Shown one piece after another: positions 1 through 64,000 of a DNA stretch of 64,000 nt (within the stretch, counting starts at the first letter, position 1; every line of letters begins with the position of its first letter). Where the stretch lies: the NCBI RefSeq assembly GCF_009805705.1, contig NZ_VSMB01000007.1, positions 62,001 to 126,000 of the forward strand, in the 5' to 3' direction. This stretch comes from Ruania rhizosphaerae. Its GTDB lineage: Bacteria; Actinomycetota; Actinomycetes; Actinomycetales; Beutenbergiaceae. The notes under the pieces were generated by a model. The model had not been told where the DNA came from, ran no database searches, and worked only from the letters and a program-made list of their open reading frames with translations. Position numbers and translations under genes: made by a program.

Positions 1-801
1 CAGCAGCTCAGTGTCTCGGGTGGCTTTGCCTACCTCTTCGACCCCTCCGCCCCGATCGGTGAGCGCATCGTGGCCATGACGCTGGACGGTGAAGCGATCG
101 ACGAGAGCGAGACCTACTCGATCGTCACGACGGCCGCGCTCGCAGCGGGTGGCGACGGGTTCTCCGCTCTCGCGGAGGGAACGAGCGAGTCGACCGGTGC
201 GCTCCTGCCCGATGCTGTGGGTGGCTACATCGCCGAGCTCGAGGTCGTCTCGCCCGACTACGTCCAGCGTTCGGTAGGCATCACCTGGGTCTCCGACCCG
301 ACGGCGGTGTACGTCCCAGGCGACCAGATCGCCGTGGACGTCTCCTCGTTCGTCTTCTCCACCGGGGAGCCGGTGCCCGACCAGCTTGAGACGTCTCTCG
401 GTGACGTGGCCACCGAGCCGGCCGCGCTGGACGCGACGGCAGTCGATGGAACGGACCAGATCGGTCGCGCCGAGGTGCGCGTCACGGTACCCGAGGTCTT
501 CGGAGTGACCGGCGGCCAGGGTGAGCGCCAAGCCACCGGAGGTTCCGGCGTCGGCATGGTGGATCTCGTGGTGACGGACCCGGTCAACGGCACCGAGTTG
601 GTGCTCGAGGTGCTGGTCGGATCAACCGGCTCCGATGGCGAGGGTGACGGCTCCGGTGGAGGGGGCGACGGCTCCGGCGGCGGCGACCTTCCGGAGACCG
701 GTGCGAACAACGTGTGGACGCTCGTGCTCATCGCTCTCGGCCTGGCGCTTGCCGGTGGCGTGGTCATGATCGTCCGGCGCAAGGCGTCCGGCAGGTCCTG
801 A
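1..801 (+). CDS. 5'-nucleotidase family protein, C-terminal part, LPXTG-anchored (5' truncated by window)
   Basis: The reading frame is open from base 1, so only the last 266 codons are present. The first ~55 residues (SGGFAYLFDP, then TYSIVTTAALAAGGDGF) resemble the C-terminal substrate-recognition domain of UshA-like secreted 5'-nucleotidases. A following ~130-residue segment looks like a beta-rich domain. A Gly/Ser/Asp-rich linker leads to LPETG at about residue 230, a hydrophobic segment and an RRK tail, a classic class A/D sortase signal. The mature protein would be cell-wall anchored and would release nucleosides outside the cell. The metallophosphatase catalytic domain, if present, lies upstream of the window. 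A strong hairpin follows the stop codon. Confidence 0.8.
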   Translation, partial: QQLSVSGGFAYLFDPSAPIGERIVAMTLDGEAIDESETYSIVTTAALAAGGDGFSALAEGTSESTGALLPDAVGGYIAELEVVSPDYVQRSVGITWVSDPTAVYVPGDQIAVDVSSFVFSTGEPVPDQLETSLGDVATEPAALDATAVDGTDQIGRAEVRVTVPEVFGVTGGQGERQATGGSGVGMVDLVVTDPVNGTELVLEVLVGSTGSDGEGDGSGGGGDGSGGGDLPETGANNVWTLVLIALGLALAGGVVMIVRRKASGRS

Positions 802-818
802 CCGGCTCCGCATCAAGC

Positions 819-855
819 AGATGCCCCGGACCCCTCACTGGGGTCCGGGGCATCT
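819..855. terminator. Bidirectional terminator hairpin between convergent genes
   Basis: A perfect 16-bp inverted repeat (819-834 with 840-855) with a 5-nt loop lies between the nucleotidase stop and the convergent desaturase stop. It can serve both strands. Confidence 0.8.
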
Positions 856-899
856 GCCGTTCAGCTCAGCGGCCGTTGTGGCCAGGGCTCGGCCGGCGG

Positions 900-1964
900 T
901 CAGCGGTACTGAGCCACCAGCGGGCAGGTGAACGTGTCCTTGGCCCCCAGGCCGACCACGTTGAGGTGCCGCACCACGATCCCGTAGGAGCGCCACAGGG
1001 TGGTCTGCGTGTAGGTGACCTTGTGGTCGGCGCAGAACTGGCGGACCAACGGTGCCACCCGGCGAAGGTGCGGGCGGGGCATGTTGGGGAAGAGGTGGTG
1101 TTCCACCTGGAAGTTCAGGCCTCCCATGGCGGTGTCGACCCAACGACCACCCGAGATGTTGCGGCTCATCAGGGTCTGCCGGCGGAGGAAGTCCAGGCGC
1201 ATGTCCTTCGGAACGATCGGCATGCCCACGTGGTTCGGGGCGAAGGAGGCGCCCATGTACACACCGAAGACGGCCAGCTGAACGCCGAGGAATGCTCCGG
1301 CGATTCCCGGCGAGAGCACGAGGAACAGGAAAGCCGGGAAGGCGACCAGCCGGATCGCCAGGAAGACGATCTCGATCGTGCGCCGCTTCAGGGGTGCCCG
1401 GCCGAAGACCCGTTTGGTGCTCGTCACGTGCAGGTCGAGGCCTTCGAGCAGCAGCATCGGGAAGAAGAACCATCCCTGGCGCTTCAGGAACCAGTCGATC
1501 GCCGGGTGGCGGCGGCGTTCGTCGGCCTGCTCGGGTGTGAAGGTCACGTAGGGCAGGTCGATGTCCGGGTCCGAGCCGCGCTTGTTGGGGTTGGCATGGT
1601 GGCGGGAGTGCTTGCTCTGCCACCATCCGTGGCTCAGTCCGACGAAGAGGTTGGCCAGCACCAGCGCCGTCCAGTCGTTCCACTTCGGTGAGTTGAAGAT
1701 CTGCTTGTGCGCGGCGTCATGGCCCAGGAAGGCGATCTGCGTCATCACAGCACCCATGACGACGGCGAGGGCCATCAGCCACCAGCTGCTGCCGATGAGC
1801 ACGATCGCGGCGATGATCGCCCCGAGTGCGAGGGCAGCGCCGATCAGGCGAGGCCAGTAGTAGTCATAGCGGCGCTGCAGCAGCCCGCTGTCACGAACCT
1901 GCCGTGTCAGTGCACTGAACTGGCTGATGTAGGCATCTCGTGGGCGTTCGGCGGTGGCGGTCAT
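900..1964 (-). CDS. Membrane fatty acid desaturase
   Basis: This 354-residue di-iron membrane enzyme would introduce double bonds into acyl-lipid or acyl-CoA chains. All three histidine boxes are visible: HDAAH (82-86), HSRHH (119-123) and QVEHH (286-290, in FQVEHHLFP). The QxxHH third box is typical of the front-end/acyl-lipid desaturase group. Hydrophobic segments occur around residues 42-80 and 100-112 and in the middle third. I chose the ATG at 1964 because AGAGGTG lies just upstream; an upstream in-frame extension has no ribosome site. It is monocistronic, converging on the nucleotidase and following the cold-shock gene on the same strand. A role in membrane fluidity together with the cold-shock protein is tempting but is inference. 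Confidence 0.88.
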   Translation of the reverse strand: MTATAERPRDAYISQFSALTRQVRDSGLLQRRYDYYWPRLIGAALALGAIIAAIVLIGSSWWLMALAVVMGAVMTQIAFLGHDAAHKQIFNSPKWNDWTALVLANLFVGLSHGWWQSKHSRHHANPNKRGSDPDIDLPYVTFTPEQADERRRHPAIDWFLKRQGWFFFPMLLLEGLDLHVTSTKRVFGRAPLKRRTIEIVFLAIRLVAFPAFLFLVLSPGIAGAFLGVQLAVFGVYMGASFAPNHVGMPIVPKDMRLDFLRRQTLMSRNISGGRWVDTAMGGLNFQVEHHLFPNMPRPHLRRVAPLVRQFCADHKVTYTQTTLWRSYGIVVRHLNVVGLGAKDTFTCPLVAQYR

Positions 1965-2054
1965 CGCGCACCTCTTTCGCGTGAAGGTTGGGCGCGCGGG
2001 CACCCTGGTTCGGGGGCGTGGCCGATGCTGCGTCGGCAGACCGGCTGAGAAATG

Positions 2055-2093
2055 CGACCGGCCGCCGTCGGGCGTACCAACGGCGGCCGGTCG
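2055..2093 (-). terminator. Terminator hairpin downstream of cold-shock gene
   Basis: A perfect 14-bp inverted repeat (2055-2068 with 2080-2093, 11-nt loop) lies between the cold-shock stop codon and the desaturase start. It is likely the 3' end of the csp transcript. Confidence 0.65.
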
Positions 2094-2135
2094 AGCAAGC
2101 CAGTTCGCTCCGTGCTGGAGCGGCCTGCGTCAGTG

Positions 2136-2339
2136 TCAGAGCGGGCGGATGTTCGATGCCTGCGGGCCCTTCGGGCCCTGGGTCACCTCGAACTCGACGC
2201 GCTGGTTGTCCTCGAGGGAGCGGTAGCCGTCAGCCTGGATGGCCGAGTAGTGCGCGAACACATCGGCGGTGCCGTCCTCGGGGGCGATGAAGCCGAACCC
2301 CTTCTCAGAGTTGAACCACTTCACGGTGCCTACGGTCAT
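2136..2339 (-). CDS. CspA-family cold-shock protein
   Basis: A 67-residue single cold-shock domain, the full normal family length. RNP1 (KGFGFI) and RNP2-like (VFAHYSAI) RNA-binding motifs are visible after the N-terminal [10 protein letters not shown]. It acts as an RNA chaperone that melts secondary structure and may be constitutive or cold-induced. ATG 2339 is preferred over an ATG 15 bases upstream because GGAGAAA is correctly spaced before it and the family start is [10 protein letters not shown] long leader with an intrinsic-terminator-like hairpin lies upstream (separate entry). Which actinobacterial csp paralogue this is cannot be decided from the sequence. Confidence 0.93.
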
Positions 2340-2421
2340 GCGTTTCTCCATCATTCAGAGTTCGGGCCCGACTGTCGGGTCCGAATCAGCCACGGTGCCG
2401 GCGTCAGCTCTTCCTGGTGAA

Positions 2422-2456
2422 GAAAAAACGCCCCGAGCCTTTCAAGGCTGGGGCGT
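2422..2456 (-). terminator. Intrinsic-terminator-like hairpin in the csp leader (possible attenuator)
   Basis: On the minus strand a 12-bp stem with one bulge (2445-2456 with 2428-2440, loop 2441-2444) is followed directly by TTTTTTC. It lies about 85 nt upstream of the csp start codon, and no upstream minus-strand gene would need a terminator. Either csp is transcribed from a promoter inside the remaining 80 nt, or the leader is attenuated. Confidence 0.6.
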
Positions 2457-2768
2457 CCGACGTGCGATTCACTGCAACCAAGTTTAACCCTACCGCACAA
2501 CGGCCGGTTTGTGGGGTGTGGGTTGTGACTCATCGATTTCGCGTGTCCCCAGCCGGCTCCGCATGTGCACAGCGCCGGGTGGTTGTCCGAGTCGACACGT
2601 ATGCGTGGGCCTGTGCGTCATGGTGCCGCGCTCCGCGCATCTGCGTCAGTTCGGACACGCCCAGCGATCGATGGGCAGGGAGGGCGCGCTGCGGATCACA
2701 CCCGCGTACCGGTTGTCGCGGTGATGAGCTACCTGGGGGTAGCTGCGCGGTCGGTAGGCTCTCCTGCC
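2457..2768. promoter_or_regulatory. Divergent intergenic region between csp and the SCP-fold gene
   Basis: No credible gene. On the plus strand TAGGCT (2755-2760, a TAnnnT -10 type hexamer) ends 8 nt before the GTG start of the SCP gene, which would give a very short leader or a leaderless mRNA. A 7-bp inverted repeat AGCTACC-N4-GGTAGCT (2727-2744) sits just upstream and could be an operator. The minus-strand csp promoter is not clearly identifiable. Confidence 0.35.
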
Positions 2769-3137
2769 GTGACCCGACGACGTATCGACCCCAGCGAGGG
2801 TGAGTCTGCTGTGGGTGTGTGGCTGGCAGGGGAGGCGGACCGGCGGTCGGTGGCCACCGCCGTCCGCTACGCCCTGCAGACTCTCACCGACCGCGCCCCT
2901 GGTCATTCGGTCGAGGTGCGCGTGCCTCCAGCGGGCGTGACGCAGGTGATCGAGGGGCCGCGGCACACCCGCGGCACTCCGCCCAACGTGATCGAGACCG
3001 ACGCTGAGACCTTCCTCGCACTCGCCACCGGGCGCCTAACCTGGGATGAGGCTGTCGCCTCGGGTTCGGTGGCGGCCTCCGGCCAGCGCGCTGACCTCGG
3101 CGCGCTGCTGCCGCTGTGGGGCACTCCGGTTGGTTGA
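2769..3137 (+). CDS. Sterol carrier family (SCP-like) protein
   Basis: A 122-residue soluble protein of a conserved actinobacterial family annotated as SCP-2-like. The segment EGPRHTRGTPPNVIETD followed by LALATGRLTWDEAVASG is characteristic. The family is usually found next to purF in Actinobacteria, as here. Its ligand is unknown; the fold suggests a hydrophobic small molecule. GTG 2769 gives the normal family length and the N-terminus RRRIDP; longer upstream starts are unsupported. It appears to head a group of plus-strand genes running into the RNase gene and purF-purM. Function beyond the fold is not inferable. Confidence 0.8.
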   Translation: MTRRRIDPSEGESAVGVWLAGEADRRSVATAVRYALQTLTDRAPGHSVEVRVPPAGVTQVIEGPRHTRGTPPNVIETDAETFLALATGRLTWDEAVASGSVAASGQRADLGALLPLWGTPVG

Positions 3138-3250
3138 GCCTGCCGTCGGCCGCGCATGCCGGGTCGCCGCTGCGGCACCCCGGCTCGAGGCGGACTCTCG
3201 GCCCGAGGCGCAGCGCAGAATTGCGAACTCCCCGCTACTACAGTGGACCG

Positions 3251-3745
3251 GTGAGCACCGATGACCCGACCGATCGCGACGGCGTCGCTGGTCCAGGCCG
3301 TGCGGCCTCCGATCAGCCCGAGGAGACCGGGGTGAGCGTGCCGGAGGCCGCGGCCGAGCCGGACGAGGTGAGCGACGCCGTCGGGCAGGGTGATCAGGCC
3401 ACGGCGAGCGGATCCGCCGATGGAGGCGCCGCCGTCGGGGATGAGCCTGGTACGAGTGCTTCGTCAGATCCCCTGGAAGCTGCCGGTGGCGAACCCGGAG
3501 AGGAACGCCGCATCGCCGATGCCGTTGACCGCAGTCAGGTGCGCCGCGCACCGCGCTACCGGAACTTCGCCGTGCTCGGTGGTCTGCTCGGAGTGCTGAT
3601 CGCCGCGATCGCGACCCCGTTCGCCGACGAGACCGAGTATCTCGGCCACGGCGGACTCTTCCTGGTGGTGGCACTGACCCTGGCCCCGGTCGGGATCCTG
3701 CTGGCCTGCCTGCTGGCCCTGCTGCTCGACCGGAGGTCGCGATGA
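3251..3745 (+). CDS. Two-TM membrane protein with acidic N-terminal region
   Basis: A 164-residue protein. Residues 1-98 are rich in Glu, Asp, Gly and Ala and look disordered; two hydrophobic helices follow (about FAVLGGLLGVLIAAIATPF and FLVVALTLAPVGILLACLLA), ending RRSR. Such proteins are common next to purF in Actinobacteria, but no function is known to me. GTG 3251 is chosen because it leaves the upstream SCP gene free of overlap. The stop overlaps the start of the RNB gene by 4 bases (ATGA), so the two are probably translationally coupled. Confidence 0.65.
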   Translation: MSTDDPTDRDGVAGPGRAASDQPEETGVSVPEAAAEPDEVSDAVGQGDQATASGSADGGAAVGDEPGTSASSDPLEAAGGEPGEERRIADAVDRSQVRRAPRYRNFAVLGGLLGVLIAAIATPFADETEYLGHGGLFLVVALTLAPVGILLACLLALLLDRRSR

Positions 3746-5244
3746 CCACGTCCGCCCAGCGTCGGCGCGTCCGGCTCTCACCCGCAGCCGAGCACGCCGT
3801 CCACCCGTTGCTGGAACGAATCCGCACCGAGCAGGGGGTCCCTGGGTCGTTCTCCGATGAGGCCCTCGCCGAGGCCGAGGCCGCTGCCGAGGAACCGGTC
3901 ACCGGTGGACTCGACCTGACCGATGTACCGTTCCTGACGATTGACCCGCCCGGGGCGCGCGATCTCGATCAGGCCATGCACATCGCCCGCGACGGCGCGG
4001 GCTACGTGGTGCAGTACGCCATCGCCGACCCTGCCTCGTTCGTGCAAGCCGGAGGTGCGCTCGATACCGAGCTCGCCGACCGTGGCGTCACGTTCTACGG
4101 ACCGGACGGCTCGATCACCCTCCACCCGGAGGTGATTTCCGAGGCTGCGGCAAGCCTGCTCGAGGGACAGACCCGTCCCGCCTGCGTCTGGCAGATCCGG
4201 CTCGACGGCGACGGGGGAGTGCTGGAGGCGGGCGTCCAGCGCGCGCAGGTACGTAGCCGCGCCCAGCTCGACTACGACGATGCCGCGCGGCGGATCGAGG
4301 GCGCCGGGGACGAACCGGCCGGTGAACTCGACCAGGTGCTGGTCCTGCTGCGCGAAGTCGGGCGGCTGCGCGCCGCGCAGGAGCGAGCCCGAGGTGGGGC
4401 GTCGCTGGCGATCCGGGAGCAGGAGGTGGTGGCCGATGACGGTGGTTACCGTCTGGTCCAGCGGGCACAGCTCGACGTGGAGGATTGGAACGCCCAGATC
4501 TCCCTGCTCACCGGGATGGTGGCGGCCGATCTGATGCGTCAGGCCCGGGTGGGGGTGTTGCGGACCCTGCCACCGGCCGACCCCCGCGATGTCGACCGGG
4601 TGCGACGGGCCGCGCACGGGCTCGGGATCGACTGGCCACAGGGCCGGCCCTACGGTGAGGTGCTCTCGGGCCTGGACTCCGCCGATCCGGCGCACGCTGC
4701 GTTCCTGCAGGAGGCTACGAGCCTGTTCCGCGGCGCTGGGTATCTCACGTTTGACGGTGAGCTGCCGGCTCACTCTCCCCACGCGGCGATCGCCTCCGAG
4801 TACGCGCACGTCACCGCACCCTTGCGGCGCTTGGTCGACCGGTATGGGCTGGAGATCTGCCTGGCTGCGACTGCGGGCACCGAGGTCCCCGGTTGGGTGC
4901 GAGAGGCGCTCAAGGACCTGCCGGGCATCATGGGCCGGGCCGGTCAGCGTTCGTCCGCCTATGAGCGTGCTTGCGTCGACGCCGTCGAGGCTGTGCTGCT
5001 GCGTGGCCGGATCGGGCAACGCTTCGAGGGCGTCATCGTGGAGGTGGACACCCCCGACGGCGGCTCTTCCGCCGAGCAGGACGGTTCACCTCGGACCGAG
5101 GAACAGCGGGGCACCGTGGTCCTGGCCGAACCTGCCGTACGGGCGCAGATCACCGGCTCCGGCTTGCCCCTGGGGGAGTGGGTGCAGGTCCGAGTGGCGC
5201 ACGTGGACGTCGACGAGCGCAAGGTGAGATTCGCGCTCGCCTAG
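3742..5244 (+). CDS. RNB-domain (RNase II/R family) exoribonuclease
   Basis: A 500-residue protein with an RNB catalytic domain. The signature TIDPPGARDLDQAMH (residues ~71-85) carries the conserved Asp residues that bind Mg2+ (family pattern D-x-x-x-x-x-D-x-D-D/Q). Later SEYAHVTAPLRRLVDRYG (~352-369) matches the conserved S-x-x-x-x-F/H-x-T-x-P-x-R-R-x-x-D region. A short C-terminal S1-like tail is possible (RGTVVLAEPAV...). It lacks the N-terminal cold-shock domains of long RNase R, as do many actinobacterial homologues. It would degrade RNA 3' to 5'. It is coupled by a 4-base overlap to the membrane protein upstream. Confidence 0.88.
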   Translation: MTTSAQRRRVRLSPAAEHAVHPLLERIRTEQGVPGSFSDEALAEAEAAAEEPVTGGLDLTDVPFLTIDPPGARDLDQAMHIARDGAGYVVQYAIADPASFVQAGGALDTELADRGVTFYGPDGSITLHPEVISEAAASLLEGQTRPACVWQIRLDGDGGVLEAGVQRAQVRSRAQLDYDDAARRIEGAGDEPAGELDQVLVLLREVGRLRAAQERARGGASLAIREQEVVADDGGYRLVQRAQLDVEDWNAQISLLTGMVAADLMRQARVGVLRTLPPADPRDVDRVRRAAHGLGIDWPQGRPYGEVLSGLDSADPAHAAFLQEATSLFRGAGYLTFDGELPAHSPHAAIASEYAHVTAPLRRLVDRYGLEICLAATAGTEVPGWVREALKDLPGIMGRAGQRSSAYERACVDAVEAVLLRGRIGQRFEGVIVEVDTPDGGSSAEQDGSPRTEEQRGTVVLAEPAVRAQITGSGLPLGEWVQVRVAHVDVDERKVRFALA

Positions 5245-5284
5245 TGGCGCCCTGTCGTCGTCACTCTGACTCCACCATCACCCT

Positions 5285-5360
5285 CCATCATCACCGGGGG
5301 TGAAGTTGACGTCGATGATCGGCCCATAACCGACGTCAACTTCACCCCCGGTGATGATGG
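5285..5360. repeat. 30-bp perfect inverted repeat with 16-nt loop
   Basis: Arms 5285-5314 and 5331-5360 are exact reverse complements. It sits between the RNase stop and purF on the same strand. The stem is roughly twice as long as an ordinary terminator and lacks a T-tract. It may terminate the RNase transcript or be a structural element. Confidence 0.7.
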
Positions 5361-5426
5361 CGCCGCTAGGTGATCGCGGTGCCGTGGTGATTGGGCAGCC
5401 GGTGCCCGGTGTGGGACCATGGTGGT

Positions 5427-6968
5427 GTGGTACGCGGAGATGGTCGTCTCACTCATGAGCTCCTTCCCGGCGAGAAGGGCCCGCAGGATGCCTGCGGTGT
5501 CTTCGGCGTCTGGGCCCCCGGCGAGGAGGTGGCGAAGCTCACCTATTTCGGGCTGTACGCGCTGCAGCATCGGGGTCAGGAGTCGGCGGGGATCGCCACC
5601 AGCAATGGTGAGCAGATACTCGTCTACAAGGATATGGGCCTGGTCTCCCAGGTCTTCGACGATATGGCGTTGCGCTCCCTGACCGGCCACATCGCCCTTG
5701 GGCACACGCGTTACTCCACCACGGGCGCGAGCACCTGGGAGAATGCGCAGCCCACGCTGGGCCCGACGTCCTCGGGAACCATTGCGCTCGGTCACAACGG
5801 CAACCTCACCAACACCGGCGAGCTGATCGATCTGGTGCGCGAGCGTTACGGGAGCACCGTGCGCGACCGTGCCCTCGACGATTGCGCCTCCGACACCACC
5901 GTGCTGACTGCGCTGCTGTCCGGAGACCCTGACCACTCACTCGAAGAGACCGCCATCGAGGTGCTCCCGCGGGTGCGTGGGGCGTTCTCGCTGGCGTTCA
6001 TGAGCGAGACCACCTTGTATGCAGCTCGTGACCCTCAGGGAATCCGCCCACTGGTGTTGGGACGGCTCGAGCGCGGCTGGGTGGTCGCGTCCGAGACGGC
6101 TGCGCTCGACATCGTGGGCGCCGCATTCGTGCGCGAGATCGAACCTGGTGAGCTGATCACGATCGACGCCGACGGTTTGCGAACCCGCCGGTTCGCCGAG
6201 GCTCAGCCGAAGGGGTGCGTCTTCGAGTACGTCTACCTCGCCCGCCCTGACACCACGATCAGCGGACGGTCGGTCAACGCCGCGCGGGTGGAGATGGGTC
6301 GTGCACTCGCGCGTGAGCACCCGGCCGAGGCCGACCTGGTGATCCCGGTGCCGGAGTCCGGCACACCGGCGGCGATCGGGTACGCGACCGAGTCGGGAAT
6401 CCCGTTCGCGCAGGGGTTGACGAAGAATGCTTACGTGGGCCGGACGTTCATCCAACCCAGCCAGACCATCCGTCAACTCGGCATCCGCCTCAAGCTGAAC
6501 CCGTTGCGTGAGGTGATCCGAGGCAAGCGGCTCGTGGTGGTGGACGACTCGATCGTGCGCGGCAACACCCAGCGCGCACTGATCCGGATGCTTCGCGAGG
6601 CCGGTGCCGCGGAGGTGCATGTGCGGATCTCCTCGCCACCAGTGAAATGGCCCTGCTTCTACGGCATTGACTTCGCGACCCGCGCCGAGTTGATCGCCAA
6701 CGGCCTCAGCGCCGACGAGATCGGGCAGGGGCTCGGGGCGGACACGCTCGGCTACATCTCCACCGAGGGCATGATCGCAGCGACCGAGCGACCGGCCAGT
6801 GAGTTGTGCGCGGCCTGCTTCACCGGCGAATACCCCGTGATGATCGACGGTCGGGAGGCTGCCGAGCAACTCGGTGATCAGGACGAACTTCCGCTCGGTC
6901 AGCCTGAGGACGGATTGCGCTCGCTGAGCGTCTCCGCCGGCGGGTCTGGAGCGCTGGTCCACCCGTGA
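5427..6968 (+). CDS. purF: Amidophosphoribosyltransferase (first committed step of purine synthesis)
   Basis: PurF makes 5-phosphoribosylamine from PRPP and glutamine. The N-terminal class II glutaminase begins after a propeptide: the catalytic Cys lies in DACGVFGVW (Cys ~23 with the chosen start). GHTRYSTTG and HNGNLTN are glutaminase motifs. The C-terminal PRTase loop is RLVVVDDSIVRGNT. The length is 513 residues, normal for the type that carries a propeptide and Cys ligands (for example CVFEYVYLARPD and SELCAACFTGEYP) for a [4Fe-4S] cluster. GTG 5427 is chosen as giving a typical ~22-residue propeptide; TTG 5391 is an alternative. The stop overlaps the purM start by 4 bases. Confidence 0.96.
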   Translation: MVRGDGRLTHELLPGEKGPQDACGVFGVWAPGEEVAKLTYFGLYALQHRGQESAGIATSNGEQILVYKDMGLVSQVFDDMALRSLTGHIALGHTRYSTTGASTWENAQPTLGPTSSGTIALGHNGNLTNTGELIDLVRERYGSTVRDRALDDCASDTTVLTALLSGDPDHSLEETAIEVLPRVRGAFSLAFMSETTLYAARDPQGIRPLVLGRLERGWVVASETAALDIVGAAFVREIEPGELITIDADGLRTRRFAEAQPKGCVFEYVYLARPDTTISGRSVNAARVEMGRALAREHPAEADLVIPVPESGTPAAIGYATESGIPFAQGLTKNAYVGRTFIQPSQTIRQLGIRLKLNPLREVIRGKRLVVVDDSIVRGNTQRALIRMLREAGAAEVHVRISSPPVKWPCFYGIDFATRAELIANGLSADEIGQGLGADTLGYISTEGMIAATERPASELCAACFTGEYPVMIDGREAAEQLGDQDELPLGQPEDGLRSLSVSAGGSGALVHP

Positions 6969-8071
6969 GCGAGCCCATCACCTACGCCTCGGCCGGAGTG
7001 GACACCGAGGCGGGAGACAAGGCAGTCGAACTGATGAAGGACGCGGTCCGTGCCACCCACGGGCCGCAGGTGCTGGGAGGCGTCGGCGGGTTCGCCGGCC
7101 TCTACGATGCCACGGCCCTGACCCGCTACCGCAAACCGCTGCTGGCCACCTCCACCGACGGCGTCGGGACGAAGGTCGCGCTCGCTCAGGCGATGGATGT
7201 GCACGACACGATCGGATTCGATCTGGTCGGCATGGTCGTCGACGACATCGTCGTGGTGGGCGCCGAGCCCCTGTTCATGACCGACTACATCGCGTGCGGA
7301 TCGGTGGTTCCGGAGCGGATCGCCGACATCGTGCGCGGGATCGCCTCGGCCTGCTCGGCCGCCGGTACGGCACTCGTGGGCGGGGAGACCGCGGAGCACC
7401 CCGGCCTGCTGGATCCGGACGAGTACGACGTGGCCGGTGCCGCGACCGGCGTGGTCGAGGCCGACGCTGTCCTGGGCCCGGAGCGGGTGCAGGCGGGCGA
7501 CGTCCTCCTCGCCATGGGCTCGAGCGGACTGCACTCGAACGGCTACTCGCTGGTGCGCCGGGTGATCTCGGTGGCCGGCTGGGAGCTCGACCGTGACGTT
7601 CCCGAGTTCGGCCGGTCCCTCGGTGCGGAGCTGCTGGAACCGACCCGGGTGTACGCCGCCGACTGTCTCGCTCTCGCGCGGGACGAGCAGATCGGGGTAC
7701 ATGCCTTCACCCACGTCACCGGTGGGGGGCTCGCGGCGAACCTGGCCCGGGTGCTGCCCGCTGGTCTGGTGGCGGACGTGGACCGGTCGTCCTGGGTCGT
7801 ACCGCCGGTCTTCGACGTAGTGCGACGCCTGGGGTCGGTGCCGTGGTCGGACCTGCAGAACACCCTGAACCTCGGCATCGGCATGGTGGCTGTGCTTCCG
7901 CAGGCAGGTGTGGACGCCGCGATTCGAATGTGCGCCGAACGCGGTATGCCCGCCTGGGTGCTCGGGCACGTGCACTCGGCTGAGGACTCTGACGGCTCCG
8001 ACGTCATCAGTGGCACCAAGGGCGTGCAGGGTGGCGGCGTGCGGCTGCTGGGGGAGTACCGCACGTCCTGA
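6965..8071 (+). CDS. purM: Phosphoribosylformylglycinamidine cyclo-ligase (AIR synthetase)
   Basis: PurM closes the imidazole ring, converting FGAM to AIR with ATP. The 368-residue protein begins with the standard ITYASAGVD and carries LLATSTDGVGTKV and the ALVGGETAEHPG segment of the AIRS/SelD/HypE ATP-binding fold. HVTGGGLAANLARVLP is also family-typical. The GTG start at 6965 overlaps the purF stop (GTGA), so purF-purM is a translationally coupled operon as in most Actinobacteria. It ends before a hairpin shared with the convergent DUF3073 gene. Confidence 0.96.
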   Translation: MSEPITYASAGVDTEAGDKAVELMKDAVRATHGPQVLGGVGGFAGLYDATALTRYRKPLLATSTDGVGTKVALAQAMDVHDTIGFDLVGMVVDDIVVVGAEPLFMTDYIACGSVVPERIADIVRGIASACSAAGTALVGGETAEHPGLLDPDEYDVAGAATGVVEADAVLGPERVQAGDVLLAMGSSGLHSNGYSLVRRVISVAGWELDRDVPEFGRSLGAELLEPTRVYAADCLALARDEQIGVHAFTHVTGGGLAANLARVLPAGLVADVDRSSWVVPPVFDVVRRLGSVPWSDLQNTLNLGIGMVAVLPQAGVDAAIRMCAERGMPAWVLGHVHSAEDSDGSDVISGTKGVQGGGVRLLGEYRTS

Positions 8072-8228
8072 GCGCTGTGTGAAGCGACCACGGCACGGCG
8101 GGTGGCTGCGGACGGGCCCTACCGGCCGCTCGGGGCGGCATGCGATTCCGCGATGCTCCGGTTCCCACGAGGTGCCGATCGGCGACTCGGACCGGGGACC
8201 TGCGGGTCACGCTGGCTGCACATGCGCA

Positions 8229-8268
8229 ACGACCTCACCCGACGAGTGACGTCGTCCGGTGAGGTCGT
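8229..8268. terminator. Terminator hairpin between purM and DUF3073
   Basis: Outer stem 8229-8239 with 8258-8268 plus an inner 4-bp stem (GACG/CGTC, 8241-8244 with 8250-8253). It lies between convergent purM and the DUF3073 gene and can serve both. The rest of 8072-8292 holds nothing recognisable. Confidence 0.6.
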
Positions 8269-8292
8269 GCAGTGACGGACCAGGTCAGTCCG

Positions 8293-8490
8293 TCAAGGGC
8301 GGTGCGGGGGAGCCTGCCATTCGTCGTCAACGTCCTCAGCAGGCGGTACGTCGTACCGATCTGCGAGGTCCGTCTGAGTCGACGACGAGGACAGCTCGCG
8401 CTCGAGCGCCTGGTAGTCAGTCTCGGGGCTGTAGTACTTCAGCTTCCGAGCGACCTTCGTCTGCTTTGCCTTCTGACGGCCGCGCCCCAT
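8293..8490 (-). CDS. DUF3073 family protein
   Basis: A 65-residue basic-to-acidic small protein starting MGRGRQKAKQTKVARKLKYY, the signature of DUF3073. This family is found almost only in Actinobacteria and commonly sits convergent to or beside purM (as Rv0810c does in Mycobacterium tuberculosis). The N-terminal half is rich in Lys/Arg and could bind nucleic acid; the C-terminal half is acidic. ATG 8490 is preceded by GGAGGGGG. Its role is unknown. Confidence 0.88.
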   Translation of the reverse strand: MGRGRQKAKQTKVARKLKYYSPETDYQALERELSSSSTQTDLADRYDVPPAEDVDDEWQAPPHRP

Positions 8491-8665
8491 GGCGTGACCC
8501 CCTCCACCGGTAAGTGCCGGAACCACACCGTCAAGAGACGTAGTGACCCCGGGATATGGTCATGTGTCGTGTAACAACCGTATCGCGCGGATGTGCCCGT
8601 CGGCCAACTGGCAGAGCCCATCCGCGCCGTACTGCGAGGAGATTCATCTCACGCAGTGGGATGAA

Positions 8666-8947
8666 TCACTTCTTGCGGCGACTCAACGAGAGGCCAACGA
8701 TCGCAAGGACCGCCGCCGCTGCTGCACCGGCGATACCGATGGCCTTGGGGTCGCCGCTCTTGAGTCCCTCGACGAAGGACGTCACTCCGGCCTGGGCCTT
8801 CTCCTTGGCCTCCTGCGCCTGGCGTCGCGGGTCGACCCGTTGCGAGAGCTGGTCGACGGTGTGGGTCAGCTCCTCGCGGGTGGCAGCCAGGTCGGCTTCG
8901 ATCTCCGCTGCGGTGCGCTTGCGCTTCTGCTCGCTCTCGCCGCTCAC
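8666..8947 (-). CDS. DUF3618 family protein
   Basis: A 93-residue protein. Residues ~10-50 (TAAEIEADLAATREELTHTV, then DQLSQRVDP) form the amphipathic DUF3618 motif. A C-terminal hydrophobic helix (IGIAGAAAAAVLAIVGLSL) with an SRRKK tail follows. These proteins pair with holin-like membrane proteins in Actinobacteria. GTG 8947 overlaps the stop of the upstream holin-like gene by 4 bases (GTGA), so the two are coupled. Function unknown; a membrane-associated stress role is speculation. Confidence 0.82.
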   Translation of the reverse strand: MSGESEQKRKRTAAEIEADLAATREELTHTVDQLSQRVDPRRQAQEAKEKAQAGVTSFVEGLKSGDPKAIGIAGAAAAAVLAIVGLSLSRRKK

Positions 8948-9354
8948 TTGCCCACTCCCTGCTTGATCGCCTCGACGTCCTTCATCACGCTTTCCTTGGG
9001 CTGCGGGGTGGGGCCCTTCGCGATCTGCGTCTTGCCCAGTAGTGCGAGGATCGCTGCGATCACTAGCAGAGCGCCCGCCACGATCAGCGCCGCCGCCCAC
9101 TCCGGTAGTGCAGTGCCAGCGAGAGCGAAGTAGGCAGTGAAGAGCAGCCACCCGAAGCCGAACAGGCCGAACACGGCCGCCCCGGCGAACAGGACCGCCC
9201 CGGCACGCACGGACTTGCCCTTCTCTGCAATCTGAGCCTGCACCAGCTGCAACTCGTCGCGGATCAGCCTGGAGAAGGTCTCCGAGAGCCTCCCGACGAG
9301 GGAACCGATGGACGGCTCTCCGGCCGCCCCTGAGGTCGTCCTGCTCTCACTCAC
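8944..9354 (-). CDS. Holin-like membrane protein (phage holin 3_6 / actinobacterial holin-X family)
   Basis: A 136-residue protein. Residues ~18-50 (IGSLVGRLSETFSRLIRDEL, then QLVQAQIAEKG) form an amphipathic helix. Two transmembrane helices follow (about AGAVLFAGAAVFGLFGFGWL and WAAALIVAGALLVIAAILAL). This architecture defines the actinobacterial holin-like family, which is chromosomal and not evidence of a prophage. No other phage genes are nearby. GTG 9354 has GAGAGGTGAG upstream. It is cotranscribed with the DUF3618 gene. Confidence 0.82.
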   Translation of the reverse strand: MSESRTTSGAAGEPSIGSLVGRLSETFSRLIRDELQLVQAQIAEKGKSVRAGAVLFAGAAVFGLFGFGWLLFTAYFALAGTALPEWAAALIVAGALLVIAAILALLGKTQIAKGPTPQPKESVMKDVEAIKQGVGK

Positions 9355-9557
9355 CGTTTCTCACCTCTCGCTTGCCTGCTGCCTGCACGCGCGACGCACT
9401 CGAGCGCTCACGCCTCTACCCAACCGTGCCGGTCACGCATCGGCAACACGCAGTCTACGGATGAACCGGGGTGCTGGGGGCTGGGCGCGGTACGCGAGGG
9501 GTACTTCACGCGGTCCGTGCCTGAGAATCGACAGGATCTGGCCGGGGTGGCCCGACC

Positions 9558-10832
9558 TCAGGGGCGCGTGACTGAACCGTCCCGCCGCCTGAGGAGCGCC
9601 CACCGGTCGTGCTCGAGCGGCTTGGGTGAAGGGTGCCGAGCCGCCGCAGCCTCATCGAAGTCGATACCTAGGCCCGGTTGGTCCGACGGCACAAGCATGC
9701 CGTCGGTGGCCACCAACGTCCCAGGGAACACCTCCCGGGTAGCCTCGCTGAACCGGGTGTACTCCTGCACCCCGAAGTTCGGTGCAGTGACATCGATCGC
9801 GACGTTGGCCGCGTGGGCGAGTGGCCCGACGTCGCCGGGGCCGTGCAGCGCGGTGCGGACGCCGTAGAACTCGCACAGCCCGATGAGCTTGCGAGCGACC
9901 GTGATGCCACCCACGCAGCCGATTCTGATGCGAGCAAAGTCGATCAGTCGGCGCTGGGCGAGCGCGACGAACTTGGCTGGGTCGTTGATGAGCTCACCCA
10001 CGGCCAGTGGGACCACGGTGGCCTGCCGCAGCTCCGCGAACCACTCCAGGTCCTCGGGGGCCAGCACGTCCTCGAGGAAGAACAGGTCGTAGGGCTCGAG
10101 CTCCCGCGCGAAACGGATCGCCTGTACCGGGGTGAGTCGCTCATGGGCGTCGTGCAGTAGCTTGACCTCCGGTCCCACCGCCTCTCGCAGCCTCGCGAAC
10201 ATCTCAGGCACGATCTGGAGATATCCAGTTTCATCCCACGGAAGGTCTCGGGTGCGCTGACGCAGTCGCGCTTGCTCCGTTCCGGTCTTGCTGCCGTAGG
10301 TGTCGACCCCGGGTGCGGCAACCTGGGCCCGTACGTGCTCGAAACCCTCGGCCTGGTACGCACGCACCTGGTCGATGACCTCATCGATCTCGCTACCGTG
10401 CGCGTGTCCATAGAGCGCCGCGCCCGTGCGCACACGACCGCCGAAGAGCTCATAGAGCGGCAGGCCGGCGTCCTTACCCTTGATGTCCCACAGGGCGATG
10501 TCCACAGCACCCACGGCGTGGTTGGTCACGGACCCGTTGCGCCAGTATCCACTGAGCTGCAGCAGTTGCTGGATGTCTGTGATGTCCGCAGGGTCCCGCC
10601 CAATCAGCAGGGGACCGAGGTAGTCGTCCAGCACTGTGCGTACCGCGTGGGTTCGCTGGGGGTCCGAGACGCATCCGAGTCCGTACAGGCCCGGCTGGTT
10701 GGTCTCGATCCGGACGACGCAGTAGGGGATGCCGTTCTCCGGTGCAGTCAGGAACGTGCGCACTGCGGTGATGTGCGTGCCACGTCGACTTGGCCACGGG
10801 GCCCTCGCCAGGACCGGTGCTGCCTCGGACAT
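9558..10832 (-). CDS. Enolase-superfamily sugar-acid dehydratase, ManD/RspA type
   Basis: A 424-residue protein with the N-terminal capping domain and C-terminal barrel of the ManD family, which dehydrates D-mannonate or D-gluconate to 2-keto-3-deoxygluconate; some members are nearly inactive. Metal-ligand segments are visible: LLHDAHERL (Asp and the following His), FFLEDVLAPED (Glu) and VGELIND (Glu). ALYGHAHGSEIDEV is typical. ATG 10832 has AAGGAGAG seven bases upstream; an ATG at 10862 overlapping the upstream stop is an alternative. It is the last gene of the operon with an NAD-dependent dehydrogenase and ABC importer, which fits uronate or aldonate breakdown. The exact substrate is unknown. 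Confidence 0.85.
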   Translation of the reverse strand: MSEAAPVLARAPWPSRRGTHITAVRTFLTAPENGIPYCVVRIETNQPGLYGLGCVSDPQRTHAVRTVLDDYLGPLLIGRDPADITDIQQLLQLSGYWRNGSVTNHAVGAVDIALWDIKGKDAGLPLYELFGGRVRTGAALYGHAHGSEIDEVIDQVRAYQAEGFEHVRAQVAAPGVDTYGSKTGTEQARLRQRTRDLPWDETGYLQIVPEMFARLREAVGPEVKLLHDAHERLTPVQAIRFARELEPYDLFFLEDVLAPEDLEWFAELRQATVVPLAVGELINDPAKFVALAQRRLIDFARIRIGCVGGITVARKLIGLCEFYGVRTALHGPGDVGPLAHAANVAIDVTAPNFGVQEYTRFSEATREVFPGTLVATDGMLVPSDQPGLGIDFDEAAAARHPSPKPLEHDRWALLRRRDGSVTRP

Positions 10833-10858
10833 GTTCCGCTCTCCTTCGGTTGACGAAT

Positions 10859-11755
10859 TCATCTCGGCGCCGTGGCCGATGCTGCTTCTGCGAGATCTGG
10901 CCACATGTCGCGCCAGTCGTGCTCGGGCACGAAGCCGAGGACGTGTTCGGCCCGTCGAGTGTCGATGAGCCCCTGGGGCCCGGTCAGCGCCGTCCTGATC
11001 TGCGTGTCCGGGTGGAACTGGGCCAACAGTTCGTTCGTGTCCGTCTCGACTGTGGTGGTCGGTGCAGCGACGTTCAGTGCGTGGTAGCCATGCACCGGCA
11101 CGGTCAGGGCGCGGTGGAAGGCGCGCGCTGCATCCCGCGCGTCGAGCCAACCCCAGAGTTCCTTCGCTCCCACGCCACCGGGCTCGGCCTGGTCGAGCTG
11201 GATGCGCTGACGCAGGGTTTCCCCCGAGTTGGTGAAGGGCATGCGCAGGCACACGAGGTCCATGCCGTGGCGTCGATGCATCATCGCGGCCATGGACTCA
11301 TCGGTCTGCTTGGTCACCGCGTAGGGGTCATGCGGGCGCTGTGGGTGTCCTTCGTCCAATGGCACGTACTCCGGCGAGAACCTATGTGGTGTCCAGGCCA
11401 TGCCGTAGATCGACATGCTCGACGAGACGGCTACTCGTGTGATTCCTGCCTCAGCGGCCGCGTGCAGGGTGGCGAAGGTGGAGAGCACGTTCGTAGCCAC
11501 CATGTTCAGTGGATCCTCGTCCTGCGGGTGCGGCACCGCGGCTAAGTGCGCGACGGCGTCGCTTCCGTCCATCACCTGCTCCAGCAGGCGCTCATCGTCG
11601 GCGCCTCCCTGGCGCCATTGCAAGCAAGGGTGGCCGTTGAGTACCTCGGGGCACGCCTGACGATCGACGGCACGTACCCGTATCCCCTGCCGCAGCAGTT
11701 CCTGGGTCACGTGCAGGCCGACGTTGCCCGCCGCCCCGGTGACTACGACTCGCAT
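10859..11755 (-). CDS. NAD-dependent epimerase/dehydratase (extended SDR), possibly uronate dehydrogenase-like
   Basis: A 298-residue Rossmann protein. GAAGNVG near the N-terminus is the extended-SDR dinucleotide motif, and SSSMSIYG with YAVTKQ gives the Ser/Tyr/Lys catalytic set. The residue after Tyr differs from the YxxSK of classic uronate dehydrogenases. With a ManD-like dehydratase directly downstream, a uronate-to-aldonate oxidation step is plausible but is inference. ATG 11755 has GGAGA upstream. It overlaps or nearly abuts the dehydratase gene and follows two permease genes, so it is in the same operon. Confidence 0.78.
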   Translation of the reverse strand: MRVVVTGAAGNVGLHVTQELLRQGIRVRAVDRQACPEVLNGHPCLQWRQGGADDERLLEQVMDGSDAVAHLAAVPHPQDEDPLNMVATNVLSTFATLHAAAEAGITRVAVSSSMSIYGMAWTPHRFSPEYVPLDEGHPQRPHDPYAVTKQTDESMAAMMHRRHGMDLVCLRMPFTNSGETLRQRIQLDQAEPGGVGAKELWGWLDARDAARAFHRALTVPVHGYHALNVAAPTTTVETDTNELLAQFHPDTQIRTALTGPQGLIDTRRAEHVLGFVPEHDWRDMWPDLAEAASATAPR

Positions 11756-11786
11756 GTTTCTGTCTCCGCGTCTGTCAACGTCAGCC

Positions 11787-12653
11787 TCACTTGAGCGCAC
11801 CTCCGATCGCCCCAGCCACGATGTGCTTCTGAAGCGCCGCGTACAGCAGCACGAGTGGCGCTGCCACCATCAGCGTCGCTGCGGCCAGCTGCGCAGATTG
11901 GTTGCCGTAAGTGCCGAAGAACGCGAACAGGCCACGGCTGATCGGGAACCTCGCAGGGTCAGCCAGCACCACGGTCGCGATGATGATGTCGTTCCAGACG
12001 TTGATCGCCTGGAAGATGAAGACGGTGACCAGCACAGGCTTGGCCAGCGGCGCGATGATGGTGAACAAGTACCGGAAGTACCCGCAGCCGTCCATGCCGG
12101 CGGCCTCGTCGAGGTCTGTCGGGACCGATCGCAGGTATCCGGTGATGAGGAACGGGCCTAGTCCGAACCCGGCGGTCATGAGCAACACGTATGCGATCCG
12201 GGTGTCATACAGGCCCAGCCAGAGGATGAGCTGGAACTGGGTGACCAGAGCGTTCGGCAGGAACATCGAGATGACGAACAGTCGATACCAGGCGTCGCTC
12301 CAACGGATGTATCGGCGCGCGATCGGGAACGCAATCAGCAGGGACAGCACGACCATGACGGTTGCCGAGAGCAGCACGTAGCCAATGCTGTTCAGTACAT
12401 AGGTACTGAACCCACCCGTCTGCCACGCTTGCACGAAGCTGTCGAGAGAGACCGTACTGGCCAGCCCCGTCGGGTCAGCGAGGAACTCGTCCTGCGACTT
12501 GAAGGCGGTGTTGACCAGATAGAGGAGCGGCACCAGCCAGACCAGGGCTGTCAGCACCAGCACCACATAGGCGCCGGTGCGGCCCAGGCGGGAGCCGGTG
12601 CGCCGCCGATTGGCTCGGGCGTTGGCTCGGGCGCGGAGTTGGATCGTGGTCAC
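11787..12653 (-). CDS. Carbohydrate ABC transporter permease (MalG/UgpE type)
   Basis: A 288-residue inner-membrane permease with about six hydrophobic helices. The EAA loop reads EAAGMDGCGYFRYLFTIIAP, which contacts the ATPase. It follows the MalF-type permease with a 4-base overlap (GTGA), the usual order binding protein - MalF - MalG. No ATPase is encoded in the cluster; such importers commonly share a general MsmK-like ATPase encoded elsewhere. It probably imports an oligosaccharide or uronide released by the large extracellular protein encoded divergently. Confidence 0.92.
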   Translation of the reverse strand: MTTIQLRARANARANRRRTGSRLGRTGAYVVLVLTALVWLVPLLYLVNTAFKSQDEFLADPTGLASTVSLDSFVQAWQTGGFSTYVLNSIGYVLLSATVMVVLSLLIAFPIARRYIRWSDAWYRLFVISMFLPNALVTQFQLILWLGLYDTRIAYVLLMTAGFGLGPFLITGYLRSVPTDLDEAAGMDGCGYFRYLFTIIAPLAKPVLVTVFIFQAINVWNDIIIATVVLADPARFPISRGLFAFFGTYGNQSAQLAAATLMVAAPLVLLYAALQKHIVAGAIGGALK

Positions 12654-13654
12654 AGTTGCACCTCCCGTCGACGCAGGAATCGCAGCGCGACCATGGACAC
12701 GATGAGCACCAGGAAGAACTGCAGCATCGACAGTGCTGCCGCGTAGCCCTGCCGTGTGCTTCCTCCTCCGGAGCCGTCCCCACCGAAGGCCTCGGTGAAC
12801 ACCTCGAGCGCCAGCACCGAGGTTTCGAAGCGACCGCCAGTCAGCACATAGATCAGTTGGTACGTCTGCATCGAGCCGATGATGGCGATGAGCGTGTTGA
12901 CCGTGATCGCCGGGGCGATCATGGGCCAGGTCACGTGCCGAAAGCGGGTCCAGGCTCCGGCTCCATCACAACGTGCGGCCTCGTAGAGCTCGCCCGGGAT
13001 GGTCTGCAACCCGGCGAGCAGGATCATCATCGCGTAGCCCATGCCGGTCCACATCTGCACACCGATGACCAGGGCGAAACTGATATTCGGATCGCCGAAG
13101 AACGCGGTGCTGACGCCGAATGACTCGACGATCGACGCCGCGGGCCCGCGGTTGGGCTGGAAGAACAGTGAGAACGTCAGTGCGATGACCACGACGCCCA
13201 GCACCGTGGGCAGGAACACCAGGGACCGGACGATCGTACGGCCGCGAAGTCTGCCGTTCAGTAGCACCGCGATCCCCAGTGCGATCGCGGACTGGACGAC
13301 GGACAGGACCAGCACGAACTGCAGCGTCCGCATCAATACCCGGGCGTTGTCGTCCCACTGTCCGAGGAAAAAGCGGCGGTAGTTGTCGAGCCCGACCCAC
13401 TCCCAGGGGACGTTCGGCGTCCCCGACAGATTGGTGAGGCTGACCACTGCGATGGCGATCGCCGGTCCGAGTACGAAAACGGTGAAGATGCCGATACCCG
13501 GCACGAAGCCGACCCACGGCATGACCTTGCCTGCCCGACCTGCGCCGAGCGGGGATCGTACGACTGACGGCTTCCGCTGCTTCGTAGGTGCTCGAGGGGG
13601 CTGGTACGGGGTGGTCCCCGGAGCCAGCCCCGCCGGAGTGGACGGGTTCGACAT
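12650..13654 (-). CDS. Carbohydrate ABC transporter permease (MalF/UgpA type)
   Basis: A 334-residue permease. An N-terminal cytoplasmic extension rich in Pro/Thr precedes the first helix (WVGFVPGIGIFTVFVLGPAI). The EAA loop is YEAARCDGAGAWTRFRHVTW. A Gly/Ser-rich loop (FGGDGSGGGSTRQG) precedes the last helix. ATG 13654 is 4 bases from the stop of the binding-protein gene. It pairs with the adjacent MalG-type subunit. Substrate inferred only from context. Confidence 0.92.
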   Translation of the reverse strand: MSNPSTPAGLAPGTTPYQPPRAPTKQRKPSVVRSPLGAGRAGKVMPWVGFVPGIGIFTVFVLGPAIAIAVVSLTNLSGTPNVPWEWVGLDNYRRFFLGQWDDNARVLMRTLQFVLVLSVVQSAIALGIAVLLNGRLRGRTIVRSLVFLPTVLGVVVIALTFSLFFQPNRGPAASIVESFGVSTAFFGDPNISFALVIGVQMWTGMGYAMMILLAGLQTIPGELYEAARCDGAGAWTRFRHVTWPMIAPAITVNTLIAIIGSMQTYQLIYVLTGGRFETSVLALEVFTEAFGGDGSGGGSTRQGYAAALSMLQFFLVLIVSMVALRFLRRREVQL

Positions 13655-13658
13655 CTGC

Positions 13659-14972
13659 TCAGCTGACCCCGGCCGCTTCCAGCCCTGCGGTCCAGTCGTC
13701 GTAGATGCGTTGGGCGAGCTCATCCGGGTCGTCGAACCGGCCCATGGGCGCCAGGCCCTCGAAGTAGAAGGGTGTGTACTCCCCGGCCAGCTCGTTGCCA
13801 TGGTGGAAGGTCTCCCACTGAGGCGTCATCCGTTCCAGCTCGTCGCCCAGACCAGCCACGAACGCCGTCGACTCGACGTCCGGCTGCAACGGCAGGAAGC
13901 CGCTGGCCTCGATGAAGGCGGCATAGTTGTCGGGTCGGCTGTAGAACTCCAACCACTGGGTGGCCAGCTCGGTGTTCTCGGCGTTCGAGGGCACTGAGAA
14001 GACGAACTCCGGCTTGTACCCGAAGACGTTCTGAGCCGGGTTCTCGCTGCCTGGCAAAGGGAAGTAGCCGAACTCGAAGTCGGGCCCAGCATCCTCGATG
14101 ACCGGTGCAGTCCAGGAACCGTCCGGGAGCATGGCCGCGTTGCCGGCGGCGAACTCGGCGGGCAAGGTCTCGTAGGAGACACCGGCGAAGTTGTCCTGCG
14201 CGAGGCTGTAGAGCGCACGCAGCTTCTCCAGCACTGAGATCGCTTCGTCCTCCAGGAGTACCTCAGGGTTGGTCCAGAGGGCCTCGTCCAACTCGGCCAG
14301 GTCCGGGTAGGTGCTATGGATCAGCCCGAGGTTGGGCAGCCCCACCGGCCAGCGCTCGCTGCCGCCCAGCAGCAGCGGCGTCACGCCGGCATCCTGGAGG
14401 GTCTCGCCAGCGGCGACGAACTCGCTCCAGGTCCTGGGGACGTCGATACCGTGCTCGTCGAACAGGTCGATGTTGTAGTAGATCCCGTTGACCACGGTGG
14501 AGCCGGTGGGGACAGCCCAAGTGCTGTCCTCAATCTGCATGTCCTCGATCGTGTCGGGGAAGAACCGGTCCAGCCATTCCTGGTCCGTCAGGTCTACGTA
14601 GTTCCCGGCCTGGACGCCTTCCACGAAGGAGTGCTCAGGCACCCCCTCGATGTAGCCGGGCATTGGCTGGACGGTGTCGCCCTCGACGATGTCGGCCGCA
14701 CCGGCCGCCATCCGTGAGTTCAGAGTTGTCGTGTACTGGTCCGTCGGTACCGTGTCCAGGCGCACGGTCACGCCGGGGTTCTCTGCCTCGAAGTCCCTGT
14801 TGATCTGCTCCAGCACGGCATCGGTGGGGGCGTTGCTGTGGACCAGGATCACCAGTTCAGCGTCACTGCTGCTCTCGCCGCCATCCCCGCTGCCGCAGGC
14901 TGCCAATGTCGCAGCCGCAATGCCGGTGACCAAGAGTGCGGTCGTCCGTCGTCGTCGTCGTCCGATGATCAT
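13659..14972 (-). CDS. Extracellular solute-binding lipoprotein of carbohydrate ABC importer
   Basis: A 437-residue family 1 (type B) solute-binding protein. The signal peptide RRRRRTTALLVTGIAAATLA ends in a lipobox (LAAC) giving a lipidated Cys at about residue 25. The mature start EL-VILVHSNAPTDAV and the FEAENPGVTV segment are typical of sugar-binding proteins. ATG 14972 is chosen for its GAGGAAGAG; it is close, and an upstream in-frame start would bury the signal peptide. It is the first gene of the operon, with palindromic sites upstream that also occur at the LacI gene and the secreted protein gene. Confidence 0.9.
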   Translation of the reverse strand: MIIGRRRRRTTALLVTGIAAATLAACGSGDGGESSSDAELVILVHSNAPTDAVLEQINRDFEAENPGVTVRLDTVPTDQYTTTLNSRMAAGAADIVEGDTVQPMPGYIEGVPEHSFVEGVQAGNYVDLTDQEWLDRFFPDTIEDMQIEDSTWAVPTGSTVVNGIYYNIDLFDEHGIDVPRTWSEFVAAGETLQDAGVTPLLLGGSERWPVGLPNLGLIHSTYPDLAELDEALWTNPEVLLEDEAISVLEKLRALYSLAQDNFAGVSYETLPAEFAAGNAAMLPDGSWTAPVIEDAGPDFEFGYFPLPGSENPAQNVFGYKPEFVFSVPSNAENTELATQWLEFYSRPDNYAAFIEASGFLPLQPDVESTAFVAGLGDELERMTPQWETFHHGNELAGEYTPFYFEGLAPMGRFDDPDELAQRIYDDWTAGLEAAGVS

Positions 14973-15305
14973 CTCTTCCTCGCATTTCTGACCCCGCGGG
15001 GGATCTCCTGCCGCCATCGACGGCGTGATCATGTCGTCACCATCAGCGGCGACGGATCTGTTCACCGTGTTCATGATTGTTCACGGCGATCGTTCATAGT
15101 GTGGTCGGCGTTCAACGCGGTGTCAACCGAGCTGGCTCGGCGATACCGGACTGCGGGTTCTGAGCGAGCAGTCAGTGCGCGAGGCCGCCTGTTCGCGGCA
15201 GGGTCAGACCTGCGTGCGACCAGGGCGCGCCGGACCTGTTCATGAACAGTGGTTGTACTGATCGCGGCCGAAGTTATCGCACCGCTCAGACGCGCGGCGA
15301 CAGAG
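14973..15305 (-). promoter_or_regulatory. Promoter/operator region of the sugar-uptake operon
   Basis: A 333-base gene-free stretch. It contains GTGTTCATGATTGTTCAC (15067-15084) about 95 bases upstream of the binding-protein start, with a further CGTTCAT half-site at 15091, and a perfect 14-bp palindrome CTGTTCATGAACAG (15236-15249). These share the TTCATGAAC core found at 16390 and 16615-16640. They are candidate operators for the adjacent LacI regulator. Confidence 0.55.
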
Positions 15306-16367
15306 TCAGGCTGGCGGTGTGGCTACGGAGGCCCTGTTGACGAGCTCGACCGGGGTCATGATGGTGACCGGCGCCGCCGTCGGGTTATCGCGCCGGTACT
15401 GCAGTCGCCGCACGGCCTCCGCGCCCATCGCCTGCTTGTCCAGTCGGACAGTGGTCAACGGAGGCGCCATGACCGCTCCGAGCTCGTCGTCGCATCCCAC
15501 CACCGAGACGTCGCGTGGAACCTCCAAGCCGGCCTCGGCGAGGGCGCGCAGTACACCGGAGGCTGTCGGGTCATTCGCGCAGAACACCGCGCTGAAGTGC
15601 TGGTCCGCGTGCAGCAGGCGTCGCATGGCCTGGTAGCCACCGTCTGGGGTGAGGTCACAGGCCTCGGTGATCTGCGGCCGAAAGGGAACACCGAACTGCG
15701 CGAGTGCGTTCCGGTAGCCGACTGCCCGCAACTCCACGGTGGAAACCGCGTGCCGGATGCCGCCCTGCTGCTGTAGCGGGCCGCCCACGAAGGCGATGTC
15801 CCGGTGCCCGTACTCGAGCAGGACGGTCACCGCGAGCTCGCTGCCGTAGGCGTAGTTGGCGAGGATCGAGTCCACCGCCAGTGTCGGCAGGTAGTTGTCC
15901 ACCAGAACGAGTGGTAGCCCGGAAGAGAGCATGGAGCGAACCAGTTCGGGTGGTGCCGAGCCAGTCAGCAACGCGCTGCCGAAGCGTCGCGGCCCCTCTT
16001 CTCGCTGGGGGAGTGCTCGTGCGTCCCCGGGCAGAGCCTCGTACGTCACGCTGGCCCCAGAGCGGTGGGCTTCGGCTTGGGCGCCCTGCAAGATGTGCGC
16101 CCAGAACGGCGACATGAGTCCGCCGTCCTGGTGAGCCAGGTAGGGGAGGGAAAGCAGGAACCCGATCTCGTGGACGCGCTCGCCGCTTCGCTGGCTCCGT
16201 ACCCGGCCCGCCCGGTCGGTGGCGTATCCAGTTTCCCGGACTGCGGCCAGCACGCGATCGCGCAGGGGGCCTGCGACGTTCTCGTGCCCGTTCAGCACTC
16301 GCGAAACAGTGCCAGCCGACACCCCTGCCCGCTGCGCCACATCGCGCATCGTCACGGTCTCCACCAT
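15306..16367 (-). CDS. LacI-family transcriptional regulator
   Basis: A 353-residue repressor. The N-terminal helix-turn-helix is VTMRDVAQRAGVSAGTVSRV followed by LNGHENV, and a periplasmic-binding-like effector domain follows (for example LVLVDNYLPTLAVDSILANY and FCANDPTASGVLRAL). It probably senses a sugar or sugar acid and represses the ABC operon downstream and the divergent secreted protein gene. ATG 16367 gives MVETVTMRD; GTG 16376 is possible. A TTCATGAA palindrome lies 23 bases upstream of the start, suggesting autoregulation. Confidence 0.92.
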   Translation of the reverse strand: MVETVTMRDVAQRAGVSAGTVSRVLNGHENVAGPLRDRVLAAVRETGYATDRAGRVRSQRSGERVHEIGFLLSLPYLAHQDGGLMSPFWAHILQGAQAEAHRSGASVTYEALPGDARALPQREEGPRRFGSALLTGSAPPELVRSMLSSGLPLVLVDNYLPTLAVDSILANYAYGSELAVTVLLEYGHRDIAFVGGPLQQQGGIRHAVSTVELRAVGYRNALAQFGVPFRPQITEACDLTPDGGYQAMRRLLHADQHFSAVFCANDPTASGVLRALAEAGLEVPRDVSVVGCDDELGAVMAPPLTTVRLDKQAMGAEAVRRLQYRRDNPTAAPVTIMTPVELVNRASVATPPA

Positions 16368-16689
16368 GGGCCCCACTCATCCCGTCCGTTTCATGAACTC
16401 TTGAACGCAGGCTACCGCGCGTGCCGTGCACCGTCAGTCGACGCGACGGCGGTACGGCACCCCGTGCGACGGAGAAAACCCCGTCCGCTACGAGATTCAC
16501 GCAGCAGGAGCCGTCGCAGACGGCTTGTCCAGAGGCCGTGCGGACGCCCGTCCTCCTGAGCCGGGACCTTGACATCGCTCACTGTCCAGCACCACACTCC
16601 ACTGTACAACGGCGTCATGAACGTTCAGCAATGTTCATGATCATCTCTGATCAGTACACACGGCCCTATGGGTCGGAGGGAGCGCAAGG
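16368..16689. promoter_or_regulatory. Divergent regulatory region with TTCATGAA operators
   Basis: A 322-base gene-free region between lacI-type gene and the secreted protein gene. TTCATGAA (16390-16397) lies next to the regulator. TCATGAAC-N10-GTTCATGA (16615-16640), which contains the palindrome TGAACGTTCA (16618-16627), lies about 50 bases upstream of the secreted protein ATG. TTGACA (16569-16574) is a good plus-strand -35 hexamer; its -10 partner is unclear. Confidence 0.55.
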
Positions 16690-19600
16690 ATGCGTCTGCA
16701 GCACAACACCCCGAGCGCATCGGAGCACCTGCCCCGATGCGCTGGTTCCCCATGGCGCGATCCCTGGCGTCACGTCGTATCGATAGTGGCCACTGGGCTG
16801 CTGGTGCTTGGGGTCATGCACGGCATGACCATGCCGGCAAGCGCAGCGCCTGGTGCGAGCAGCCCGGGGGTCACGCTGAGCAGCGCTGACTCCCTGGAGG
16901 ATTGGGAGACCGGATGGGGGAACGTACTGAGCCTGAATACCGACGAGTATCAGGAGGGCTCGGCCAGTATCGAGCTGACCGACGGTGGCAACGAAGTGCA
17001 GTTCATGCTCAACCTGGACCCCGTGGACACGGGCCTCAGCCGTGATGAGGCGGTGCTGGAGTTCTGGTATTGGGTCGAGGATGTCTCCGCACTCGGTGAC
17101 GGTGAGGGACGAGTCGAACTCACCAGCTCCGGTGGCCCCGACTCTGACCAGTATGAGTGGCGCATGATCGACCTGATCCCCAACCTCAATGACGGGTGGA
17201 ACCTGGTCAGCCTAGACCTGGCCAATGCTGGCGTTGCCGGCGATCCGGACCTCAGTGCGATCAACTTCTTCCGGCTCTTCAACTTTTCCCCGGAACCTAT
17301 CAGCGTGCGCATCGATGACCTGCGGCTGCGGCAGCAACCGGAGCCACAGGCCCGGCTCATGCCGGTGAGCCTAGGCAGTCATGACGTACCGATCGCTGAG
17401 TATGACGTGCGTGACTTCGGTGCGCATCCCGACGACGGCGTCGACGACACGCACGCGCTCCAGTCCGCCATGAACGCCGCGCATGCGAACGGGGGAGGCA
17501 CAGTGTTCGCACCAGTCGGCCAGTTCGACATCCACGGCACCTTGGACGTCCCTGCGGCCGTGACGTTGCGCGGAGACTGGGCCAGCCCGGACGAGGGCGG
17601 AATAGGCGAGGGCACCGTGCTCGCAGCCTATTCTGGTCGCGGCCAGGGAGATGGAACCGCCTTCCTCACCACCCGCAGTGGCTCGACCATCCGCGACCTG
17701 AGCATCTGGTATCCCGAGCAGGACGACCCGACGAACGTCGTCGCCTATCCATGGACCATTCAGAACGCCGACGGGCGCAACGACAACGGATACTACGGGC
17801 CGAACCTGACCAACCTCACGTTCGTCAACTCCTACCGAGGCGTCAACGTTGCCGTGGCGGCCCGCCATTTCGTGCGGAACGTCCACGGCACATTCCTGGA
17901 CGAGGGCATGGCCTTCGATGGGATCTACGACATCGGTCAGGTCCAGCACGTACATATGGGACCGCGCTACTGGGCGGAATGGCCTGGAGGTCCCGCCTCC
18001 GAGGACGTCGCTGCACACCTGCGAGCGAACGCCGTCGGCATCACGGCCTACAAGTACGACTGGTTCTACTTTTCTACGCTCTCCTTCGACAGCTACGCCG
18101 CGGCACTGCGTACCGCACGTAGCGAACACGGTCTGGCCAATGGGCAGGTGTGGGACCTGACCATCACCAACGGCGCGGTCGGCCTCGACCTGGTCGAGGC
18201 CAGTCCGATCGGTGTCGTGGTGACAGACGCCACCATCCACACGCCCGGCGGTATCGGGGTGCACGCCAGCAGCGGCCTGAGCGATCCACAGACGATCTCC
18301 CTGGCGCAGACCACGTTCGAGGCCCCGCAGGGCCAGCCGGTTCTGCTTGAGGGTGATGGGTCCGTGGTTGTCACCGAGTCGGAGTTTGTTTCGTGGGATC
18401 AGCACGCGGTAACCGCCATGGCCGGTACTGTCCAGCTCACCGGGAACGCATTCACTGCCGCCAGTCCCGCAGTCCTGCTCTCCGACGAGGTGAGCTCTGC
18501 TGCGATCCTCGGCAACGAGTTCGCAACTGACGCGGATGCCGTGACAGACGAGACAGCTGACACCGCGGATGTGCAGATCGACACCGGCACCTGGGCGCCG
18601 GCCGATCTGCCAAGCATCCCCGACCTGACCGATGCCGCGCCTCCAGTGGATCGCTATCCGGATCCGGGCAGCGACACCGTGGTGCTGGTGACCGACCACG
18701 GCGCCCGCGGCAACGGAGCGCACGACGACACCGCGGCCTTCCAGGCAGCTCTTCAGGACGCTGGCTCGGCCGGGGGAGGCACCGTCTATGCACCGGCGGG
18801 TCGCTACCGCATCACCCAACCGCTCCAGGTACCTGACGGCGTCGAGCTGCGAGGAAGTTGGGAGGGCCCGCATCATTACGGGAACGCACCACGTGGGACC
18901 GTGCTGGTGGCTTATGCCAGTGAAGGGCAATCCAGTCCTGCCCTCCTCGACCTCGCCGACGGCGCGGGGGTGCGAGGGCTGAGCGTCTTCTACCCGTTCC
19001 AGGATCATGTCGACCCGATCGACTATCCGGTCACTATCAGCGCCCGGGGTGATGATTCGTGGGTCGTGGACGTGACGCTACCGAATTCGCGGCAAGGCAT
19101 CGAGGTCACCGGGCAGGATGTCGTGGTGGACTATGCCTCCGGGATGGGACTCGATACTTTCATCACTCACTCCGGCACTGGCGGCTACGTCGCGAACGTA
19201 CTGAACTCCGTCGGAGACTGGCAGGACGGGGAGCGAGAGTACAACTCGCCGCCGCCGGACTGGTGGATGCAAACGCCACCAAGCCAGGCCACCGGGCTGC
19301 GGATGGACGGGGCGACTGCAGTGACGATGGTCAACAACTTCAGTTTCGGCATGGCCGATGGGCTGGTGCTCGCGGGTACCAGTTCCGACCTACTCGTGCT
19401 CGGTCATGGTGTCGACAATTCCGAACGGGCCATCGTCGCCACCGGTAGCGGGTCCGGTCTCGTGCTGGTCAACTCCGAGCTGGTGGCGATCGATCTCTCG
19501 GATGACCCGGGAGACAAGCGCTACCTGGACGTGTCTGAGGACTTCACAGGTAGCCTGCAACTCCACCAAACCCTCGCCTGGGCTGCCCGGGGTGGCAGCA

Positions 19601-20160
19601 ATCTGCACGGCAGCGGTGAGGTCACGGTCAGCCAGTGGATCTCTTCCGAGGGCGCATTCGACGTGACCGGCGGATCCCTGCATCTGAGTGCTTCCTACCT
19701 GCACGACGACGCGCCTCAGGTCCGGCTCGGCCCCGACGCTGCGCAAGCCCTGGTCATCGCGAACGTCGGCAATGCGCAGACGTTTGAGGTATCCGGAGAC
19801 GATGGAGATCCCCACTGCGCCGCGTGGAACGTGCGTAAGGACCACGGGGACCCGGGCACTGGCAGCCTGCCTCAGGACGGATGTAGCCCGGATGCGCCGA
19901 TTGACCCTGAGCCGATCGACCCTGAGCCGACGGACCCTGAGCCGATCGACCCTGAGCCGACGGACCGCGACGGTGACGCATCCGAGGCCGAGGGGTCGGG
20001 CGCTGGCCCCACCCAAGCGGGCCCACCATCGACGCGCGACGGCGAGTCCCTTCCGGGTGCGCTAGCCGACTCTGGCGCCTCGATAGCAATAGCCATGCTC
20101 GTGGTGACACTGCTCGTGAGCGTGGGCCTGATCGTTCGGCGCCGGGTTGGTGAGCGCTGA
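16690..20160 (+). CDS. Large secreted protein with two pectate-lyase-3-like beta-helix domains and LADSG wall anchor
   Basis: A 1156-residue extracellular protein. A long signal peptide (hydrophobic VVSIVATGLLVLGVM, cleavage near ASA-A, residue ~53) is followed by a jelly-roll, carbohydrate-binding-like domain (~65-217). A first parallel beta-helix starts YDVRDFGAHPDDGVDDTHAL (~238), and a second VTDHGARGNGAHDDTAAFQ (~665); both match the entry segment of the pectate lyase/GH55 superfamily. A (DPEPIDPEPT) repeat (~1072-1093) and linker lead to LADSG (1125-1129), a hydrophobic helix and RRR: a variant of the LAXTG signal of class E sortases. It likely degrades or binds a polysaccharide; the catalytic residues were not identified. 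It is divergent from the LacI gene, and the shared operator motif suggests coregulation. Confidence 0.8.
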   Translation: MRLQHNTPSASEHLPRCAGSPWRDPWRHVVSIVATGLLVLGVMHGMTMPASAAPGASSPGVTLSSADSLEDWETGWGNVLSLNTDEYQEGSASIELTDGGNEVQFMLNLDPVDTGLSRDEAVLEFWYWVEDVSALGDGEGRVELTSSGGPDSDQYEWRMIDLIPNLNDGWNLVSLDLANAGVAGDPDLSAINFFRLFNFSPEPISVRIDDLRLRQQPEPQARLMPVSLGSHDVPIAEYDVRDFGAHPDDGVDDTHALQSAMNAAHANGGGTVFAPVGQFDIHGTLDVPAAVTLRGDWASPDEGGIGEGTVLAAYSGRGQGDGTAFLTTRSGSTIRDLSIWYPEQDDPTNVVAYPWTIQNADGRNDNGYYGPNLTNLTFVNSYRGVNVAVAARHFVRNVHGTFLDEGMAFDGIYDIGQVQHVHMGPRYWAEWPGGPASEDVAAHLRANAVGITAYKYDWFYFSTLSFDSYAAALRTARSEHGLANGQVWDLTITNGAVGLDLVEASPIGVVVTDATIHTPGGIGVHASSGLSDPQTISLAQTTFEAPQGQPVLLEGDGSVVVTESEFVSWDQHAVTAMAGTVQLTGNAFTAASPAVLLSDEVSSAAILGNEFATDADAVTDETADTADVQIDTGTWAPADLPSIPDLTDAAPPVDRYPDPGSDTVVLVTDHGARGNGAHDDTAAFQAALQDAGSAGGGTVYAPAGRYRITQPLQVPDGVELRGSWEGPHHYGNAPRGTVLVAYASEGQSSPALLDLADGAGVRGLSVFYPFQDHVDPIDYPVTISARGDDSWVVDVTLPNSRQGIEVTGQDVVVDYASGMGLDTFITHSGTGGYVANVLNSVGDWQDGEREYNSPPPDWWMQTPPSQATGLRMDGATAVTMVNNFSFGMADGLVLAGTSSDLLVLGHGVDNSERAIVATGSGSGLVLVNSELVAIDLSDDPGDKRYLDVSEDFTGSLQLHQTLAWAARGGSNLHGSGEVTVSQWISSEGAFDVTGGSLHLSASYLHDDAPQVRLGPDAAQALVIANVGNAQTFEVSGDDGDPHCAAWNVRKDHGDPGTGSLPQDGCSPDAPIDPEPIDPEPTDPEPIDPEPTDRDGDASEAEGSGAGPTQAGPPSTRDGESLPGALADSGASIAIAMLVVTLLVSVGLIVRRRVGER

Positions 20161-20182
20161 GTCTGCCCGCGCACGAGTGACC

Positions 20183-20224
20183 ACCTTGGCCGGCGTCGAG
20201 CAAGAGGCTGACGTCGGCCAAGGT
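20183..20224 (+). terminator. Terminator hairpin after the secreted beta-helix protein gene
   Basis: Arms 20183-20197 and 20210-20224 pair over 15 bp with one G-U position and a 12-nt loop. It ends two bases before the tRNA-Phe-derived repeat. Confidence 0.6.
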
Positions 20225-20225
20225 A

Positions 20226-20275
20226 TGGCTCCGACCGGCGTCGATCCGGTGACCTTTCGATTTTCAGTCGAACGC
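20226..20275 (-). repeat. Candidate attachment site: 50-bp duplicate of tRNA-Phe 3' part
   Basis: Bases 20226-20275 are identical to 23145-23194, which are the discriminator base through the 5' side of the anticodon stem of tRNA-Phe. Identity stops sharply at 20276. Integrating elements that use tyrosine recombinases usually recombine within the anticodon or T arm and leave exactly this kind of 3'-tRNA duplicate at the far end. The interval 20276-23144 is therefore a probable integrated island. Confidence 0.8.
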
Positions 20276-20704
20276 GCTCGACAGCGAGGATCATTGACCT
20301 CGCCAGTGAACGCGACTACCGGTCGGATGAAGGCGGCTCTTGTCACTCAGGCGCTCCTACGTGGCCAGCTGGGTGCAGCGCTCAGGGGCGAACGGCTGGT
20401 AGTCCTGACCGTCGCCGGTGGCGACGGCGGGGGAATCCCAGGTCGGGGAGGGTCCAGGCCCTCACGCACGATCGACGCATGCGGACGAAGTCGGCAGCGC
20501 GGCGCGCTGTGCGGCGGTCGCATCGGAGCCTGGCGTGTCCCGCAACGTTGTGTCAAGATCGCACTCGTGTTCTTTGGCTGATCCGAGTCTTCACGTCCCG
20601 CGCACGTGCACTGGATTTGCCCCAGAATCTGTGCCAGGCCAGTTCGCCAATCGCCTGTGGTCATGAGCCGCGGGACGGTTGCCCTCCTCGCCGGAAGGAT
20701 CCCC
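20276..20704. other. Gene-free left end of the putative tRNA-Phe island
   Basis: No gene is credible here: short open frames lack ribosome sites and recognisable sequence. No integrase or excisionase remnant was seen. The DUF11 gene promoter must lie in this stretch but no convincing -35/-10 pair was found. Confidence 0.5.
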
Positions 20705-22804
20705 ATGCACGACGACCACCGATCTTCTCAACACCCAGGTGGAGTCACATCTGCGTGGACTCGCCGCACGGCCGTGACAGTGCTATTGGCGCTCGTCCTC
20801 GCGGGGCTCACAGTCGTGGGAGGGCTCGCGCCAACCCAGTCGGCGCAGGCGGCACCGACGTGTGCTCCAGGAACCCTCTATCTCAACACCGGATCTGCCT
20901 CGTCGCCGGTGATCAACCAGTACTCGACCACTGGCGACCTCAACGAGAGTGTTGACGCCGCGCGCATCTATACCGATATCGCCTTTTCGAGCGACGGCCT
21001 CGAACTCTACGGCATATCTCCCGGCAGGGCTCCCGACGAGCCTTTGACGTCAACGCTTTACACCATCGACCCTGATACGGGCGAGGAGACGGACACGGTC
21101 GAGATCTCTGGCCTCCCATCGAGCGACTACTTCGCGAACGCACTGAGTGCACTCGCAGACGGCTCGCTCCTCGTCGGTTCTGCAGATACGGGCGACACGG
21201 CTGGGCAGCAGATCCTCCAGATCGATCCGCAGACTGGAGTCGCGACACCCTATCCCGCAGAATTCCCGGATGGTTTCGCATCTGCGGGCGACTTTCTCTC
21301 GCTCCCAGATGGAGATGTCCTCGCCGTAGGCTCTGGGCCGAGTGGCAACGCACTCTTCCGGATCGCTCCCGACAACTCGATGACTCAAGTCGGGACTGTT
21401 CCTGAGTCATACGGCGCAGCGCAGAGCGGCGGACGGGTCTACCTCGCCGGATCGAACGGAACCATCTACGAGATCGCCTCCGTTCCCTCGGAGCCATCGA
21501 CGGACCCGGTGGAGACCACGACTGTCGCAACGACCGGGCTCCCGTTCTACGGTGCCACCTCGCCACAGGACAGCGGCCTGTGCTCCGACCTGACGATTGC
21601 GAAGTCCTCTGATCCCGCGTCGGGCACCCCGGTGGCGCTTGGTCAGACCGTGTTGTACTCGATCACTCTGGCGAACATCGAGGGAACGGCGCCTGCCGAG
21701 GTCGACCTGACAGATGATCTGTCGTCCGTGGCTGACGACGCGACAGTCGTCAGCCAACCCGCCGTCTCATCCGGTGACCCTCTCACGATCGACCCCATCG
21801 CCAACGGGTCCTTCCGGATCAGCGGCACCCTCACCGAGGGGGGACAGTCGACGATCACCTATGCAGTGACCATCAACGACCCAGCGACAGGCGATCACCA
21901 GCTTTCGAATTTCGTCGTTCCGACCGGGACGACACCGCCGACGTCGTGCGAGCCGGCGGAAACTGCGTGCACCACCAACCCCATCTCCGACCTGACGATC
22001 GTGAAGTCGGTGGATACGGCGGGTGAGTCGCCTGCTGAGGCGGGTGAGGAGCTGACGTATTCGTTCTTGGTGACGAACACGGGCAACGTGACGTTGACGG
22101 ATGTGACGGTGAACGAGGGTGAGTTCACTGGTTCGGGTGAGCTTGGGTCGCTCACGCCGGGGTCGGTGGCGACGCTGGAGCCGGAGGATTCGACGACGTT
22201 CACAGCGACGTACACGCTGACGCAGGCGGATGTTGATCGGGGCAGCACGGTGAATACTGCGACGGCTGTGGGTGTTCCGCCGACGGGGCCTCCGATTGAG
22301 TCGCCGCCGTCCACGGTTGAGGTGTCCTCGGAGCCGGCACCTGGTATCTCGGTCATCAAGACTGCGGACGTCGAGGAGGTGACTCAGGTTGGACAGGTCA
22401 TCACCTACTCGTTCCAGGTGACGAACACGGGCAACGTGACGTTGACGGATGTGACGGTGAACGAGGGCGAGTTCACGGGGACGGGGACGCTTTCAGCGAC
22501 ATCCTGCCCAGATGGCGTCGCATCCCTGGCACCCGGTGCGGAGATCTCCTGCACCGCTACGTATGAGGTTACACAGGCTGACCTCGACGCTGGGTCGATC
22601 AGCAACACGGCCACTGTTGTGGGGGCCCCTCCAACCGGGCCGTCGATCGAATCGACGCCGTCCACGGCTACAGTGCTGACGCCGGGTTCGGAACTCGCCG
22701 CGACCGGGGTGGATGCTGCCCCGTGGGGCATCGCAGCAGCCGTTCTTCTGGTTCTTGGCGGCGGATTGGTCGTCGGCCGCGGCGCTCGGGTAGCCAAGGC
22801 CTAG
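20705..22804 (+). CDS. Secreted surface protein with DUF11 repeats and LAATG sortase signal
   Basis: A 699-residue protein. A signal peptide (AVTVLLALVLAGLTVVGGLA, cleavage near AQA-A) precedes a ~270-residue beta-propeller-like domain (LYLNTGSASSPVINQYSTTG, DUF6923-like). Then come three DUF11-type Ig-like repeats (for example DLTIVKSVDTAG, and ISVIKTADVEE with TYSFQVTNTGNVTLTDVTV), known in bacterial surface stalks. LAATG (664-668), a hydrophobic helix and a basic tail form a class E sortase signal. ATG 20705 has GGAAGGA upstream. Two repeats share a nearly identical 60-bp DNA block. It is the only gene in the interval bounded by the tRNA-Phe duplication, so it may have been acquired horizontally. 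An adhesin or surface-structure role is inference. Confidence 0.85.
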   Translation: MHDDHRSSQHPGGVTSAWTRRTAVTVLLALVLAGLTVVGGLAPTQSAQAAPTCAPGTLYLNTGSASSPVINQYSTTGDLNESVDAARIYTDIAFSSDGLELYGISPGRAPDEPLTSTLYTIDPDTGEETDTVEISGLPSSDYFANALSALADGSLLVGSADTGDTAGQQILQIDPQTGVATPYPAEFPDGFASAGDFLSLPDGDVLAVGSGPSGNALFRIAPDNSMTQVGTVPESYGAAQSGGRVYLAGSNGTIYEIASVPSEPSTDPVETTTVATTGLPFYGATSPQDSGLCSDLTIAKSSDPASGTPVALGQTVLYSITLANIEGTAPAEVDLTDDLSSVADDATVVSQPAVSSGDPLTIDPIANGSFRISGTLTEGGQSTITYAVTINDPATGDHQLSNFVVPTGTTPPTSCEPAETACTTNPISDLTIVKSVDTAGESPAEAGEELTYSFLVTNTGNVTLTDVTVNEGEFTGSGELGSLTPGSVATLEPEDSTTFTATYTLTQADVDRGSTVNTATAVGVPPTGPPIESPPSTVEVSSEPAPGISVIKTADVEEVTQVGQVITYSFQVTNTGNVTLTDVTVNEGEFTGTGTLSATSCPDGVASLAPGAEISCTATYEVTQADLDAGSISNTATVVGAPPTGPSIESTPSTATVLTPGSELAATGVDAAPWGIAAAVLLVLGGGLVVGRGARVAKA
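22069..22476 (+). repeat. 60-bp near-identical direct repeats within the DUF11 gene
   Basis: Bases 22069-22128 and 22417-22476 differ at one position only (t/c at 22120/22468) and are exactly 348 bp (116 codons) apart. They encode VTNTGNVTLTDVTVNEGEF in successive DUF11 repeats. Identity at synonymous sites implies recent duplication or gene conversion. Confidence 0.8.
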
Positions 22805-22813
22805 CGCCTCGAT

Positions 22814-22861
22814 GTAGGCCGTCGGGGGAGGGACCAGTAGGGCCCTCCGCCGACGGCCTAC
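22814..22861 (+). terminator. Terminator hairpin after the DUF11 gene
   Basis: A 12-bp perfect outer stem (22814-22825 with 22850-22861) is extended by a G-rich/C-rich inner stem. It lies 9 bases after the stop codon. Confidence 0.75.
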
Positions 22862-23085
22862 GAGCATGCACGGGCGATTCGACTGCCGAGATGGTCTGGT
22901 GGTCTGGCTGATCGCGTTGGTGACGCGTGGGTACAGGCGTGAGGCTGAGGGGTGGTCCCTGACGGTGGGCAGCGACGGCCGACATGGGCCGCACAGCGCT
23001 GTGTGGCGAGTTGAACGGTTCCTCGTCGTGAAAGGGCGCGCTACGTACGCCGCCTCCGTGAGTTGTCGGTGGCTGGAGACAACTC
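22862..23085. other. Gene-free right end of the putative tRNA-Phe island
   Basis: No supported gene. A 9-bp perfect inverted repeat TGAGTTGTC/GACAACTCA (23059-23067 with 23078-23086) lies close to the tRNA end. Short plus-strand frames here have no ribosome site and no recognisable sequence. Confidence 0.4.
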
Positions 23086-23115
23086 AGCCCCGCTCCGGGA
23101 GTGCCGGGCGGGGCT
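23086..23115 (-). terminator. Terminator of the tRNA operon
   Basis: An 8-bp stem AGCCCCGC/GCGGGGCT (23086-23093 with 23108-23115) with internal CCGG pairing lies about 30 nt downstream of the tRNA-Phe 3' end. It lies just inside the putative island boundary. Confidence 0.6.
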
Positions 23116-23144
23116 AGGTCGTTCTGCTGGTGCTACTTCTTCGG

Positions 23145-23217
23145 TGGCTCCGACCGGCGTCGATCCGGTGACCTTTCGATTTTCAGTCGAACGCTCTACC
23201 AACTGAGCTACAGAGCC
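23145..23217 (-). tRNA. tRNA-Phe (GAA)
   Basis: A 73-nt cloverleaf read on the minus strand: acceptor GGCTCTG/CGGAGCC, D arm GCTC-AGTTGGTA-GAGC, anticodon loop CTGAAAA (anticodon GAA), T stem ACCGG/CCGGT, discriminator A. CCA is not encoded. It is the last tRNA of a three-tRNA operon. Its 3' 50 bases are duplicated at 20226-20275, so it is a likely integration target that remains intact. Confidence 0.96.
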
Positions 23218-23262
23218 TTGACACAATCGCCCGGTCATGGTGGTGACCGGGCGATTGAACCG

Positions 23263-23336
23263 CGACCCCGACCGGACTTGAACCGGCGGCCTCCGCCGTG
23301 ACAGGGCGGCGCTCTAACCAACTGAGCTACGGGGCC
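23263..23336 (-). tRNA. tRNA-Asp (GTC)
   Basis: A 74-nt cloverleaf: acceptor GGCCCCG/CGGGGTC, anticodon stem CCGCC/GGCGG, loop CTGTCAC (anticodon GTC), discriminator G. It lies between tRNA-Glu and tRNA-Phe on the same strand. Confidence 0.96.
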
Positions 23337-23364
23337 TCGCGTGTCTTGCTATGAAATTGTGCCG

Positions 23365-23437
23365 TACCCCCAACGGGATTCGAACCCGTGCTACCGCCGT
23401 GAAAGGGCGGGGTCCTAGGCCGCTAGACGATGGGGGC
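23365..23437 (-). tRNA. tRNA-Glu (TTC)
   Basis: A 73-nt cloverleaf: acceptor GCCCCCA/TGGGGGT, anticodon loop CTTTCAC (anticodon TTC), discriminator A. It is the first tRNA of the Glu-Asp-Phe operon. Confidence 0.96.
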
Positions 23438-23479
23438 CCGGTTGCCCGTGACGCCGTCCGACGCCCCAGAACCTCGGAA

Positions 23480-23509
23480 ATCATACGACACCGGAGTGCG
23501 CCGGGGCAA
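23480..23509 (-). promoter_or_regulatory. Promoter of the tRNA-Glu-Asp-Phe operon
   Basis: On the minus strand TTGCCC (23504-23509) and TATGAT (23480-23485) are separated by 18 bp, a good sigma-70-type pair. It lies about 43 nt upstream of tRNA-Glu. Confidence 0.6.
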
Positions 23510-23620
23510 AACGGGTCAGAGTGACGTGGAGCACGCTGGTGAGGGACGCCGTCGTGGGCCTTCGTGAGCCCCTTCCCGAGCCCCAGGACGGCGGAGTCCG
23601 GCACGCGTACGGACCTGACC

Positions 23621-24466
23621 TCAGGCACGGGTCGCTTCGTCGAGAACCTGGCCCTCGTCGCCGTAGAACGTCAGGCGCTCACCCTCGACGACCAGCCAGG
23701 CCGCCTGCGCCATCGGGGCGCCGAAGTCGTGCCCCTCGCAGCCGATGAGCGTCTGCGCACCGGAAACGGTCAGGAGGCTGCCGTCGGTCACCATCGCCCA
23801 GCGGCCGCCGACATGGTTGCAGCCGTCGGATCCGGACCACGCGCCGTCCTCGGACAACTCCAGATACGGCTCGGTCGAGTACTCCTCCGTCGGGACCCAC
23901 CGCCCCAGCACGTCCTCGCCGGTGGCAGGTTCCGCGCCGTCGGGCAGGGGCTCCGGAGTGGCATCGGTCTCGGCACGCTGCTCCTCGGTGAGCTCGGGCT
24001 GCTCGCGGAGCTCATCGGGGACGTCCGGGTTCGGTGGTGGGGTGCCGTCGACCGTCAGCCGTGCCGTCTCTTGGCCGGCACCATCCGTCAGGATGACGTC
24101 CTGGCCGGAGGTCGTGAATCGGGTCGCGTTCTCGAGCCAGGGGGTCTCCGGGCCGTCGCACGTCCCGGACCAGGAGTCGACCTGCGTGAGCAGTGTGCCG
24201 GCACGAGCCCGCCACATCCCGGTTTGCGTGCAGTCCTGACTCCAGACTGTCAGGCTCATCGGCGAGAACGAGGAGCCGACCTGCACCCAGGTGTCAGCCT
24301 CCAGGTCGTCAGCTTCGACCCGCCAGAGCCCGACGAGTTCAGAGGCGGCTGGTTCGCCGTCGGGCGCGGTAGCGGACGGCTGGTCGCCGGAGATAGCGCC
24401 GCCGCAGCCGGACAGCGCCATCGCGGTGCACAGTAGCGTCGTGATGGTGGTGAGACGTCTGCTCAT
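23621..24466 (-). CDS. Lipoprotein with META/HslJ-like C-terminal domain
   Basis: A 281-residue predicted lipoprotein. The signal peptide ends in a lipobox LSGC (Cys at about residue 21). The C-terminal ~100 residues (LELSEDGAWSGSDGCNHVGG, then GAQTLIGCEG) resemble the META/HslJ fold, with a pair of Cys residues that may form a disulfide. The N-terminal half (LVGLWRVEADD...) looks like a related beta-barrel repeat. A Pro/Glu-rich linker separates them. ATG 24466 has AGGAGCGGT upstream. It is monocistronic. Function is unknown; family members are linked to stress or antibiotic tolerance elsewhere. Confidence 0.72.
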   Translation of the reverse strand: MSRRLTTITTLLCTAMALSGCGGAISGDQPSATAPDGEPAASELVGLWRVEADDLEADTWVQVGSSFSPMSLTVWSQDCTQTGMWRARAGTLLTQVDSWSGTCDGPETPWLENATRFTTSGQDVILTDGAGQETARLTVDGTPPPNPDVPDELREQPELTEEQRAETDATPEPLPDGAEPATGEDVLGRWVPTEEYSTEPYLELSEDGAWSGSDGCNHVGGRWAMVTDGSLLTVSGAQTLIGCEGHDFGAPMAQAAWLVVEGERLTFYGDEGQVLDEATRA

Positions 24467-24644
24467 ACCGCTCCTGTGTCGGACGTGGCTGCCGTGTTGC
24501 GTCCGACCGGTGGAGGTCGCTGGGTGGGGGTGAACTTTCCAGGCGAGGCGATGGTGGCGAGGTGGGCAGCACCCGACGTTACTCGGGGGACGCTACCGAC
24601 ACTCAGGGCACGTCACCGACGCCCCTGATGAGAGACTGGCCGAT

Positions 24645-25004
24645 GTGATCGAGATGTCCCGGGAAGACTTCGAGGAGGCGGTCGGCGAGGGCCTGGACCT
24701 CGTGCCGCCGGAGCTCGCCCAGCACATCGACAACGTGGTGGTGCTGGTCGAGGACGAGCCCCCGCCCGAGGCCGAGGATCCGGGCCTGCTCGGACTATAC
24801 GAGGGCACCCCGCTGACTGAACGCGGGGAGTGGTGGGCTGCAGGATCGCTACCCGACCGCATCACGATCTATCGCAACCCCACGCTGCGGTTCTGTGAGT
24901 CGGTCGACGAGGTCGCCGAAGAGGTGGCCGTCACCGTCATTCACGAGATCGCCCACCACTTCGGCATCGACGACCAGCGTCTGCACGAACTCGGCTGGGG
25001 TTGA
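24645..25004 (+). CDS. Metallopeptidase family (zincin-like) protein
   Basis: A 119-residue protein of the small actinobacterial/proteobacterial zincin family (Zincin_1, formerly DUF1025). HEIAHHFGID near residues 101-110 is the HExxHxxxxD zinc motif. MSREDFEEAVGEGLDLVPPEL is the typical N-terminus. GTG 24645 or ATG 24654 could be the start. It is cytosolic, with no signal peptide. The substrate of the family is unknown. Confidence 0.88.
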   Translation: MIEMSREDFEEAVGEGLDLVPPELAQHIDNVVVLVEDEPPPEAEDPGLLGLYEGTPLTERGEWWAAGSLPDRITIYRNPTLRFCESVDEVAEEVAVTVIHEIAHHFGIDDQRLHELGWG

Positions 25005-25025
25005 GCGCCACGTCTGACCCACCAC

Positions 25026-25075
25026 CGGCAGTCTGACCCACCTTCCGCAGGAGCCGGCGGCAGGTCAGACTGCCG
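25026..25075. terminator. Hairpin between convergent zincin and galE genes
   Basis: A 13-bp perfect inverted repeat CGGCAGTCTGACC/GGTCAGACTGCCG (25026-25038 with 25063-25075, 24-nt spacer). A partial direct repeat of TCTGACCCACC precedes it at 25013. A likely shared terminator. Confidence 0.55.
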
Positions 25076-25099
25076 AACCTCTGTCATACGGTGTGGCCC

Positions 25100-26065
25100 T
25101 CAGGCGCCGGCGGCCTGGCGCGCCGTCCACGCGCTGGCGACCATCTCCTCCAGCGTGTGCGTCATCCGCCACCCCAGGTCACGTGCCGCGGCCTCACCGG
25201 ATGCGACGATTCGTGCCGGGTCGCCAGGACGGCGCTCCACCAGCTCAGGTTCGAAGTCGATCCCGGTCACCGCCGCGATCGTGTCCATGATCTGCCGCAC
25301 CGAGACACCGTCGCCGCTGCCGAGGTTGTACACGGGCTGCAGCCGCTGGCCCTGGGCCAGCGCCTTGGCGGCGTTCACGTGGGCCTCGGCGAGATCGCTG
25401 ACGTGGATGTAGTCCCGCACGCACGTGCCGTCCGGGGTGTCGTAGTCGGTGCCCATGATCTTCGGGGTGCGGCCCTCGGCCAGCGCATCCATCACCAGCG
25501 GGAACAGGTTGTGGGGTGAGGCATCCCGCAGCTCCGGCGAACCGGACCCGACCACGTTGAAGTACCGCAGCGACGTGTGCAGCAGCCCGGTGGCCCGGGC
25601 TTGGTCGGCGAGCAGCCATTCGCCGATCAGCTTGGACTCCCCGTAGGGCGACTCCGGTGTGGTGGCGGTCTCCTCCGTGACCAGGTCCACACTCGGCGTG
25701 CCGTAGGTGGCAGCGGAGGAGGAGAACACGATTGAACCCACCCCGGCCGCGGCCATCGCTTCGAGCACGCTGATGGTGCCGGTGACGTTCTGGCTGTAGG
25801 TGTGCAGGGGGCGCTGCACGCTGACGCCCGCGTACTTGAACCCGGCCACGTGCACCACGCCCTGGCAGTCATGCTCACGCAGCACCTGGGTGAGCCGCTC
25901 GGTGTCCAGGATGGAGATCTGCTCGAACGGGACTCCCTCCGGTACGAAGGACTCGATACCGCTGGCGAGGTTGTCCACCACCACGACGTCGATCCCGGCC
26001 CTGGTGAACGCACGCACCACGTGCGCCCCGATATAGCCGGCGCCGCCGGTCACCAACCATGTCAT
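25100..26065 (-). CDS. galE: UDP-glucose 4-epimerase
   Basis: A 321-residue extended SDR that interconverts UDP-glucose and UDP-galactose. GGAGYIG is the NAD motif, SSSAATYG gives the Ser and YGESK the catalytic Tyr/Lys. DNLASGIESFVPEG and YFNVVGS are typical of GalE. It supplies UDP-galactose for envelope polysaccharides or enters the Leloir pathway. ATG 26065 overlaps the stop of surE by ATGA, an unusual operon partner. A longer upstream open frame is the shadow of surE. Confidence 0.9.
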   Translation of the reverse strand: MTWLVTGGAGYIGAHVVRAFTRAGIDVVVVDNLASGIESFVPEGVPFEQISILDTERLTQVLREHDCQGVVHVAGFKYAGVSVQRPLHTYSQNVTGTISVLEAMAAAGVGSIVFSSSAATYGTPSVDLVTEETATTPESPYGESKLIGEWLLADQARATGLLHTSLRYFNVVGSGSPELRDASPHNLFPLVMDALAEGRTPKIMGTDYDTPDGTCVRDYIHVSDLAEAHVNAAKALAQGQRLQPVYNLGSGDGVSVRQIMDTIAAVTGIDFEPELVERRPGDPARIVASGEAAARDLGWRMTHTLEEMVASAWTARQAAGA

Positions 26066-26838
26066 CGCATGACCTCCTGAGTATCGAATCCGGGCATCGT
26101 CGCGGCGCTCTCGTCGTGGATGTGGGAGCGCAGCAGGGTCGCGGTCGCCCAGCCCTGCGCCAGCAAGCCGGCGTCGGAGTCCGCAGCGAAGGTGACGTCG
26201 TCGCTGGAGAAGGGGCGGAACAGCATGCTCGTCACCTGGCGTTCCCGTTCGCCGTCCTCCAGAGTGAATCGGGCCGGCTGCGCCGTGCGCAGCCCATGCA
26301 GGTCCGCCTTCGGTACGTCCGGGATGTTGATGTTGAGCACGCGCCCGTCCTGCGGGTGACTGGTGACCCACTCGAACGCCGTCGAGACCACCGCGGTCGC
26401 CGTCTCGGAATGGACGATCTCGCGGCCGGTGATCGAGAACGCCACCGCCGCGATGCCCTGGGCGGCCGCGGCCAGTGCCGCGCCGACCGTGCCGGAGTGC
26501 AAGATCGCGGGGCCCACGTTGGGACCGAGGTTGATACCAGAGAGCACCAGGTCGGGGCGCGGGCCGAGCCCGCCCATCCCGGCCACGACGGAGATGAGCG
26601 CGGGGCTACCGTGGACCCCGATCGCCTCGATCTCCTGCCGCAGCCCGGGTGGGCGCCCGGGGCTTTGGCGCAGGTTGCCCGACTCCTCCTGTTCGCCCTG
26701 GAGTCCGGCGGAGAAGCCGGAGTACTCCTTGTTCGGGGCCGCGACGAGCACCTCGTGCCCGGCGTCGGCGGCCACGTGCGCCAGGATTGTCAGCCCTGGG
26801 GAGTCGATTCCGTCGTCGTTCGTGATGAGCACACGCAT
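26062..26838 (-). CDS. surE: 5'/3'-nucleotidase SurE
   Basis: A 258-residue survival-protein phosphatase that removes phosphate from nucleoside monophosphates. The N-terminal MRVLITNDDGIDSPGL has the conserved metal-binding DD. The SGINLGPNVG segment is the second conserved motif, here with several residues different from the common SGIN(x)G-N. PNKEYSGFSAGL replaces the usual P-x-x-x-x-S-G. ATG 26838 is preferred over TTG 26856 because GGAGAG is at the right distance. It heads a two-gene operon with galE. Confidence 0.88.
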   Translation of the reverse strand: MRVLITNDDGIDSPGLTILAHVAADAGHEVLVAAPNKEYSGFSAGLQGEQEESGNLRQSPGRPPGLRQEIEAIGVHGSPALISVVAGMGGLGPRPDLVLSGINLGPNVGPAILHSGTVGAALAAAAQGIAAVAFSITGREIVHSETATAVVSTAFEWVTSHPQDGRVLNINIPDVPKADLHGLRTAQPARFTLEDGERERQVTSMLFRPFSSDDVTFAADSDAGLLAQGWATATLLRSHIHDESAATMPGFDTQEVMR

Positions 26839-26926
26839 GGGTGAGGCACTCTCCAAGGGGTAGTCCGGCTGCCGGATCTATTCTGCCCCCTCCTCGGACC
26901 TCGTTCCCCGCCGCCACCGGGAATTC

Positions 26927-26976
26927 CTCGTCGATCTGGCGGTTGACCGTCACGGGGCCACCGCCAGATCGACGAG
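26927..26976. repeat. 17-bp perfect inverted repeat between divergent genes
   Basis: Arms 26927-26943 and 26960-26976 are exact reverse complements around a 16-nt spacer. It lies between the divergent starts of surE and msrB, where a terminator has no obvious job, so an operator or structural role is more likely. Confidence 0.55.
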
Positions 26977-27046
26977 CGATTTCGGGTGGGGCCCGCGAGG
27001 GCCGGATCGACGGCAGACTCCAGTAGCCGGTGGGAGGATGGAGACC

Positions 27047-27460
27047 ATGTACGAGGTAAGCAAGTCCGAGGACGAATGGCGCGCCGAGCTGAACCCGATG
27101 GAGTTCACGGTGCTACGCCAAGCGGGCACGGAGCGGGCCGGCACCGGGGAACTGCTGCACGAGAACCGGGAAGGCGTCTACCGCTGCCGTGCCTGCGGGA
27201 ACGAGCTCTTCCGCTCCACCACGAAGTTCGACTCCCACTGCGGCTGGCCCAGCTTCTATGCCCCGCAGGACTCCGACGCCGTCGAGCTGATCGAGGACCG
27301 CAGCCACGGCATGGTGCGCACCGAGGTGCGGTGCGCCCGGTGTGGCTCCCACCTCGGTCACGTGTTCGAGGATGCCCCGCAGACCCCCACCGGCGACCGG
27401 TACTGCATGAACTCGGTCTCCCTGACCTTCGACACTGCGGGCGAGACCGACCAGGCGTGA
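27047..27460 (+). CDS. msrB: Peptide-methionine (R)-S-oxide reductase
   Basis: A 137-residue protein that repairs oxidised methionine. Two CxxC zinc pairs (CRAC and CARC) and the GWPSF motif are visible; the catalytic Cys lies in RYCMNSVSL near residue 122. This is a full-length single MsrB domain without a signal peptide. ATG 27047 is preferred because GGGAGGATGGAG spaces it better than ATG 27038. Its stop overlaps the next gene by GTGA. Confidence 0.95.
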   Translation: MYEVSKSEDEWRAELNPMEFTVLRQAGTERAGTGELLHENREGVYRCRACGNELFRSTTKFDSHCGWPSFYAPQDSDAVELIEDRSHGMVRTEVRCARCGSHLGHVFEDAPQTPTGDRYCMNSVSLTFDTAGETDQA

Positions 27461-28227
27461 GGTTTCAGGCCCTCACCCTCAACCTCCAGCGTGGTCTGAA
27501 TGGCTCGACGGCGCAGCCCACCGACGCCGCCACGCTCGCCTCCGCAGTGGCCGGGATCGAGGCGGACGTGGTCGCGCTGCAGGAGGTCGACCGCGGGCAG
27601 CCTCGCAGCGGAAGGCAGGACCAGGCGGGGATCGTCGCTGATGCGCTTGGCCTTCCACATGTGCGCTACGCAGCCACCCTCACCGGGGACGTGCGCTCCC
27701 GAACGAGGCACAGTCCGGCCCGCTCAGGAGACCATCCCGGCCCCGCCTACGGCCTGGCGTTGCTCTCGCGCCACCCGATCCTCGCGTGGTTCGTGCTGCA
27801 CCATCCACGCGTCCCCGTGCCGTTGCCTTCGTGGCACTCCGGGACGATCGCCCGCTGGGAGGACGAGCCCCGGGCAGCGCTCGCAGCCGTGCTCAGTACT
27901 CCCGCTGGGTTGGTGGCGGTGTGTTCCACTCACCTGTCGCTGTTCGCCCCGATGGCGGCCGCCCAGCTCTCGCGACTGATCCGCGCGATGGACGGGCTCG
28001 TCCCCGATGGGCCGGGTCTCATCTGCGGTGACCTGAACCTCGATCCCTGGGCCGTGAGCCCGTTCGCCCGTGGCTACCACTTTCCCCGTGCGCTCACCTT
28101 CCCCGCACACGAGCCGCGCCGTCAGCTCGACCACGTCCTCGTGCGCAACGCGCAGGTTGCCCAGGTCAACGCCCGGCGCCTGCGCATCTCCGACCACCGC
28201 CCCCTGGCGGTGACCCTGACGTGGTGA
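27457..28227 (+). CDS. Endonuclease/exonuclease/phosphatase family protein
   Basis: A 256-residue EEP-fold hydrolase. LTLNLQRGL, VVALQEVDRGQ, GDLNLDPW, QLDHVLVR and ISDHRPLAVTL are the conserved metal- and phosphate-binding motifs in correct order. No signal peptide, so it is cytosolic. The substrate could be nucleic acid, a phosphoinositide-like lipid or another phosphodiester; it cannot be told apart. GTG 27457 overlaps msrB, and its stop overlaps the transporter gene, making a three-gene coupled operon. Confidence 0.85.
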   Translation: MRFQALTLNLQRGLNGSTAQPTDAATLASAVAGIEADVVALQEVDRGQPRSGRQDQAGIVADALGLPHVRYAATLTGDVRSRTRHSPARSGDHPGPAYGLALLSRHPILAWFVLHHPRVPVPLPSWHSGTIARWEDEPRAALAAVLSTPAGLVAVCSTHLSLFAPMAAAQLSRLIRAMDGLVPDGPGLICGDLNLDPWAVSPFARGYHFPRALTFPAHEPRRQLDHVLVRNAQVAQVNARRLRISDHRPLAVTLTW

Positions 28228-29096
28228 CCTCGCGCCTGGACCGCGTCCCGGCCCCCGCACTGTTCCTGACCGCCGGCGTCAGCCAGTACCTCGGTGCGGC
28301 GCTCGCCGTCGGGCTGTACGCCACGATCCCGGCACCCTCCGTGGCCTGGGCGAGGGGCGCCGTCGGGGCACTCGTGCTGCTGCTCGTGGTGCGCCCCTGG
28401 CGGTGGCCGTGGACCCGCCGCACGGTCGGGCAGACTGCCCTGTTCGGGTTGGTTCTGCTCGGCATGAACATCCTGTTCTACATCGCCATCGATCATCTGC
28501 CGCTCGGGGCGGCGGTGGCGCTTGAGTTCGCCGGTCCGGTGGTCGTCGCCGCCGTGGGTGGACGCGGGCTGCGGCACCGGCTCGCCGTGGTGCTGGCGGC
28601 GCTCGGGGTGCTCGCGATCTCCCTCGTCGGGCTTGACTGGGCCGGGCATCCCGCGACGGCGGAGCTCGCCTTGGGACTGGCCGCCGCCCTCGGAGCCGGG
28701 GTGCTCTGGGCGGGCTACATGGTGATCGGTGGCCGGATCGTGAGCCGTCGCAGCGGCAGCGCCTCGCTCGCGCTCGGTCTCACGGTCGCCTCCGTCCTCT
28801 ACGCCCCCTTCCTCGCCGGCGGCACACTGACCGAGCTGACCTGGCCGATCGGGCTCCTGCTCCTCGGTGTGGGGCTGCTCTCGACGGTGATCCCGTACTC
28901 GCTCGACCAGGTGACCTTGAAGCGGCTCGGTACGGCCACCTTCGCCCTGCTGAACGCGCTGCTGCCGGTCTCTGCCACGGTGATCGGGGTCGTCGTGCTG
29001 CGGCAGGTCCCCACCTGGGGTGAGGTGGTGGGCACGCTCGCGGTGAGTGCCGCCGTCTGGATCTCGGCGCCGAAGAAGCGACCGGGACCGAAGTGA
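28224..29096 (+). CDS. EamA/RhtA-type drug/metabolite exporter
   Basis: A 290-residue membrane protein with about ten hydrophobic helices arranged as two EamA halves (LEFAGPVVVAAVG in the first, LLPVSATVIGVVVLRQVPTW in the second). It resembles the RhtA threonine/homoserine exporter group. GTG 28224 overlaps the EEP gene by GTGA; GTG 28221 is equally possible. The substrate is unknown; exporters of this family move amino acids or small metabolites. Confidence 0.88.
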   Translation: MTSRLDRVPAPALFLTAGVSQYLGAALAVGLYATIPAPSVAWARGAVGALVLLLVVRPWRWPWTRRTVGQTALFGLVLLGMNILFYIAIDHLPLGAAVALEFAGPVVVAAVGGRGLRHRLAVVLAALGVLAISLVGLDWAGHPATAELALGLAAALGAGVLWAGYMVIGGRIVSRRSGSASLALGLTVASVLYAPFLAGGTLTELTWPIGLLLLGVGLLSTVIPYSLDQVTLKRLGTATFALLNALLPVSATVIGVVVLRQVPTWGEVVGTLAVSAAVWISAPKKRPGPK

Positions 29097-29100
29097 CGTC

Positions 29101-29142
29101 CCTGAGCGATGCCGTGCCACATGCGGCATGGAATCGCTGAGG
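29101..29142. terminator. Imperfect terminator hairpin between convergent genes
   Basis: CCTGAGCGATGCCG pairs imperfectly with CGGCATGGAATCGCTGAGG around a short loop. It separates the EamA gene from the convergent MerR-HEAT gene. Confidence 0.6.
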
Positions 29143-29159
29143 GTCGTCAGTTTCGTCCG

Positions 29160-30149
29160 TCAGCGAGGGTCCGGATCACGCAGGGTCCGGATCACGGAGG
29201 TGGCTGTCAGGGCGACGGCCGGGTCCCGATCGTGGCTGAGCTCGGTCAGCACGGGGATCGCCTGCTGCGGTGGTAGTTCCGCCAGCGCCTGCGCGATCCG
29301 GCGGCGTGAGCCGGAATCGGCGTCCGCCACGGCGGTGGACAGGCGAGTCGCGATCTCGTGTGCACCCTCGCGCGCCAGCACGGCGAGCGCCTCTGCGGCT
29401 TCGACGTCGTTCGGACCGTCCAGCACCATCGCGATCAGTGTGTCCGTCGCGGCCGGCACCCCGCGCGCGCCCACGGTCAGGGCGGCGTGCTGGCGCACGT
29501 CGGCATCCGGATCGGCCACCGCCCGCACCAGCAGCGCGGCGGCGCGGTCGTCGGGTAGTGCCGCCAACGCCCGGACCGCTCGCCGACGCACCTCGACATC
29601 GGGGGAGTCGAGACCGGAGGCCAGGTGGGCAACAGCCTCCGGGCCGCTGCGGGCGAGCGCCCAGCGCAACGCACCGGCCGTGTTCAGCTCGCCCTCGGTG
29701 AGCACGGCGGCCGCGAGCGTGGCGGGTGTGCCGCCATCGGCGAGGGCGGCCCGCTGCCGCTTGGTCGGGTGACGGGAGGTCAGGGCACCCAGGAGCGCCA
29801 CGATCTGCAACGCGTCCTCCCAAGCGGGCGAGTCCCGGTGCTGTACGGCACGGAGCCGGTCCAGTAGTTCTTGTTCCCGGACCAGTCGTTGCTCGGCCTG
29901 CTCGATCAGCTCGCCGACCAGTGCTGACGGCGTGGCGCCGGGATCCTGCAAGACGCGTTCGATCTGGCGCAGGGACAGGCCAAGGGATCGCAGCCCCTCC
30001 ACGTGCAGGATGCGCTCGAAGTCCTCGGCGGAGTACTCCCGGTATCCGCTGCTGGTGCGCCCCGTGGGGCGCACCAGGCCGAGGGTGTCGTAGTGCCGGA
30101 GCATCCGGGCGCTCACCCCCGAGCGGCGGGAGACCTCACCGATCAGCAT
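29160..30149 (-). CDS. MerR-family regulator fused to HEAT repeats
   Basis: A 329-residue protein. Residues 1-~70 form a MerR DNA-binding domain (MLIGEVSRRSGVSARMLRHY, then GYREYSAEDFERIL), followed by the dimerisation coiled coil (~80-115). In place of a small effector domain there are ~200 residues of HEAT/PBS-type repeats (LASGLDSPDVEVRRRAVRAL; LVRAVADPDADVRQHAAL). The start ATG 30149 overlaps the upstream HEAT gene by 14 bases. HEAT repeats usually bind protein partners, so the signal may be a protein rather than a small molecule. Its likely target is the promoter upstream of the HEAT gene. Confidence 0.82.
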   Translation of the reverse strand: MLIGEVSRRSGVSARMLRHYDTLGLVRPTGRTSSGYREYSAEDFERILHVEGLRSLGLSLRQIERVLQDPGATPSALVGELIEQAEQRLVREQELLDRLRAVQHRDSPAWEDALQIVALLGALTSRHPTKRQRAALADGGTPATLAAAVLTEGELNTAGALRWALARSGPEAVAHLASGLDSPDVEVRRRAVRALAALPDDRAAALLVRAVADPDADVRQHAALTVGARGVPAATDTLIAMVLDGPNDVEAAEALAVLAREGAHEIATRLSTAVADADSGSRRRIAQALAELPPQQAIPVLTELSHDRDPAVALTATSVIRTLRDPDPR

Positions 30150-30801
30150 GCGGCGATCCTGCCAGGGCGCGGACCTTCCGCGCGTGATCGATCGCGAATC
30201 CGGCGTCCGGATCGGCCCACAGGAGCTGCGTGGCCGCCGCATGGTCACTCATGGCCGGGTGGCTGGCGGCGGTGCGTAGCACTTCATCCAGGGTGCTCTC
30301 GGCGGAGTCGGCCAGCGCGATCAGCGCCCGGCTCAGGCTCAGCTGCATGTCCGTGTCACCACGGCCTAGCTGAGTAGCCAGCGTCTCGATCGTCTCGTCC
30401 CGGGCGTGCGCAGGGGCCACGACGGCGGCCGCTCGCCAGGCGCTTCGGGCCACCTCGTCGTCGTGGTCGTTCAGGAGACCACGCACGGCCGGCCAGGTGC
30501 GCGCGGCACCGATCTTGGAGAGTGTGTGCAGTGCCTGGCTGCGCGCCTGCGGCTGCGGTGCTTCCAGCTGCGCCAGCAGCCGCGGCACGGTCAGGTGCTC
30601 AGGCTGCCGGGTCAGGGCCCAGGTGAGCATGTCGCGCACGAAGAAGTCCGGCTCCACGGCGCACCGCGTGATGAGGGGATCGACGTGCTTGCGCGCCGGG
30701 TAGGTTCCGGCGAGCATGGCGGCGCGCTGCCGGATCGAGGGGTCTGGTGCGGCGAGAGCGCGGTGGATCCGGGTAGTGGCGTCGGGCTGTGGTGCGGTCA
30801 T
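30136..30801 (-). CDS. HEAT-repeat protein
   Basis: A 221-residue alpha-helical repeat protein: repeated segments such as APDPSIRQRAAMLAGTYPA, LEAPQPQARSQALHTLSKIG and LNDHDDEVARSAWRAAAVV mark HEAT units. No signal peptide or catalytic motif. ATG 30801 has a perfect GGAGG. It is cotranscribed with, and overlaps, the MerR-HEAT regulator, whose own C-terminal half is made of the same type of repeat, so hetero-oligomer formation or anti-regulator action is plausible. Function unknown. Confidence 0.78.
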   Translation of the reverse strand: MTAPQPDATTRIHRALAAPDPSIRQRAAMLAGTYPARKHVDPLITRCAVEPDFFVRDMLTWALTRQPEHLTVPRLLAQLEAPQPQARSQALHTLSKIGAARTWPAVRGLLNDHDDEVARSAWRAAAVVAPAHARDETIETLATQLGRGDTDMQLSLSRALIALADSAESTLDEVLRTAASHPAMSDHAAATQLLWADPDAGFAIDHARKVRALAGSPHADR

Positions 30802-30821
30802 GGTGTGTACCTCCTGCAGTC

Positions 30822-30852
30822 ATCACAGGGGTTGTCACCGTGTGAAGGTCAA
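30822..30852 (-). promoter_or_regulatory. MerR-type promoter with 19-bp spacer
   Basis: On the minus strand TTGACC (30847-30852) and TGTGAT (30822-30827) are separated by exactly 19 bp. Overlong 19-20 bp spacers are the hallmark of promoters activated by MerR-family proteins through DNA distortion. The promoter drives the HEAT/MerR-HEAT operon, implying autoactivation. Confidence 0.5.
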
Positions 30853-30991
30853 GTGCCGCCAATGGTGAGCCCGGTCGCGCTCGGCGCGGGCCCGTTCGAC
30901 CGGCGAGATGCGGCGCGCTGTGGCACGCTGAACGCGCGCGGCGAGCGCCCGCGCGCCGCCCTTGAGCGGCTGAGAGAACGGACGGACGCAC

Positions 30992-31255
30992 ATGGGTGAA
31001 GTCATCGGCCTCATCGTCTTCGGCGCCATCGTCGGTGTGCTGGCGCGACTCTTCAAGCCGGGTGAGCAGAAGATCGGGGTGCTCTGGACGATCCTCGTCG
31101 GGATCGCCGGCGCACTGATCGGGTACCTCGTCGCAGGCTGGCTCGGCGTGGACAACACGTCGGGTATCGATTGGATCCGTCTGGCCATCTCGGTGGTGGC
31201 GGCGATCGTCTTGCTCGGAGTGTTCATGGGTGTGACAGGCAGGAAGAAGTCCTAG
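30992..31255 (+). CDS. GlsB/YeaQ/YmgE family stress-response membrane protein
   Basis: An 87-residue membrane protein with three hydrophobic helices (GLIVFGAIVGVLARLF; IGVLWTILVGIAGALIGYLV; IRLAISVVAAIVLLGVFMGV), the complete transglycosylase-associated/GlsB architecture. LARLFKPGEQ is the typical first loop. The role is unknown; paralogues are stress-induced. It is monocistronic and followed by a strong terminator. Confidence 0.9.
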   Translation: MGEVIGLIVFGAIVGVLARLFKPGEQKIGVLWTILVGIAGALIGYLVAGWLGVDNTSGIDWIRLAISVVAAIVLLGVFMGVTGRKKS

Positions 31256-31268
31256 AGCCCGTCCCGTG

Positions 31269-31310
31269 AGCAGGGCCCCGTGGTGGCAACGTCCATCACG
31301 GGGCCCTGCT
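31269..31310 (+). terminator. Terminator after glsB-like gene
   Basis: A perfect 14-bp stem (31269-31282 with 31297-31310) with 14-nt loop directly after the stop codon. It separates this gene from nagB on the same strand. Confidence 0.8.
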
Positions 31311-31345
31311 ATGTCCGAGTGTCGGTGTTCTGTGAGACTGGGCCC

Positions 31346-32131
31346 ATGGAACTGATCATTCAGCCCGGACCTGCCGAGAGTGCGCGGATCGTCGCCGATG
31401 CCATCGTGGCTTTGCTCAAGCGGAAGCCGGACGCCGTACTAGGACTGGCCACCGGCTCTTCACCCCTCGCTGTCTACGACGAGCTCGTCCGTCGTCACGA
31501 GCAGGGTGAGGTGAGTTTCGCCAGGGCCCGGGCCTTCCTGCTGGACGAGTACGTGGGCCTGCCGGCGGATCATCCGCAGCGCTATCGGAACGTGATCGAG
31601 ACCGAGTTGGTGGGGCGCGTCGACTTCGCCGATGGTGCCGTGCAGGGACCGGACGGTCTCGCGCAGGACATCCCGGCGGCCTGCGCGGCCTACGAGGAGG
31701 CGATCGCCGCGGCCGGTGGTGTGGACCTGCAGATCCTCGGGATCGGTACCGACGGGCACATCGCGTTCAATGAGCCCGGCTCGTCGCTGGCCTCGCGCAC
31801 CCGGATCAAGACCCTCACGCGGCAGACCCGGGTGGACAATGCCCGCTTCTTCGACGATCAGATCGACAAGGTCCCCACCCACTGCCTGACCCAGGGGCTG
31901 GCGACCATCCAGGCCGCGCGTCACCTGGTGCTCGTGGCCACCGGGCGGCACAAGGCTGAGGCGATCCACCAGATGGTCGAGGGACCCGTCTCGGCGATGT
32001 GGCCGGCGTCGGTGCTGCAGCACCACCCGCATGTCTCGGTCCTCGTCGATCCGGCGGCCGCCGCCCGGCTCCAGTTGGCGGACTACTATCGCGAGACCTA
32101 TGAGACCAAGCCCGCGTGGCAGGGCCTGTAG
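31346..32131 (+). CDS. nagB: Glucosamine-6-phosphate deaminase
   Basis: A 261-residue enzyme converting glucosamine-6-phosphate to fructose-6-phosphate and ammonia. LGLATGSSPLAVYDEL binds phosphate; LDEYVGLPADHPQRYR and ILGIGTDGHIAFNEPGSS carry catalytic Asp/His residues. The length is normal for the family. ATG 31346 gives MELIIQP. No other amino-sugar genes are nearby, so it seems to be an isolated catabolic gene. Confidence 0.95.
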   Translation: MELIIQPGPAESARIVADAIVALLKRKPDAVLGLATGSSPLAVYDELVRRHEQGEVSFARARAFLLDEYVGLPADHPQRYRNVIETELVGRVDFADGAVQGPDGLAQDIPAACAAYEEAIAAAGGVDLQILGIGTDGHIAFNEPGSSLASRTRIKTLTRQTRVDNARFFDDQIDKVPTHCLTQGLATIQAARHLVLVATGRHKAEAIHQMVEGPVSAMWPASVLQHHPHVSVLVDPAAAARLQLADYYRETYETKPAWQGL

Positions 32132-32267
32132 ATCAGCCGTTACGCGATGTTCACGAATTCTGGTCTTGACCGGTCGTATAGGGAACGGGCAGAGTAGTGC
32201 CATCGCCCACGGGCGAACGGCATGATTTCCGTTATGTCGTCCGAAAAATGAGAGAAGGAGACTCTTC

Positions 32268-32345
32268 ATGCTGGACACCATTCTCGGACTCATCGAGCCC
32301 GTCCTCTCCATCGTTCTCGGCCTCCTGGGCGGCCTTGGCCTCTGA
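32268..32345 (+). CDS. Short hydrophobic peptide (25 residues), unknown
   Basis: A 25-codon frame starting MLDTILGLIEPV and continuing as an almost uninterrupted Leu/Ile/Val/Gly helix; the only charged residues are Asp3 and Glu10. GAGAAGGAGA lies at ideal spacing before the ATG. Two perfect hairpins follow, so this looks like a dedicated short mRNA. It could be a small membrane protein, a membrane-active or toxin-like peptide, or a secreted signal. No antisense RNA or antitoxin was recognised. No family is known to me. Confidence 0.6.
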   Translation: MLDTILGLIEPVLSIVLGLLGGLGL

Positions 32346-32355
32346 GGTAGGTGAC

Positions 32356-32384
32356 TGAGCGCACCACCTCCTGCGGTGCGCTCA
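32356..32384 (+). terminator. First terminator after the short hydrophobic ORF
   Basis: A perfect 10-bp stem TGAGCGCACC/GGTGCGCTCA (32356-32365 with 32375-32384), 9-nt loop, 10 bases after the stop codon. Confidence 0.75.
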
Positions 32385-32394
32385 CGTCTGGGGT

Positions 32395-32431
32395 ACGTCG
32401 GCCGGGCTCATGCCGTGGGCCCGGCCGACGT
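32395..32431 (+). terminator. Second tandem terminator after the short hydrophobic ORF
   Basis: A perfect 13-bp stem ACGTCGGCCGGGC/GCCCGGCCGACGT (32395-32407 with 32419-32431), 11-nt loop, 10 bases after the first hairpin. The remaining stretch to 32665 holds no recognised gene. Confidence 0.7.
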
Positions 32432-32665
32432 GGTCGGCCCGCGGTCGATCATCGGAATCCTCAACGCACGAGTTCTCGGTGCGCGTTGATAGCACATTCG
32501 TGTCACCACTGCACCGAGAATACGCAGGCATTGTGCACAGATTACCTGAGTTGATCCTGCGCGCTTAGATTCTCTTGTTCTCGCGTCATCGGATATGTCG
32601 ATGGCGCGCCCGCATTTTCGTGGCGAGAGCACTGTTCCGGCCCGATTTGTGGGATGATTTCGCAC

Positions 32666-33313
32666 ATGACGATGTTCAGCGTGTACGGAACGGCCACCCG
32701 GTCTCGTCCTCCGGAGCGGGCGCAGTTGCGCCTGCACGTCACGTTCGAGGGCCGGGACCGCGGCGCCGTGCTGACGCGCACGATCGAGGTGCACCGTCAG
32801 GTGACAGAGCAGGCGCGGCGTCATCAGGAGTCCGGTGCCGCCACCTGGTGGGGCGCCGACCGCGTCCAGGCCTCGCCCTTCAAGGAGTACCGCAAGGACT
32901 CCGATACGACGATCACCAAGTTCCGCAGCTCGGCGTCGGTGACCGTCCGCTTCCAGGACTTCGACATCTTGTCCGCCTGGGTCACCGAGATCGGAGCCCT
33001 CGAGGGGATCTCGGTAGCGGGCATCAGCTGGGAGCTGACGCAGGCCACCCGCCGCGCCGCGGAGAAGACGACGCGACAGGACGCGGTGCGGGACGCCGTC
33101 GTGCGGGCGCGCGACTACGCTGCCGCGCTCGGACTGGGCGAGCCCCGCCTGGAGGCCGTATTCGAACCCGGCCTGCGCCCCCATGCGTCCGGAGGTGCGG
33201 CGACGCAGGCCTTCGCGTCCCGCGCGGGAGCGCCCGCCTCGCAGGCACCGGACCTGAAGGCGGGCGATGTGGACGTCACGGCCGAAGTGAGTGCGGACTT
33301 CGTCAGCGACTGA
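32666..33313 (+). CDS. SIMPL-domain (DUF541) protein
   Basis: A 215-residue protein with a SIMPL domain (MFSVYGTATRSRPPERAQLR at the start; ISWELTQATRRAAEKTTRQD and AVVRARDYAAALGLG near residue 120-150 are the conserved region). Unlike many SIMPL proteins it has no signal peptide or lipobox. Family members form oligomeric beta/alpha cages; their roles are poorly defined (oxidative stress, outer-surface). Start uncertain: ATG 32654, 32666 and 32672 are in frame and no strong ribosome site distinguishes them. Confidence 0.75.
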   Translation: MTMFSVYGTATRSRPPERAQLRLHVTFEGRDRGAVLTRTIEVHRQVTEQARRHQESGAATWWGADRVQASPFKEYRKDSDTTITKFRSSASVTVRFQDFDILSAWVTEIGALEGISVAGISWELTQATRRAAEKTTRQDAVRDAVVRARDYAAALGLGEPRLEAVFEPGLRPHASGGAATQAFASRAGAPASQAPDLKAGDVDVTAEVSADFVSD

Positions 33314-33350
33314 CGATTGCGGGTCTGCGTTGGCTGGATATCGTGGACGC

Positions 33351-33866
33351 ATGGCAACGACGGGGGCGATGGGGATGGATCCAGGCAGGTGGCGGCTCGG
33401 GGCGGCTGTCGTGGGAATCGGGCTGCTGCTCGGCGGCTGTGCGGATGATCCCGGTGAGGTCACGCTGGCCGAGCCGCTGACGTTCGCGCCGGCCGATGAT
33501 GTGGCCGGGCCGGATTGCGACGAGGGCTATGTGCCCGGTCCGGACCACTCCGAGTGTTTCGCACTCGGTGAGGGCTTCGAGGTAACCGCCGTGCAGGAGA
33601 TCGAGCTCGGGAGCGCAGTCAGCGACGCCGGGCAGATCACCGACGAGACCGTGGTCACCATCGCCCTCCTGCCGGACGATGCGGCCGCATTCGCAGATCT
33701 CACCGAGGCGCTGGCGGCTGCAGAGGATCGGGAGAGACTGGCGATGGTCGTCGCTGGTGAGGTCGTCTCCGCGCCCGTGGTGGTGGAGCGTGTCCCCACG
33801 GGGGAACTGACCATCAGGGGTTGGCATGAGGCGCACGCGCGTGCCTTCGTGGACGGCGCCGGCTGA
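33351..33866 (+). CDS. Lipoprotein with SecD P1-head-like domain
   Basis: A 171-residue lipoprotein (lipobox LGGC). The mature part resembles the P1 head subdomain of SecD: ETVVTIALLPDDAAAFADLT, then RLAMVVAGEVVSAPVV and GELTIRGWHEAHARAF align with the SecD pattern of a beta strand, F-x-x-x-T helix, and I/V-V-D/A-G-x-V-x-S-A-P-V. It has no transmembrane channel part, so it cannot be SecD itself. Two Cys residues may form a disulfide. ATG 33351 is preferred; 33369 is possible. It may be an exported folding or scaffold factor; function unknown. Confidence 0.7.
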   Translation: MATTGAMGMDPGRWRLGAAVVGIGLLLGGCADDPGEVTLAEPLTFAPADDVAGPDCDEGYVPGPDHSECFALGEGFEVTAVQEIELGSAVSDAGQITDETVVTIALLPDDAAAFADLTEALAAAEDRERLAMVVAGEVVSAPVVVERVPTGELTIRGWHEAHARAFVDGAG

Positions 33867-33916
33867 GCGGTGCGGGGCGAGTTGACGCCCCTGCCCGGAG
33901 GCGATTGCCTTGAGCC

Positions 33917-35776
33917 GTGACCTCATCTGGCCCACTCGTGACCGCCTGGCGGCCGCTCCTCGACCCTGACGCGCTCGCAGGGATACTCGCGCCGGCGTTG
34001 CCGGGCCCTACGGCCGGCTGGACCGGCCCCGTGTCCGCCGCGCTCGCCGACCAGGCCGCGCGCGAGAGCGGCACGCCGTGGCCCTCGCCGCAGGCCTCCC
34101 ACTACGCCCGCTTCCATCGTGACGGCATCCGGACCGCACACGAAGACCTGGTGCGGGCGCGGCAAGCTCGTCTCACCCGCGCCGTGGTGCGGGCCGCCGC
34201 AGCCCTCGACGGCGACCGGTTGCCACTGCTGGACGAGGTCGCGGACGGCGTCCTGCTGCTGTGCGAGCAGACGTCCTGGTGCTGGGTTGCACACGACCCT
34301 GGCCCTGAGCGCCGTGGCAGCGTGGTCCCGCCGGTCGAGCCGTGGCTGGATCTGGGCGCCGGGGAGATCGCCGCCCAGCTCGCCTGGGTGGACAGGCTGC
34401 TCGGTGACGATCTGGACGATGCGTTCCCGGGGCTACGGGAGCGGGTGCGGGCAGAGAGCAGCCGGCGGGTGCTCGAACCGTTCCTGGACCGGGACTGGCA
34501 CTGGCTGACCAGTGAGATGAACAACTGGTGCCCGTGGATCTGCGGCAATGTGCTCGCTGCTGCGATTCAGCTCCTCCCGGCCGGACCGCGCCGCACCGCC
34601 ACGGTGGCCAGGGCGATCGGCGGACTGGACCGATACCTGGTGAGCATCCCTGAGGACGGCTCGGTCGACGAGGGCTACGGGTACTGGTGGGAGGGTGTGG
34701 GTCGCGCCCTGGAAGCGCTCGATGTGCTCGAGCGCGTGACCGGCGGTCGGTTGAGTGCGGCGGAGATACCGGCGATCCGGGCATCCATCGCCTTCCCGCA
34801 CCGGATGCATCTCGGCGGCCCGTGGCACGTGAACGTTGCCGATGCCGCGGCCCGGCCGCAGGCGAACGTGCCCTGGGACGTGCTGCTGCGTTGGGCGCAC
34901 CGGATCGGCGACGACGATGCCAGGCGGTACGCACTCAGCCAGTGGGCGCCGTCGGAGTTGTCGGCCGAGTGGCCGATGAACCTCGCCCGGGTGGTCGGCG
35001 GTCTGGAGGCGCTCGGTAGCGGTGCGGCCGGCTCGGCCGATCCGCCGTTGGTGGGGCAGGTGTGGCTTCCGGATGTGCAGATCGGGCTCGTACGTGAACA
35101 CCCGGGGCGCGCCGAGGGCCTGGTGGCCGTGCTCAAGGGCGGGCACAATGCCGAGAGCCACAACCACAACGATGTCGGGTCGGTCATCGTGGCCTCCGAC
35201 GGCGTCCCCGTCCTCGTCGATCCCGGTCGCCTGACGTACAGCGCCGGGATGTTCGGACCGGAGCGGTATGAGTTCTGGGCCATGCAGAGCCGGTGGCACA
35301 ACGTGCCCGTGGTCGCCGGGCACGAGCAGACACCCGGGCGTGCCCGCCGGGCCCGTGGCTTCTCTCATGCTCTGGACGGCGACACGGTGACGATGAGCCT
35401 CGACCTCGCCGCGGCCTACCCCGACACCGGGCTCGACCACTGGGTGAGAACCCTCGCGCTGAACGCGGACGGGTCATGCATCGTCGAGGACGACTGGGCG
35501 TTCACCGAGCCGGTGCACGCCGAGTCCTGCCTGCACTGGATGATCGCCGGTGAGGTCACCCGCGTGGGGCACGGGCGCATCGACGTGGTGCCGCTCGCGG
35601 GCGGTGCGCCGGTCCGGATCGTCTGGACCGGGGACGTCGACGGTGTGAACCTGACCGAACGGCACCTGGAGGACCCGATGCTCACCAGCGTCTGGGGAAC
35701 CGCGCTCACTCGGCTGGAGCTGCGACTGGGGCGCCGTACCCGCGGATCGGTCGCGCTTCGCGTCGAGCGTCGGTGA
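33917..35776 (+). CDS. Heparinase II/III-like protein
   Basis: A 619-residue protein with an alpha-toroid N-terminal domain and a C-terminal beta-sandwich. The stretch GHNAESHNHNDVGSVIVA matches the heparinase II/III-like core with its conserved NHND, and HNVPVV follows the Tyr-rich GMFGPERYEFW segment. Active enzymes are polysaccharide lyases or uronidases. No signal peptide is visible, so it may act on internalised oligosaccharide. GTG 33917 is the only plausible start; GGAGG lies rather far upstream. There is no transporter in the immediate neighbourhood; substrate unknown. Confidence 0.82.
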   Translation: MTSSGPLVTAWRPLLDPDALAGILAPALPGPTAGWTGPVSAALADQAARESGTPWPSPQASHYARFHRDGIRTAHEDLVRARQARLTRAVVRAAAALDGDRLPLLDEVADGVLLLCEQTSWCWVAHDPGPERRGSVVPPVEPWLDLGAGEIAAQLAWVDRLLGDDLDDAFPGLRERVRAESSRRVLEPFLDRDWHWLTSEMNNWCPWICGNVLAAAIQLLPAGPRRTATVARAIGGLDRYLVSIPEDGSVDEGYGYWWEGVGRALEALDVLERVTGGRLSAAEIPAIRASIAFPHRMHLGGPWHVNVADAAARPQANVPWDVLLRWAHRIGDDDARRYALSQWAPSELSAEWPMNLARVVGGLEALGSGAAGSADPPLVGQVWLPDVQIGLVREHPGRAEGLVAVLKGGHNAESHNHNDVGSVIVASDGVPVLVDPGRLTYSAGMFGPERYEFWAMQSRWHNVPVVAGHEQTPGRARRARGFSHALDGDTVTMSLDLAAAYPDTGLDHWVRTLALNADGSCIVEDDWAFTEPVHAESCLHWMIAGEVTRVGHGRIDVVPLAGGAPVRIVWTGDVDGVNLTERHLEDPMLTSVWGTALTRLELRLGRRTRGSVALRVERR

Positions 35777-35920
35777 CGTCCCTGAGTCTCGGCCTGCCAG
35801 GCTGCCGGCCGGGGACCGCCGAGTGGGACATCCGGCGCGACTCCTGATCAGGCGTATCACGCCGCCCCCCATCCCCTCATGGAGAGGTACGAGCACCTCT
35901 CACCGAGATTGGGGAACGTC

Positions 35921-38116
35921 ATGTCCGTGCAAGCCATGGGGCCCACCTACGCCGGAGGCACCGAACCCATCGTCAGCGGTGGGTACGACGTGCTGTATCT
36001 GCCCGACGTCAACAACCGCGAGCTGATCCGCCAGGGCGAGTCGCCGGTCTTCTACTACATCCCGAACCTGGTGCGGATGGCCCGCAAGGACGGGCCGGAT
36101 TCGGGCGACTACCTGTTCAACCTGGTGCGCTTCGCCGGCACTGGCGGGGAGGCCGTGATCGGATCGCCCGGCGAGGTGGCCGGCGGTGTGCTGACGTTCT
36201 CGGTCACCGGCGCCATCCCCGAGCACGTGCGCCGGCAGTCCGAGTCGCAGATCACCGCCAAGTACGCCGAGAGCGAGGACGTTTTCTGGGGGCTGAAGGG
36301 CCGCCGCAAGGAACCCACCTTCCGCCCGGCGATCATCACCGAGAACATCACATCGGTCTCCAACGTCTCGCCCACTTCCCGCGGTCTGCCGACACTGCCG
36401 AGCCCCGGCGGCTCCCGGTTCGCCTATCGCGGCACCGCCGGGCGGCCCCAGTTGACCCGCACCCGCGACGAGTCCGGCCCGCCGCCCGTCGCCGAAGACG
36501 GCAGCCCGGTGCTCACCGGCGGCAGCGGCTCCAACCTCGACCCCTGGTACTGGCAGATGCACGGCAACGGCAAGGGGTCGATCGTGCCCACCGGCACGCA
36601 CGCCTTCAGCGGGCTCATCGGTGCCTACCCGGCCGCGATCTGCTGGGAGGCCTTCCACGGCACTGCGTCCCCGTTGATCGTGATCCAGAACTACAAGCTC
36701 AAGGTGTGGTCGCCGGTGGTGACGCTGAGCATCGTCGGCAACTGGGACCGCGTGTTCGAGCACTTCTCGGCCGCCGCCTCCGGCCGCGCGTTCTGGGCCT
36801 CGGCGGATATCCAGACCGAGTTCAACAACATGCGCACCAACGGCACCATCGAGGTGGACCTCAAGGTCGACACCACGTTGCCCGGCTCGGAGGAGATCGC
36901 CCGTCGTCTGGACGAGAAGTCCAACCTCGTCTACGAGAAGTTCATGGAGCAGGCCAAGGGCATGATCTTCGATCCGCCGCCGCCCGAAGTCGAGGCCGCG
37001 GAAGCTGATAGTGGCTCCTTCACACCGTGGGGAGTGGGCGTCGCGCTGAAGTACCGCCGCGACACCACCCGACTGAACCTCGAGTACCACGAGACCCAGC
37101 AGTTCGCCTACCTGCAGGACCACACCATCTCCAGCTCGATGGCCGGCATGTTCGACGAGATCAAGGACGACCCGGAGGCTGAGCGCAAATACTTCCTCAC
37201 CGTCTATCTCGATGACTGGCCCCGCAAGCTCGCCCGCGTGGTGCGCCCGGTGGCCGCCTGGGAGGACGGCAATGTCGAGTTCCTCAGCGTGCAGGTCGGC
37301 TATCCCAACACCAGCGGTGAGATCCAGTGGGAGGGACACAGCTTCGCCGGACTGGAGGGCGAGGACGGATCCTGGAAGTACCAGACGGCGCAGAAGGTCG
37401 CCTCCGATGTGGCGAACGCCCCCGAGGACTGGTCCCCGGACAAGACCTTCGTCAAGCGCAAGGTGCACCTGGCCGAACCACCCAGCGAGGCCTCCGACCC
37501 GTACCGCCGCGTGCAGATCGACAACAACGTCATCGATCTCGACCCCGAACCCAACGGGCAGCTGCTCAACGACACCACGCTGGAGGTGCGCGCCGATACG
37601 GCAGGGCGCCTCGCCGTCGGGCCGGTCGAGCTGGGCGTGGTCCTCACCGACAACACCCAGAAGGTGGAGGCCGAGTTCGAGCCCGTCGATCCCGACACCC
37701 GCGAACCCCTCGGCCGCCCCTCGGTGCGCTTCTCCTGGGGTGAGGACGATCTGGACACCGACCGGTTCTGGACCGTGTTCACCTCCGACCCCGAGTTCCG
37801 CCCGTTCTACCGCTATCGCGTGCACGTGACCGTCAAAGGCACGCTGTTCGAGCCCGGGCGTTCGTGGTCCGGCGACTGGGAGTACAGCAGCGGCAACGGC
37901 CCGCTTGTGGTCAACGTGCCCCAGCCCGATCCCGAGCGCGGCGTGCGCTACGTCCCGGAGGAGCGCATCGCGCGGCTGCGGGGGATGATTCCCGACGGCG
38001 CAGGTTCTGCTGGTCCTGAGAGTTCCGCCGGTGCAGGTGGTCCCGACCATGCGGCCGGCGCGCGGACCGGCGTTCGTACCGGCCCGCCCGCCCGGTACCT
38101 CGACTACAGCCTCTGA
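35921..38116 (+). CDS. Large unrecognised protein, first gene of the caspase locus
   Basis: A 731-residue protein I do not recognise. It begins MSVQAMGPTYAGGTEPIVSG, then YDVLYLPDVNNRELIRQGES and FYYIPNLVRMARKDGPDSGD. It looks mostly beta (alternating polar/hydrophobic strands), with a Pro/Gly/Ser-rich linker (~165-215), a long region rich in aromatic and acidic residues, and an Ala/Gly-rich tail. It has no signal peptide, TM helix or catalytic motif that I can see. ATG 35921 has GGGGAAC upstream; ATG 35879 is in frame but poorly preceded. The next gene starts 8 bases after its stop and the caspase gene follows 14 bases later, so the three are one operon. Confidence 0.75.
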   Translation: MSVQAMGPTYAGGTEPIVSGGYDVLYLPDVNNRELIRQGESPVFYYIPNLVRMARKDGPDSGDYLFNLVRFAGTGGEAVIGSPGEVAGGVLTFSVTGAIPEHVRRQSESQITAKYAESEDVFWGLKGRRKEPTFRPAIITENITSVSNVSPTSRGLPTLPSPGGSRFAYRGTAGRPQLTRTRDESGPPPVAEDGSPVLTGGSGSNLDPWYWQMHGNGKGSIVPTGTHAFSGLIGAYPAAICWEAFHGTASPLIVIQNYKLKVWSPVVTLSIVGNWDRVFEHFSAAASGRAFWASADIQTEFNNMRTNGTIEVDLKVDTTLPGSEEIARRLDEKSNLVYEKFMEQAKGMIFDPPPPEVEAAEADSGSFTPWGVGVALKYRRDTTRLNLEYHETQQFAYLQDHTISSSMAGMFDEIKDDPEAERKYFLTVYLDDWPRKLARVVRPVAAWEDGNVEFLSVQVGYPNTSGEIQWEGHSFAGLEGEDGSWKYQTAQKVASDVANAPEDWSPDKTFVKRKVHLAEPPSEASDPYRRVQIDNNVIDLDPEPNGQLLNDTTLEVRADTAGRLAVGPVELGVVLTDNTQKVEAEFEPVDPDTREPLGRPSVRFSWGEDDLDTDRFWTVFTSDPEFRPFYRYRVHVTVKGTLFEPGRSWSGDWEYSSGNGPLVVNVPQPDPERGVRYVPEERIARLRGMIPDGAGSAGPESSAGAGGPDHAAGARTGVRTGPPARYLDYSL

Positions 38117-38123
38117 GGCAGTC

Positions 38124-41100
38124 ATGGCCACGCTCACCGTGCACGAGCACCCGCCCGGTTCGCCGGACCTGTCCGCGACCTTCGTCCTGAGCCGCACCCC
38201 GGCCCCGGCCGACCGCCTGACCGATCTGGTCACCTCGGCCACCCTGGCCCTGACAGCACAGCTGGGATCCGACCCGGATGCGGCCGGGCACACGGCACAG
38301 ACCGTCAGGTCCGTCCAGCTCGAGCTGCTCGGCGACGGCGAAGAGATCCTCGCCGAGCAGCTCACCACCGATCCATTCGGGCTGGTCGCCCTCAGCGTCA
38401 CCCTCACCGGGGCCGACGCCGTGGCGACGATGGAGTCCGTGCTCGCCGGCGCGCCAACCCTGCGCCTGCGAGCACGCGTCGAAGCCAACCCTGGCGACCC
38501 GGCACCGCCCGTCCCGCCCCTGACGGCGCACCTCGCCCTGGTGTGGGACACGCTCAGCGGGCAGGGCTTGGCCGAGTTCCGCTACGACGACCTGCTGGCC
38601 GCCGTCTCGGCCCTGCGGGAGGCGGGAGCGATCAGTGGCGGCGGTGACGAGGACTGGTTGGTGGTCGAGACCCTGCTGCTCGCCGCACGCTGGGTGCTGG
38701 AGCTCACCGATGACGGCGGCTGGCGGCTCGCCGCCACCAGACCACCGGAGATGACGGTCACCAAGGCGCTGCCCGTCTCGCGCGCAGGCAACCCGCGCGG
38801 GCAGGGACAAGCCGGATCTGGGACCGGCCCGGAGACTGGGTCGGGCGCAATCCGACCGCCGAATGAGGGGAACGCATCTGCGACCCAGGTACTCACTCGA
38901 CCCCTGACCGAGCTGGTCGCCGAGGCCGGCGGACCGGACGCCGTCGCGCATGTCGTGGTGATGGACCGCGGTCAGCTTCGCCCGCTGGCTCCGGTGCGCC
39001 GCACGCGTGGAACGCGTGGTCCGGGGCTCGCAGCCACGATGAAGATCGCTGCGTTCTCGCAGGGGGACAACCAGGTGAGCGCGCAGAGCATCACCGCCGC
39101 GCTGCGTCCGACTGCCGCCGCTCGCCCGTCGGTGTCGGCGATCTCGGCCGTGGCTGTGCGCCCCGAACTGACTCTCGCCCCGCTCGGCCTGGCCGAGGTG
39201 ACGCCCACTCGCCGCCCGGGACCCGACGTCGGCAGTGGTCAGTCCGTCGAGAACGGGGATTGGTGGAAGGACCGGTGGGACCTCGGCACGCGCTGGTATG
39301 CCCCCCGGCACCGACTCGCGATGCCGGCGGTGGTCGCTGACCCGGCCCAGAGCCCGTTCCGGTTCGAGATCACCTCCGAACCTGGGCACGGGCTCGACGG
39401 CCGGCCCGCGATCGCCGCCACGGTCACCGTCGAACTCGAGCGCGGTCCGTCCGCGGAGGCATCCGAGACCACCGACGAGCTCGAGCTGGTGCCCGAGGCC
39501 GAGACGACCTACCGGCTCTCGGTGCCCTTCCTGGACGAGGAAGGCCGCGCACGGCAGGAGTTGTTCACTGCGGAATCGGCGTCGTCGATCCCCGAGGGTG
39601 TGCGGCTGACGTTCCGGCTGCGGGACACGTGGGCACGCCTGGCCTACGGCGCCCTGAGTACCCCCGGCTTTCAAGCCGACCCGCCGCAGATCGTGGCCAC
39701 CACCACCTTCGGAGGCTGGCGTCGCACCCCGCAGGTGACGCTCACGGCGGCCGCTCTCGCCGGGCTGCCGAAGATCGCGAGTCTGGCGAAGAAGCGCTCG
39801 GCTCGCGCGAGAAGTCGAAACCTACCCGCTGCTCTTCCTACTCTGCACACTCTCGCCGGCGCGACCCTGCGGCCACCACTGCAACTGCGCGAGGACATGA
39901 GCATCATGCCCGTCCGCGAGGTCTGGGAGCAGATGGTCACGATCGACCGGCTCGACCTTGTCGTCCCCTGCGCCACCTACGGCGACGTCTACCGCTCCGC
40001 GGTGGACAGGGAGTCCACCGCTATCGGTTGCCAGCCGGCGATGCAGCTCGGGCAGATCGAGTACACAACCTACGAACCGGTCGAGGTCGCCGCCGCCGAA
40101 GGGTGGGCTCAGGTACTGCGCTCGCTGCGCACACCTGGCACGTTCCTGATCGTCCCGGATCGCTACACCGTCGGCTGGAGCGAACCGGACGCACCCCGCC
40201 CCTACACCCCACAGCTGCTCGTGCAGTCCACGATCGACATCGACAACCCCACCCAGATGCGATGCATCGTCGCGATCGGCCTCCAGGGCGACGTCCCACG
40301 CTACGTCCGGGCCCGGATCCTCGCTGAACTGCGCGATCTGCACCCCGAGCCGAGGCTGGAGCGCCCCGAGGACACCCACTACGCCCCGGATCTGACCCTG
40401 GTCGCGCCCGGCAGCGTGAGCGTCGACTGGGCGGCCACCTCCACCGGCTTCGACATCGTCTGCGAAACCGACATCGCCGGGCTGATGGCCCTCAAGGCGC
40501 TGCTGGACCGCGACGGCCTGCGTGGCAACGCCACCTGGCCGCTCCCCGGGAATGTGCGCGCCCGGGCGGACGTGATCGTCTCGACGGCGACCATCGCCGG
40601 CCCCTACGAGGCAGGGCCCGTGAACGTGAGACCGGACCGAGGATCCCAGCACCTCACCAATGCGGTGGCCGTTCCGGTCGCGGTGACCGGGCTGGAACGG
40701 GACGGCACCCCCGTGACTGCCGTGGACGCCGTCGTGGATCCGGGCCAGGAACTGACCGTGGCGAGCGAGGACTCCGACCCTGGGCTGCTCCCTGTCTACT
40801 CCCTCTCCTCCGCGGGGCAGCCGATCGAGGAGGTGCGCGCCTACATCGAGGACCTCGAGCTCGGCCTGGTCTTCGTGGCCACGGCCAAACCCTCGACGGC
40901 GGAGCTCACCGGCCTCGAGATCACCTCCCGCTTCGACGGGCGAGAGCTGGCACCGGTCACCCTCACCGACTCCGCCCGGCAGGCGGAGGTGCGCCTGCAC
41001 CTGCCGTTGACCAGCTACGTCGCGGACCCCGAGATCAGCTTCGAGATCCACCGCATCACCGACGAGGGCCGCATGACCGGACCCACGCAGACCTGGAAGG

Positions 41101-41147
41101 TGCGCACCCAGGGTGCTCTCGTCCCGGTCGACCCGGCACACAACTAG
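38124..41147 (+). CDS. Large unrecognised multi-domain protein, second gene of the caspase locus
   Basis: A 1007-residue protein without a recognised family. It begins MATLTVHEHPPGSPDLSATF and contains several segments that look like Ig- or fibronectin-like beta sandwiches (for example PFRFEITSEPGHGLDGRPAI; ELTGLEITSRFDGRELAPVT), separated by low-complexity Arg/Pro/Ala linkers (~235-285, 305-400). A central region (REVWEQMVTIDRLDLVVPCA, ~600-640) has more helix. No signal peptide or TM helix is visible. It lies 8 bases after the first gene and 14 before the caspase gene. A scaffold or sensor partner for the protease is a guess from gene order. Confidence 0.75.
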   Translation: MATLTVHEHPPGSPDLSATFVLSRTPAPADRLTDLVTSATLALTAQLGSDPDAAGHTAQTVRSVQLELLGDGEEILAEQLTTDPFGLVALSVTLTGADAVATMESVLAGAPTLRLRARVEANPGDPAPPVPPLTAHLALVWDTLSGQGLAEFRYDDLLAAVSALREAGAISGGGDEDWLVVETLLLAARWVLELTDDGGWRLAATRPPEMTVTKALPVSRAGNPRGQGQAGSGTGPETGSGAIRPPNEGNASATQVLTRPLTELVAEAGGPDAVAHVVVMDRGQLRPLAPVRRTRGTRGPGLAATMKIAAFSQGDNQVSAQSITAALRPTAAARPSVSAISAVAVRPELTLAPLGLAEVTPTRRPGPDVGSGQSVENGDWWKDRWDLGTRWYAPRHRLAMPAVVADPAQSPFRFEITSEPGHGLDGRPAIAATVTVELERGPSAEASETTDELELVPEAETTYRLSVPFLDEEGRARQELFTAESASSIPEGVRLTFRLRDTWARLAYGALSTPGFQADPPQIVATTTFGGWRRTPQVTLTAAALAGLPKIASLAKKRSARARSRNLPAALPTLHTLAGATLRPPLQLREDMSIMPVREVWEQMVTIDRLDLVVPCATYGDVYRSAVDRESTAIGCQPAMQLGQIEYTTYEPVEVAAAEGWAQVLRSLRTPGTFLIVPDRYTVGWSEPDAPRPYTPQLLVQSTIDIDNPTQMRCIVAIGLQGDVPRYVRARILAELRDLHPEPRLERPEDTHYAPDLTLVAPGSVSVDWAATSTGFDIVCETDIAGLMALKALLDRDGLRGNATWPLPGNVRARADVIVSTATIAGPYEAGPVNVRPDRGSQHLTNAVAVPVAVTGLERDGTPVTAVDAVVDPGQELTVASEDSDPGLLPVYSLSSAGQPIEEVRAYIEDLELGLVFVATAKPSTAELTGLEITSRFDGRELAPVTLTDSARQAEVRLHLPLTSYVADPEISFEIHRITDEGRMTGPTQTWKVRTQGALVPVDPAHN

Positions 41148-41161
41148 AGAAGGGAACCATC

Positions 41162-42628
41162 ATGTCCGGATACTCCGTGCACATCGGCCTCAACTACGTC
41201 GACCCGAACGCCTACGGCGGCTGGGACGGCGAGCTCGCCGGGTGCATCAACGACGCGACCGCGATGGAACAGATCGCGCTCTCCCACGGCTACCAGACCT
41301 CCTCGTTGATCGACTCCCAGGCCACCAGCCAGGCGATCATCGGCGAACTGGGGCGGCTGGCCCGCACCGCCCAGCCGGGCGACATGTGCCTGGTCACCTA
41401 CGCCGGCCACGGCGCACAGATGCCCGATACGACCGGCGACGAAGACGACGGCCAGGACGAGACCTGGGTGGCGTGGGACCGGCAGATCGTCGACGACGAG
41501 CTGCACCAGATGTACTCCCAGTTCAGCCCGGGCGTGCGGGTGCTCGTGATCAGCGACTCCTGCCATTCCGGCACCGTGGCGCGGATGATGGCCGCTCCCG
41601 AGCAGTCCCGGCAGCTGCGGCTGGTAGAACAGTGGCAGCCGCGTGCCAAGACCCGGCGGATGCCGATGGACGTGCAGATGCGCGACTACGAGGCGCGTCG
41701 CGGGACCTATGAGTTCGTGAAGAACCTCTCCGGTCCCAGCGAGAGCCGGTCCATGGCAGCCGAGCTGATCCTCATCAGCGGATGCCAGGACAACCAGGTC
41801 TCCGCCGACGGGGATGTGAACGGGCTGTTCACCGAAAAGCTGCTGCAGGTCTACGCCGATGGTGGCTTCAGCGGGGACTACCCGACGTTCCATCGCCGGA
41901 TCGTCGATCTGATGCCTCCGGACCAGACGCCGAACTACTTCCTGCTCGGAGCCTCGGCCGGCTACCAGGCTCAGGAGCCGTTCACCGTGACGACGCCCAC
42001 TGGCGGGGGCGGCGGTGGCGGCGCTGGGGGAGGCACTGGCGGAGGAGGCGGTGCGGGTGGGGGCAGCGCCGGCGGTGGAGGTAGTGGAACCACGACGCGG
42101 CCGACCGTGCGGTTGTGGTCGCGCGGGGAGGATGTGACCTACCTGCAGCAACGGCTGGATGCGCTCGGCCACTCGGTCGCCGTGGACGGGATCTTCGGCT
42201 ACGGCACCCAGAACGCGGTGCGTGAGTTCCAGCAGGCACAGGGCCTGACCGCGGACGGTGTGGTCGGTCCAGCGACGTGGGCGGCGCTGGAGGGTCAGCC
42301 GTCGCAGCCGGGTGGGCCTGCTCAACCCGGCGGACCGTCACAGCCTGGCGGGCCTGCTCAGCCAGGTGGACCCACGCAACCCGGTGGGCCGGGCCAGCCG
42401 TCCCAGCCCAGTGGCGGGCAACCGCAGTCACGCCCCACGCTCCGCTACGGAGACAAGGGTGAGCACGTGGTCTACCTGCAGGAGCGGCTCATCGCCTGGG
42501 GTCAGAACATGACGGCCGACGGCCATTTCGGGCCGCGCACCCAGTCGGCGGTACGCAGCTTCCAGAGCAGCAACGGGCTGACTGCGGACGGCGTGGTCGG
42601 TCCGGCGACCTGGGCGGAGCTGGGGTAG
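41162..42628 (+). CDS. Caspase-family (C14/metacaspase-like) protease with two peptidoglycan-binding-like domains
   Basis: A 488-residue protein. Residues 1-~275 form a caspase/metacaspase fold: YAGHGAQ carries the catalytic His83 and ISDSCHSG the catalytic Cys134. A Gly/Ser/Ala-rich linker (~281-313) leads to a PG_binding_1 domain (~314-379, ending TADGVVGPATWAALEG), then a (QPGGP) repeat linker and a second PG_binding_1 domain (424-488). No signal peptide is visible although PG-binding domains usually act outside the cell. ATG 41162 has AAGGGA upstream. It closes the three-gene operon. It could be an activatable cell-fate or defence protease; the trigger would presumably come from the two large partners. 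Fold assignment is firm, role unknown. Confidence 0.85.
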   Translation: MSGYSVHIGLNYVDPNAYGGWDGELAGCINDATAMEQIALSHGYQTSSLIDSQATSQAIIGELGRLARTAQPGDMCLVTYAGHGAQMPDTTGDEDDGQDETWVAWDRQIVDDELHQMYSQFSPGVRVLVISDSCHSGTVARMMAAPEQSRQLRLVEQWQPRAKTRRMPMDVQMRDYEARRGTYEFVKNLSGPSESRSMAAELILISGCQDNQVSADGDVNGLFTEKLLQVYADGGFSGDYPTFHRRIVDLMPPDQTPNYFLLGASAGYQAQEPFTVTTPTGGGGGGGAGGGTGGGGGAGGGSAGGGGSGTTTRPTVRLWSRGEDVTYLQQRLDALGHSVAVDGIFGYGTQNAVREFQQAQGLTADGVVGPATWAALEGQPSQPGGPAQPGGPSQPGGPAQPGGPTQPGGPGQPSQPSGGQPQSRPTLRYGDKGEHVVYLQERLIAWGQNMTADGHFGPRTQSAVRSFQSSNGLTADGVVGPATWAELG

Positions 42629-42725
42629 GTCAGGTACGCCAGCGGATCGGCCGAGCCCGGCACAGGCGAGTTGCGATCGTGCCGTGCCCTCAGAAGTTCC
42701 GCAAAGACCGGGGGACTGGGGAAGG

Positions 42726-42773
42726 CCCGGCGACCCTGACCGCAGGCCCGAAACTGCGATCAGGGTTGCCGGG
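42726..42773. terminator. Terminator hairpin after the caspase operon
   Basis: A 19-bp stem with two mismatches (42726-42744 with 42755-42773, 10-nt loop) between the caspase gene and the convergent metallopeptidase-like gene. Confidence 0.65.
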
Positions 42774-42885
42774 CGCTGTCGTGGTCGCGCGCCGTCGTTG
42801 CTCGCAGGCGAGGCACGGCTTTGGACCGACCTCCGCGAGGGGCACGACGGTGGGACGGGTGCTCGGTCTTCGAGGCGGCGCCCGG

Positions 42886-43356
42886 CTACGCGTCGTGCGC
42901 TGTGCGGGAGCCGCGCCGGGAGCGGAGCGGCACGTCCTGGTAGCCGCCATCGGCGAGTCCGGCCTGTCGCTCGAAGAAGCACCGTGCCGCCCTGTCCCCG
43001 GTGCGGATCCACGACCACGCCATCGCCAGGCCGTACAGCGGTAGGAACAGCAGGCCCAGGCAGTAGGCCCACTGGCGGCTGTGGATCTCTTCGTGCCGTA
43101 GCACCCGGGGGTGCCGCTGTTGCAGACGACCGATGGTGGAGCGAGTGATCACGACGTCGCCGACGGTGAAGGCGCCGCCGGTCGGGAACGGCCACCGATA
43201 GCCTTCGGCGAGGGTCAGGAGCATGGGCCCGGGACGCCGTCGAGTTCCTCCGGCCCGGGCCACGGCCAAGCCGAGTGGTGTGGAGAGGTTGATCCAGTTC
43301 AACACGTGCCGCAGGCGCACTGCCGGGGGTGCGGAACTGAACCGGACGGTCGCCAT
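42886..43356 (-). CDS. Small membrane protein with HEEIH zinc-peptidase-like motif
   Basis: A 156-residue protein. VLRHEEIHSRQWAYCLGLLF carries HExxH followed by a hydrophobic helix (LGLLFLPLYGLAMAWSW), and the C-terminus is basic. The N-terminal part (LLTLAEGYRWPFPTGGAFTVGDVVI) looks beta. The arrangement, short beta domain then HExxH then one TM helix, is seen in small actinobacterial proteins of unknown role; a third zinc ligand could not be assigned. ATG 43356 is the only good start. It converges on the caspase operon and is divergent from a small membrane protein gene. Confidence 0.6.
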   Translation of the reverse strand: MATVRFSSAPPAVRLRHVLNWINLSTPLGLAVARAGGTRRRPGPMLLTLAEGYRWPFPTGGAFTVGDVVITRSTIGRLQQRHPRVLRHEEIHSRQWAYCLGLLFLPLYGLAMAWSWIRTGDRAARCFFERQAGLADGGYQDVPLRSRRGSRTAHDA

Positions 43357-43407
43357 GGACCCGAGCGTAGCCTCGCGCGCGGCCGGCGTGCGTGGAAGAA
43401 TGGCGGC

Positions 43408-43776
43408 ATGAGTAACCAGCTTGGTCAAGCGGGTGCGGGGCGGGCGTTGACGCGCTTCTTCATCGGGTTCGCCATGATCGAGGGCGCGATCCTCGTGGCC
43501 ATTCTGCTCGCCATGGTGTTCGAGGTCATCACGAACGACCAGATGGTGATGGCGATGGTGGCCGTGGTGCTGATCGGTGGACTGGTGCTGTCGTTCCGGC
43601 TGATGAGCCTGGCTCGTGAGCAACGCAACCGAGCGGCGCGGGCTCGTCCGGGAATCGTCGGCCAGGGCGCCCACCTCACCGGTCATCAGTCCGAAGTCAG
43701 CGACTCCGACCGCTCTGGGATCAACAAGCTCGGCGATTCGGACCCGATGTCGAAGTACCGGGACCCCAACTCCTGA
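43408..43776 (+). CDS. Two-TM membrane protein of unknown function
   Basis: A 122-residue protein beginning MSNQLGQAGAGRALTRFFIG. Two hydrophobic helices (FIGFAMIEGAILVAILLAMV; MVMAMVAVVLIGGLVLSFRL) are followed by a charged C-terminal tail ending SKYRDPNS. No motif gives a function. ATG 43408 is chosen because earlier frames overlap the divergent gene. Confidence 0.65.
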   Translation: MSNQLGQAGAGRALTRFFIGFAMIEGAILVAILLAMVFEVITNDQMVMAMVAVVLIGGLVLSFRLMSLAREQRNRAARARPGIVGQGAHLTGHQSEVSDSDRSGINKLGDSDPMSKYRDPNS

Positions 43777-43801
43777 CCGCCCGTCTCGAGGACCCACCAC
43801 C

Positions 43802-43858
43802 CCAGGGGCCTAGTGTTCGGCCCCCGAACTGCTCAGGCGCCGAATACTAGGCCCCTGG
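43802..43858. repeat. 20-bp inverted repeat upstream of the DUF559 gene
   Basis: Arms 43802-43821 and 43839-43858 pair with one G-U, 17-nt spacer. It follows the membrane protein stop and precedes the AbiEi/DUF559 gene. Confidence 0.6.
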
Positions 43859-43959
43859 AGCCGCGGTGGTTCGGCCGAGTGGTGGGTCGGTGTCGCCTTA
43901 TCCACAACCCCCGCCGAGGCAGGACGCCGGTGGCAGGGCCCGAGGCCACGGTTGGTGGC

Positions 43960-44793
43960 ATGCGCGAGCCTGAACTGGGCATCTACTCCCGTGCCGATCT
44001 GATCGCACGCGGACTCACCGATAAGGAGATCCGACGTCGGTGCACGTCCGGGCGGCTACGCCAGATAGCCCGCGGTTGGTACGCGACAGCCGATGCCGAC
44101 GCAGCCGCAGTGGCTGCCCTGGCGAAGGGTGGGCGGCTGACCTGCGTCTCGGCGGCCCGTGTGCGCGGGTTGTGGGTACCGGATGTGCGCGAGACTCATG
44201 CGTACGCGCGGCGTGGGCACGAGCTGCGCAGCATGGTTCCTCATGGACCGTACATCGACGCCTGGCCAGAGCCGGACCCGGTGGCCACGTTGCCGCTCGC
44301 CCTCACCCATGCGGCTCGCTGCCTCAGCTCGGAATACACGGCTGTGCTGGTCGAGTCAGCACTCGCGAAAGAAGCGCTAACGCCGGCCGCGGTGCGGGAA
44401 ATCCTGTGCGGCTTGCCGGGCCGGACACGCCGCGACCTCGGGGTGATCTCACGGCGTTCGCAGTCGGGGTCGGAGACGAGACTGGCGCGCTGGTTTCGCT
44501 CGCGGGGAGTCCGCGTGCAGCAACAGGTGCAGATTCCCGGGGTCGGCTGGGTGGACATGCTGGTGGGCGAACGGTGGATCATCGAGGCCGACAGTGCCGC
44601 GCACCACACATCCCGCCGTGACTACGAGAATGACCGGGCCAGGGACCTGATGGCTGATCGCCTCGGGTACGTCACAACCCGGCTGAGCTTTGTGCAGATC
44701 TGGGTGTTGTGGGAGCAAACGACGGCGTCCCTCGCCAGTCGCCTGGCTACCGGGGAGCACCGCCGGCTGCCAATGGCCGGAAGAGCCGGATGA
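43960..44793 (+). CDS. AbiEi-like N-terminal domain fused to DUF559 nuclease-like domain
   Basis: A 277-residue protein. The N-terminus (LGIYSRADLIARGLTDKEIR then LRQIARGWYA) is the winged-helix of AbiEi-type antitoxins. The C-terminal ~100 residues (GVGWVDMLVGERWIIEADSA, then DYENDRARDLMADRLGYVTT) resemble DUF559/Vsr-like restriction-endonuclease folds with a D...E-x-D acidic set. Such fusions are abundant in Actinobacteria, often as unpaired genes without the AbiEii toxin; none is present here. ATG 43960 gives a typical N-terminus. It is flanked by two long inverted repeats. A DNA-binding regulator with relict nuclease fold, or a defence nuclease, are both possible. Confidence 0.78.
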   Translation: MREPELGIYSRADLIARGLTDKEIRRRCTSGRLRQIARGWYATADADAAAVAALAKGGRLTCVSAARVRGLWVPDVRETHAYARRGHELRSMVPHGPYIDAWPEPDPVATLPLALTHAARCLSSEYTAVLVESALAKEALTPAAVREILCGLPGRTRRDLGVISRRSQSGSETRLARWFRSRGVRVQQQVQIPGVGWVDMLVGERWIIEADSAAHHTSRRDYENDRARDLMADRLGYVTTRLSFVQIWVLWEQTTASLASRLATGEHRRLPMAGRAG

Positions 44794-44858
44794 AATCGAC
44801 GGGAATACTGCCACGTGTTGGCTATATCGTCCTCGTTGGCAGTATTACCGTCGATTTC
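44792..44858. repeat. 22-bp inverted repeat downstream of the DUF559 gene
   Basis: Arms 44792-44813 and 44837-44858 pair with one mismatch around a 23-nt spacer. It overlaps the DUF559 stop and runs 14 bases into the end of the convergent membrane protein gene, so it probably terminates both. Confidence 0.6.
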
Positions 44859-45447
44859 GTCCGCCCCGACGCTCGCCCAGGGTGGAGAAGGCGCCCGCGG
44901 CCACCGCGAGGTAGCCGATCGTCAGGCAGATGGCGCCCAGACCGGGGCGGTCGGGCAGCGCCACCTCGACCACGGCGTGTGTGTTCCACACCGCACCGGC
45001 GAGTGCCGCGACGCCCGCGACCACCCCAACCGCGCTGCGGCGGTCGGCGAAGAAGAACAGACCGGCGAGGACCAGGGCACCGGCCACCGCATACCCGGCT
45101 ACCGTGCCGACCTCCGCGGGCGGGTTGCCCGACCACGCGCTGTACCCCAGATATCCGCCCGCGGCTAGGTAGGCGAGTCCCGCCACCACCCGGAGCAGCT
45201 TGGCCCGCAGTGGCAGTAGCACGCTCAACGCGGTCACGGCGATCAGCACGAGCAGGTGCCCCTCGCCCAGGTAGTACTCCGGACTCACCTGCGCTTGCAA
45301 ATCCTGGGGAACCAGATCGCCGACGCTGCGGATCTGCACCAACGGGTCCGCGGAGCCCGACTCCACGTTCCCCCACCCGAAGACGGCGGCACCCGCCCAC
45401 ACGAGCACCAGCCCGCCCCAGACCAGCAGCAGCACACGCATCTTCAT
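44845..45447 (-). CDS. Multi-pass membrane protein of unknown function
   Basis: A 200-residue protein with about six hydrophobic helices (VLLLVWGGLVLVWAGAAVFG; HLLVLIAVTALSVLLPL; VVAGLAYLAAGGYLGYSAW; VAGYAVAGALVLAGLFFFAD; and two more). An extracytoplasmic loop (~25-60) follows the first. No catalytic motif. ATG 45447 has AGGAGG at a good distance. Its 3' end lies within the hairpin shared with the DUF559 gene. The family was not recognised. Confidence 0.65.
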   Translation of the reverse strand: MKMRVLLLVWGGLVLVWAGAAVFGWGNVESGSADPLVQIRSVGDLVPQDLQAQVSPEYYLGEGHLLVLIAVTALSVLLPLRAKLLRVVAGLAYLAAGGYLGYSAWSGNPPAEVGTVAGYAVAGALVLAGLFFFADRRSAVGVVAGVAALAGAVWNTHAVVEVALPDRPGLGAICLTIGYLAVAAGAFSTLGERRGGRNRR

Positions 45448-45543
45448 CAGTACAACCTCCTGTGCCAATTCTCCCATCGAATCCCCACCATCTGGTGGCG
45501 CAGGAGATGGGGCCCTGATCGGTGGCGCTACAGATCGGTGGCG

Positions 45544-46494
45544 TTACAGCGCAGTGGCGAGTTCGGCCGGTCGGCGGAACTCCTGCGGGCTCACACCGAA
45601 GTGCCGTTTGAACGCGCTGCTGAACGAGAACGCCGTTGCGTACCCGACCTGACGGGCTACGGCAGTGAGGGTGTGCTCACTGCCGCGGAGGAGATCAGCG
45701 GCCAGGGTGAGCCGCCATCCGGTGAGGTAGGTCATCGGGGGCTCGCCGACCAGTTCGGTGAACCGCCTCGCCAGAGTCGCGCGTGAGACACCGACGGTGC
45801 GTGCCAGGGCGTCGATCGTCCACGAGTGTGCGGGATTCGCCTGGAGAGCTCGGATCGCGGGACCCACCACGGGATCGACGGTGGCTGCCCACCACTGCGG
45901 AGCGTCCGAGCTCGGGTCGGAGAGCCACGCGCGCAGCGTCTGCACCAGGACCAGGTCGACGATCCGGTCCAGCACGAGCTGCTGCCCGAGCGCCTCCTTG
46001 TCAACCTCCGTATGCAGCATCGACATCAGGGCAGGATCCCCGTCGGAGGCCGGGATGCGCACGACGCGGGGCAGTGCGCCCAGCAGCCGCGGCGTCACCT
46101 GACCGCGCAGGTCGTAGCAGGCGACGACGAATGCTGTCTCACCTGGGAAGTCGTTGCCGCATGTGCGCACGCCGAGCAGCATCTGGTTGATGATCGAGGC
46201 GCCGGAGGCGTCCCTGCAGATCTCGTCGGTGCCGACGAAGACATCCGCGGCGCGCCCCGGGATGTCGGAGAGCGTGTAGGGATCGGGCCCCTTGACCAGC
46301 GCCACATCGCCGGGCGTGAGTTCGAGCGGATCCGCGCCGTCGAAAGTCAGGTACGCCTGGCCCCGAGCCACGGCCACCAGGGCAAGTGGCGCCTCGTCAG
46401 CGACGCGGATCGACCAGGGATGCGTCAGCAGGCAGCGCAGCACATAGGTGTCACGGGTGCGGGGTCCGTCGAGCAGGGCTGACAGCGCGTCCAT
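45544..46494 (-). CDS. AraC-family transcriptional regulator
   Basis: A 316-residue regulator. The N-terminal cupin-like domain (RVADEAPLALVAVARGQAYL) is the AraC cupin-6 type, and the C-terminal double HTH is WTIDALARTVGVSRATLARR and LTAVARQVGYATAFSFSSAF followed by KRHFGVSPQEFR. ATG 46494 is chosen. It is divergent from an NmrA-like oxidoreductase gene with an 80-bp gap, the usual arrangement when the regulator controls its neighbour. The inducer is unknown. Confidence 0.9.
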   Translation of the reverse strand: MDALSALLDGPRTRDTYVLRCLLTHPWSIRVADEAPLALVAVARGQAYLTFDGADPLELTPGDVALVKGPDPYTLSDIPGRAADVFVGTDEICRDASGASIINQMLLGVRTCGNDFPGETAFVVACYDLRGQVTPRLLGALPRVVRIPASDGDPALMSMLHTEVDKEALGQQLVLDRIVDLVLVQTLRAWLSDPSSDAPQWWAATVDPVVGPAIRALQANPAHSWTIDALARTVGVSRATLARRFTELVGEPPMTYLTGWRLTLAADLLRGSEHTLTAVARQVGYATAFSFSSAFKRHFGVSPQEFRRPAELATAL

Positions 46495-46574
46495 CCTCCG
46501 ACGATAGACGATCGCGTATGTTCTTGACCCTCTCGACGATGGATCGTCTCGGTGCGGGCCGGTGAGATGGACCC

Positions 46575-47426
46575 ATGACCACAACACTGAGCACTCCAGC
46601 CCCCATCCTCGTCACCGGCGCCAACGGTAAGACCGGGCGCCGTGTCACCGACCGCCTGACCGACGCCGGGCACGCCGTCCGGCGTGCCTCCCGCTCGGGC
46701 GACCACCCCTTCGACTGGACCGACCCCGCGACCTGGACGGCCGCCGTCGATGGGGTGGGTGCCGCCTACCTGACCTACCAACCTGACCTTGCGCTACCCG
46801 GCGCACGGGACGCCGTCACGGGTGTGGCGGCGGCCCTTGCCGGACAGGGGGTCCAGCGGGTGGTGCTCCTCTCCGGACGCGGCGAGGCGCTTGCGCAGGA
46901 CTGCGAGCGCGCCTTCCTCGAGCTGATCCCGACCGGCACTGTGGTGCGGTGCGCCTTCTTCGATCAGAACTTCACCGAGGGCCCGTTCGCCGGTGCGGTG
47001 ATCGACGGGATGCTGGCGCTTCCCGGCGCGGCCGAGATCACCGAGCCGTTCCTCGACGCCGACGACATCGCGGATGTGGTGGTGGCAGCACTGCTGGCGG
47101 AGGGCGTCGAGCACGAGGGGCGGGTGCTTGAGCTCACTGGACCCCGTTCCGTATCGCTCGCGGAGACCGCCGAGATCCTCGGCCAGGCTGCCGGGCACCC
47201 GGTGATCTACCAGCAGGTGAGCGCAGCCGACTTCGCCGCCCATGCACAGGCGGCCGGCCTCCCGGCCGAGGAAGCCCACGGGTTGGCGGAGCTGTTCGTG
47301 GGGCTGCTCGACGGTCATAACAGTGCCACGACCACCACTGTGGCCGACGTGCTCGGGCACCCCGCCCGATCGCTCGAGGACTTCGCATCCGCGGCCGCAG
47401 CGGCCGGGGCGTGGCGTCGCCCGTGA
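46575..47426 (+). CDS. NmrA/NAD(P)-binding atypical SDR
   Basis: A 283-residue Rossmann protein. ILVTGANGKTGRRVTDRL carries the GxxGxxG motif; no YxxxK catalytic pair is evident, as in NmrA- and QOR2-like atypical SDRs. FDQNFTEGPF and VLELTGPRSVSLAETAEIL are typical of this group. It may act as a redox sensor or reduce a quinone-like substrate. It is divergent from the AraC gene and likely its target. Confidence 0.82.
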   Translation: MTTTLSTPAPILVTGANGKTGRRVTDRLTDAGHAVRRASRSGDHPFDWTDPATWTAAVDGVGAAYLTYQPDLALPGARDAVTGVAAALAGQGVQRVVLLSGRGEALAQDCERAFLELIPTGTVVRCAFFDQNFTEGPFAGAVIDGMLALPGAAEITEPFLDADDIADVVVAALLAEGVEHEGRVLELTGPRSVSLAETAEILGQAAGHPVIYQQVSAADFAAHAQAAGLPAEEAHGLAELFVGLLDGHNSATTTTVADVLGHPARSLEDFASAAAAAGAWRRP

Positions 47427-47445
47427 GCCAGCCGATACTCGTGAA

Positions 47446-47997
47446 TCAGCCCATGTCGTCCATACCCTCGATCATCTCGCCCTCGGGGGACACGACGTAC
47501 CAGACGTCGTTGACGCCCTGACCGGTGGTGTCGCCGGGGGCGGAATCCTGCACCCAGTAGTACAGCGGCCAGTCGTTGTAGGTCGCCTGCACGGTGCCGT
47601 CGGAGCGTTCGATGCTGCCGAGCAGGGCAGCGTCCACACCGTCACCCGCCTCCGGTTCGCCTTCCAGTGCCGGCCAGTTCTCGATGCACTCGCCCTCACA
47701 GTTGCTCACACCCGGTTCGTCGTTGGTGAACAGGTAGAGCGTCATACCCTCGCCGTCGACCAGGATCGTGCCGAGGTCGGTTTCAGCGGTGGCGACAGTC
47801 CCTGCCATCATGTCGCCGTCGTCCATGTCCTCTTCGGACATGTCGTCGGTCTCCTCATCGGTCATGTCCTCGTCAGCCATATCCTCGGCCGTGGTCTCAT
47901 CCTCGGCCGGGTCGGTCCCGCCCTCATCGGCGCACCCTGCCAGAAGCAGACCCGCGCCCATCAGGGTCGCCGTCAGGGCCAGTCGTGTCCGTCGCAT
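47446..47997 (-). CDS. Lipoprotein with COG4315-type repeats and an acidic Met/Asp-rich linker
   Basis: A 183-residue predicted lipoprotein: the signal peptide ends LLLAGC (Cys ~22). Residues ~25-62 are made of Asp/Glu/Met runs (TAEDMADEDMTDEETDDMSE), an unusual metal-binding-like linker. The rest holds two repeats of the Lipoprotein_15/COG4315 type (LVDGEGMTLYLFTNDEPGVS with NCEGECIENWPAL; then TYNDWPLYYWVQDSAPGDTT). Family members are secreted and often belong to ECF sigma regulons. It is divergent from an ECF sigma gene. Confidence 0.85.
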   Translation of the reverse strand: MRRTRLALTATLMGAGLLLAGCADEGGTDPAEDETTAEDMADEDMTDEETDDMSEEDMDDGDMMAGTVATAETDLGTILVDGEGMTLYLFTNDEPGVSNCEGECIENWPALEGEPEAGDGVDAALLGSIERSDGTVQATYNDWPLYYWVQDSAPGDTTGQGVNDVWYVVSPEGEMIEGMDDMG

Positions 47998-48120
47998 CGT
48001 CGTCTCCGTTCCTCGTGGCCGGCCGAAGTGCCGGATACCAGTAGTACGAGCGGCGCGCCCCGCAGAGATTGCCCGGAGTCCCACCCAATCCCTCCCGCCT
48101 GCCCAGCCGTATGGTGAGGT

Positions 48121-48702
48121 ATGGACGCCATCTCCCGAGCCGATCGGGCGGACGACGCCGCCCTCCTGGCAGGGCTGGCGCTGGACGATCCGAGCGTCTC
48201 GGCGGCGTTCGTGCGACGGTTCCAGCGGGCGGTGTACGGCATGGCGGTGAGCATCACCAGGGATCCTGCGCTCGCGGAAGACGTGAGCCAGGAGGTCTTC
48301 TTGCGTGCCTGGGGCGCGGCCGGCGGCTACGACCCACGACGCGCCTCGGTACTGACCTGGATCCTCACGATCGCCCGCAATGCGGCCATCGACGCGGTTC
48401 GCGCCCGCCGCAGTACCCCCACCGACGACGGCATCCTGCACCAGTTGCTGCACGAGACCACCAGCACCGCACCCGACCTGGAGGAGACCGCGATGCACCG
48501 GATCGAGGCCGATCGTGCGGTGCGCAGGTTGCACCATCTCTCGCCGGAGCAGGCGCGCGCGGTCGTGCTGGCCGTGCTCGCCGGTTGCACGGCGGCCGAG
48601 GTCAGCCAGGTCGAGAACATCCCGCTCGGTACCGCCAAGACGCGCATCCGCGACGGTTTACGCCGGCTGCGCCGCGAGGTCCAGGAAGGAGGTCGAGCAT
48701 GA
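48121..48702 (+). CDS. ECF-type RNA polymerase sigma factor
   Basis: A 193-residue group 4 sigma factor. Region 2 reads EDVSQEVFLRAW with preceding FQRAVYGMAVSITRDPALA, and region 4 LSPEQARAVVLAVLAGCTAA followed by PLGTAKTRIRDGLRRLRR. The linker between them is short. It overlaps the downstream anti-sigma gene by ATGA, so the two are coupled. It resembles the SigK/RskA arrangement. Its regulon probably includes the downstream cupredoxin genes and perhaps the divergent lipoprotein; no promoter motif could be assigned with confidence. Confidence 0.92.
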   Translation: MDAISRADRADDAALLAGLALDDPSVSAAFVRRFQRAVYGMAVSITRDPALAEDVSQEVFLRAWGAAGGYDPRRASVLTWILTIARNAAIDAVRARRSTPTDDGILHQLLHETTSTAPDLEETAMHRIEADRAVRRLHHLSPEQARAVVLAVLAGCTAAEVSQVENIPLGTAKTRIRDGLRRLRREVQEGGRA

Positions 48703-49445
48703 ACCCCGACGGCGGCACCCACCCTGACGACGACCGGCACTCTGGCCCAGGGGGCCCGCCCGGCGACTGGCACCCCGATGAGGACCAGCTGCTCGAGGTG
48801 GCGCTCGACCACGCCGACTCCGATCTCCGTGCGCGGGTCAGTGCTCACCTTCCGCACTGTGGTGTGTGTCGTCGCGAGTACGACGAACATGCGGACGTGA
48901 TCGAACAGCTCCTGCCCGCCGTGCCCCGGCACTCGCCCTCTCCGGAGTTCGAGGCGCGCGTCCTGGCACGGTTGCGCGACGATCCGGCGACCGAGCCGGA
49001 GCCGGAGCCGGGGGAGGTGACCACTGCTGATGGTGACCGCATCGCTCGAGGGTGGGGGCGCCGTCGGGCGCTGCTGGCCGTGGCGGCGGCGTGGGTGCTG
49101 GGTCTGGTGCTCGGGGGCGCCATGGTGCAGTTCCTTGAGCAGGACGCGCCACCTGCTGTGACCGTCGCGAGCGCTCCGCTGATGACCTCCGACGGCGACC
49201 GGATCGGGCAGGTCGCGCGGAGCGACAGCTCCGACGGCCCGATGCTGGTGATTGAGGTGGCGCAGGGCCCGCCTGGGATGGTCTATACGTGCATGGTCGA
49301 GTATGCCGACGGCAGCACAGCTGAGATGGGGCAGTGGTCGGTGCAGGCGGACGGTCCGAACAGGTGGATCGTGGCCGATGACGGCGTCATGGCGGTCGAG
49401 CTGGTGGGCGAGTCCGGGTACGTGTGGTCCAGTGCCCGCTTCTGA
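48699..49445 (+). CDS. Zinc-binding membrane anti-sigma factor (RskA-like)
   Basis: A 248-residue protein. The cytoplasmic N-terminus has the zinc anti-sigma motif HLPHCGVCRREY (HxxxCxxC). A single helix (LLAVAAAWVLGLVLGGAMVQ, ~125-145) precedes an extracytoplasmic RskA-like domain (GDRIGQVARSDSSDGPMLVI). It would hold the adjacent sigma factor until an envelope signal triggers release, typically by proteolysis. ATG 48699 overlaps the sigma stop. The N-terminal ~25 residues are His/Asp/Pro/Gly-rich. Confidence 0.9.
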   Translation: MNPDGGTHPDDDRHSGPGGPPGDWHPDEDQLLEVALDHADSDLRARVSAHLPHCGVCRREYDEHADVIEQLLPAVPRHSPSPEFEARVLARLRDDPATEPEPEPGEVTTADGDRIARGWGRRRALLAVAAAWVLGLVLGGAMVQFLEQDAPPAVTVASAPLMTSDGDRIGQVARSDSSDGPMLVIEVAQGPPGMVYTCMVEYADGSTAEMGQWSVQADGPNRWIVADDGVMAVELVGESGYVWSSARF

Positions 49446-49510
49446 GCGGCGGGGCCAGATTCGCACGGATCGAGGCAATCCCTGCGCACCTCTCGTGCGT
49501 ATCACCAGGT

Positions 49511-49885
49511 ATGGACATCACCGTGGACCGCCCTCGTGCCCTGGCCCTCGTGGTGGGAGTACTGCTCCTGCTGGTCGGATGCAGTTCGGGTACGGACCCG
49601 GGCGAGTCAGATGCGGGACCTGAGCCCGAGCCGGACGGCACCACCCTGGTGATCTCCGATTTCACCTATCAGGTGCCTGAGGGCCTCAGCGCCGGTGAGA
49701 CGATCACGGTCCGCAATGAGGACTCGGTCGGGCACACGGTCACCTCCGACGAGGAGGGCATCTTCGACGTGTCCGTCGGGCCGGGTGAGGAAGTCGCCTT
49801 CACCGTGCCCGACGCGGCGGGGGAGTACCCGTTCCACTGCACCCCGCACCCGAACATGACCGCCACGCTGACGGTGGAGTCCTGA
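49511..49885 (+). CDS. Cupredoxin-domain lipoprotein (plastocyanin/amicyanin-like)
   Basis: A 124-residue exported copper protein. The signal peptide ends LVGC (lipobox), then a beta-sandwich (VISDFTYQVPEGLSAGETIT). Type-1 copper ligands are all present: His in VGHTVTSDEE, and the Cys-His-Met loop in FHCTPHPNMTATL. It likely transfers electrons at the outer membrane face or binds copper. It follows the anti-sigma gene by 65 bases and overlaps the next gene by TGATG, so the operon is sigma - anti-sigma - cupredoxin - membrane protein. Confidence 0.9.
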   Translation: MDITVDRPRALALVVGVLLLLVGCSSGTDPGESDAGPEPEPDGTTLVISDFTYQVPEGLSAGETITVRNEDSVGHTVTSDEEGIFDVSVGPGEEVAFTVPDAAGEYPFHCTPHPNMTATLTVES

Positions 49886-50304
49886 TGTCCCGGGCGCCGG
49901 AGATCGGACTCCGGGTGCTGGTGGTGGCCGGCCTCGCGGTGGACGCCGTCGTTCACTACCGGCTGGCTGAGCAGATGGGGATCGCCGCCCCGGGTGGGAT
50001 CGGCGGCGACACCCTGTTCCGGGTGCAGGCCACAGCGGCCGTGCTGGCTGGGGTGTTCCTGCTGGTCAGGGGGTCACGCCTCGCCTATGCGCTCGCCGGG
50101 CTGGTGGCGCTCTCGGCGCTCGGCGCGGTGCTGCTGTACAGCGTGGTGAACGTGCCGGCTCTCGGCCCAGTGCCCTCGATGTATGACCCGTTCTGGTACC
50201 CGGAGAAGACGCTCAGCGCGGTCGCCGAAGGGGTTGCGGTGCTGGGCTCGATCGTCGGGCTGCGGGTGGCGCGTCGGAGGCGGCACATGCCGACCGGCCA
50301 GTGA
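49885..50304 (+). CDS. Four-TM membrane protein
   Basis: A 139-residue membrane protein with four hydrophobic helices (VLVVAGLAVDAVVHYRLAEQ; FRVQATAAVLAGVFLLV; YALAGLVALSALGAVLLYSV; TLSAVAEGVAVLGSIVGLRV) and a basic C-terminus. The His in VVHYR and polar residues in the first helix hint at a heme- or quinone-like ligand, but this is not established. It overlaps the cupredoxin gene by one base (TGATG), suggesting the two proteins work together. Not recognised as a named family. Confidence 0.75.
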   Translation: MSRAPEIGLRVLVVAGLAVDAVVHYRLAEQMGIAAPGGIGGDTLFRVQATAAVLAGVFLLVRGSRLAYALAGLVALSALGAVLLYSVVNVPALGPVPSMYDPFWYPEKTLSAVAEGVAVLGSIVGLRVARRRRHMPTGQ

Positions 50305-50311
50305 CGGGCAG

Positions 50312-50384
50312 TGGGCCCCCCGGGGCTCGAACCCGGAACCTACGGATTAAAAGTCCGCAGCTCTGCCAATTGAGCTAGAGGCCC
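50312..50384 (-). tRNA. tRNA-Lys (TTT)
   Basis: A 73-nt cloverleaf: acceptor GGGCCTC/GGGGCCC, D arm GCTCAATTGGCAGAGC, anticodon loop CTTTTAA (anticodon TTT), T arm CCGGG-TTCGAGC-CCCGG, discriminator A. No CCA encoded. No att-like duplicate of it was seen in the window. Confidence 0.96.
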
Positions 50385-50529
50385 GTGCCGCGAGGAGCGG
50401 CGGCGTCTAGCCTACGCCAGCGTGGTGCGCTCTCGGGTATCGGGCACCGACCTACCGGGCACCGACCGTCCGGGCGCCGCGCCGGCAGTGACCTCGCCGG
50501 CGCTGGTAGGTCCGACTGCAGTGAGCGTG

Positions 50530-51240
50530 TCAGTCGGTGCCCGCCCGACCCCTGGTACCGGGTGAGCCCTTGCGCGCTCCCTCGTCCTCGCTGCTCGCTG
50601 CCTGGTTCACGCCGGCTTCGTCCACGCCCGGTCGATCCTTGTCGGTCTCCTGCTGCCCGCGTAGTACGAGCCATGTCGCCACCGCCAGGCCCAGCCCGCC
50701 GATCACTGCCACCGTGGCCCCGGTGCCCGAGGGAAGCACATCCGCGAGCAGCTGCCGGCTGGGGGAATCCGGATCAACGAGCACCACGGTCGAGAACACG
50801 AGTACCAGTCCCGCCGCGATCCCGCGCGGGAGGATCGGACGGATCCGCTCGACCCGGTTCACCAGCACCTGGCCCGAGCGCAGGATCCGCCGCACTCCCA
50901 GCACGCGCAGCGCCGCCACCACCCGCACCAGCCGCAGGATCTGCACCGGCCCCAGCGCCAGCACCACGCTGATCAGGATGAGCACGGTGAGCAGCACCAG
51001 CCACCACTGCCGTCGCAGCCAGGCGCGCTTGTCCGCCGAGACGGCGAACAACACCAGCGTCTCGGCGGTGAGCACGCCCCCCGAGAGCACGTTCACCACC
51101 AGCCCGGCCGTCAGCCATGGGTCCGGAAGTAACGTCAGGAACAGCGCAGGCACGGCGGCCAGTGCCGCGACCAGCACGGGCACAGTGAAGCGGCGGGCCC
51201 ACTTCTCCTGCGACGTCTCCGGGAGAGCCGGGTCGGTCAC
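50530..51240 (-). CDS. Voltage-sensor-like membrane protein without a potassium filter
   Basis: A 236-residue protein with S1-S4-like helices: S4 reads ILRLVRVVAALRVLGVRRIL, with Arg at regular spacing. Two further helices (AAGLVLVFSTVVLVD; TVAVIGGLGLAVATWLVLRG) follow but no TVGYG-type selectivity filter is visible between them. The C-terminus is polar and disordered. It could be a proton-conducting or voltage-sensing module or a degenerate ion channel. GTG 51240 overlaps the upstream transglutaminase stop by GTGA, so the two are coupled. Confidence 0.72.
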   Translation of the reverse strand: MTDPALPETSQEKWARRFTVPVLVAALAAVPALFLTLLPDPWLTAGLVVNVLSGGVLTAETLVLFAVSADKRAWLRRQWWLVLLTVLILISVVLALGPVQILRLVRVVAALRVLGVRRILRSGQVLVNRVERIRPILPRGIAAGLVLVFSTVVLVDPDSPSRQLLADVLPSGTGATVAVIGGLGLAVATWLVLRGQQETDKDRPGVDEAGVNQAASSEDEGARKGSPGTRGRAGTD

Positions 51241-52067
51241 GGCATCTGCACCGCCGCGTCGGCACTCTCCGCCGGGAGATTGCCGTCGACCGTCGCAGTC
51301 ACCGTCTGCGGCCCCATCTGGATCCCGGCACCATAGGCAGAAAGGAATGCGGTATCGGCAGCATCACGGCCGGTGCTGATCCGCGCCATGGTGCCGCGCG
51401 GCGCCATTCGGGTGGCGTCGACCGCATACCACTGACCCTGCACCCACGCCTCGGCGACGGCGTGGAAATCCATCGGCCGCAGCCCTGGCGCGTAGACCGC
51501 GGCCAGCCGCGCCGGCACGTCGAGCGCACGCAGCAGTGCCACCACCAGGTGCGCATAGTCGCGGCACACGCCCTGCCCCTGCAGCAGCGTCGCCACCGCT
51601 CCATCAGTCACGCGACTCGACCCGGGAACGTATCGCACCCGAGCGGCCACCCAGTCCCCGACCGCGTGCACCAGCGCCAACCCATGCCGCCCGCCGAGCT
51701 CACGCCGCGCTGTCACGAACAGCTCATCCGACTGGGCGTAGCGGCTGGGGCGCCGGTAGGCCATCAGGTCCGCTGTGGTGGTCGGTACCTCCGCGACGGT
51801 GCCGGTCGCCTCATCCTCCACACTCGCGTCGTAGCGCACGCTCACCTCGCCTGGCTGCTCGGCGGCCCGGTCGAGGGTGACCAGGTGCATCCGGCCGCCG
51901 TGCCCGGTGGGTTCCTCGACCGGCTCGAGGAGCCGCCCGTCCTGACGGATCTCCAGCGACTCGCTCACCCGCAGCCCAGGCGCGCGGGCCAGCGCCACCT
52001 GCAGGGCGATCTCGGTGGTGCCGATCCCGGCAGTGACGTGCAGTTCCGCGGACACGGTGCGTCGCAT
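51237..52067 (-). CDS. Transglutaminase-like protease/amidase family protein
   Basis: A 276-residue cytosolic protein. The catalytic triad is seen in QGVCRDYAHLV (Cys), MDFHAVAEAW (His) and YAVDATRMA (Asp), in the usual transglutaminase-core order. The N-terminal ~130 residues form a beta domain common in this COG1305-type group. ATG 52067 has GGGAG just upstream; ATG 52079 is possible. The partner gene downstream encodes a voltage-sensor-like membrane protein. The substrate is unknown. Confidence 0.85.
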   Translation of the reverse strand: MRRTVSAELHVTAGIGTTEIALQVALARAPGLRVSESLEIRQDGRLLEPVEEPTGHGGRMHLVTLDRAAEQPGEVSVRYDASVEDEATGTVAEVPTTTADLMAYRRPSRYAQSDELFVTARRELGGRHGLALVHAVGDWVAARVRYVPGSSRVTDGAVATLLQGQGVCRDYAHLVVALLRALDVPARLAAVYAPGLRPMDFHAVAEAWVQGQWYAVDATRMAPRGTMARISTGRDAADTAFLSAYGAGIQMGPQTVTATVDGNLPAESADAAVQMP

Positions 52068-52107
52068 CCGGGCTCCCATCGACGTGGTGTCGTCCGACGC
52101 CGCGATG

Positions 52108-53448
52108 TTACCTGGCCGTGGTCGGCTCGGTGCGGGCGCCCAGCACCTGGTCGACGTAGGAGTTCGCGAACACACCGCTCGGGTCGACCCTGTCCCGCAC
52201 TGCGGCAGCATCGGCGAATCGTGGGTAGGCAGGCGCCAGGTCAGCAGCCCGACGGCGGTGCAACTTTCCCCAGTGCGGTCGCCCGTCGTAGCCGCGCATG
52301 ATGGCCTCCACTGCACGGAAGTACCGGGCGTAGGGCAGACGGTGATACTGGTGCACGGCCACGTACGCGGTGGGCCGGCCATACGCCGTCGAGAGCCACA
52401 CCTCGTCGCCTGCAGCGAAGCGCACCTCGACCGGGAACGGGACGTTCTCGCGGCTGCAGCGCAACCAGGCGTCGACCTCGCCGAGCGCGTCCACGAGTGC
52501 CTCGGCAGGCAGGGCGTACTCCATCTCGGCGAAACGCACCCGGCGCGGGGAGGTGAACACGTCGTGGGAGGCGGCGGTGTAGGTGCGGGCGCCGAGGGCG
52601 CGGGCGGCGAGGCGGTTCAGGCGCGGGGTCAGGGCGGGCACGGCGGTGGCGAGCCGGTTGGTCACCTCGAAGACACCGTTGGCCAGGGCCTCGTCTTCGA
52701 GTAGCCGGCGAGCGGCGGCCAGTGGGGGAGCGGCGCCGTCGCGGGTGTTCGTTTTCGTCAGCGCCACATCGGTGCCCGGGAACCAGTAGAACTCGAAGTG
52801 GTCGGCGGCAGCCAGATCGACGATCGATTCCAGGACGTGACGTAGGGGCAAGGGCGCCTCGGTGGCGGTGAGCATGAACGCGGGCACGCAGCGCAGGGTG
52901 ATCGCGGTCAGGATCCCAGCGGTGCCCAGACCGAGGCGGGCCAGCTCGAACAGGTGGGCTCCGCCGTCGGGGGAATCTGGTCCGACGTCATGGACGCGGG
53001 CGTCGGCGGTGACCACCCGCACCCCGTGCACCTGGGTGGCCAGCCCGCCCAGCCGCGCGCCGGTGCCGTGGGTGCCGGTGGAGATGGCGCCGGCGAGGGA
53101 CTGGCGGTCGATATCGCCCATGTTCTCCAGCGCCAGGCCGTGGGCGGCGAGTACCCGGCAGAGGGCGTGCAGCCGGATTCCGGCGCCGACGGTCACCAGG
53201 TGGGAGCAGTCCGGGGCGGCTGGGCCGATGTGCTCGAGGCGGTCGAGGGCGTCCAGCTGAACCAGAGTGCCCTCGGTCGCCGCAGCCGGGGTGAAGGAGT
53301 GCCCAGCGCCGACCGCCCGGATCGTGTCGCCGGTCTCGACGGAGGCCCGCACCAGGTCCACCACCTCGCCCTCGTCGTGAGGCCGGGCGATGCGGCTGGG
53401 GTGGGCGGAGGCCGTACCGGACCAGTTCCGCCAGGTGTGCGCCGTCAT
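52108..53448 (-). CDS. FAD-linked sugar-1,4-lactone oxidase (ALO/L-gulonolactone oxidase type)
   Basis: A 446-residue flavoprotein. The PCMH FAD domain (TIRAVGAGHSFTPAAATEG) and the C-terminal ALO domain (FEFYWFPGTDVALTKTNT; HWGKLHRR; GVFANSYVDQVLG) are complete. HWGKLH is the family signature. The family oxidises aldono-1,4-lactones. MSMEG/Mtb homologues oxidise L-gulono- or arabinono-lactones; the physiological substrate here is unknown. Starts at ATG 53448, after the cys-operon terminator. Confidence 0.9.
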   Translation of the reverse strand: MTAHTWRNWSGTASAHPSRIARPHDEGEVVDLVRASVETGDTIRAVGAGHSFTPAAATEGTLVQLDALDRLEHIGPAAPDCSHLVTVGAGIRLHALCRVLAAHGLALENMGDIDRQSLAGAISTGTHGTGARLGGLATQVHGVRVVTADARVHDVGPDSPDGGAHLFELARLGLGTAGILTAITLRCVPAFMLTATEAPLPLRHVLESIVDLAAADHFEFYWFPGTDVALTKTNTRDGAAPPLAAARRLLEDEALANGVFEVTNRLATAVPALTPRLNRLAARALGARTYTAASHDVFTSPRRVRFAEMEYALPAEALVDALGEVDAWLRCSRENVPFPVEVRFAAGDEVWLSTAYGRPTAYVAVHQYHRLPYARYFRAVEAIMRGYDGRPHWGKLHRRRAADLAPAYPRFADAAAVRDRVDPSGVFANSYVDQVLGARTEPTTAR

Positions 53449-53472
53449 CGGCTTATTCTGCCGCGAACACCC

Positions 53473-53526
53473 GACGGCCCTCAGCCGATCCGTGCCACAT
53501 CTGGCACAGGTGGGCTGAGGGCCGTC
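53473..53526 (-). terminator. Terminator of the sulfate assimilation operon
   Basis: A perfect 14-bp stem (53473-53486 with 53513-53526) with an internal GTGCCA/TGGCAC stem, 9 bases after the cysN stop on the minus strand. Confidence 0.75.
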
Positions 53527-53534
53527 ATTGGTGT

Positions 53535-54881
53535 TCAGGGAGTGCCGGTCATCCCCGCCGCGAGGGTGTTGCCGTCGTGGGCGTCGATCAGCAGGAAGGC
53601 GCCGGTGCGGCGGGATGTGGCGTAGTCCTCGGCCACGATCGGTTCGGCCAGGCGCACCCGGACCGTGCCGATGTCGTTGAGCTCGAGCACATCGGCCGGG
53701 CTGGGCTGCCCGCTGTCCAGATCGAGCCGGCCGGTCACCTCGGCCACGATCGCCCGCACCGTGCGGGTGGTGTGCTTGAGCAGCACCCGGGCGCCGGGGC
53801 GCAGCGGCTGGTCGCTGAGCCAGCTGACCGTGCCGGTGAGTTCCTTCACCGGCTCCGGGGCGTCGGTGGCCGCGGCGATCAGGTCCCCGCGCGCCACGTC
53901 GATGTCGTCACTGAGGCGGACGACCACCGACTGCGGGGCGAACGCCTCCACCAACTCCCCATCGGGGGTGTCGATGCCCTCGACGGTGGTGCGCAGGCCG
54001 CTGGGGAGGATGACCACCGGGTCACCGACGCGCACCACCCCGGCCGCGACCTGCCCGGCGTAGCCGCGGTACTCGGCATACTCAGGCGACACTGCCGCGC
54101 CCTGCGGGCGCAGCACCGACTGCACCGGCATCCGGAACGCCTCACCGGCCGGATCGTCGGCCACCGGCAGGGCCTCCAGCAGCTCCAGCAGGCTCGGCCC
54201 TTCGTACCAGGGCATCGTTTGCTCGGCCCGGGTGACGACGTTGTCGCCCACCAGGGCCGAGACCGGGATCGGGTGCACATGCGGCACCCCGAGCGAGACG
54301 GCCGCGGCACGGATCTCCTCGGCAAGCTCGGTGAAGCGGTCGCGCGAGTAGTCCACCAGGTCGATCTTGTTCACCGCGACCACGACGTGCGGCACGCGCA
54401 GCAGGCCCACGACGGCGAGGTGCCGCCTGGTCTGCTCCAGTAACCCCTTGCGGGCGTCCACCAGCAGCACCACCGCGTCCGCGGTGGAGGCACCGGTGAC
54501 GGTGTTGCGGGTGTACTGCACGTGCCCGGGGCAGTCGGCCAGGATGAACGAGCGGGTCTGGGTCGCGAAGTAGCGGTAGGCCACATCGATGGTGATGCCC
54601 TGCTCCCGCTCGGCGCGCAGGCCGTCGGTGAGCAGCGCCAGGTCCGCTGACTCCTGGCCGCGACCGGCGGAGACGCGCTCGATCGCGTCCCACTGGTCGG
54701 CCAGCACCGACTTGGAGTCGTACAGCAGACGGCCCACGAGTGTGGACTTGCCGTCGTCGACGGAGCCGGCCGTGGCCAGGCGCAGCAGCGTGCCGGGTGC
54801 CGTCGGGTCGACGGCGGTCGGGTCGGCGATCGTCGGATCGACTGCCGTGGGATCGACCGTGGCATCAGTGAGCGTGCCCAT
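53535..54881 (-). CDS. cysN: Sulfate adenylyltransferase large subunit (GTPase)
   Basis: A 448-residue translation-factor-like GTPase that drives APS formation by CysD. Motifs: GSVDDGKSTLVGRLLYD (P-loop), DCPGHVQYTRN and NKIDLVD, followed by a beta-barrel domain (AGVVRVGDPVVILPSG). No APS kinase is fused. The N-terminal ~28 residues are a low-complexity (DPTAV) repeat encoded by four 15-bp units, outside the conserved core. ATG 54881 overlaps the cysD stop by one base (TGATG). Last gene of the operon, followed by a strong terminator. Confidence 0.95.
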   Translation of the reverse strand: MGTLTDATVDPTAVDPTIADPTAVDPTAPGTLLRLATAGSVDDGKSTLVGRLLYDSKSVLADQWDAIERVSAGRGQESADLALLTDGLRAEREQGITIDVAYRYFATQTRSFILADCPGHVQYTRNTVTGASTADAVVLLVDARKGLLEQTRRHLAVVGLLRVPHVVVAVNKIDLVDYSRDRFTELAEEIRAAAVSLGVPHVHPIPVSALVGDNVVTRAEQTMPWYEGPSLLELLEALPVADDPAGEAFRMPVQSVLRPQGAAVSPEYAEYRGYAGQVAAGVVRVGDPVVILPSGLRTTVEGIDTPDGELVEAFAPQSVVVRLSDDIDVARGDLIAAATDAPEPVKELTGTVSWLSDQPLRPGARVLLKHTTRTVRAIVAEVTGRLDLDSGQPSPADVLELNDIGTVRVRLAEPIVAEDYATSRRTGAFLLIDAHDGNTLAAGMTGTP

Positions 54882-55855
54882 CAGAAGTAGCCCTCCTTCT
54901 TGCGGTCCTCCATGGCGGCCTCGGAGAGCCTGTCGTCGGCGCGGGTGGCGCCCCGTTCGGTGATGCGGGTGGCGGCCACTTCGTCCACGACGGCGGCCGG
55001 ATCGCTCGCGTCGGAGAGCACCGCCCCGGTGCAGCTCATGTCGCCGATGGTGCGATAGCGCACCTGCTCGGTCCGCACGCTCGCCAGCTCGGCGTCGGTG
55101 CGGGGGCGAGCGTGCTCGCCCACCGCCAGCAGCATCCCGTCCCGGTCGAAGACCTCCCGCTCGTGCGCGTAGTACAGGTGCGGCAGTTCGATGCCCTCGG
55201 CCGCGATGTAGCTCCACACGTCCAGCTCGGTCCAATTGGACAGCGGGAAGGCACGCACGTGCTCACCGGGGCGGTGCCGTCCGTTGTACAGGTTCCACAG
55301 CTCGGGCCGCTGGTTGCGGGGGTCCCACTGCCCGAACTCGTCGCGCAGGGAGATCACCCGTTCCTTGGCGCGGGCCTTCTCCTCGTCCCGGCGTCCGCCG
55401 CCGAAGACCGCGTCGAACTTGTTCCCGGTGATGGCGTCCAGCAGCGGGAGGGTCTGCAGCGGGTTGCGGGTGCCGTCCGGGCGTTCGCGCAGGCGGCCGT
55501 CGTCGATGTAGTCCTGCACGCTCGCCACGTGCAGGTGCGCGCCCAGGCGCTCCACGGTGCGGTCGCGATAGGCCAGCACTTCCGGAAAGTTGTGCCCGGT
55601 GTCCACGTGCAGCACGCCGAACGGCACCTTCGCGGGCCAGAACGCCTTCGCTGCCAGGTGCAGCATCACCACCGAGTCCTTACCGCCGGAGAACAGCAGC
55701 ACCGGGCGCTCGAACTCGGCTACCACCTCCCGGATCAGGTGGATGCTCTCGCTCTCCAGCGCCTCGGCGCGGGTGAGGCGGTAGTGGTGCGGGGCGTCGG
55801 TGAGGCCGGCCGGGGCCGTATCGGTGGTCGGGGGAGTCGTCACGTCAATGCTCAT
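54881..55855 (-). CDS. cysD: Sulfate adenylyltransferase small subunit
   Basis: A 324-residue PP-loop enzyme that forms APS from sulfate and ATP. LLFSGGKDSVVMLHLA contains the SGGKDS ATP motif; VLHVDTGHNFPEVLAYRDRT, VFGGGRRDEEKARAKERV and FPLSNWTELDVW are typical. ATG 55855 overlaps the cysH stop by ATGA. Normal family length, complete. Confidence 0.96.
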   Translation of the reverse strand: MSIDVTTPPTTDTAPAGLTDAPHHYRLTRAEALESESIHLIREVVAEFERPVLLFSGGKDSVVMLHLAAKAFWPAKVPFGVLHVDTGHNFPEVLAYRDRTVERLGAHLHVASVQDYIDDGRLRERPDGTRNPLQTLPLLDAITGNKFDAVFGGGRRDEEKARAKERVISLRDEFGQWDPRNQRPELWNLYNGRHRPGEHVRAFPLSNWTELDVWSYIAAEGIELPHLYYAHEREVFDRDGMLLAVGEHARPRTDAELASVRTEQVRYRTIGDMSCTGAVLSDASDPAAVVDEVAATRITERGATRADDRLSEAAMEDRKKEGYF

Positions 55856-56685
55856 GTGTGCAGTCCGCATTCGGTCTTGTCCAGCCCGGCCCAACGGCCG
55901 GATCGGGGGTCGGCTCCGGGGGCGACGCGTGCCGTGCACGGGGCGCACCCGATCGAGGGATACCCGTCATTCAGCAGGGGATTGACGATCACGCCGTGCT
56001 CCTCGGCGTAGCCCGTGAGGTCGGCGTCGGTCCAGGCGGCCACCGGATTGATCTTCACCAGGCCGTTCTTCTCGTCCCAGGTCACCAACGGGGTGTTCGC
56101 GCGGGTCGGTGCCTCCTCGCGGCGCACCCCGGTCACCCACGCCTCGTAGGTGCCGAGCGTGCGGTGCAGCGGCTCGACTTTGCGCATCGCGCAGCATGCG
56201 GCGGCGTCGCGGGCGAACAGGTCCTTGCCGTGGGCCGCATCCTGCTCGGCCACAGTCAGCTCGGGCCGGACGTCCACCACGGTCACGTCCATCTCCAGCT
56301 CCACCCGGTTCCGGGTGCCGAGCGTCTCGGCGAAGTGGTACCCGGTATCGAGGAAGAGCACATCCACCCAGGGGGCGTGCTGGGAGATCAGATGTGGCAG
56401 CGCCGCGTCGGCCATCGAGCATGCCACCGCCAGGTGCACGCCGAACTCCTGCGCAGCCCAGGCTGCCACCTGCGCTGGGCTCGCCTCGTCGGCGGCACCG
56501 ATCCCGCTACCACCCAGTAGTGCCTGACCACGGGCAGCCACCTCCTGCAACTCGGCCGCCGACCGCTTCGGCCGGGCGGCAGCTCGTCGTTCCTGATGGG
56601 CGGCACGCGCGGTGGCGCGCACCTGCTGACGCTCCTGGGCGGCACGCCGCAGCGTGGCCAGGGGGCTCGCTTCGCCGATACTCAC
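55852..56685 (-). CDS. cysH: Phosphoadenylyl/adenylyl-sulfate reductase
   Basis: A 277-residue reductase. The CC pair in AACCAMRKVEPL together with IGCAPCTARV indicates four Cys that ligate [4Fe-4S], the pattern of APS reductases in bacteria without an APS kinase. LFLDTGYHFAETLGTRNRVE and the ECGLHT C-terminus are conserved. GTG 56685 has GGAGG upstream. No cysC was found in the operon, consistent with direct APS reduction. It lies between sulfite reductase and cysD. Confidence 0.94.
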   Translation of the reverse strand: MSIGEASPLATLRRAAQERQQVRATARAAHQERRAAARPKRSAAELQEVAARGQALLGGSGIGAADEASPAQVAAWAAQEFGVHLAVACSMADAALPHLISQHAPWVDVLFLDTGYHFAETLGTRNRVELEMDVTVVDVRPELTVAEQDAAHGKDLFARDAAACCAMRKVEPLHRTLGTYEAWVTGVRREEAPTRANTPLVTWDEKNGLVKINPVAAWTDADLTGYAEEHGVIVNPLLNDGYPSIGCAPCTARVAPGADPRSGRWAGLDKTECGLHT

Positions 56686-56770
56686 TTCAGTTCGCCTCCC
56701 TCTGAATGCTGCGGTGCCTCGCTCCGGCGGCCTTCGTTCCTCACGCCACCTGCGCGGGGGCTCCTCGCAC

Positions 56771-58618
56771 TCATCGCAATGCCTCCTCGTCCGCGCGATG
56801 GGCCCAGGAGGCGAAGGACTCGCGTGCGCCGACCGAACTCTCAGTGCCGTCAGTGCCGTCACTGCCGTCAGTGCCGTCACTGCCCTCGTCACTGGTCTCG
56901 CTCAGGTAGCGCCGCGTGAGGCGTTCCACGTACTCCGGCAGATCGTCGGCCGTGACCTTCAGCCCGCGGACTGTACGACCCAGCCCTGCCTCGTCCCGGG
57001 TCTCCGAGGCCAGCCCCCCGCCCAGGTGCACCTGGAAACCTGGCACCTGCTCGCCGTCGTCGTTCATCACCAGCTGCCCCTTGAGACCGATATCGGCGGT
57101 CTGGATCCGGGCGCAGGAGTTCGGGCACCCGTTCAGGTGCAACGTCAGTGGCCGCAGATCGGGCACGTCGGCCAGGCGCCGCTCCAGCTCGTCGATCGTG
57201 TCGGTGGCGGTCTGCTTGGTCTCGACGATCGCGAGCTTGCAGTACTCGATGCCGGTGCAGGCGATGGTGCTGCGCCGGAACGGGCTCGGGTCGGTCTCCA
57301 GGCCCAGCGCCCGCAACCCCTCGGTCACCTGCTCGACGGCGGCCTCGGGCACGTCCAGCACCAGCAGCTTCTGGTGCGGGGTCAGCCGGATCCGCTGCGA
57401 GCCCACCGACTCTGCGAGTTCCGCGACGGCGGTCAGCACCTGGCCGCTGACCCGGCCCACGTACGGGGCGGCCCCGATGTAGTACCTGCCGTCTTTCTGC
57501 GTGTGCACACCGACGTGGTCGCCGGGGACGCGTGGCTGCGGAGCGGGCGGGCCGTCGGGCAGCTCGTAGCCGAGGTATTCCTCCTGCAGCACCTGGCGGA
57601 ACTTCTCCGGGCCCCAGTCGGCAAGCAGGAACTTCAGGCGCGCCTTGTTGCGCAGCCGCCGGTAGCCGTAGTCGCGGAAGATCTGCGCCACCCCGTGCCA
57701 CACGTCCGGCACCTGCTCCTCGGTGGCGAAGGCACCGAGCCGCTCGCCCAGGCGCGGGTTGGCGGACAAGCCGCCGCCGACCCAGACGTCGAAGCCGGCA
57801 CCCAACTCAGGGTGCTCCAGGCCGACGAAGGCGACGTCGTTGATCTCGTGCACCACGTCCTGACCGGGGTGACCAGTGACGGCCGTCTTGAACTTGCGGG
57901 GGAGGTTGGCCAGCTCGGGCACCCCGAGATAGCGCCGGTTGATCTCCTCGATCGCGGGACTCGGGTCGAGGATCTCGTCCGCCGCGATGCCAGCGACCGG
58001 GCTGCCGAGCACCACGCGCGGGACGTCCCCGCACGCCTCGGTCGTGCCCAGCCCCACGGCCTCCAGACGGCGCCAGATCTCCGGCACGTCCTCCACCTGC
58101 ACCCAGTGCAGCTGGATGTTCTGCCGATCGGTGATGTCGGCGGAGTCGCGGGCCAGTTCCGTGGAGATCCCGGCGATCACGCGTAGCTGCTCAGTGGTGA
58201 GGGCGCCACCGTCGATGCGCACCCGCAGCATGAAGTACTCGTCCTCGAGCTCGTGGGGTTCGAGGGTGGCGGTGCGGCCTCCGTCGATCCCAGGTTTGCG
58301 CTGGGTGTACAGACCCCACCAGCGGAACCGGCCGTGCAGATCGTCACCGGAGATCGAGGCGAATCCTTCCTTGGAGTACACCTGCTCGATGCGCTCGCGG
58401 ACGTTGAGGCCGTTGTCCTCCTGCTTGAACGCCTCGTTGTGGTTGAGCGGCTCGGTGCCGTCGACCTTCCACTGGCCGTTGGGTCGCTTCGGGCGGGCAG
58501 GACGGGCGGCGTTCGTGCTCGCGGCGGTACCCGTGCTGGCCGTGCTGGCCGTGCTGGTCTTGCTGGTCTTGCTGGTCGCGGGTTCGGCCGTGGCGGCTTC
58601 GGTGGTCTGGCCGGTCAT
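56771..58618 (-). CDS. Ferredoxin-dependent sulfite reductase (siroheme)
   Basis: A 615-residue nitrite/sulfite reductase that reduces sulfite to sulfide. C-terminal motifs IACTGIEYCKLAI and NGCPNSCARIQ give the four Cys that hold the [4Fe-4S]-siroheme centre. The N-terminal ~45 residues are Thr/Ala/Ser-rich and the last ~45 hold a Ser/Asp/Gly/Thr repeat (five 9-bp units, 56841-56885), both outside the enzyme core. In other Actinobacteria this gene is called sirA. The order sir-cysH-cysD-cysN fits assimilatory sulfate reduction. ATG 58618 has GAGGAGC upstream. Complete. Confidence 0.94.
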   Translation of the reverse strand: MTGQTTEAATAEPATSKTSKTSTASTASTGTAASTNAARPARPKRPNGQWKVDGTEPLNHNEAFKQEDNGLNVRERIEQVYSKEGFASISGDDLHGRFRWWGLYTQRKPGIDGGRTATLEPHELEDEYFMLRVRIDGGALTTEQLRVIAGISTELARDSADITDRQNIQLHWVQVEDVPEIWRRLEAVGLGTTEACGDVPRVVLGSPVAGIAADEILDPSPAIEEINRRYLGVPELANLPRKFKTAVTGHPGQDVVHEINDVAFVGLEHPELGAGFDVWVGGGLSANPRLGERLGAFATEEQVPDVWHGVAQIFRDYGYRRLRNKARLKFLLADWGPEKFRQVLQEEYLGYELPDGPPAPQPRVPGDHVGVHTQKDGRYYIGAAPYVGRVSGQVLTAVAELAESVGSQRIRLTPHQKLLVLDVPEAAVEQVTEGLRALGLETDPSPFRRSTIACTGIEYCKLAIVETKQTATDTIDELERRLADVPDLRPLTLHLNGCPNSCARIQTADIGLKGQLVMNDDGEQVPGFQVHLGGGLASETRDEAGLGRTVRGLKVTADDLPEYVERLTRRYLSETSDEGSDGTDGSDGTDGTESSVGARESFASWAHRADEEALR

Positions 58619-58706
58619 GGGTGCTCCTCGGCGGGCCGGTGTGAATCGGGCCGGTCTGGTTCGGTCTGGGGCGGTGCAGCGCCGATAGGGCGGCAGGTGC
58701 GGGGCG

Positions 58707-58790
58707 TCAGTGGCACCGACACCGGCAGCCGGGCATTCGTGACCCGCTCACCACGACGGTGGAGTGCGGGGACGCCAGGTGCCGGAACAT
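58707..58790 (-). CDS. Cysteine-rich leader peptide upstream of the sulfite reductase operon (cysteine attenuator)
   Basis: A 27-codon frame beginning MFRHLASPHSTVV and ending RMPGCRCRCH-stop: three Cys codons just before the stop. It lies about 90 bases upstream of the sulfite reductase start. Short Cys-rich leader peptides are known upstream of sulfur-assimilation operons in Actinobacteria (polycysteine attenuators in mycobacteria, the putative leader peptide family in Streptomyces); slow translation of the Cys codons when cysteinyl-tRNA is low then permits downstream expression. A -10 hexamer TACCGT (58797-58802) ends six bases before the ATG, so a leaderless mRNA is likely. ATG 58736 is a shorter alternative giving MPGCRCRCH. 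Confidence 0.7.
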   Translation of the reverse strand: MFRHLASPHSTVVVSGSRMPGCRCRCH

Positions 58791-58865
58791 GGTTCGACGG
58801 TAGTTCGGCGTCCTCGCCGTCAGGAGAGCGGCCCTGGAACGTCCGCATCGTGGACCGGCAGCGGA

Positions 58866-60152
58866 ATGAGCGACAATGGCCAGGTGAGAACGTCGCAGGG
58901 GGTGCCCGGGGCGGGGTACCAGAGGGTGTCACCGGTCGCGCAGGGGCGCGCCGGCAGGCGGGCGGCGCCGTGGGGACGCGCCGTGCGAGGGCTGGCCGGA
59001 CCACTGGCCGTGGTTGATCTGGATGCGTTCGAGGCCAATGCCGCCGATCTGCTCGCACGGGCCGGTGGCCTGCCGCTGCGGTTGGCCTCGAAGTCGGTGC
59101 GCGTGCGTGCGCTCCTCGACCGCGCGCTCGCGGCGGGCTTCCGGTCAGTCATGGCCTACTCGCTGGCGGAGGCGTTGTGGCTCGCCGACCAGGGAGTCGA
59201 GGACGTCCTCGTCGGGTATCCCACGGTGGACAGGCCCGCTCTGGCCCGTCTGGCCGCCGACCCCGACGCGCGCCAGGCGATCACGGTGATGATCGACGAC
59301 GTCTCGCACGTGGCGCTGCTCGAACGGGCCTTCATGCGCTCCGGTGTGGCCGGAGGCCCGCCGATCCAGGTGTGCATCGACGTCGACGCCTCCCTGCGCC
59401 TCGGAGTGGGGTCGCTCAGCGCGCACCTGGGTGTGCGGCGCTCTGGCCTTCGGCACCCGGAGGAGGTGGTGCGGCTCGCGCGCGCCACCGAACGCACCGG
59501 GCGGCTGCGGGTGCGGGGCGTGATGTTCTACGAGGCACAGGTCGCCGGGGTCCCCGACGCGGGCCCGCGCGGGGCGCGCAGCCCACTGGTGCAGGTGATG
59601 AAGGGCCTGTCGCTACGCGAGCTCTCCCGCCGCCGGCCAGCCGTGGTGGCCGCACTCGAGGAGCACCTCGGCCGGGATGTGCTGGTTAACGGCGGCGGCA
59701 CGGGATCGCTGCAGCAGACCGCCACGGACCCCACGATCACCGAGCTGACCGCGGGGTCCGGGCTGCTGTGCCCGACGTTATTCGACCGCTACGAGGCCTT
59801 CACCTCCCGCCCGGCCGCCTTCTTCGGCCTGGATGTGGTGCGCCGCCCCACCCCGCGCCTGGCCACCGTCTTCGGTGGCGGATACATCGCCTCCGGTCCT
59901 CCCGGCACCGACCGTCTCCCGCGGCCGGTGGATGGTTCGCGCCTGCTCGGATCTGAAGGAGCGGGGGAGGTGCAGACCCCACTTCGCTACCCGCCGCGGC
60001 GTACCGGCCCGGCGGTCGGGTCCCGCGTGTGGATGCGCCACGCGAAGGCCGGCGAGCTGATGGAGCGGTTCGACCATGTCCACCTGGTGCGGGACGATCG
60101 TGTGATCGAGACTGTGCCGACGTATCGTGGTGAGGGTCAGAACTTCGGCTGA
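58866..60152 (+). CDS. Alanine racemase/D-threonine-aldolase-fold PLP protein
   Basis: A 428-residue protein with the N-terminal alanine-racemase barrel: AVVDLDAFEANAADLL and LRLASKSVRVRALLDRALAA, where Lys is the PLP-binding residue. VGYPTVDRP and VCIDVDASLRLGVG fit the fold; the C-terminal domain holds HAKAGELMERFDHVHLVRDD. It resembles D-threonine aldolase and related amino-acid deaminases more than cell-wall Alr. It may dehydrate or cleave a D-hydroxy amino acid. The ATG at 58866 is divergent from the sulfur operon. Confidence 0.82.
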   Translation: MSDNGQVRTSQGVPGAGYQRVSPVAQGRAGRRAAPWGRAVRGLAGPLAVVDLDAFEANAADLLARAGGLPLRLASKSVRVRALLDRALAAGFRSVMAYSLAEALWLADQGVEDVLVGYPTVDRPALARLAADPDARQAITVMIDDVSHVALLERAFMRSGVAGGPPIQVCIDVDASLRLGVGSLSAHLGVRRSGLRHPEEVVRLARATERTGRLRVRGVMFYEAQVAGVPDAGPRGARSPLVQVMKGLSLRELSRRRPAVVAALEEHLGRDVLVNGGGTGSLQQTATDPTITELTAGSGLLCPTLFDRYEAFTSRPAAFFGLDVVRRPTPRLATVFGGGYIASGPPGTDRLPRPVDGSRLLGSEGAGEVQTPLRYPPRRTGPAVGSRVWMRHAKAGELMERFDHVHLVRDDRVIETVPTYRGEGQNFG

Positions 60153-60192
60153 CGAGAGGCGCCGAGAGCCGACCCCAGACCAAGGAGAGGTG

Positions 60193-60843
60193 TTGACCAG
60201 ACCCACCTTCCGCCGTCCCGCGATGCTCTCGCCGGAGACGGCCGAGGCCATCCCCGGTGAACCGGACCCGGCCGAACGCAACGAACTGGCGCACACCACG
60301 GCCCTGGCCCTCGTGCATGGGGCCCGCACCACCGAGCCGGCCGCGAGCCCGGAAGCGGACGCGGCCATGGTGCGCAGGCTCGTGGAGTTGGTCGACACCG
60401 AGGGGCTGGACCTGCTGGTGCAGCTGTGGTCGCGCAGCCCGGCCGACACGCTCCCCGGGGCGTTGTGGCGGCTGTACCTGCTGCGGGAGTGGACCAGACG
60501 TGATCCGCGCACCATCGCCGACCGGTACCACCTGGGGCTGCACCAGGCAGAGGTCGCCGGCGTGGTCGCCGGGGTCGCCGGACCCACGGGGCCGGAGGAG
60601 ATCCAGTCGGTCGCCGATGCGGTGCTGCACGGGGTATTCCGCGGTGACTTGGCCGTCGCACTCGACCGCGCCGGGGCGTTCCTGCGGGTGCTCGCCGCCG
60701 GATCGGCGATGGATGCGGACTGGGTCGAGCTCTCCGACGACGCACGCGCCACCGAGTTGACACGCCGCGCCGGCTCCCTGCTGGAGACCGCCGAAGATCT
60801 CGAGCAGGCTGCGTCGCTGTGGCGCGCCGGGAAGCTGGACTGA
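60193..60843 (+). CDS. Conserved hypothetical protein upstream of mshD
   Basis: A 216-residue helical protein starting LTRPTFRRPAMLSPETAEAI. AGSAMDADWVELSDDARATE and LLETAEDLEQAASLWRAGKLD are conserved-looking segments; no catalytic motif. AAGGAGAGG lies just before the start; TTG 60193 or GTG 60190 are both possible. It sits 4 bases before mshD on the same strand and so is cotranscribed with it. The arrangement recurs in Micrococcales, but its role is unknown. Confidence 0.6.
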   Translation: MTRPTFRRPAMLSPETAEAIPGEPDPAERNELAHTTALALVHGARTTEPAASPEADAAMVRRLVELVDTEGLDLLVQLWSRSPADTLPGALWRLYLLREWTRRDPRTIADRYHLGLHQAEVAGVVAGVAGPTGPEEIQSVADAVLHGVFRGDLAVALDRAGAFLRVLAAGSAMDADWVELSDDARATELTRRAGSLLETAEDLEQAASLWRAGKLD

Positions 60844-60847
60844 CGCC

Positions 60848-61741
60848 GTGCCACATCAACCGATCCCACCGATCACGACGGCGTCCCTCACCCCCGCGCA
60901 GCAGCAGGCTGTCCGCGTGCTCGCCCAGGCGGCCGAGCAGGCCGACGGGATCGAGGCGCTCTCGGAGCAGACGCTGCTCAACCTCGACATGCCCGAGCAG
61001 CCCGGCGGCAGGGGAGTGACGCACCTGCTGGTGGAGTCGCCGTCGGGGGTGGATGCCTACGCCCAGGTGGACGGGGACTCGATCGAGCTGGTGGTCGCGC
61101 CGCAGCGCCGCCGGCGCGGTATCGGCGGGGCGCTGCTGGACGTAGCTCTCACTGAGGGCGCGCAGGTGTGGGCCCACGGTGACCTCCCGGCCGCGCAGGC
61201 GCTGGCCCGCTCGCGCGGCCTGCGCCGGGTGCGCGACCTGTGGGTGATGACTGCACAGCCGCCCACCGATCCGGACGAGCCCGCAGCGGGCGAGGGGCTG
61301 CGCGTGCGGACGTTCACGGTGGGCCGGGACGAGGATGCCTGGGTCGAGCTCAATGCCCTGGCGTTCGCTGACCACCCCGAGCAGGGCCGCCTCACCCGTG
61401 CCGATCTGGAGCAGCGCCAGGGGCAACCGTGGTTCGACCCGGAAGTCTTCTTCCTCGCCGAGGAGGAGTCCACCGGTCGACTGCTCGGCAGCCTGTGGGT
61501 GAAGATCGAGGGAAATCCTGGTGAACGTGTGGGGGAGATCTACGCCCTCGGAGTGCACCCGCAGGCGCAGGGCCGCGGTGTCGGGACCCTGCTGACCGCT
61601 CACGCGATGGCTGCCTTCGCGGCGCGGGATCTCGCGCGGATCGAGTTGTACGTCGAGGGTGAGAACACCCCCGCGATCCGGACCTATCGCCGCGCGGGAT
61701 TCACCCGTGCCCGCGCCGACGTGCAGTACGCCCGGCCGTGA
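60848..61741 (+). CDS. mshD: Mycothiol synthase (acetyltransferase MshD)
   Basis: A 297-residue enzyme with two GNAT domains. The second carries the acetyl-CoA motif [20 protein letters not shown] followed by [20 protein letters not shown], characteristic of MshD. It transfers acetyl from acetyl-CoA to Cys-GlcN-Ins, the last step in making mycothiol, the main thiol of Actinobacteria. GTG 60848 is the first in-frame start. Finding it supports actinobacterial assignment. It is cotranscribed with the preceding hypothetical gene. Confidence 0.93.
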
Positions 61742-61808
61742 CTGCGCCGGAGCGTGCACCGATGCCGGGAGTTTCCAGCGAGGCGTTCCAGGTGACACGA
61801 TATGGCCC

Positions 61809-64000
61809 ATGAGCGAGCATGCCGGATCGGTGGACGGAGCGAGTGGCACCCAGCCCGCGGGGCAGGCCTTCTTCAGGTCGGCCGAGGGTGTGAACGCTCA
61901 CCGGATGTCCTCGCTCTCACCCTCGGTGATCGCGCGTGCGGTGGACGGCGCGACCGCGCCACAGCAGGAGGGACGCGCCGTGGTCCACGCACCGGCCAGT
62001 GAGCCCGCCGAGCAGCGCGAGGACGAACCCGTGGAGCTGCCGGCTGACCGCTTCGCCGACCGGGAGCTGAGCTGGCTGCAGTTCAACGAGCGAGTGCTCG
62101 AGCTCGCCGAGGACACGCGCCTCCCCCTGCTCGAGCGCGTGCGGTTCCTGGCGATCTTCGCCTCCAACCTGGACGAGTTCTTCATGGTGCGGGTGGCCGG
62201 CCTCAAGCGCCGTATCGCCACGGGCATGGCCGTCCAGGCCGCATCCGGGTTGCTGCCCCGGCAGGTGCTGGACCTGATCTCGGCGAAGACGCACGAGCTC
62301 ACCGATCGGCACGCGGCGGTGTTCTCCGACAAGGTGCAACCGGCGCTCGCGGCCGAGGGCATCACGCTCGTGCACTTCGACCACCTGCACGAGAGCGAGC
62401 GGGACCGGCTGCACAAGTACTTCCGGAAGATGATCTTCCCGGTGCTCACCCCGCTGGCCGTGGACCCGGCGCACCCGTTCCCCTACATCTCCGGCCTCTC
62501 GCTCAACCTCGCCGTCGTGGTGCGCAATCCCACCACCGGTAAGGAGAACTTCGCCCGGGTGAAGGTGCCGCCGCTGCTGCCGCGGTTCATCGCCGTGGAC
62601 GCCCGCGGCCGTCCCCACCGCCCCGAGGATGCTCCCGACGACGACGGGTACCGTTCGTTCGTCCCGATCGAGGACGTCATCTCCTCCTTCCTCTACTACC
62701 TGTTCCCGGGGATGGAAGTGGTCGAGCACCACGTGTTCCGGGTGACGCGCAACGAGGACCTGGAGGTCGAGGAGGACGACGCCGAGAACCTCCTGCAGGC
62801 ACTGGAGAAGGAGCTGCTGCGGCGGCGGTTCGGTCCGCCCGTGCGGCTCGAGCTGGCGACCGGGTTCACCCCGCGGCTGCGCGAGATGCTGATCCGCGAG
62901 CTCGACATCTCCGAGCCGGACGTGTACGAGCTGCCGATGCCGCTGGATCTGACCGGGCTCAACCTCGTGGCCGACCTCGACCGCCCCGAGCTGCATTATC
63001 CCAAGCACGTGGCCATCACCCCACGCGGGCTGGCCGAGGTGGAGAGCGCCACACCCACCGACATCTTCCAGGCGATCCGCGGCCGGGACATCCTGCTCCA
63101 TCACCCCTACGACTCGTTCTCCACGAGCGTGCAGCAGTTCGTCGCCCAGGCCGCGGCCGACCCGAAGGTGCTGGCGATCAAGCAGACCCTCTACCGCACC
63201 TCCGGCGACTCCCCGATCGTGGACTCCCTCATCGATGCCGCGGAGGCGGGCAAGCAGGTGCTCGCGATCGTGGAGATCAAGGCTCGCTTCGACGAGGAGG
63301 CGAACATCTCCTGGGCCCGCAAGCTTGAGCAGGCGGGTGTGCACGTGGTCTACGGGATCGTCGGGCTGAAGACGCACTGCAAGCTCTCCCTCGTGGTGCG
63401 CCAGGAGGCTGACGGTCTGCGTCGCTATTGCCACGTCGGCACGGGCAACTACCACCCCAAGACCGCGCGTCTGTACGAGGACCACGGGTTGCTCACCTGC
63501 AACCCGGAAGTGGGCCAGGACCTGACGCGGTTGTTCAACCAGCTCTCCGGCTACGCGCCGAAGAGCCGGTTCCACCGGCTGCTGGTGGCACCGCGGGGTA
63601 TCCGGCGCGGACTGGTCGAGCGCGTGGAGAAGGAGATCGCGAACGCGCGGGCGGGTAAGCCTGCCTGGGTGAAGTTCAAGGTCAACTCGGTGGTCGACGA
63701 GCAGACCATCGACGCCCTGTACCGGGCCTCCCAGGCCGGAGTGCCGGTCGATGTGGTGGTGCGTGGGATCTGCGCGATCAAGGCGGGGGTGCCGGGTTTG
63801 AGCGAGAACATCCGGGTGCGTTCCATCCTCGGCCGGTTCCTCGAGCATTCCCGCGTGTACGCCTTCGCGAACGGCGGTGAGCCGGAGGTGTTCTTCGGAT
63901 CGGCCGACCTGATGCACCGCAACCTCGATCGCCGGGTGGAGGTGCTCGTGCGGGTGACCGACCACGATCAGATCGCCGACCTGGTGGGGCTGATCGACAC
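61809..64000 (+). CDS. ppk: Polyphosphate kinase 1 (3' truncated by window)
   Basis: The open frame runs to the right edge with 730 codons; the stop lies outside. [18 protein letters not shown] and [16 protein letters not shown] are PPK1 N-terminal motifs, [20 protein letters not shown] holds the phosphorylated His, and [19 protein letters not shown] is conserved. The enzyme polymerises polyphosphate from ATP. The first ~75 residues are a variable extension. ATG 61809 is chosen; the ribosome site is weak. In Actinobacteria a MutT-like gene often follows, but it is not in view. Confidence 0.93.

Follow-up and report, generated by a model that had tools for sequence, protein, structure and literature searches.

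Three consecutive genes, here named P1, P2 and P3, were found in Ruania rhizosphaerae (contig NZ_VSMB01000007.1) within the window, that is, the whole stretch of 64,000 nucleotides that was analysed. The presence of the three genes at positions 35921..42628 was confirmed. They are encoded on the same strand and separated by 7 bases (P1–P2) and 14 bases (P2–P3); the original prediction had given 8 and 14, of which the second was correct and the first is counted here as 7. Coordinates and features are detailed in Table 1.

Table 1. Features of the P1-P2-P3 locus (positions in the window).
Feature	Position	Strand	Description
GTATCA-N16-CTC	35854..35878	+	promoter-like element, 67 bases upstream of the start codon of P1
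P1	35921..38116	+	731 aa, uncatalogued; beta-sandwich domains at about residues 440-670; AlphaFold2 mean pLDDT 59
P2	38124..41147	+	1007 aa with ATG 38124 as start, uncatalogued, modular, beta-rich; AlphaFold2 mean pLDDT 75
P3	41162..42628	+	488 aa; protease of caspase fold, carrying PG_binding_1 twice
Peptidase_C14 domain of P3	41207..41932	+	residues 16-257; His83, Cys134
PG_binding_1 no. 1 of P3	42122..42289	+	residues 321-376; preceded by a Gly-rich linker
PG_binding_1 no. 2 of P3	42431..42622	+	about residues 424-487; preceded by a QPGGP-repeat linker; boundaries from a tblastn match to homologues

The caspase domain of P3 is ordinary and, by sequence comparison, a relative of PDB 3bij, which was matched along its length by residues 3-277 (1.7e-72). 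The Pfam family Peptidase_C14 was matched at 6.4e-25 (88.6 bits, gathering score 21.4) and PG_binding_1 over two stretches (Pfam, 7.4e-40), and the catalytic dyad His83/Cys134 was kept in 16 of 16 aligned homologues. Residues 308-488 were matched by endolysin PHROGs; with regard to a phage-type endolysin, P3 has the PG-binding domain and lacks a wall-cutting catalytic domain, C14 and PG-binding models being the only ones matched in Pfam. Against the PADLOC 2.0.0 catalogue of anti-phage defence, the generic caspase model was the sole match of P3 (6.1e-12) apart from Cas3b at chance level, and P1 and P2 were unmatched.

As originally predicted, P1 and P2 belonged to no recognised family: nothing above the curated cut-off was obtained in Pfam, NCBIfam, PADLOC or PHROGs, with zero matches for both in NCBIfam and PADLOC and zero for P2 in Pfam. 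The PDB sequence search gave none for P1 and a single one for P2, not credible at E 2.2. Homologues of P1 or P2 with a well-known unrelated function were searched for and none turned up. The two proteins had no detectable relationship to each other (hhalign probability 0.3%), and their structure models consisted of nothing but strings of beta-sandwich domains. P2 was the fastest-changing member of the trio, with a dN/dS of 0.31 versus 0.10 for P1 and 0.17 for P3 (window against locus L017).

Export was checked by Kyte–Doolittle hydropathy, which is distinct from a signal-peptide predictor. The best 19-residue mean within the first 40 residues was 0.32, 0.31 and 0.30 for the window P1, P2 and P3, respectively; hence none has a hydrophobic N-terminus, in agreement with the earlier remark that a signal peptide was visible in none of the three. 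Over the whole protein the 19-residue peak reached 1.15 in P1 and 1.51 in P2, and the top value anywhere among 22 P2 homologues was 2.24, so that a membrane segment is possible in one homologue.

Conservation of the trio and its exchangeable third gene

A search of genome contigs for relatives with P1 alone retrieved none, and with a seven-row alignment (A1) it retrieved 23. Of the collected loci, 23 in number, 15 are assigned to clade A and eight to clade B. A profile search with a second alignment (A2) of 396 genomes of the phylum recovered nothing beyond the own genome except a single partial match, and among plasmids P1 was found in a single record, from Deinococcus taeanensis.

The P1-P2-caspase order was unbroken in each of the 18 distinct judgeable loci, from seven actinobacterial genera, two MAGs and one Deinococcus plasmid, spanning two phyla and with differing flanks; the trio is therefore more than a chance arrangement. 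Both the recurrence of the gene order in distant genomes, which had been proposed as a check, and the claim that the protease has dedicated partners were thus upheld, and the caspase gene, far from being rarely found beside P1 and P2, adjoined both in every judgeable clade-A locus. Additionally, P1, P2 and P3 co-diverged over 17 loci (Spearman 0.66-0.74), a level reached by 0 of 2000 Mantel permutations. P1 and P2 are thus shown genetically to be fixed partners, both large beta-sandwich proteins, and presumably form a complex.

The third gene beside P1-P2 is swappable. In clade B, formed by eight Microbispora/Amycolatopsis loci, P1-P2 were paired with a hemopexin-repeat protein and the caspase was absent, and at one locus (L021) a papain-PG_binding_1 protein accompanied P1-like and P2-like proteins. 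On the other hand, stand-alone caspases, 40-44% identical, were present in six genomes with P1, P2 and a PG-binding domain all absent nearby. Consequently the caspase does not count as an indispensable component of the P1-P2 system, and on this point the original interpretation was unsupported. A tentative assignment as wall hydrolases, for a 276-aa protein of clade B and for the hemopexin protein in its C-terminal part, was unsupported by PDB and family searches.

Sigma factor, additional proteases and the promoter-like element

Genes for an ECF sigma factor, a small protein X, a TPR-CHAT protease and, usually, an S8 subtilase adjoined P1-P2 in 15 of the 23 collected loci. ECF, X and CHAT were located immediately before P1 on the same strand in 7/15 clade-A loci, four of them also with S8, and S8, ECF, X, CHAT, the hemopexin protein, P1 and P2 occurred together in 8/8 clade-B loci. 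In the window genome the ECF-X-S8-CHAT genes are on a contig (C43) apart from that of the trio. X (about 155-168 aa) matched no Pfam family. The S8 subtilase carries lineage-specific tandem hexapeptides; as a candidate cleavage site recurring in the trio or CHAT proteins the hexapeptide was rejected, since none of its four-residue pieces occurred in the proteins tested from five genomes.

A CHAT match was obtained in 12 of the 14 clade-A genomes searched. In the genus of the window it was present in 3/3 trio carriers versus 1/5 of the others, and for trios not adjacent to the set the association was 9/11 versus 26/56 (p 0.032, uncorrected for kinship). The CHAT protein was detected in 29/59 relatives, so most carriers of the switch are without the trio.

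The most enriched hexamer before ECF-X-S8-CHAT operons was GTATCA, present in 12 of 15 upstream regions versus 0.31 expected. P1 is likewise preceded by it, at -67 in three genomes belonging to the window genus and at -77 in locus L036. With a matrix trained on 11 operons from other genera, the element before the window P1 scored 7.1 bits, for which 0.042 matches per 300 bases are expected by chance. Genome-wide, GTATCA-N16-CTC occurred 14 times versus eight for the reversed control and is thus by itself not specific. The common promoter hexamer is suggestive of a regulatory link by which the ECF set may control the trio in the window genome.

Comparison with known systems and interpretation

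Among bacterial metacaspases, P3 resembles the GSU0716-type caspase (PDB 3bij) along the length of the latter, and the His/Cys dyad is a common feature; P3 differs in one or two additional PG_binding_1 domains and in its tie to P1-P2, both missing from the six actinobacterial stand-alone relatives. Caspase-PG_binding fusions are already published and are not new here: a survey counted 11 metacaspase sequences (1.6%) in which a putative peptidoglycan-binding domain is attached (PMC3501461). P3 has the same domain pair, whereas P1-P2-like partners and a sigma-factor link are absent from the available part of that description. A literature search covering few subscription journals returned nothing on metacaspase with peptidoglycan-binding in Actinobacteria, orthocaspase with peptidoglycan binding, CHAT, subtilase and sigma factor in actinobacteria, or S8 family serine peptidases in combination with a CHAT domain; for ECF together with CHAT domain it returned PMC10028731 alone.

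The EACC1-caspase and EACC2-caspase-ECF conflict systems are actinobacterial and, as outlined in PMC7159879 and PMC8195603, combine a constant partner with variable effector parts; here the P1-P2 partners are constant and the protease varies. P3 scored 29.5 bits on the EACC1 caspase model (NCBIfam; cut-off 140), and the single conserved TM helix of the EACC1 partner is lacking in the window P1 and P2, judged by the hydropathy peaks above. In EACC2 an alpha+beta domain precedes the caspase, while P3 is without an extra domain at that place, since its 3bij match starts at residue 3; as to the ECF and TPR genes of EACC2 neighbourhoods, ECF and TPR-CHAT genes adjoined 7/15 clade-A loci and were absent beside the window trio. 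In the type III-E CRISPR system (Csx29-Csx30-CASP-sigma), the protease Csx29 is described as cutting a sigma-factor inhibitor (PMC10028731). A probable likeness to that account is a TPR-CHAT protease encoded next to an ECF sigma factor. The CHAT domain is present in the core, with a weak match of the CHAT profile to Csx29 chains (E 0.007-0.009); Csx30, however, is given as 565 aa, far from the size of X, no Cas7-11 was apparent, and the cargo here is P1-P2 plus a protease.

The conserved trio, beside a sigma factor and more proteases in many relatives, hints at an undescribed protease-controlled bacterial response. It is best explained, with a probability of about 0.4, as an inducible effector module, armed with a protease and controlled by an ECF-CHAT proteolytic switch, for which we infer function, target and location as follows. 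The module would be expressed from, or beside, the ECF, X and TPR-CHAT set, usually with the S8 subtilase. Activated CHAT or S8 protease would remove X, a putative anti-sigma factor, by analogy with Csx29 as presented in PMC10028731, and the freed ECF factor would drive transcription of P1-P2-caspase. The assembled product, cytosolic, might act upon envelope breach or lysis, the PG-binding domains then reaching the wall.

Several observations count against this explanation: the PG_binding_1 domains of P3 come with no export signal, GTATCA was missing within 300 bases in eight of the 12 trios whose upstream regions were analysed, both Arthrobacter genomes have the trio and no CHAT match, and on the Deinococcus plasmid the CHAT-TPR gene is about 13 kb off, matched only at 2.7e-13 and has neighbours unlike the core. 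A doubtful extension is a cascade, in which the hexapeptide-bearing S8 and the TPR-CHAT protease would gate the ECF factor, leading to a P1-P2 assembly with an exchangeable wall-directed caspase or papain, the hexapeptides being the site or signal for activation of the next protease. Such a cascade, if true, would be a bacterial counterpart of caspase cascades, beyond the catalogued systems.

Bacterial caspases are abundant, and partners or targets are known for few. In the present case a caspase and its two dedicated partner families, neither of them catalogued, are kept over two phyla, a protease of unrelated fold replaces it beside the same partners, and further proteases make up a candidate transcriptional switch. 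The effector module, if true, would offer a defined substrate-and-trigger system for asking the purpose of bacterial caspases, and P1 and P2 would gain a catalogued function.

Intracellular regulated proteolysis, in which the caspase would cleave P1 and P2 or be inhibited by them and PG_binding_1 would dock to a cytosolic partner without wall contact, is the foremost of the alternatives and nevertheless unlikely. It accords with the lack of hydrophobic N-termini and with the conserved dyad, and the six stand-alone caspases, devoid of PG domains, indicate that these domains came with the P1-P2 partnership. However, PG_binding_1 occurs beside P1-P2 on two unrelated folds, caspase and papain, which argues for a common target outside the protease, and clade B keeps P1-P2 without the caspase.

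Also improbable, and slightly more so, is an extracellular assembly, unconventionally exported or released by lysis, in which P1-P2 would form an adhesion-like beta-sandwich scaffold that carries the protease, papain or hemopexin protein on the cell surface. Hemopexin and PG_binding domains are mostly extracytosolic, and Ig/FnIII, pilin and adhesin domains dominated the Foldseek and VIA-align lists for the P1 and P2 models, at a match level usual for any beta-sandwich.

A phage-tail-like or contractile injection particle with the protease as cargo is very improbable: the sole Pfam and PHROG matches of P1, which name tail proteins, were far sub-threshold (P2_Phage_GpR, E 0.24, and E 0.16, respectively), PHROGs were unmatched by P2, P0009 (the clade-B P1) and P0004, and recurring tail genes were absent from the families common to the 19 loci compared. 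Least probable of all is a metacaspase of housekeeping function that has its neighbours by chance: its caspase domain is ordinary and occurs alone in six genomes, but the intact order across two phyla and differing flanks makes this reading very unlikely.

The three genes and their products

The positions of the three-gene, same-strand locus recognised at 35921..42628 of the window were confirmed (Table). The gaps between its genes had been given as 8 and 14 bases; the second is indeed 14 bases and the first is 7. The third protein, P3, was assigned Peptidase_C14 and two PG_binding_1 domains, as described from the sequence, with both residues of the caspase His/Cys dyad present in 16/16 aligned homologues; its residues 3–277 were close to PDB 3bij in a search of PDB sequences. 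The first two proteins, P1 and P2, had been said to belong to no recognised family, and both remained below every cut-off in Pfam, NCBIfam, PADLOC and PHROGs, with no credible match among PDB sequences. The reported lack of a visible signal peptide was also borne out, since by hydropathy no signal-like N-terminus is present in any of the window proteins. The structural models of P1 (mean pLDDT 59, good at about residues 440–670 only) and P2 (mean pLDDT 75) are strings of beta-sandwich domains, for which no clear relative was found. The upstream neighbour of the trio is also present in L016, a trio locus of the same genus, and another gene takes its place in the congeneric L017.

Coordinates of genes, and loci in which features were found
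Feature	Locus	Position	Remarks
P1	window	35921–38116 (+)	731 aa
P2	window	38124–41147 (+)	1007 aa
P3, caspase	window	41162–42628 (+)	488 aa
Upstream neighbour	window	33917–35776	weak Heparinase II/III C-terminal match (2.5e-07)
Second papain gene	L021	14455–15309	other strand; 61% identical to the papain adjoining P1-P2
Papain-like protein	L105 (second Amycolatopsis locus)	13288–14508	46% identical to the L021 papain; directly precedes ECF-X-CHAT
Subtilase hexapeptides	L049 (own genome, contig C43)	6448–8013	position of the subtilase; PLIETN x5
Subtilase hexapeptides	L027, L031, L032, L034, L046, L087, L088, L089, L095–L099
ECF-X-CHAT before P1, clade A	L026, L027, L029, L031, L032, L033, L034

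Recurrence and divergence of the trio

The relatives found with P1 alone came from a small number of whole genomes and from a plasmid of Deinococcus taeanensis, whose record is annotated, in order, as hypothetical protein, hypothetical protein and caspase family protein. With a seven-row alignment, 23 loci were retrieved out of 84,980 species genomes. Clade A (15 loci, P1 62–70% identical) includes Arthrobacter, Nocardioides, Tessaracoccus, Arachnia, Aestuariimicrobium, Antribacter, Allorhizocola and two MAGs; clade B (eight loci, P1 about 32% identical) comprises seven Microbispora and one Amycolatopsis. P1, P2 and the caspase follow in order in 14/15 clade-A loci, the fifteenth (L037) stopping 1.2 kb past P1, within P2. 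The recurrence of this order in distant genomes, which had been suggested as a check, was seen in 18/18 distinct judgeable loci: besides those 14, these are Deinococcus, the window and two further congeneric genomes; L018, L019 and L020 were left out as repeats of L028, L046 and L041. Distances of the three proteins were concordant over 17 loci (Spearman 0.74, 0.66 and 0.66; 0 of 2000 permutations), and a family comparison of 19 loci gave no further gene common to all. The trio is a real, conserved and uncatalogued three-gene module. The nearest caspase systems are EACC1 and EACC2, whose defining parts (PMC7159879, PMC8195603) appear to be absent from the trio.

Caspase matches occurred in 26 of 394 genomes of the class. 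Identity exceeded 50% in only two of the 26, the own genome and one other, both with the trio; six caspases at about 43% identity stand alone, with no P1, P2 or PG-binding matches within the 16–20 kb fetched around them. Therefore, the caspase is a common protein whose fusion to PG-binding domains accompanies P1-P2. A caspase fused to a peptidoglycan-binding domain has already been published (PMC3501461).

The third gene is exchangeable. A caspase match is absent in 8/8 clade-B loci, where a hemopexin-repeat protein (Pfam 2.8e-35) stands before P1-P2. In L021, a papain with PG_binding_1 is followed by P1-like (hhalign 4.4e-20) and P2-like (1e-12) proteins; two protease folds bearing the PG-binding domain beside the same pair are the strongest hint that this domain matters to the P1-P2 system. 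No P1 match lies near the papain-like gene of L105. Tandem distant P1 relatives were found in L022 and L023, those of L022 adjoined by a CHAT gene; one of these relatives, P0005, has a stretch that is OmpA-like by eye, for which Pfam gave no match.

Across clade A, identity to the window proteins was 63–70% for P1, 50–56% for the caspase and 31–40% for P2; a fast-changing P2 would suit a recognition part. Between the window (35921–42628) and L017, dS was 0.35 for P1 and more than twice as high for P2 (0.84) and P3 (0.80), with dN/dS of 0.10, 0.31 and 0.17, respectively. Such unequal dS between neighbouring genes suggests a mosaic trio, the recent histories of P1 and P2-P3 differing in one of the two lineages.

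The neighbouring ECF-X-S8-CHAT set

Seven of the 15 clade-A loci have, on the strand of P1 and ahead of it, genes for an ECF sigma factor, for X (a small protein) and for a TPR-CHAT protease. A subtilase (S8) stands before these genes in four loci; L026 starts too close to the contig end, and L029 and L033 hold another gene at that position. All four genes are present in 8/8 clade-B loci, with CHAT on the opposite strand. In the window genome they lie on contig C43, apart from the trio; they also occur in both other trio carriers of the genus and in 1/5 of its genomes without the trio. The CHAT protein was matched in 29/59 relatives. All or most of the set was present at 20/20 CHAT loci from other genomes, picked for their CHAT match, one member being undetected in three; therefore, the set is a widespread actinobacterial system in its own right, and the trio is one thing next to which it is placed. 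Where the trio lies apart from the set, a CHAT match was obtained in 9/11 genomes versus 26/56 relatives (p 0.032, kinship ignored), and in neither Arthrobacter trio genome. No literature on P1-P2 or this set was found among the matches listed. A precedent comes from type III-E CRISPR loci: their protease Csx29, also of the TPR-CHAT type, cleaves Csx30, which inhibits an ECF-like sigma factor (PMC10028731). ECF-X-CHAT has parts that would correspond, in which X would be the counterpart of Csx30. Gene adjacency in relatives gives good grounds for linking the trio to a protease-gated sigma factor; for the window, such a link is suggestive.

Putative promoter element and subtilase repeats

GTATCA was the top hexamer upstream of ECF operons (12/15, versus 0.31 in simulated sequence), counting one operon per genus; three same-genus copies left out also have it. 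It precedes 6/9 distinct subtilase-first operons, in one case just past the guessed start, and occurs in 4/12 trio upstream regions (the window, L016 and L017, of one genus, and L036; background 0.016 per 300 bases). A matrix built from 11 operons that belong to other genera and were selected for holding GTATCA gave 0.042 (window), 0.006 (L017) and 0.0009 (L036) expected chance matches per 300 bases, nothing notable for seven other trio regions, and one weak, distant match for L044. The upstream DNA of L017 has diverged from that of the window, but the stretch from GTATCACGCC onward is kept. Two observations count against a link: the own genome contains 14 copies of GTATCA-N16-CTC versus 8 of a reversed control, and its ECF operon has CACCTG, not CTC, at that spacing. 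A GTATCA link between the trio and the ECF operons is suggestive.

Near-perfect tandem hexapeptides stand before the catalytic domain of the subtilase in 14 of 25 subtilases surveyed (Table). Because the copies in L049 and L031 differ by silent DNA changes only, the hexapeptide is under selection. Its sequence differs by lineage, PYYAGV, MPYYVS, PYWDPV, GYGDGV, PYTQPH and others being found elsewhere, with spaced GHKPM in L046.
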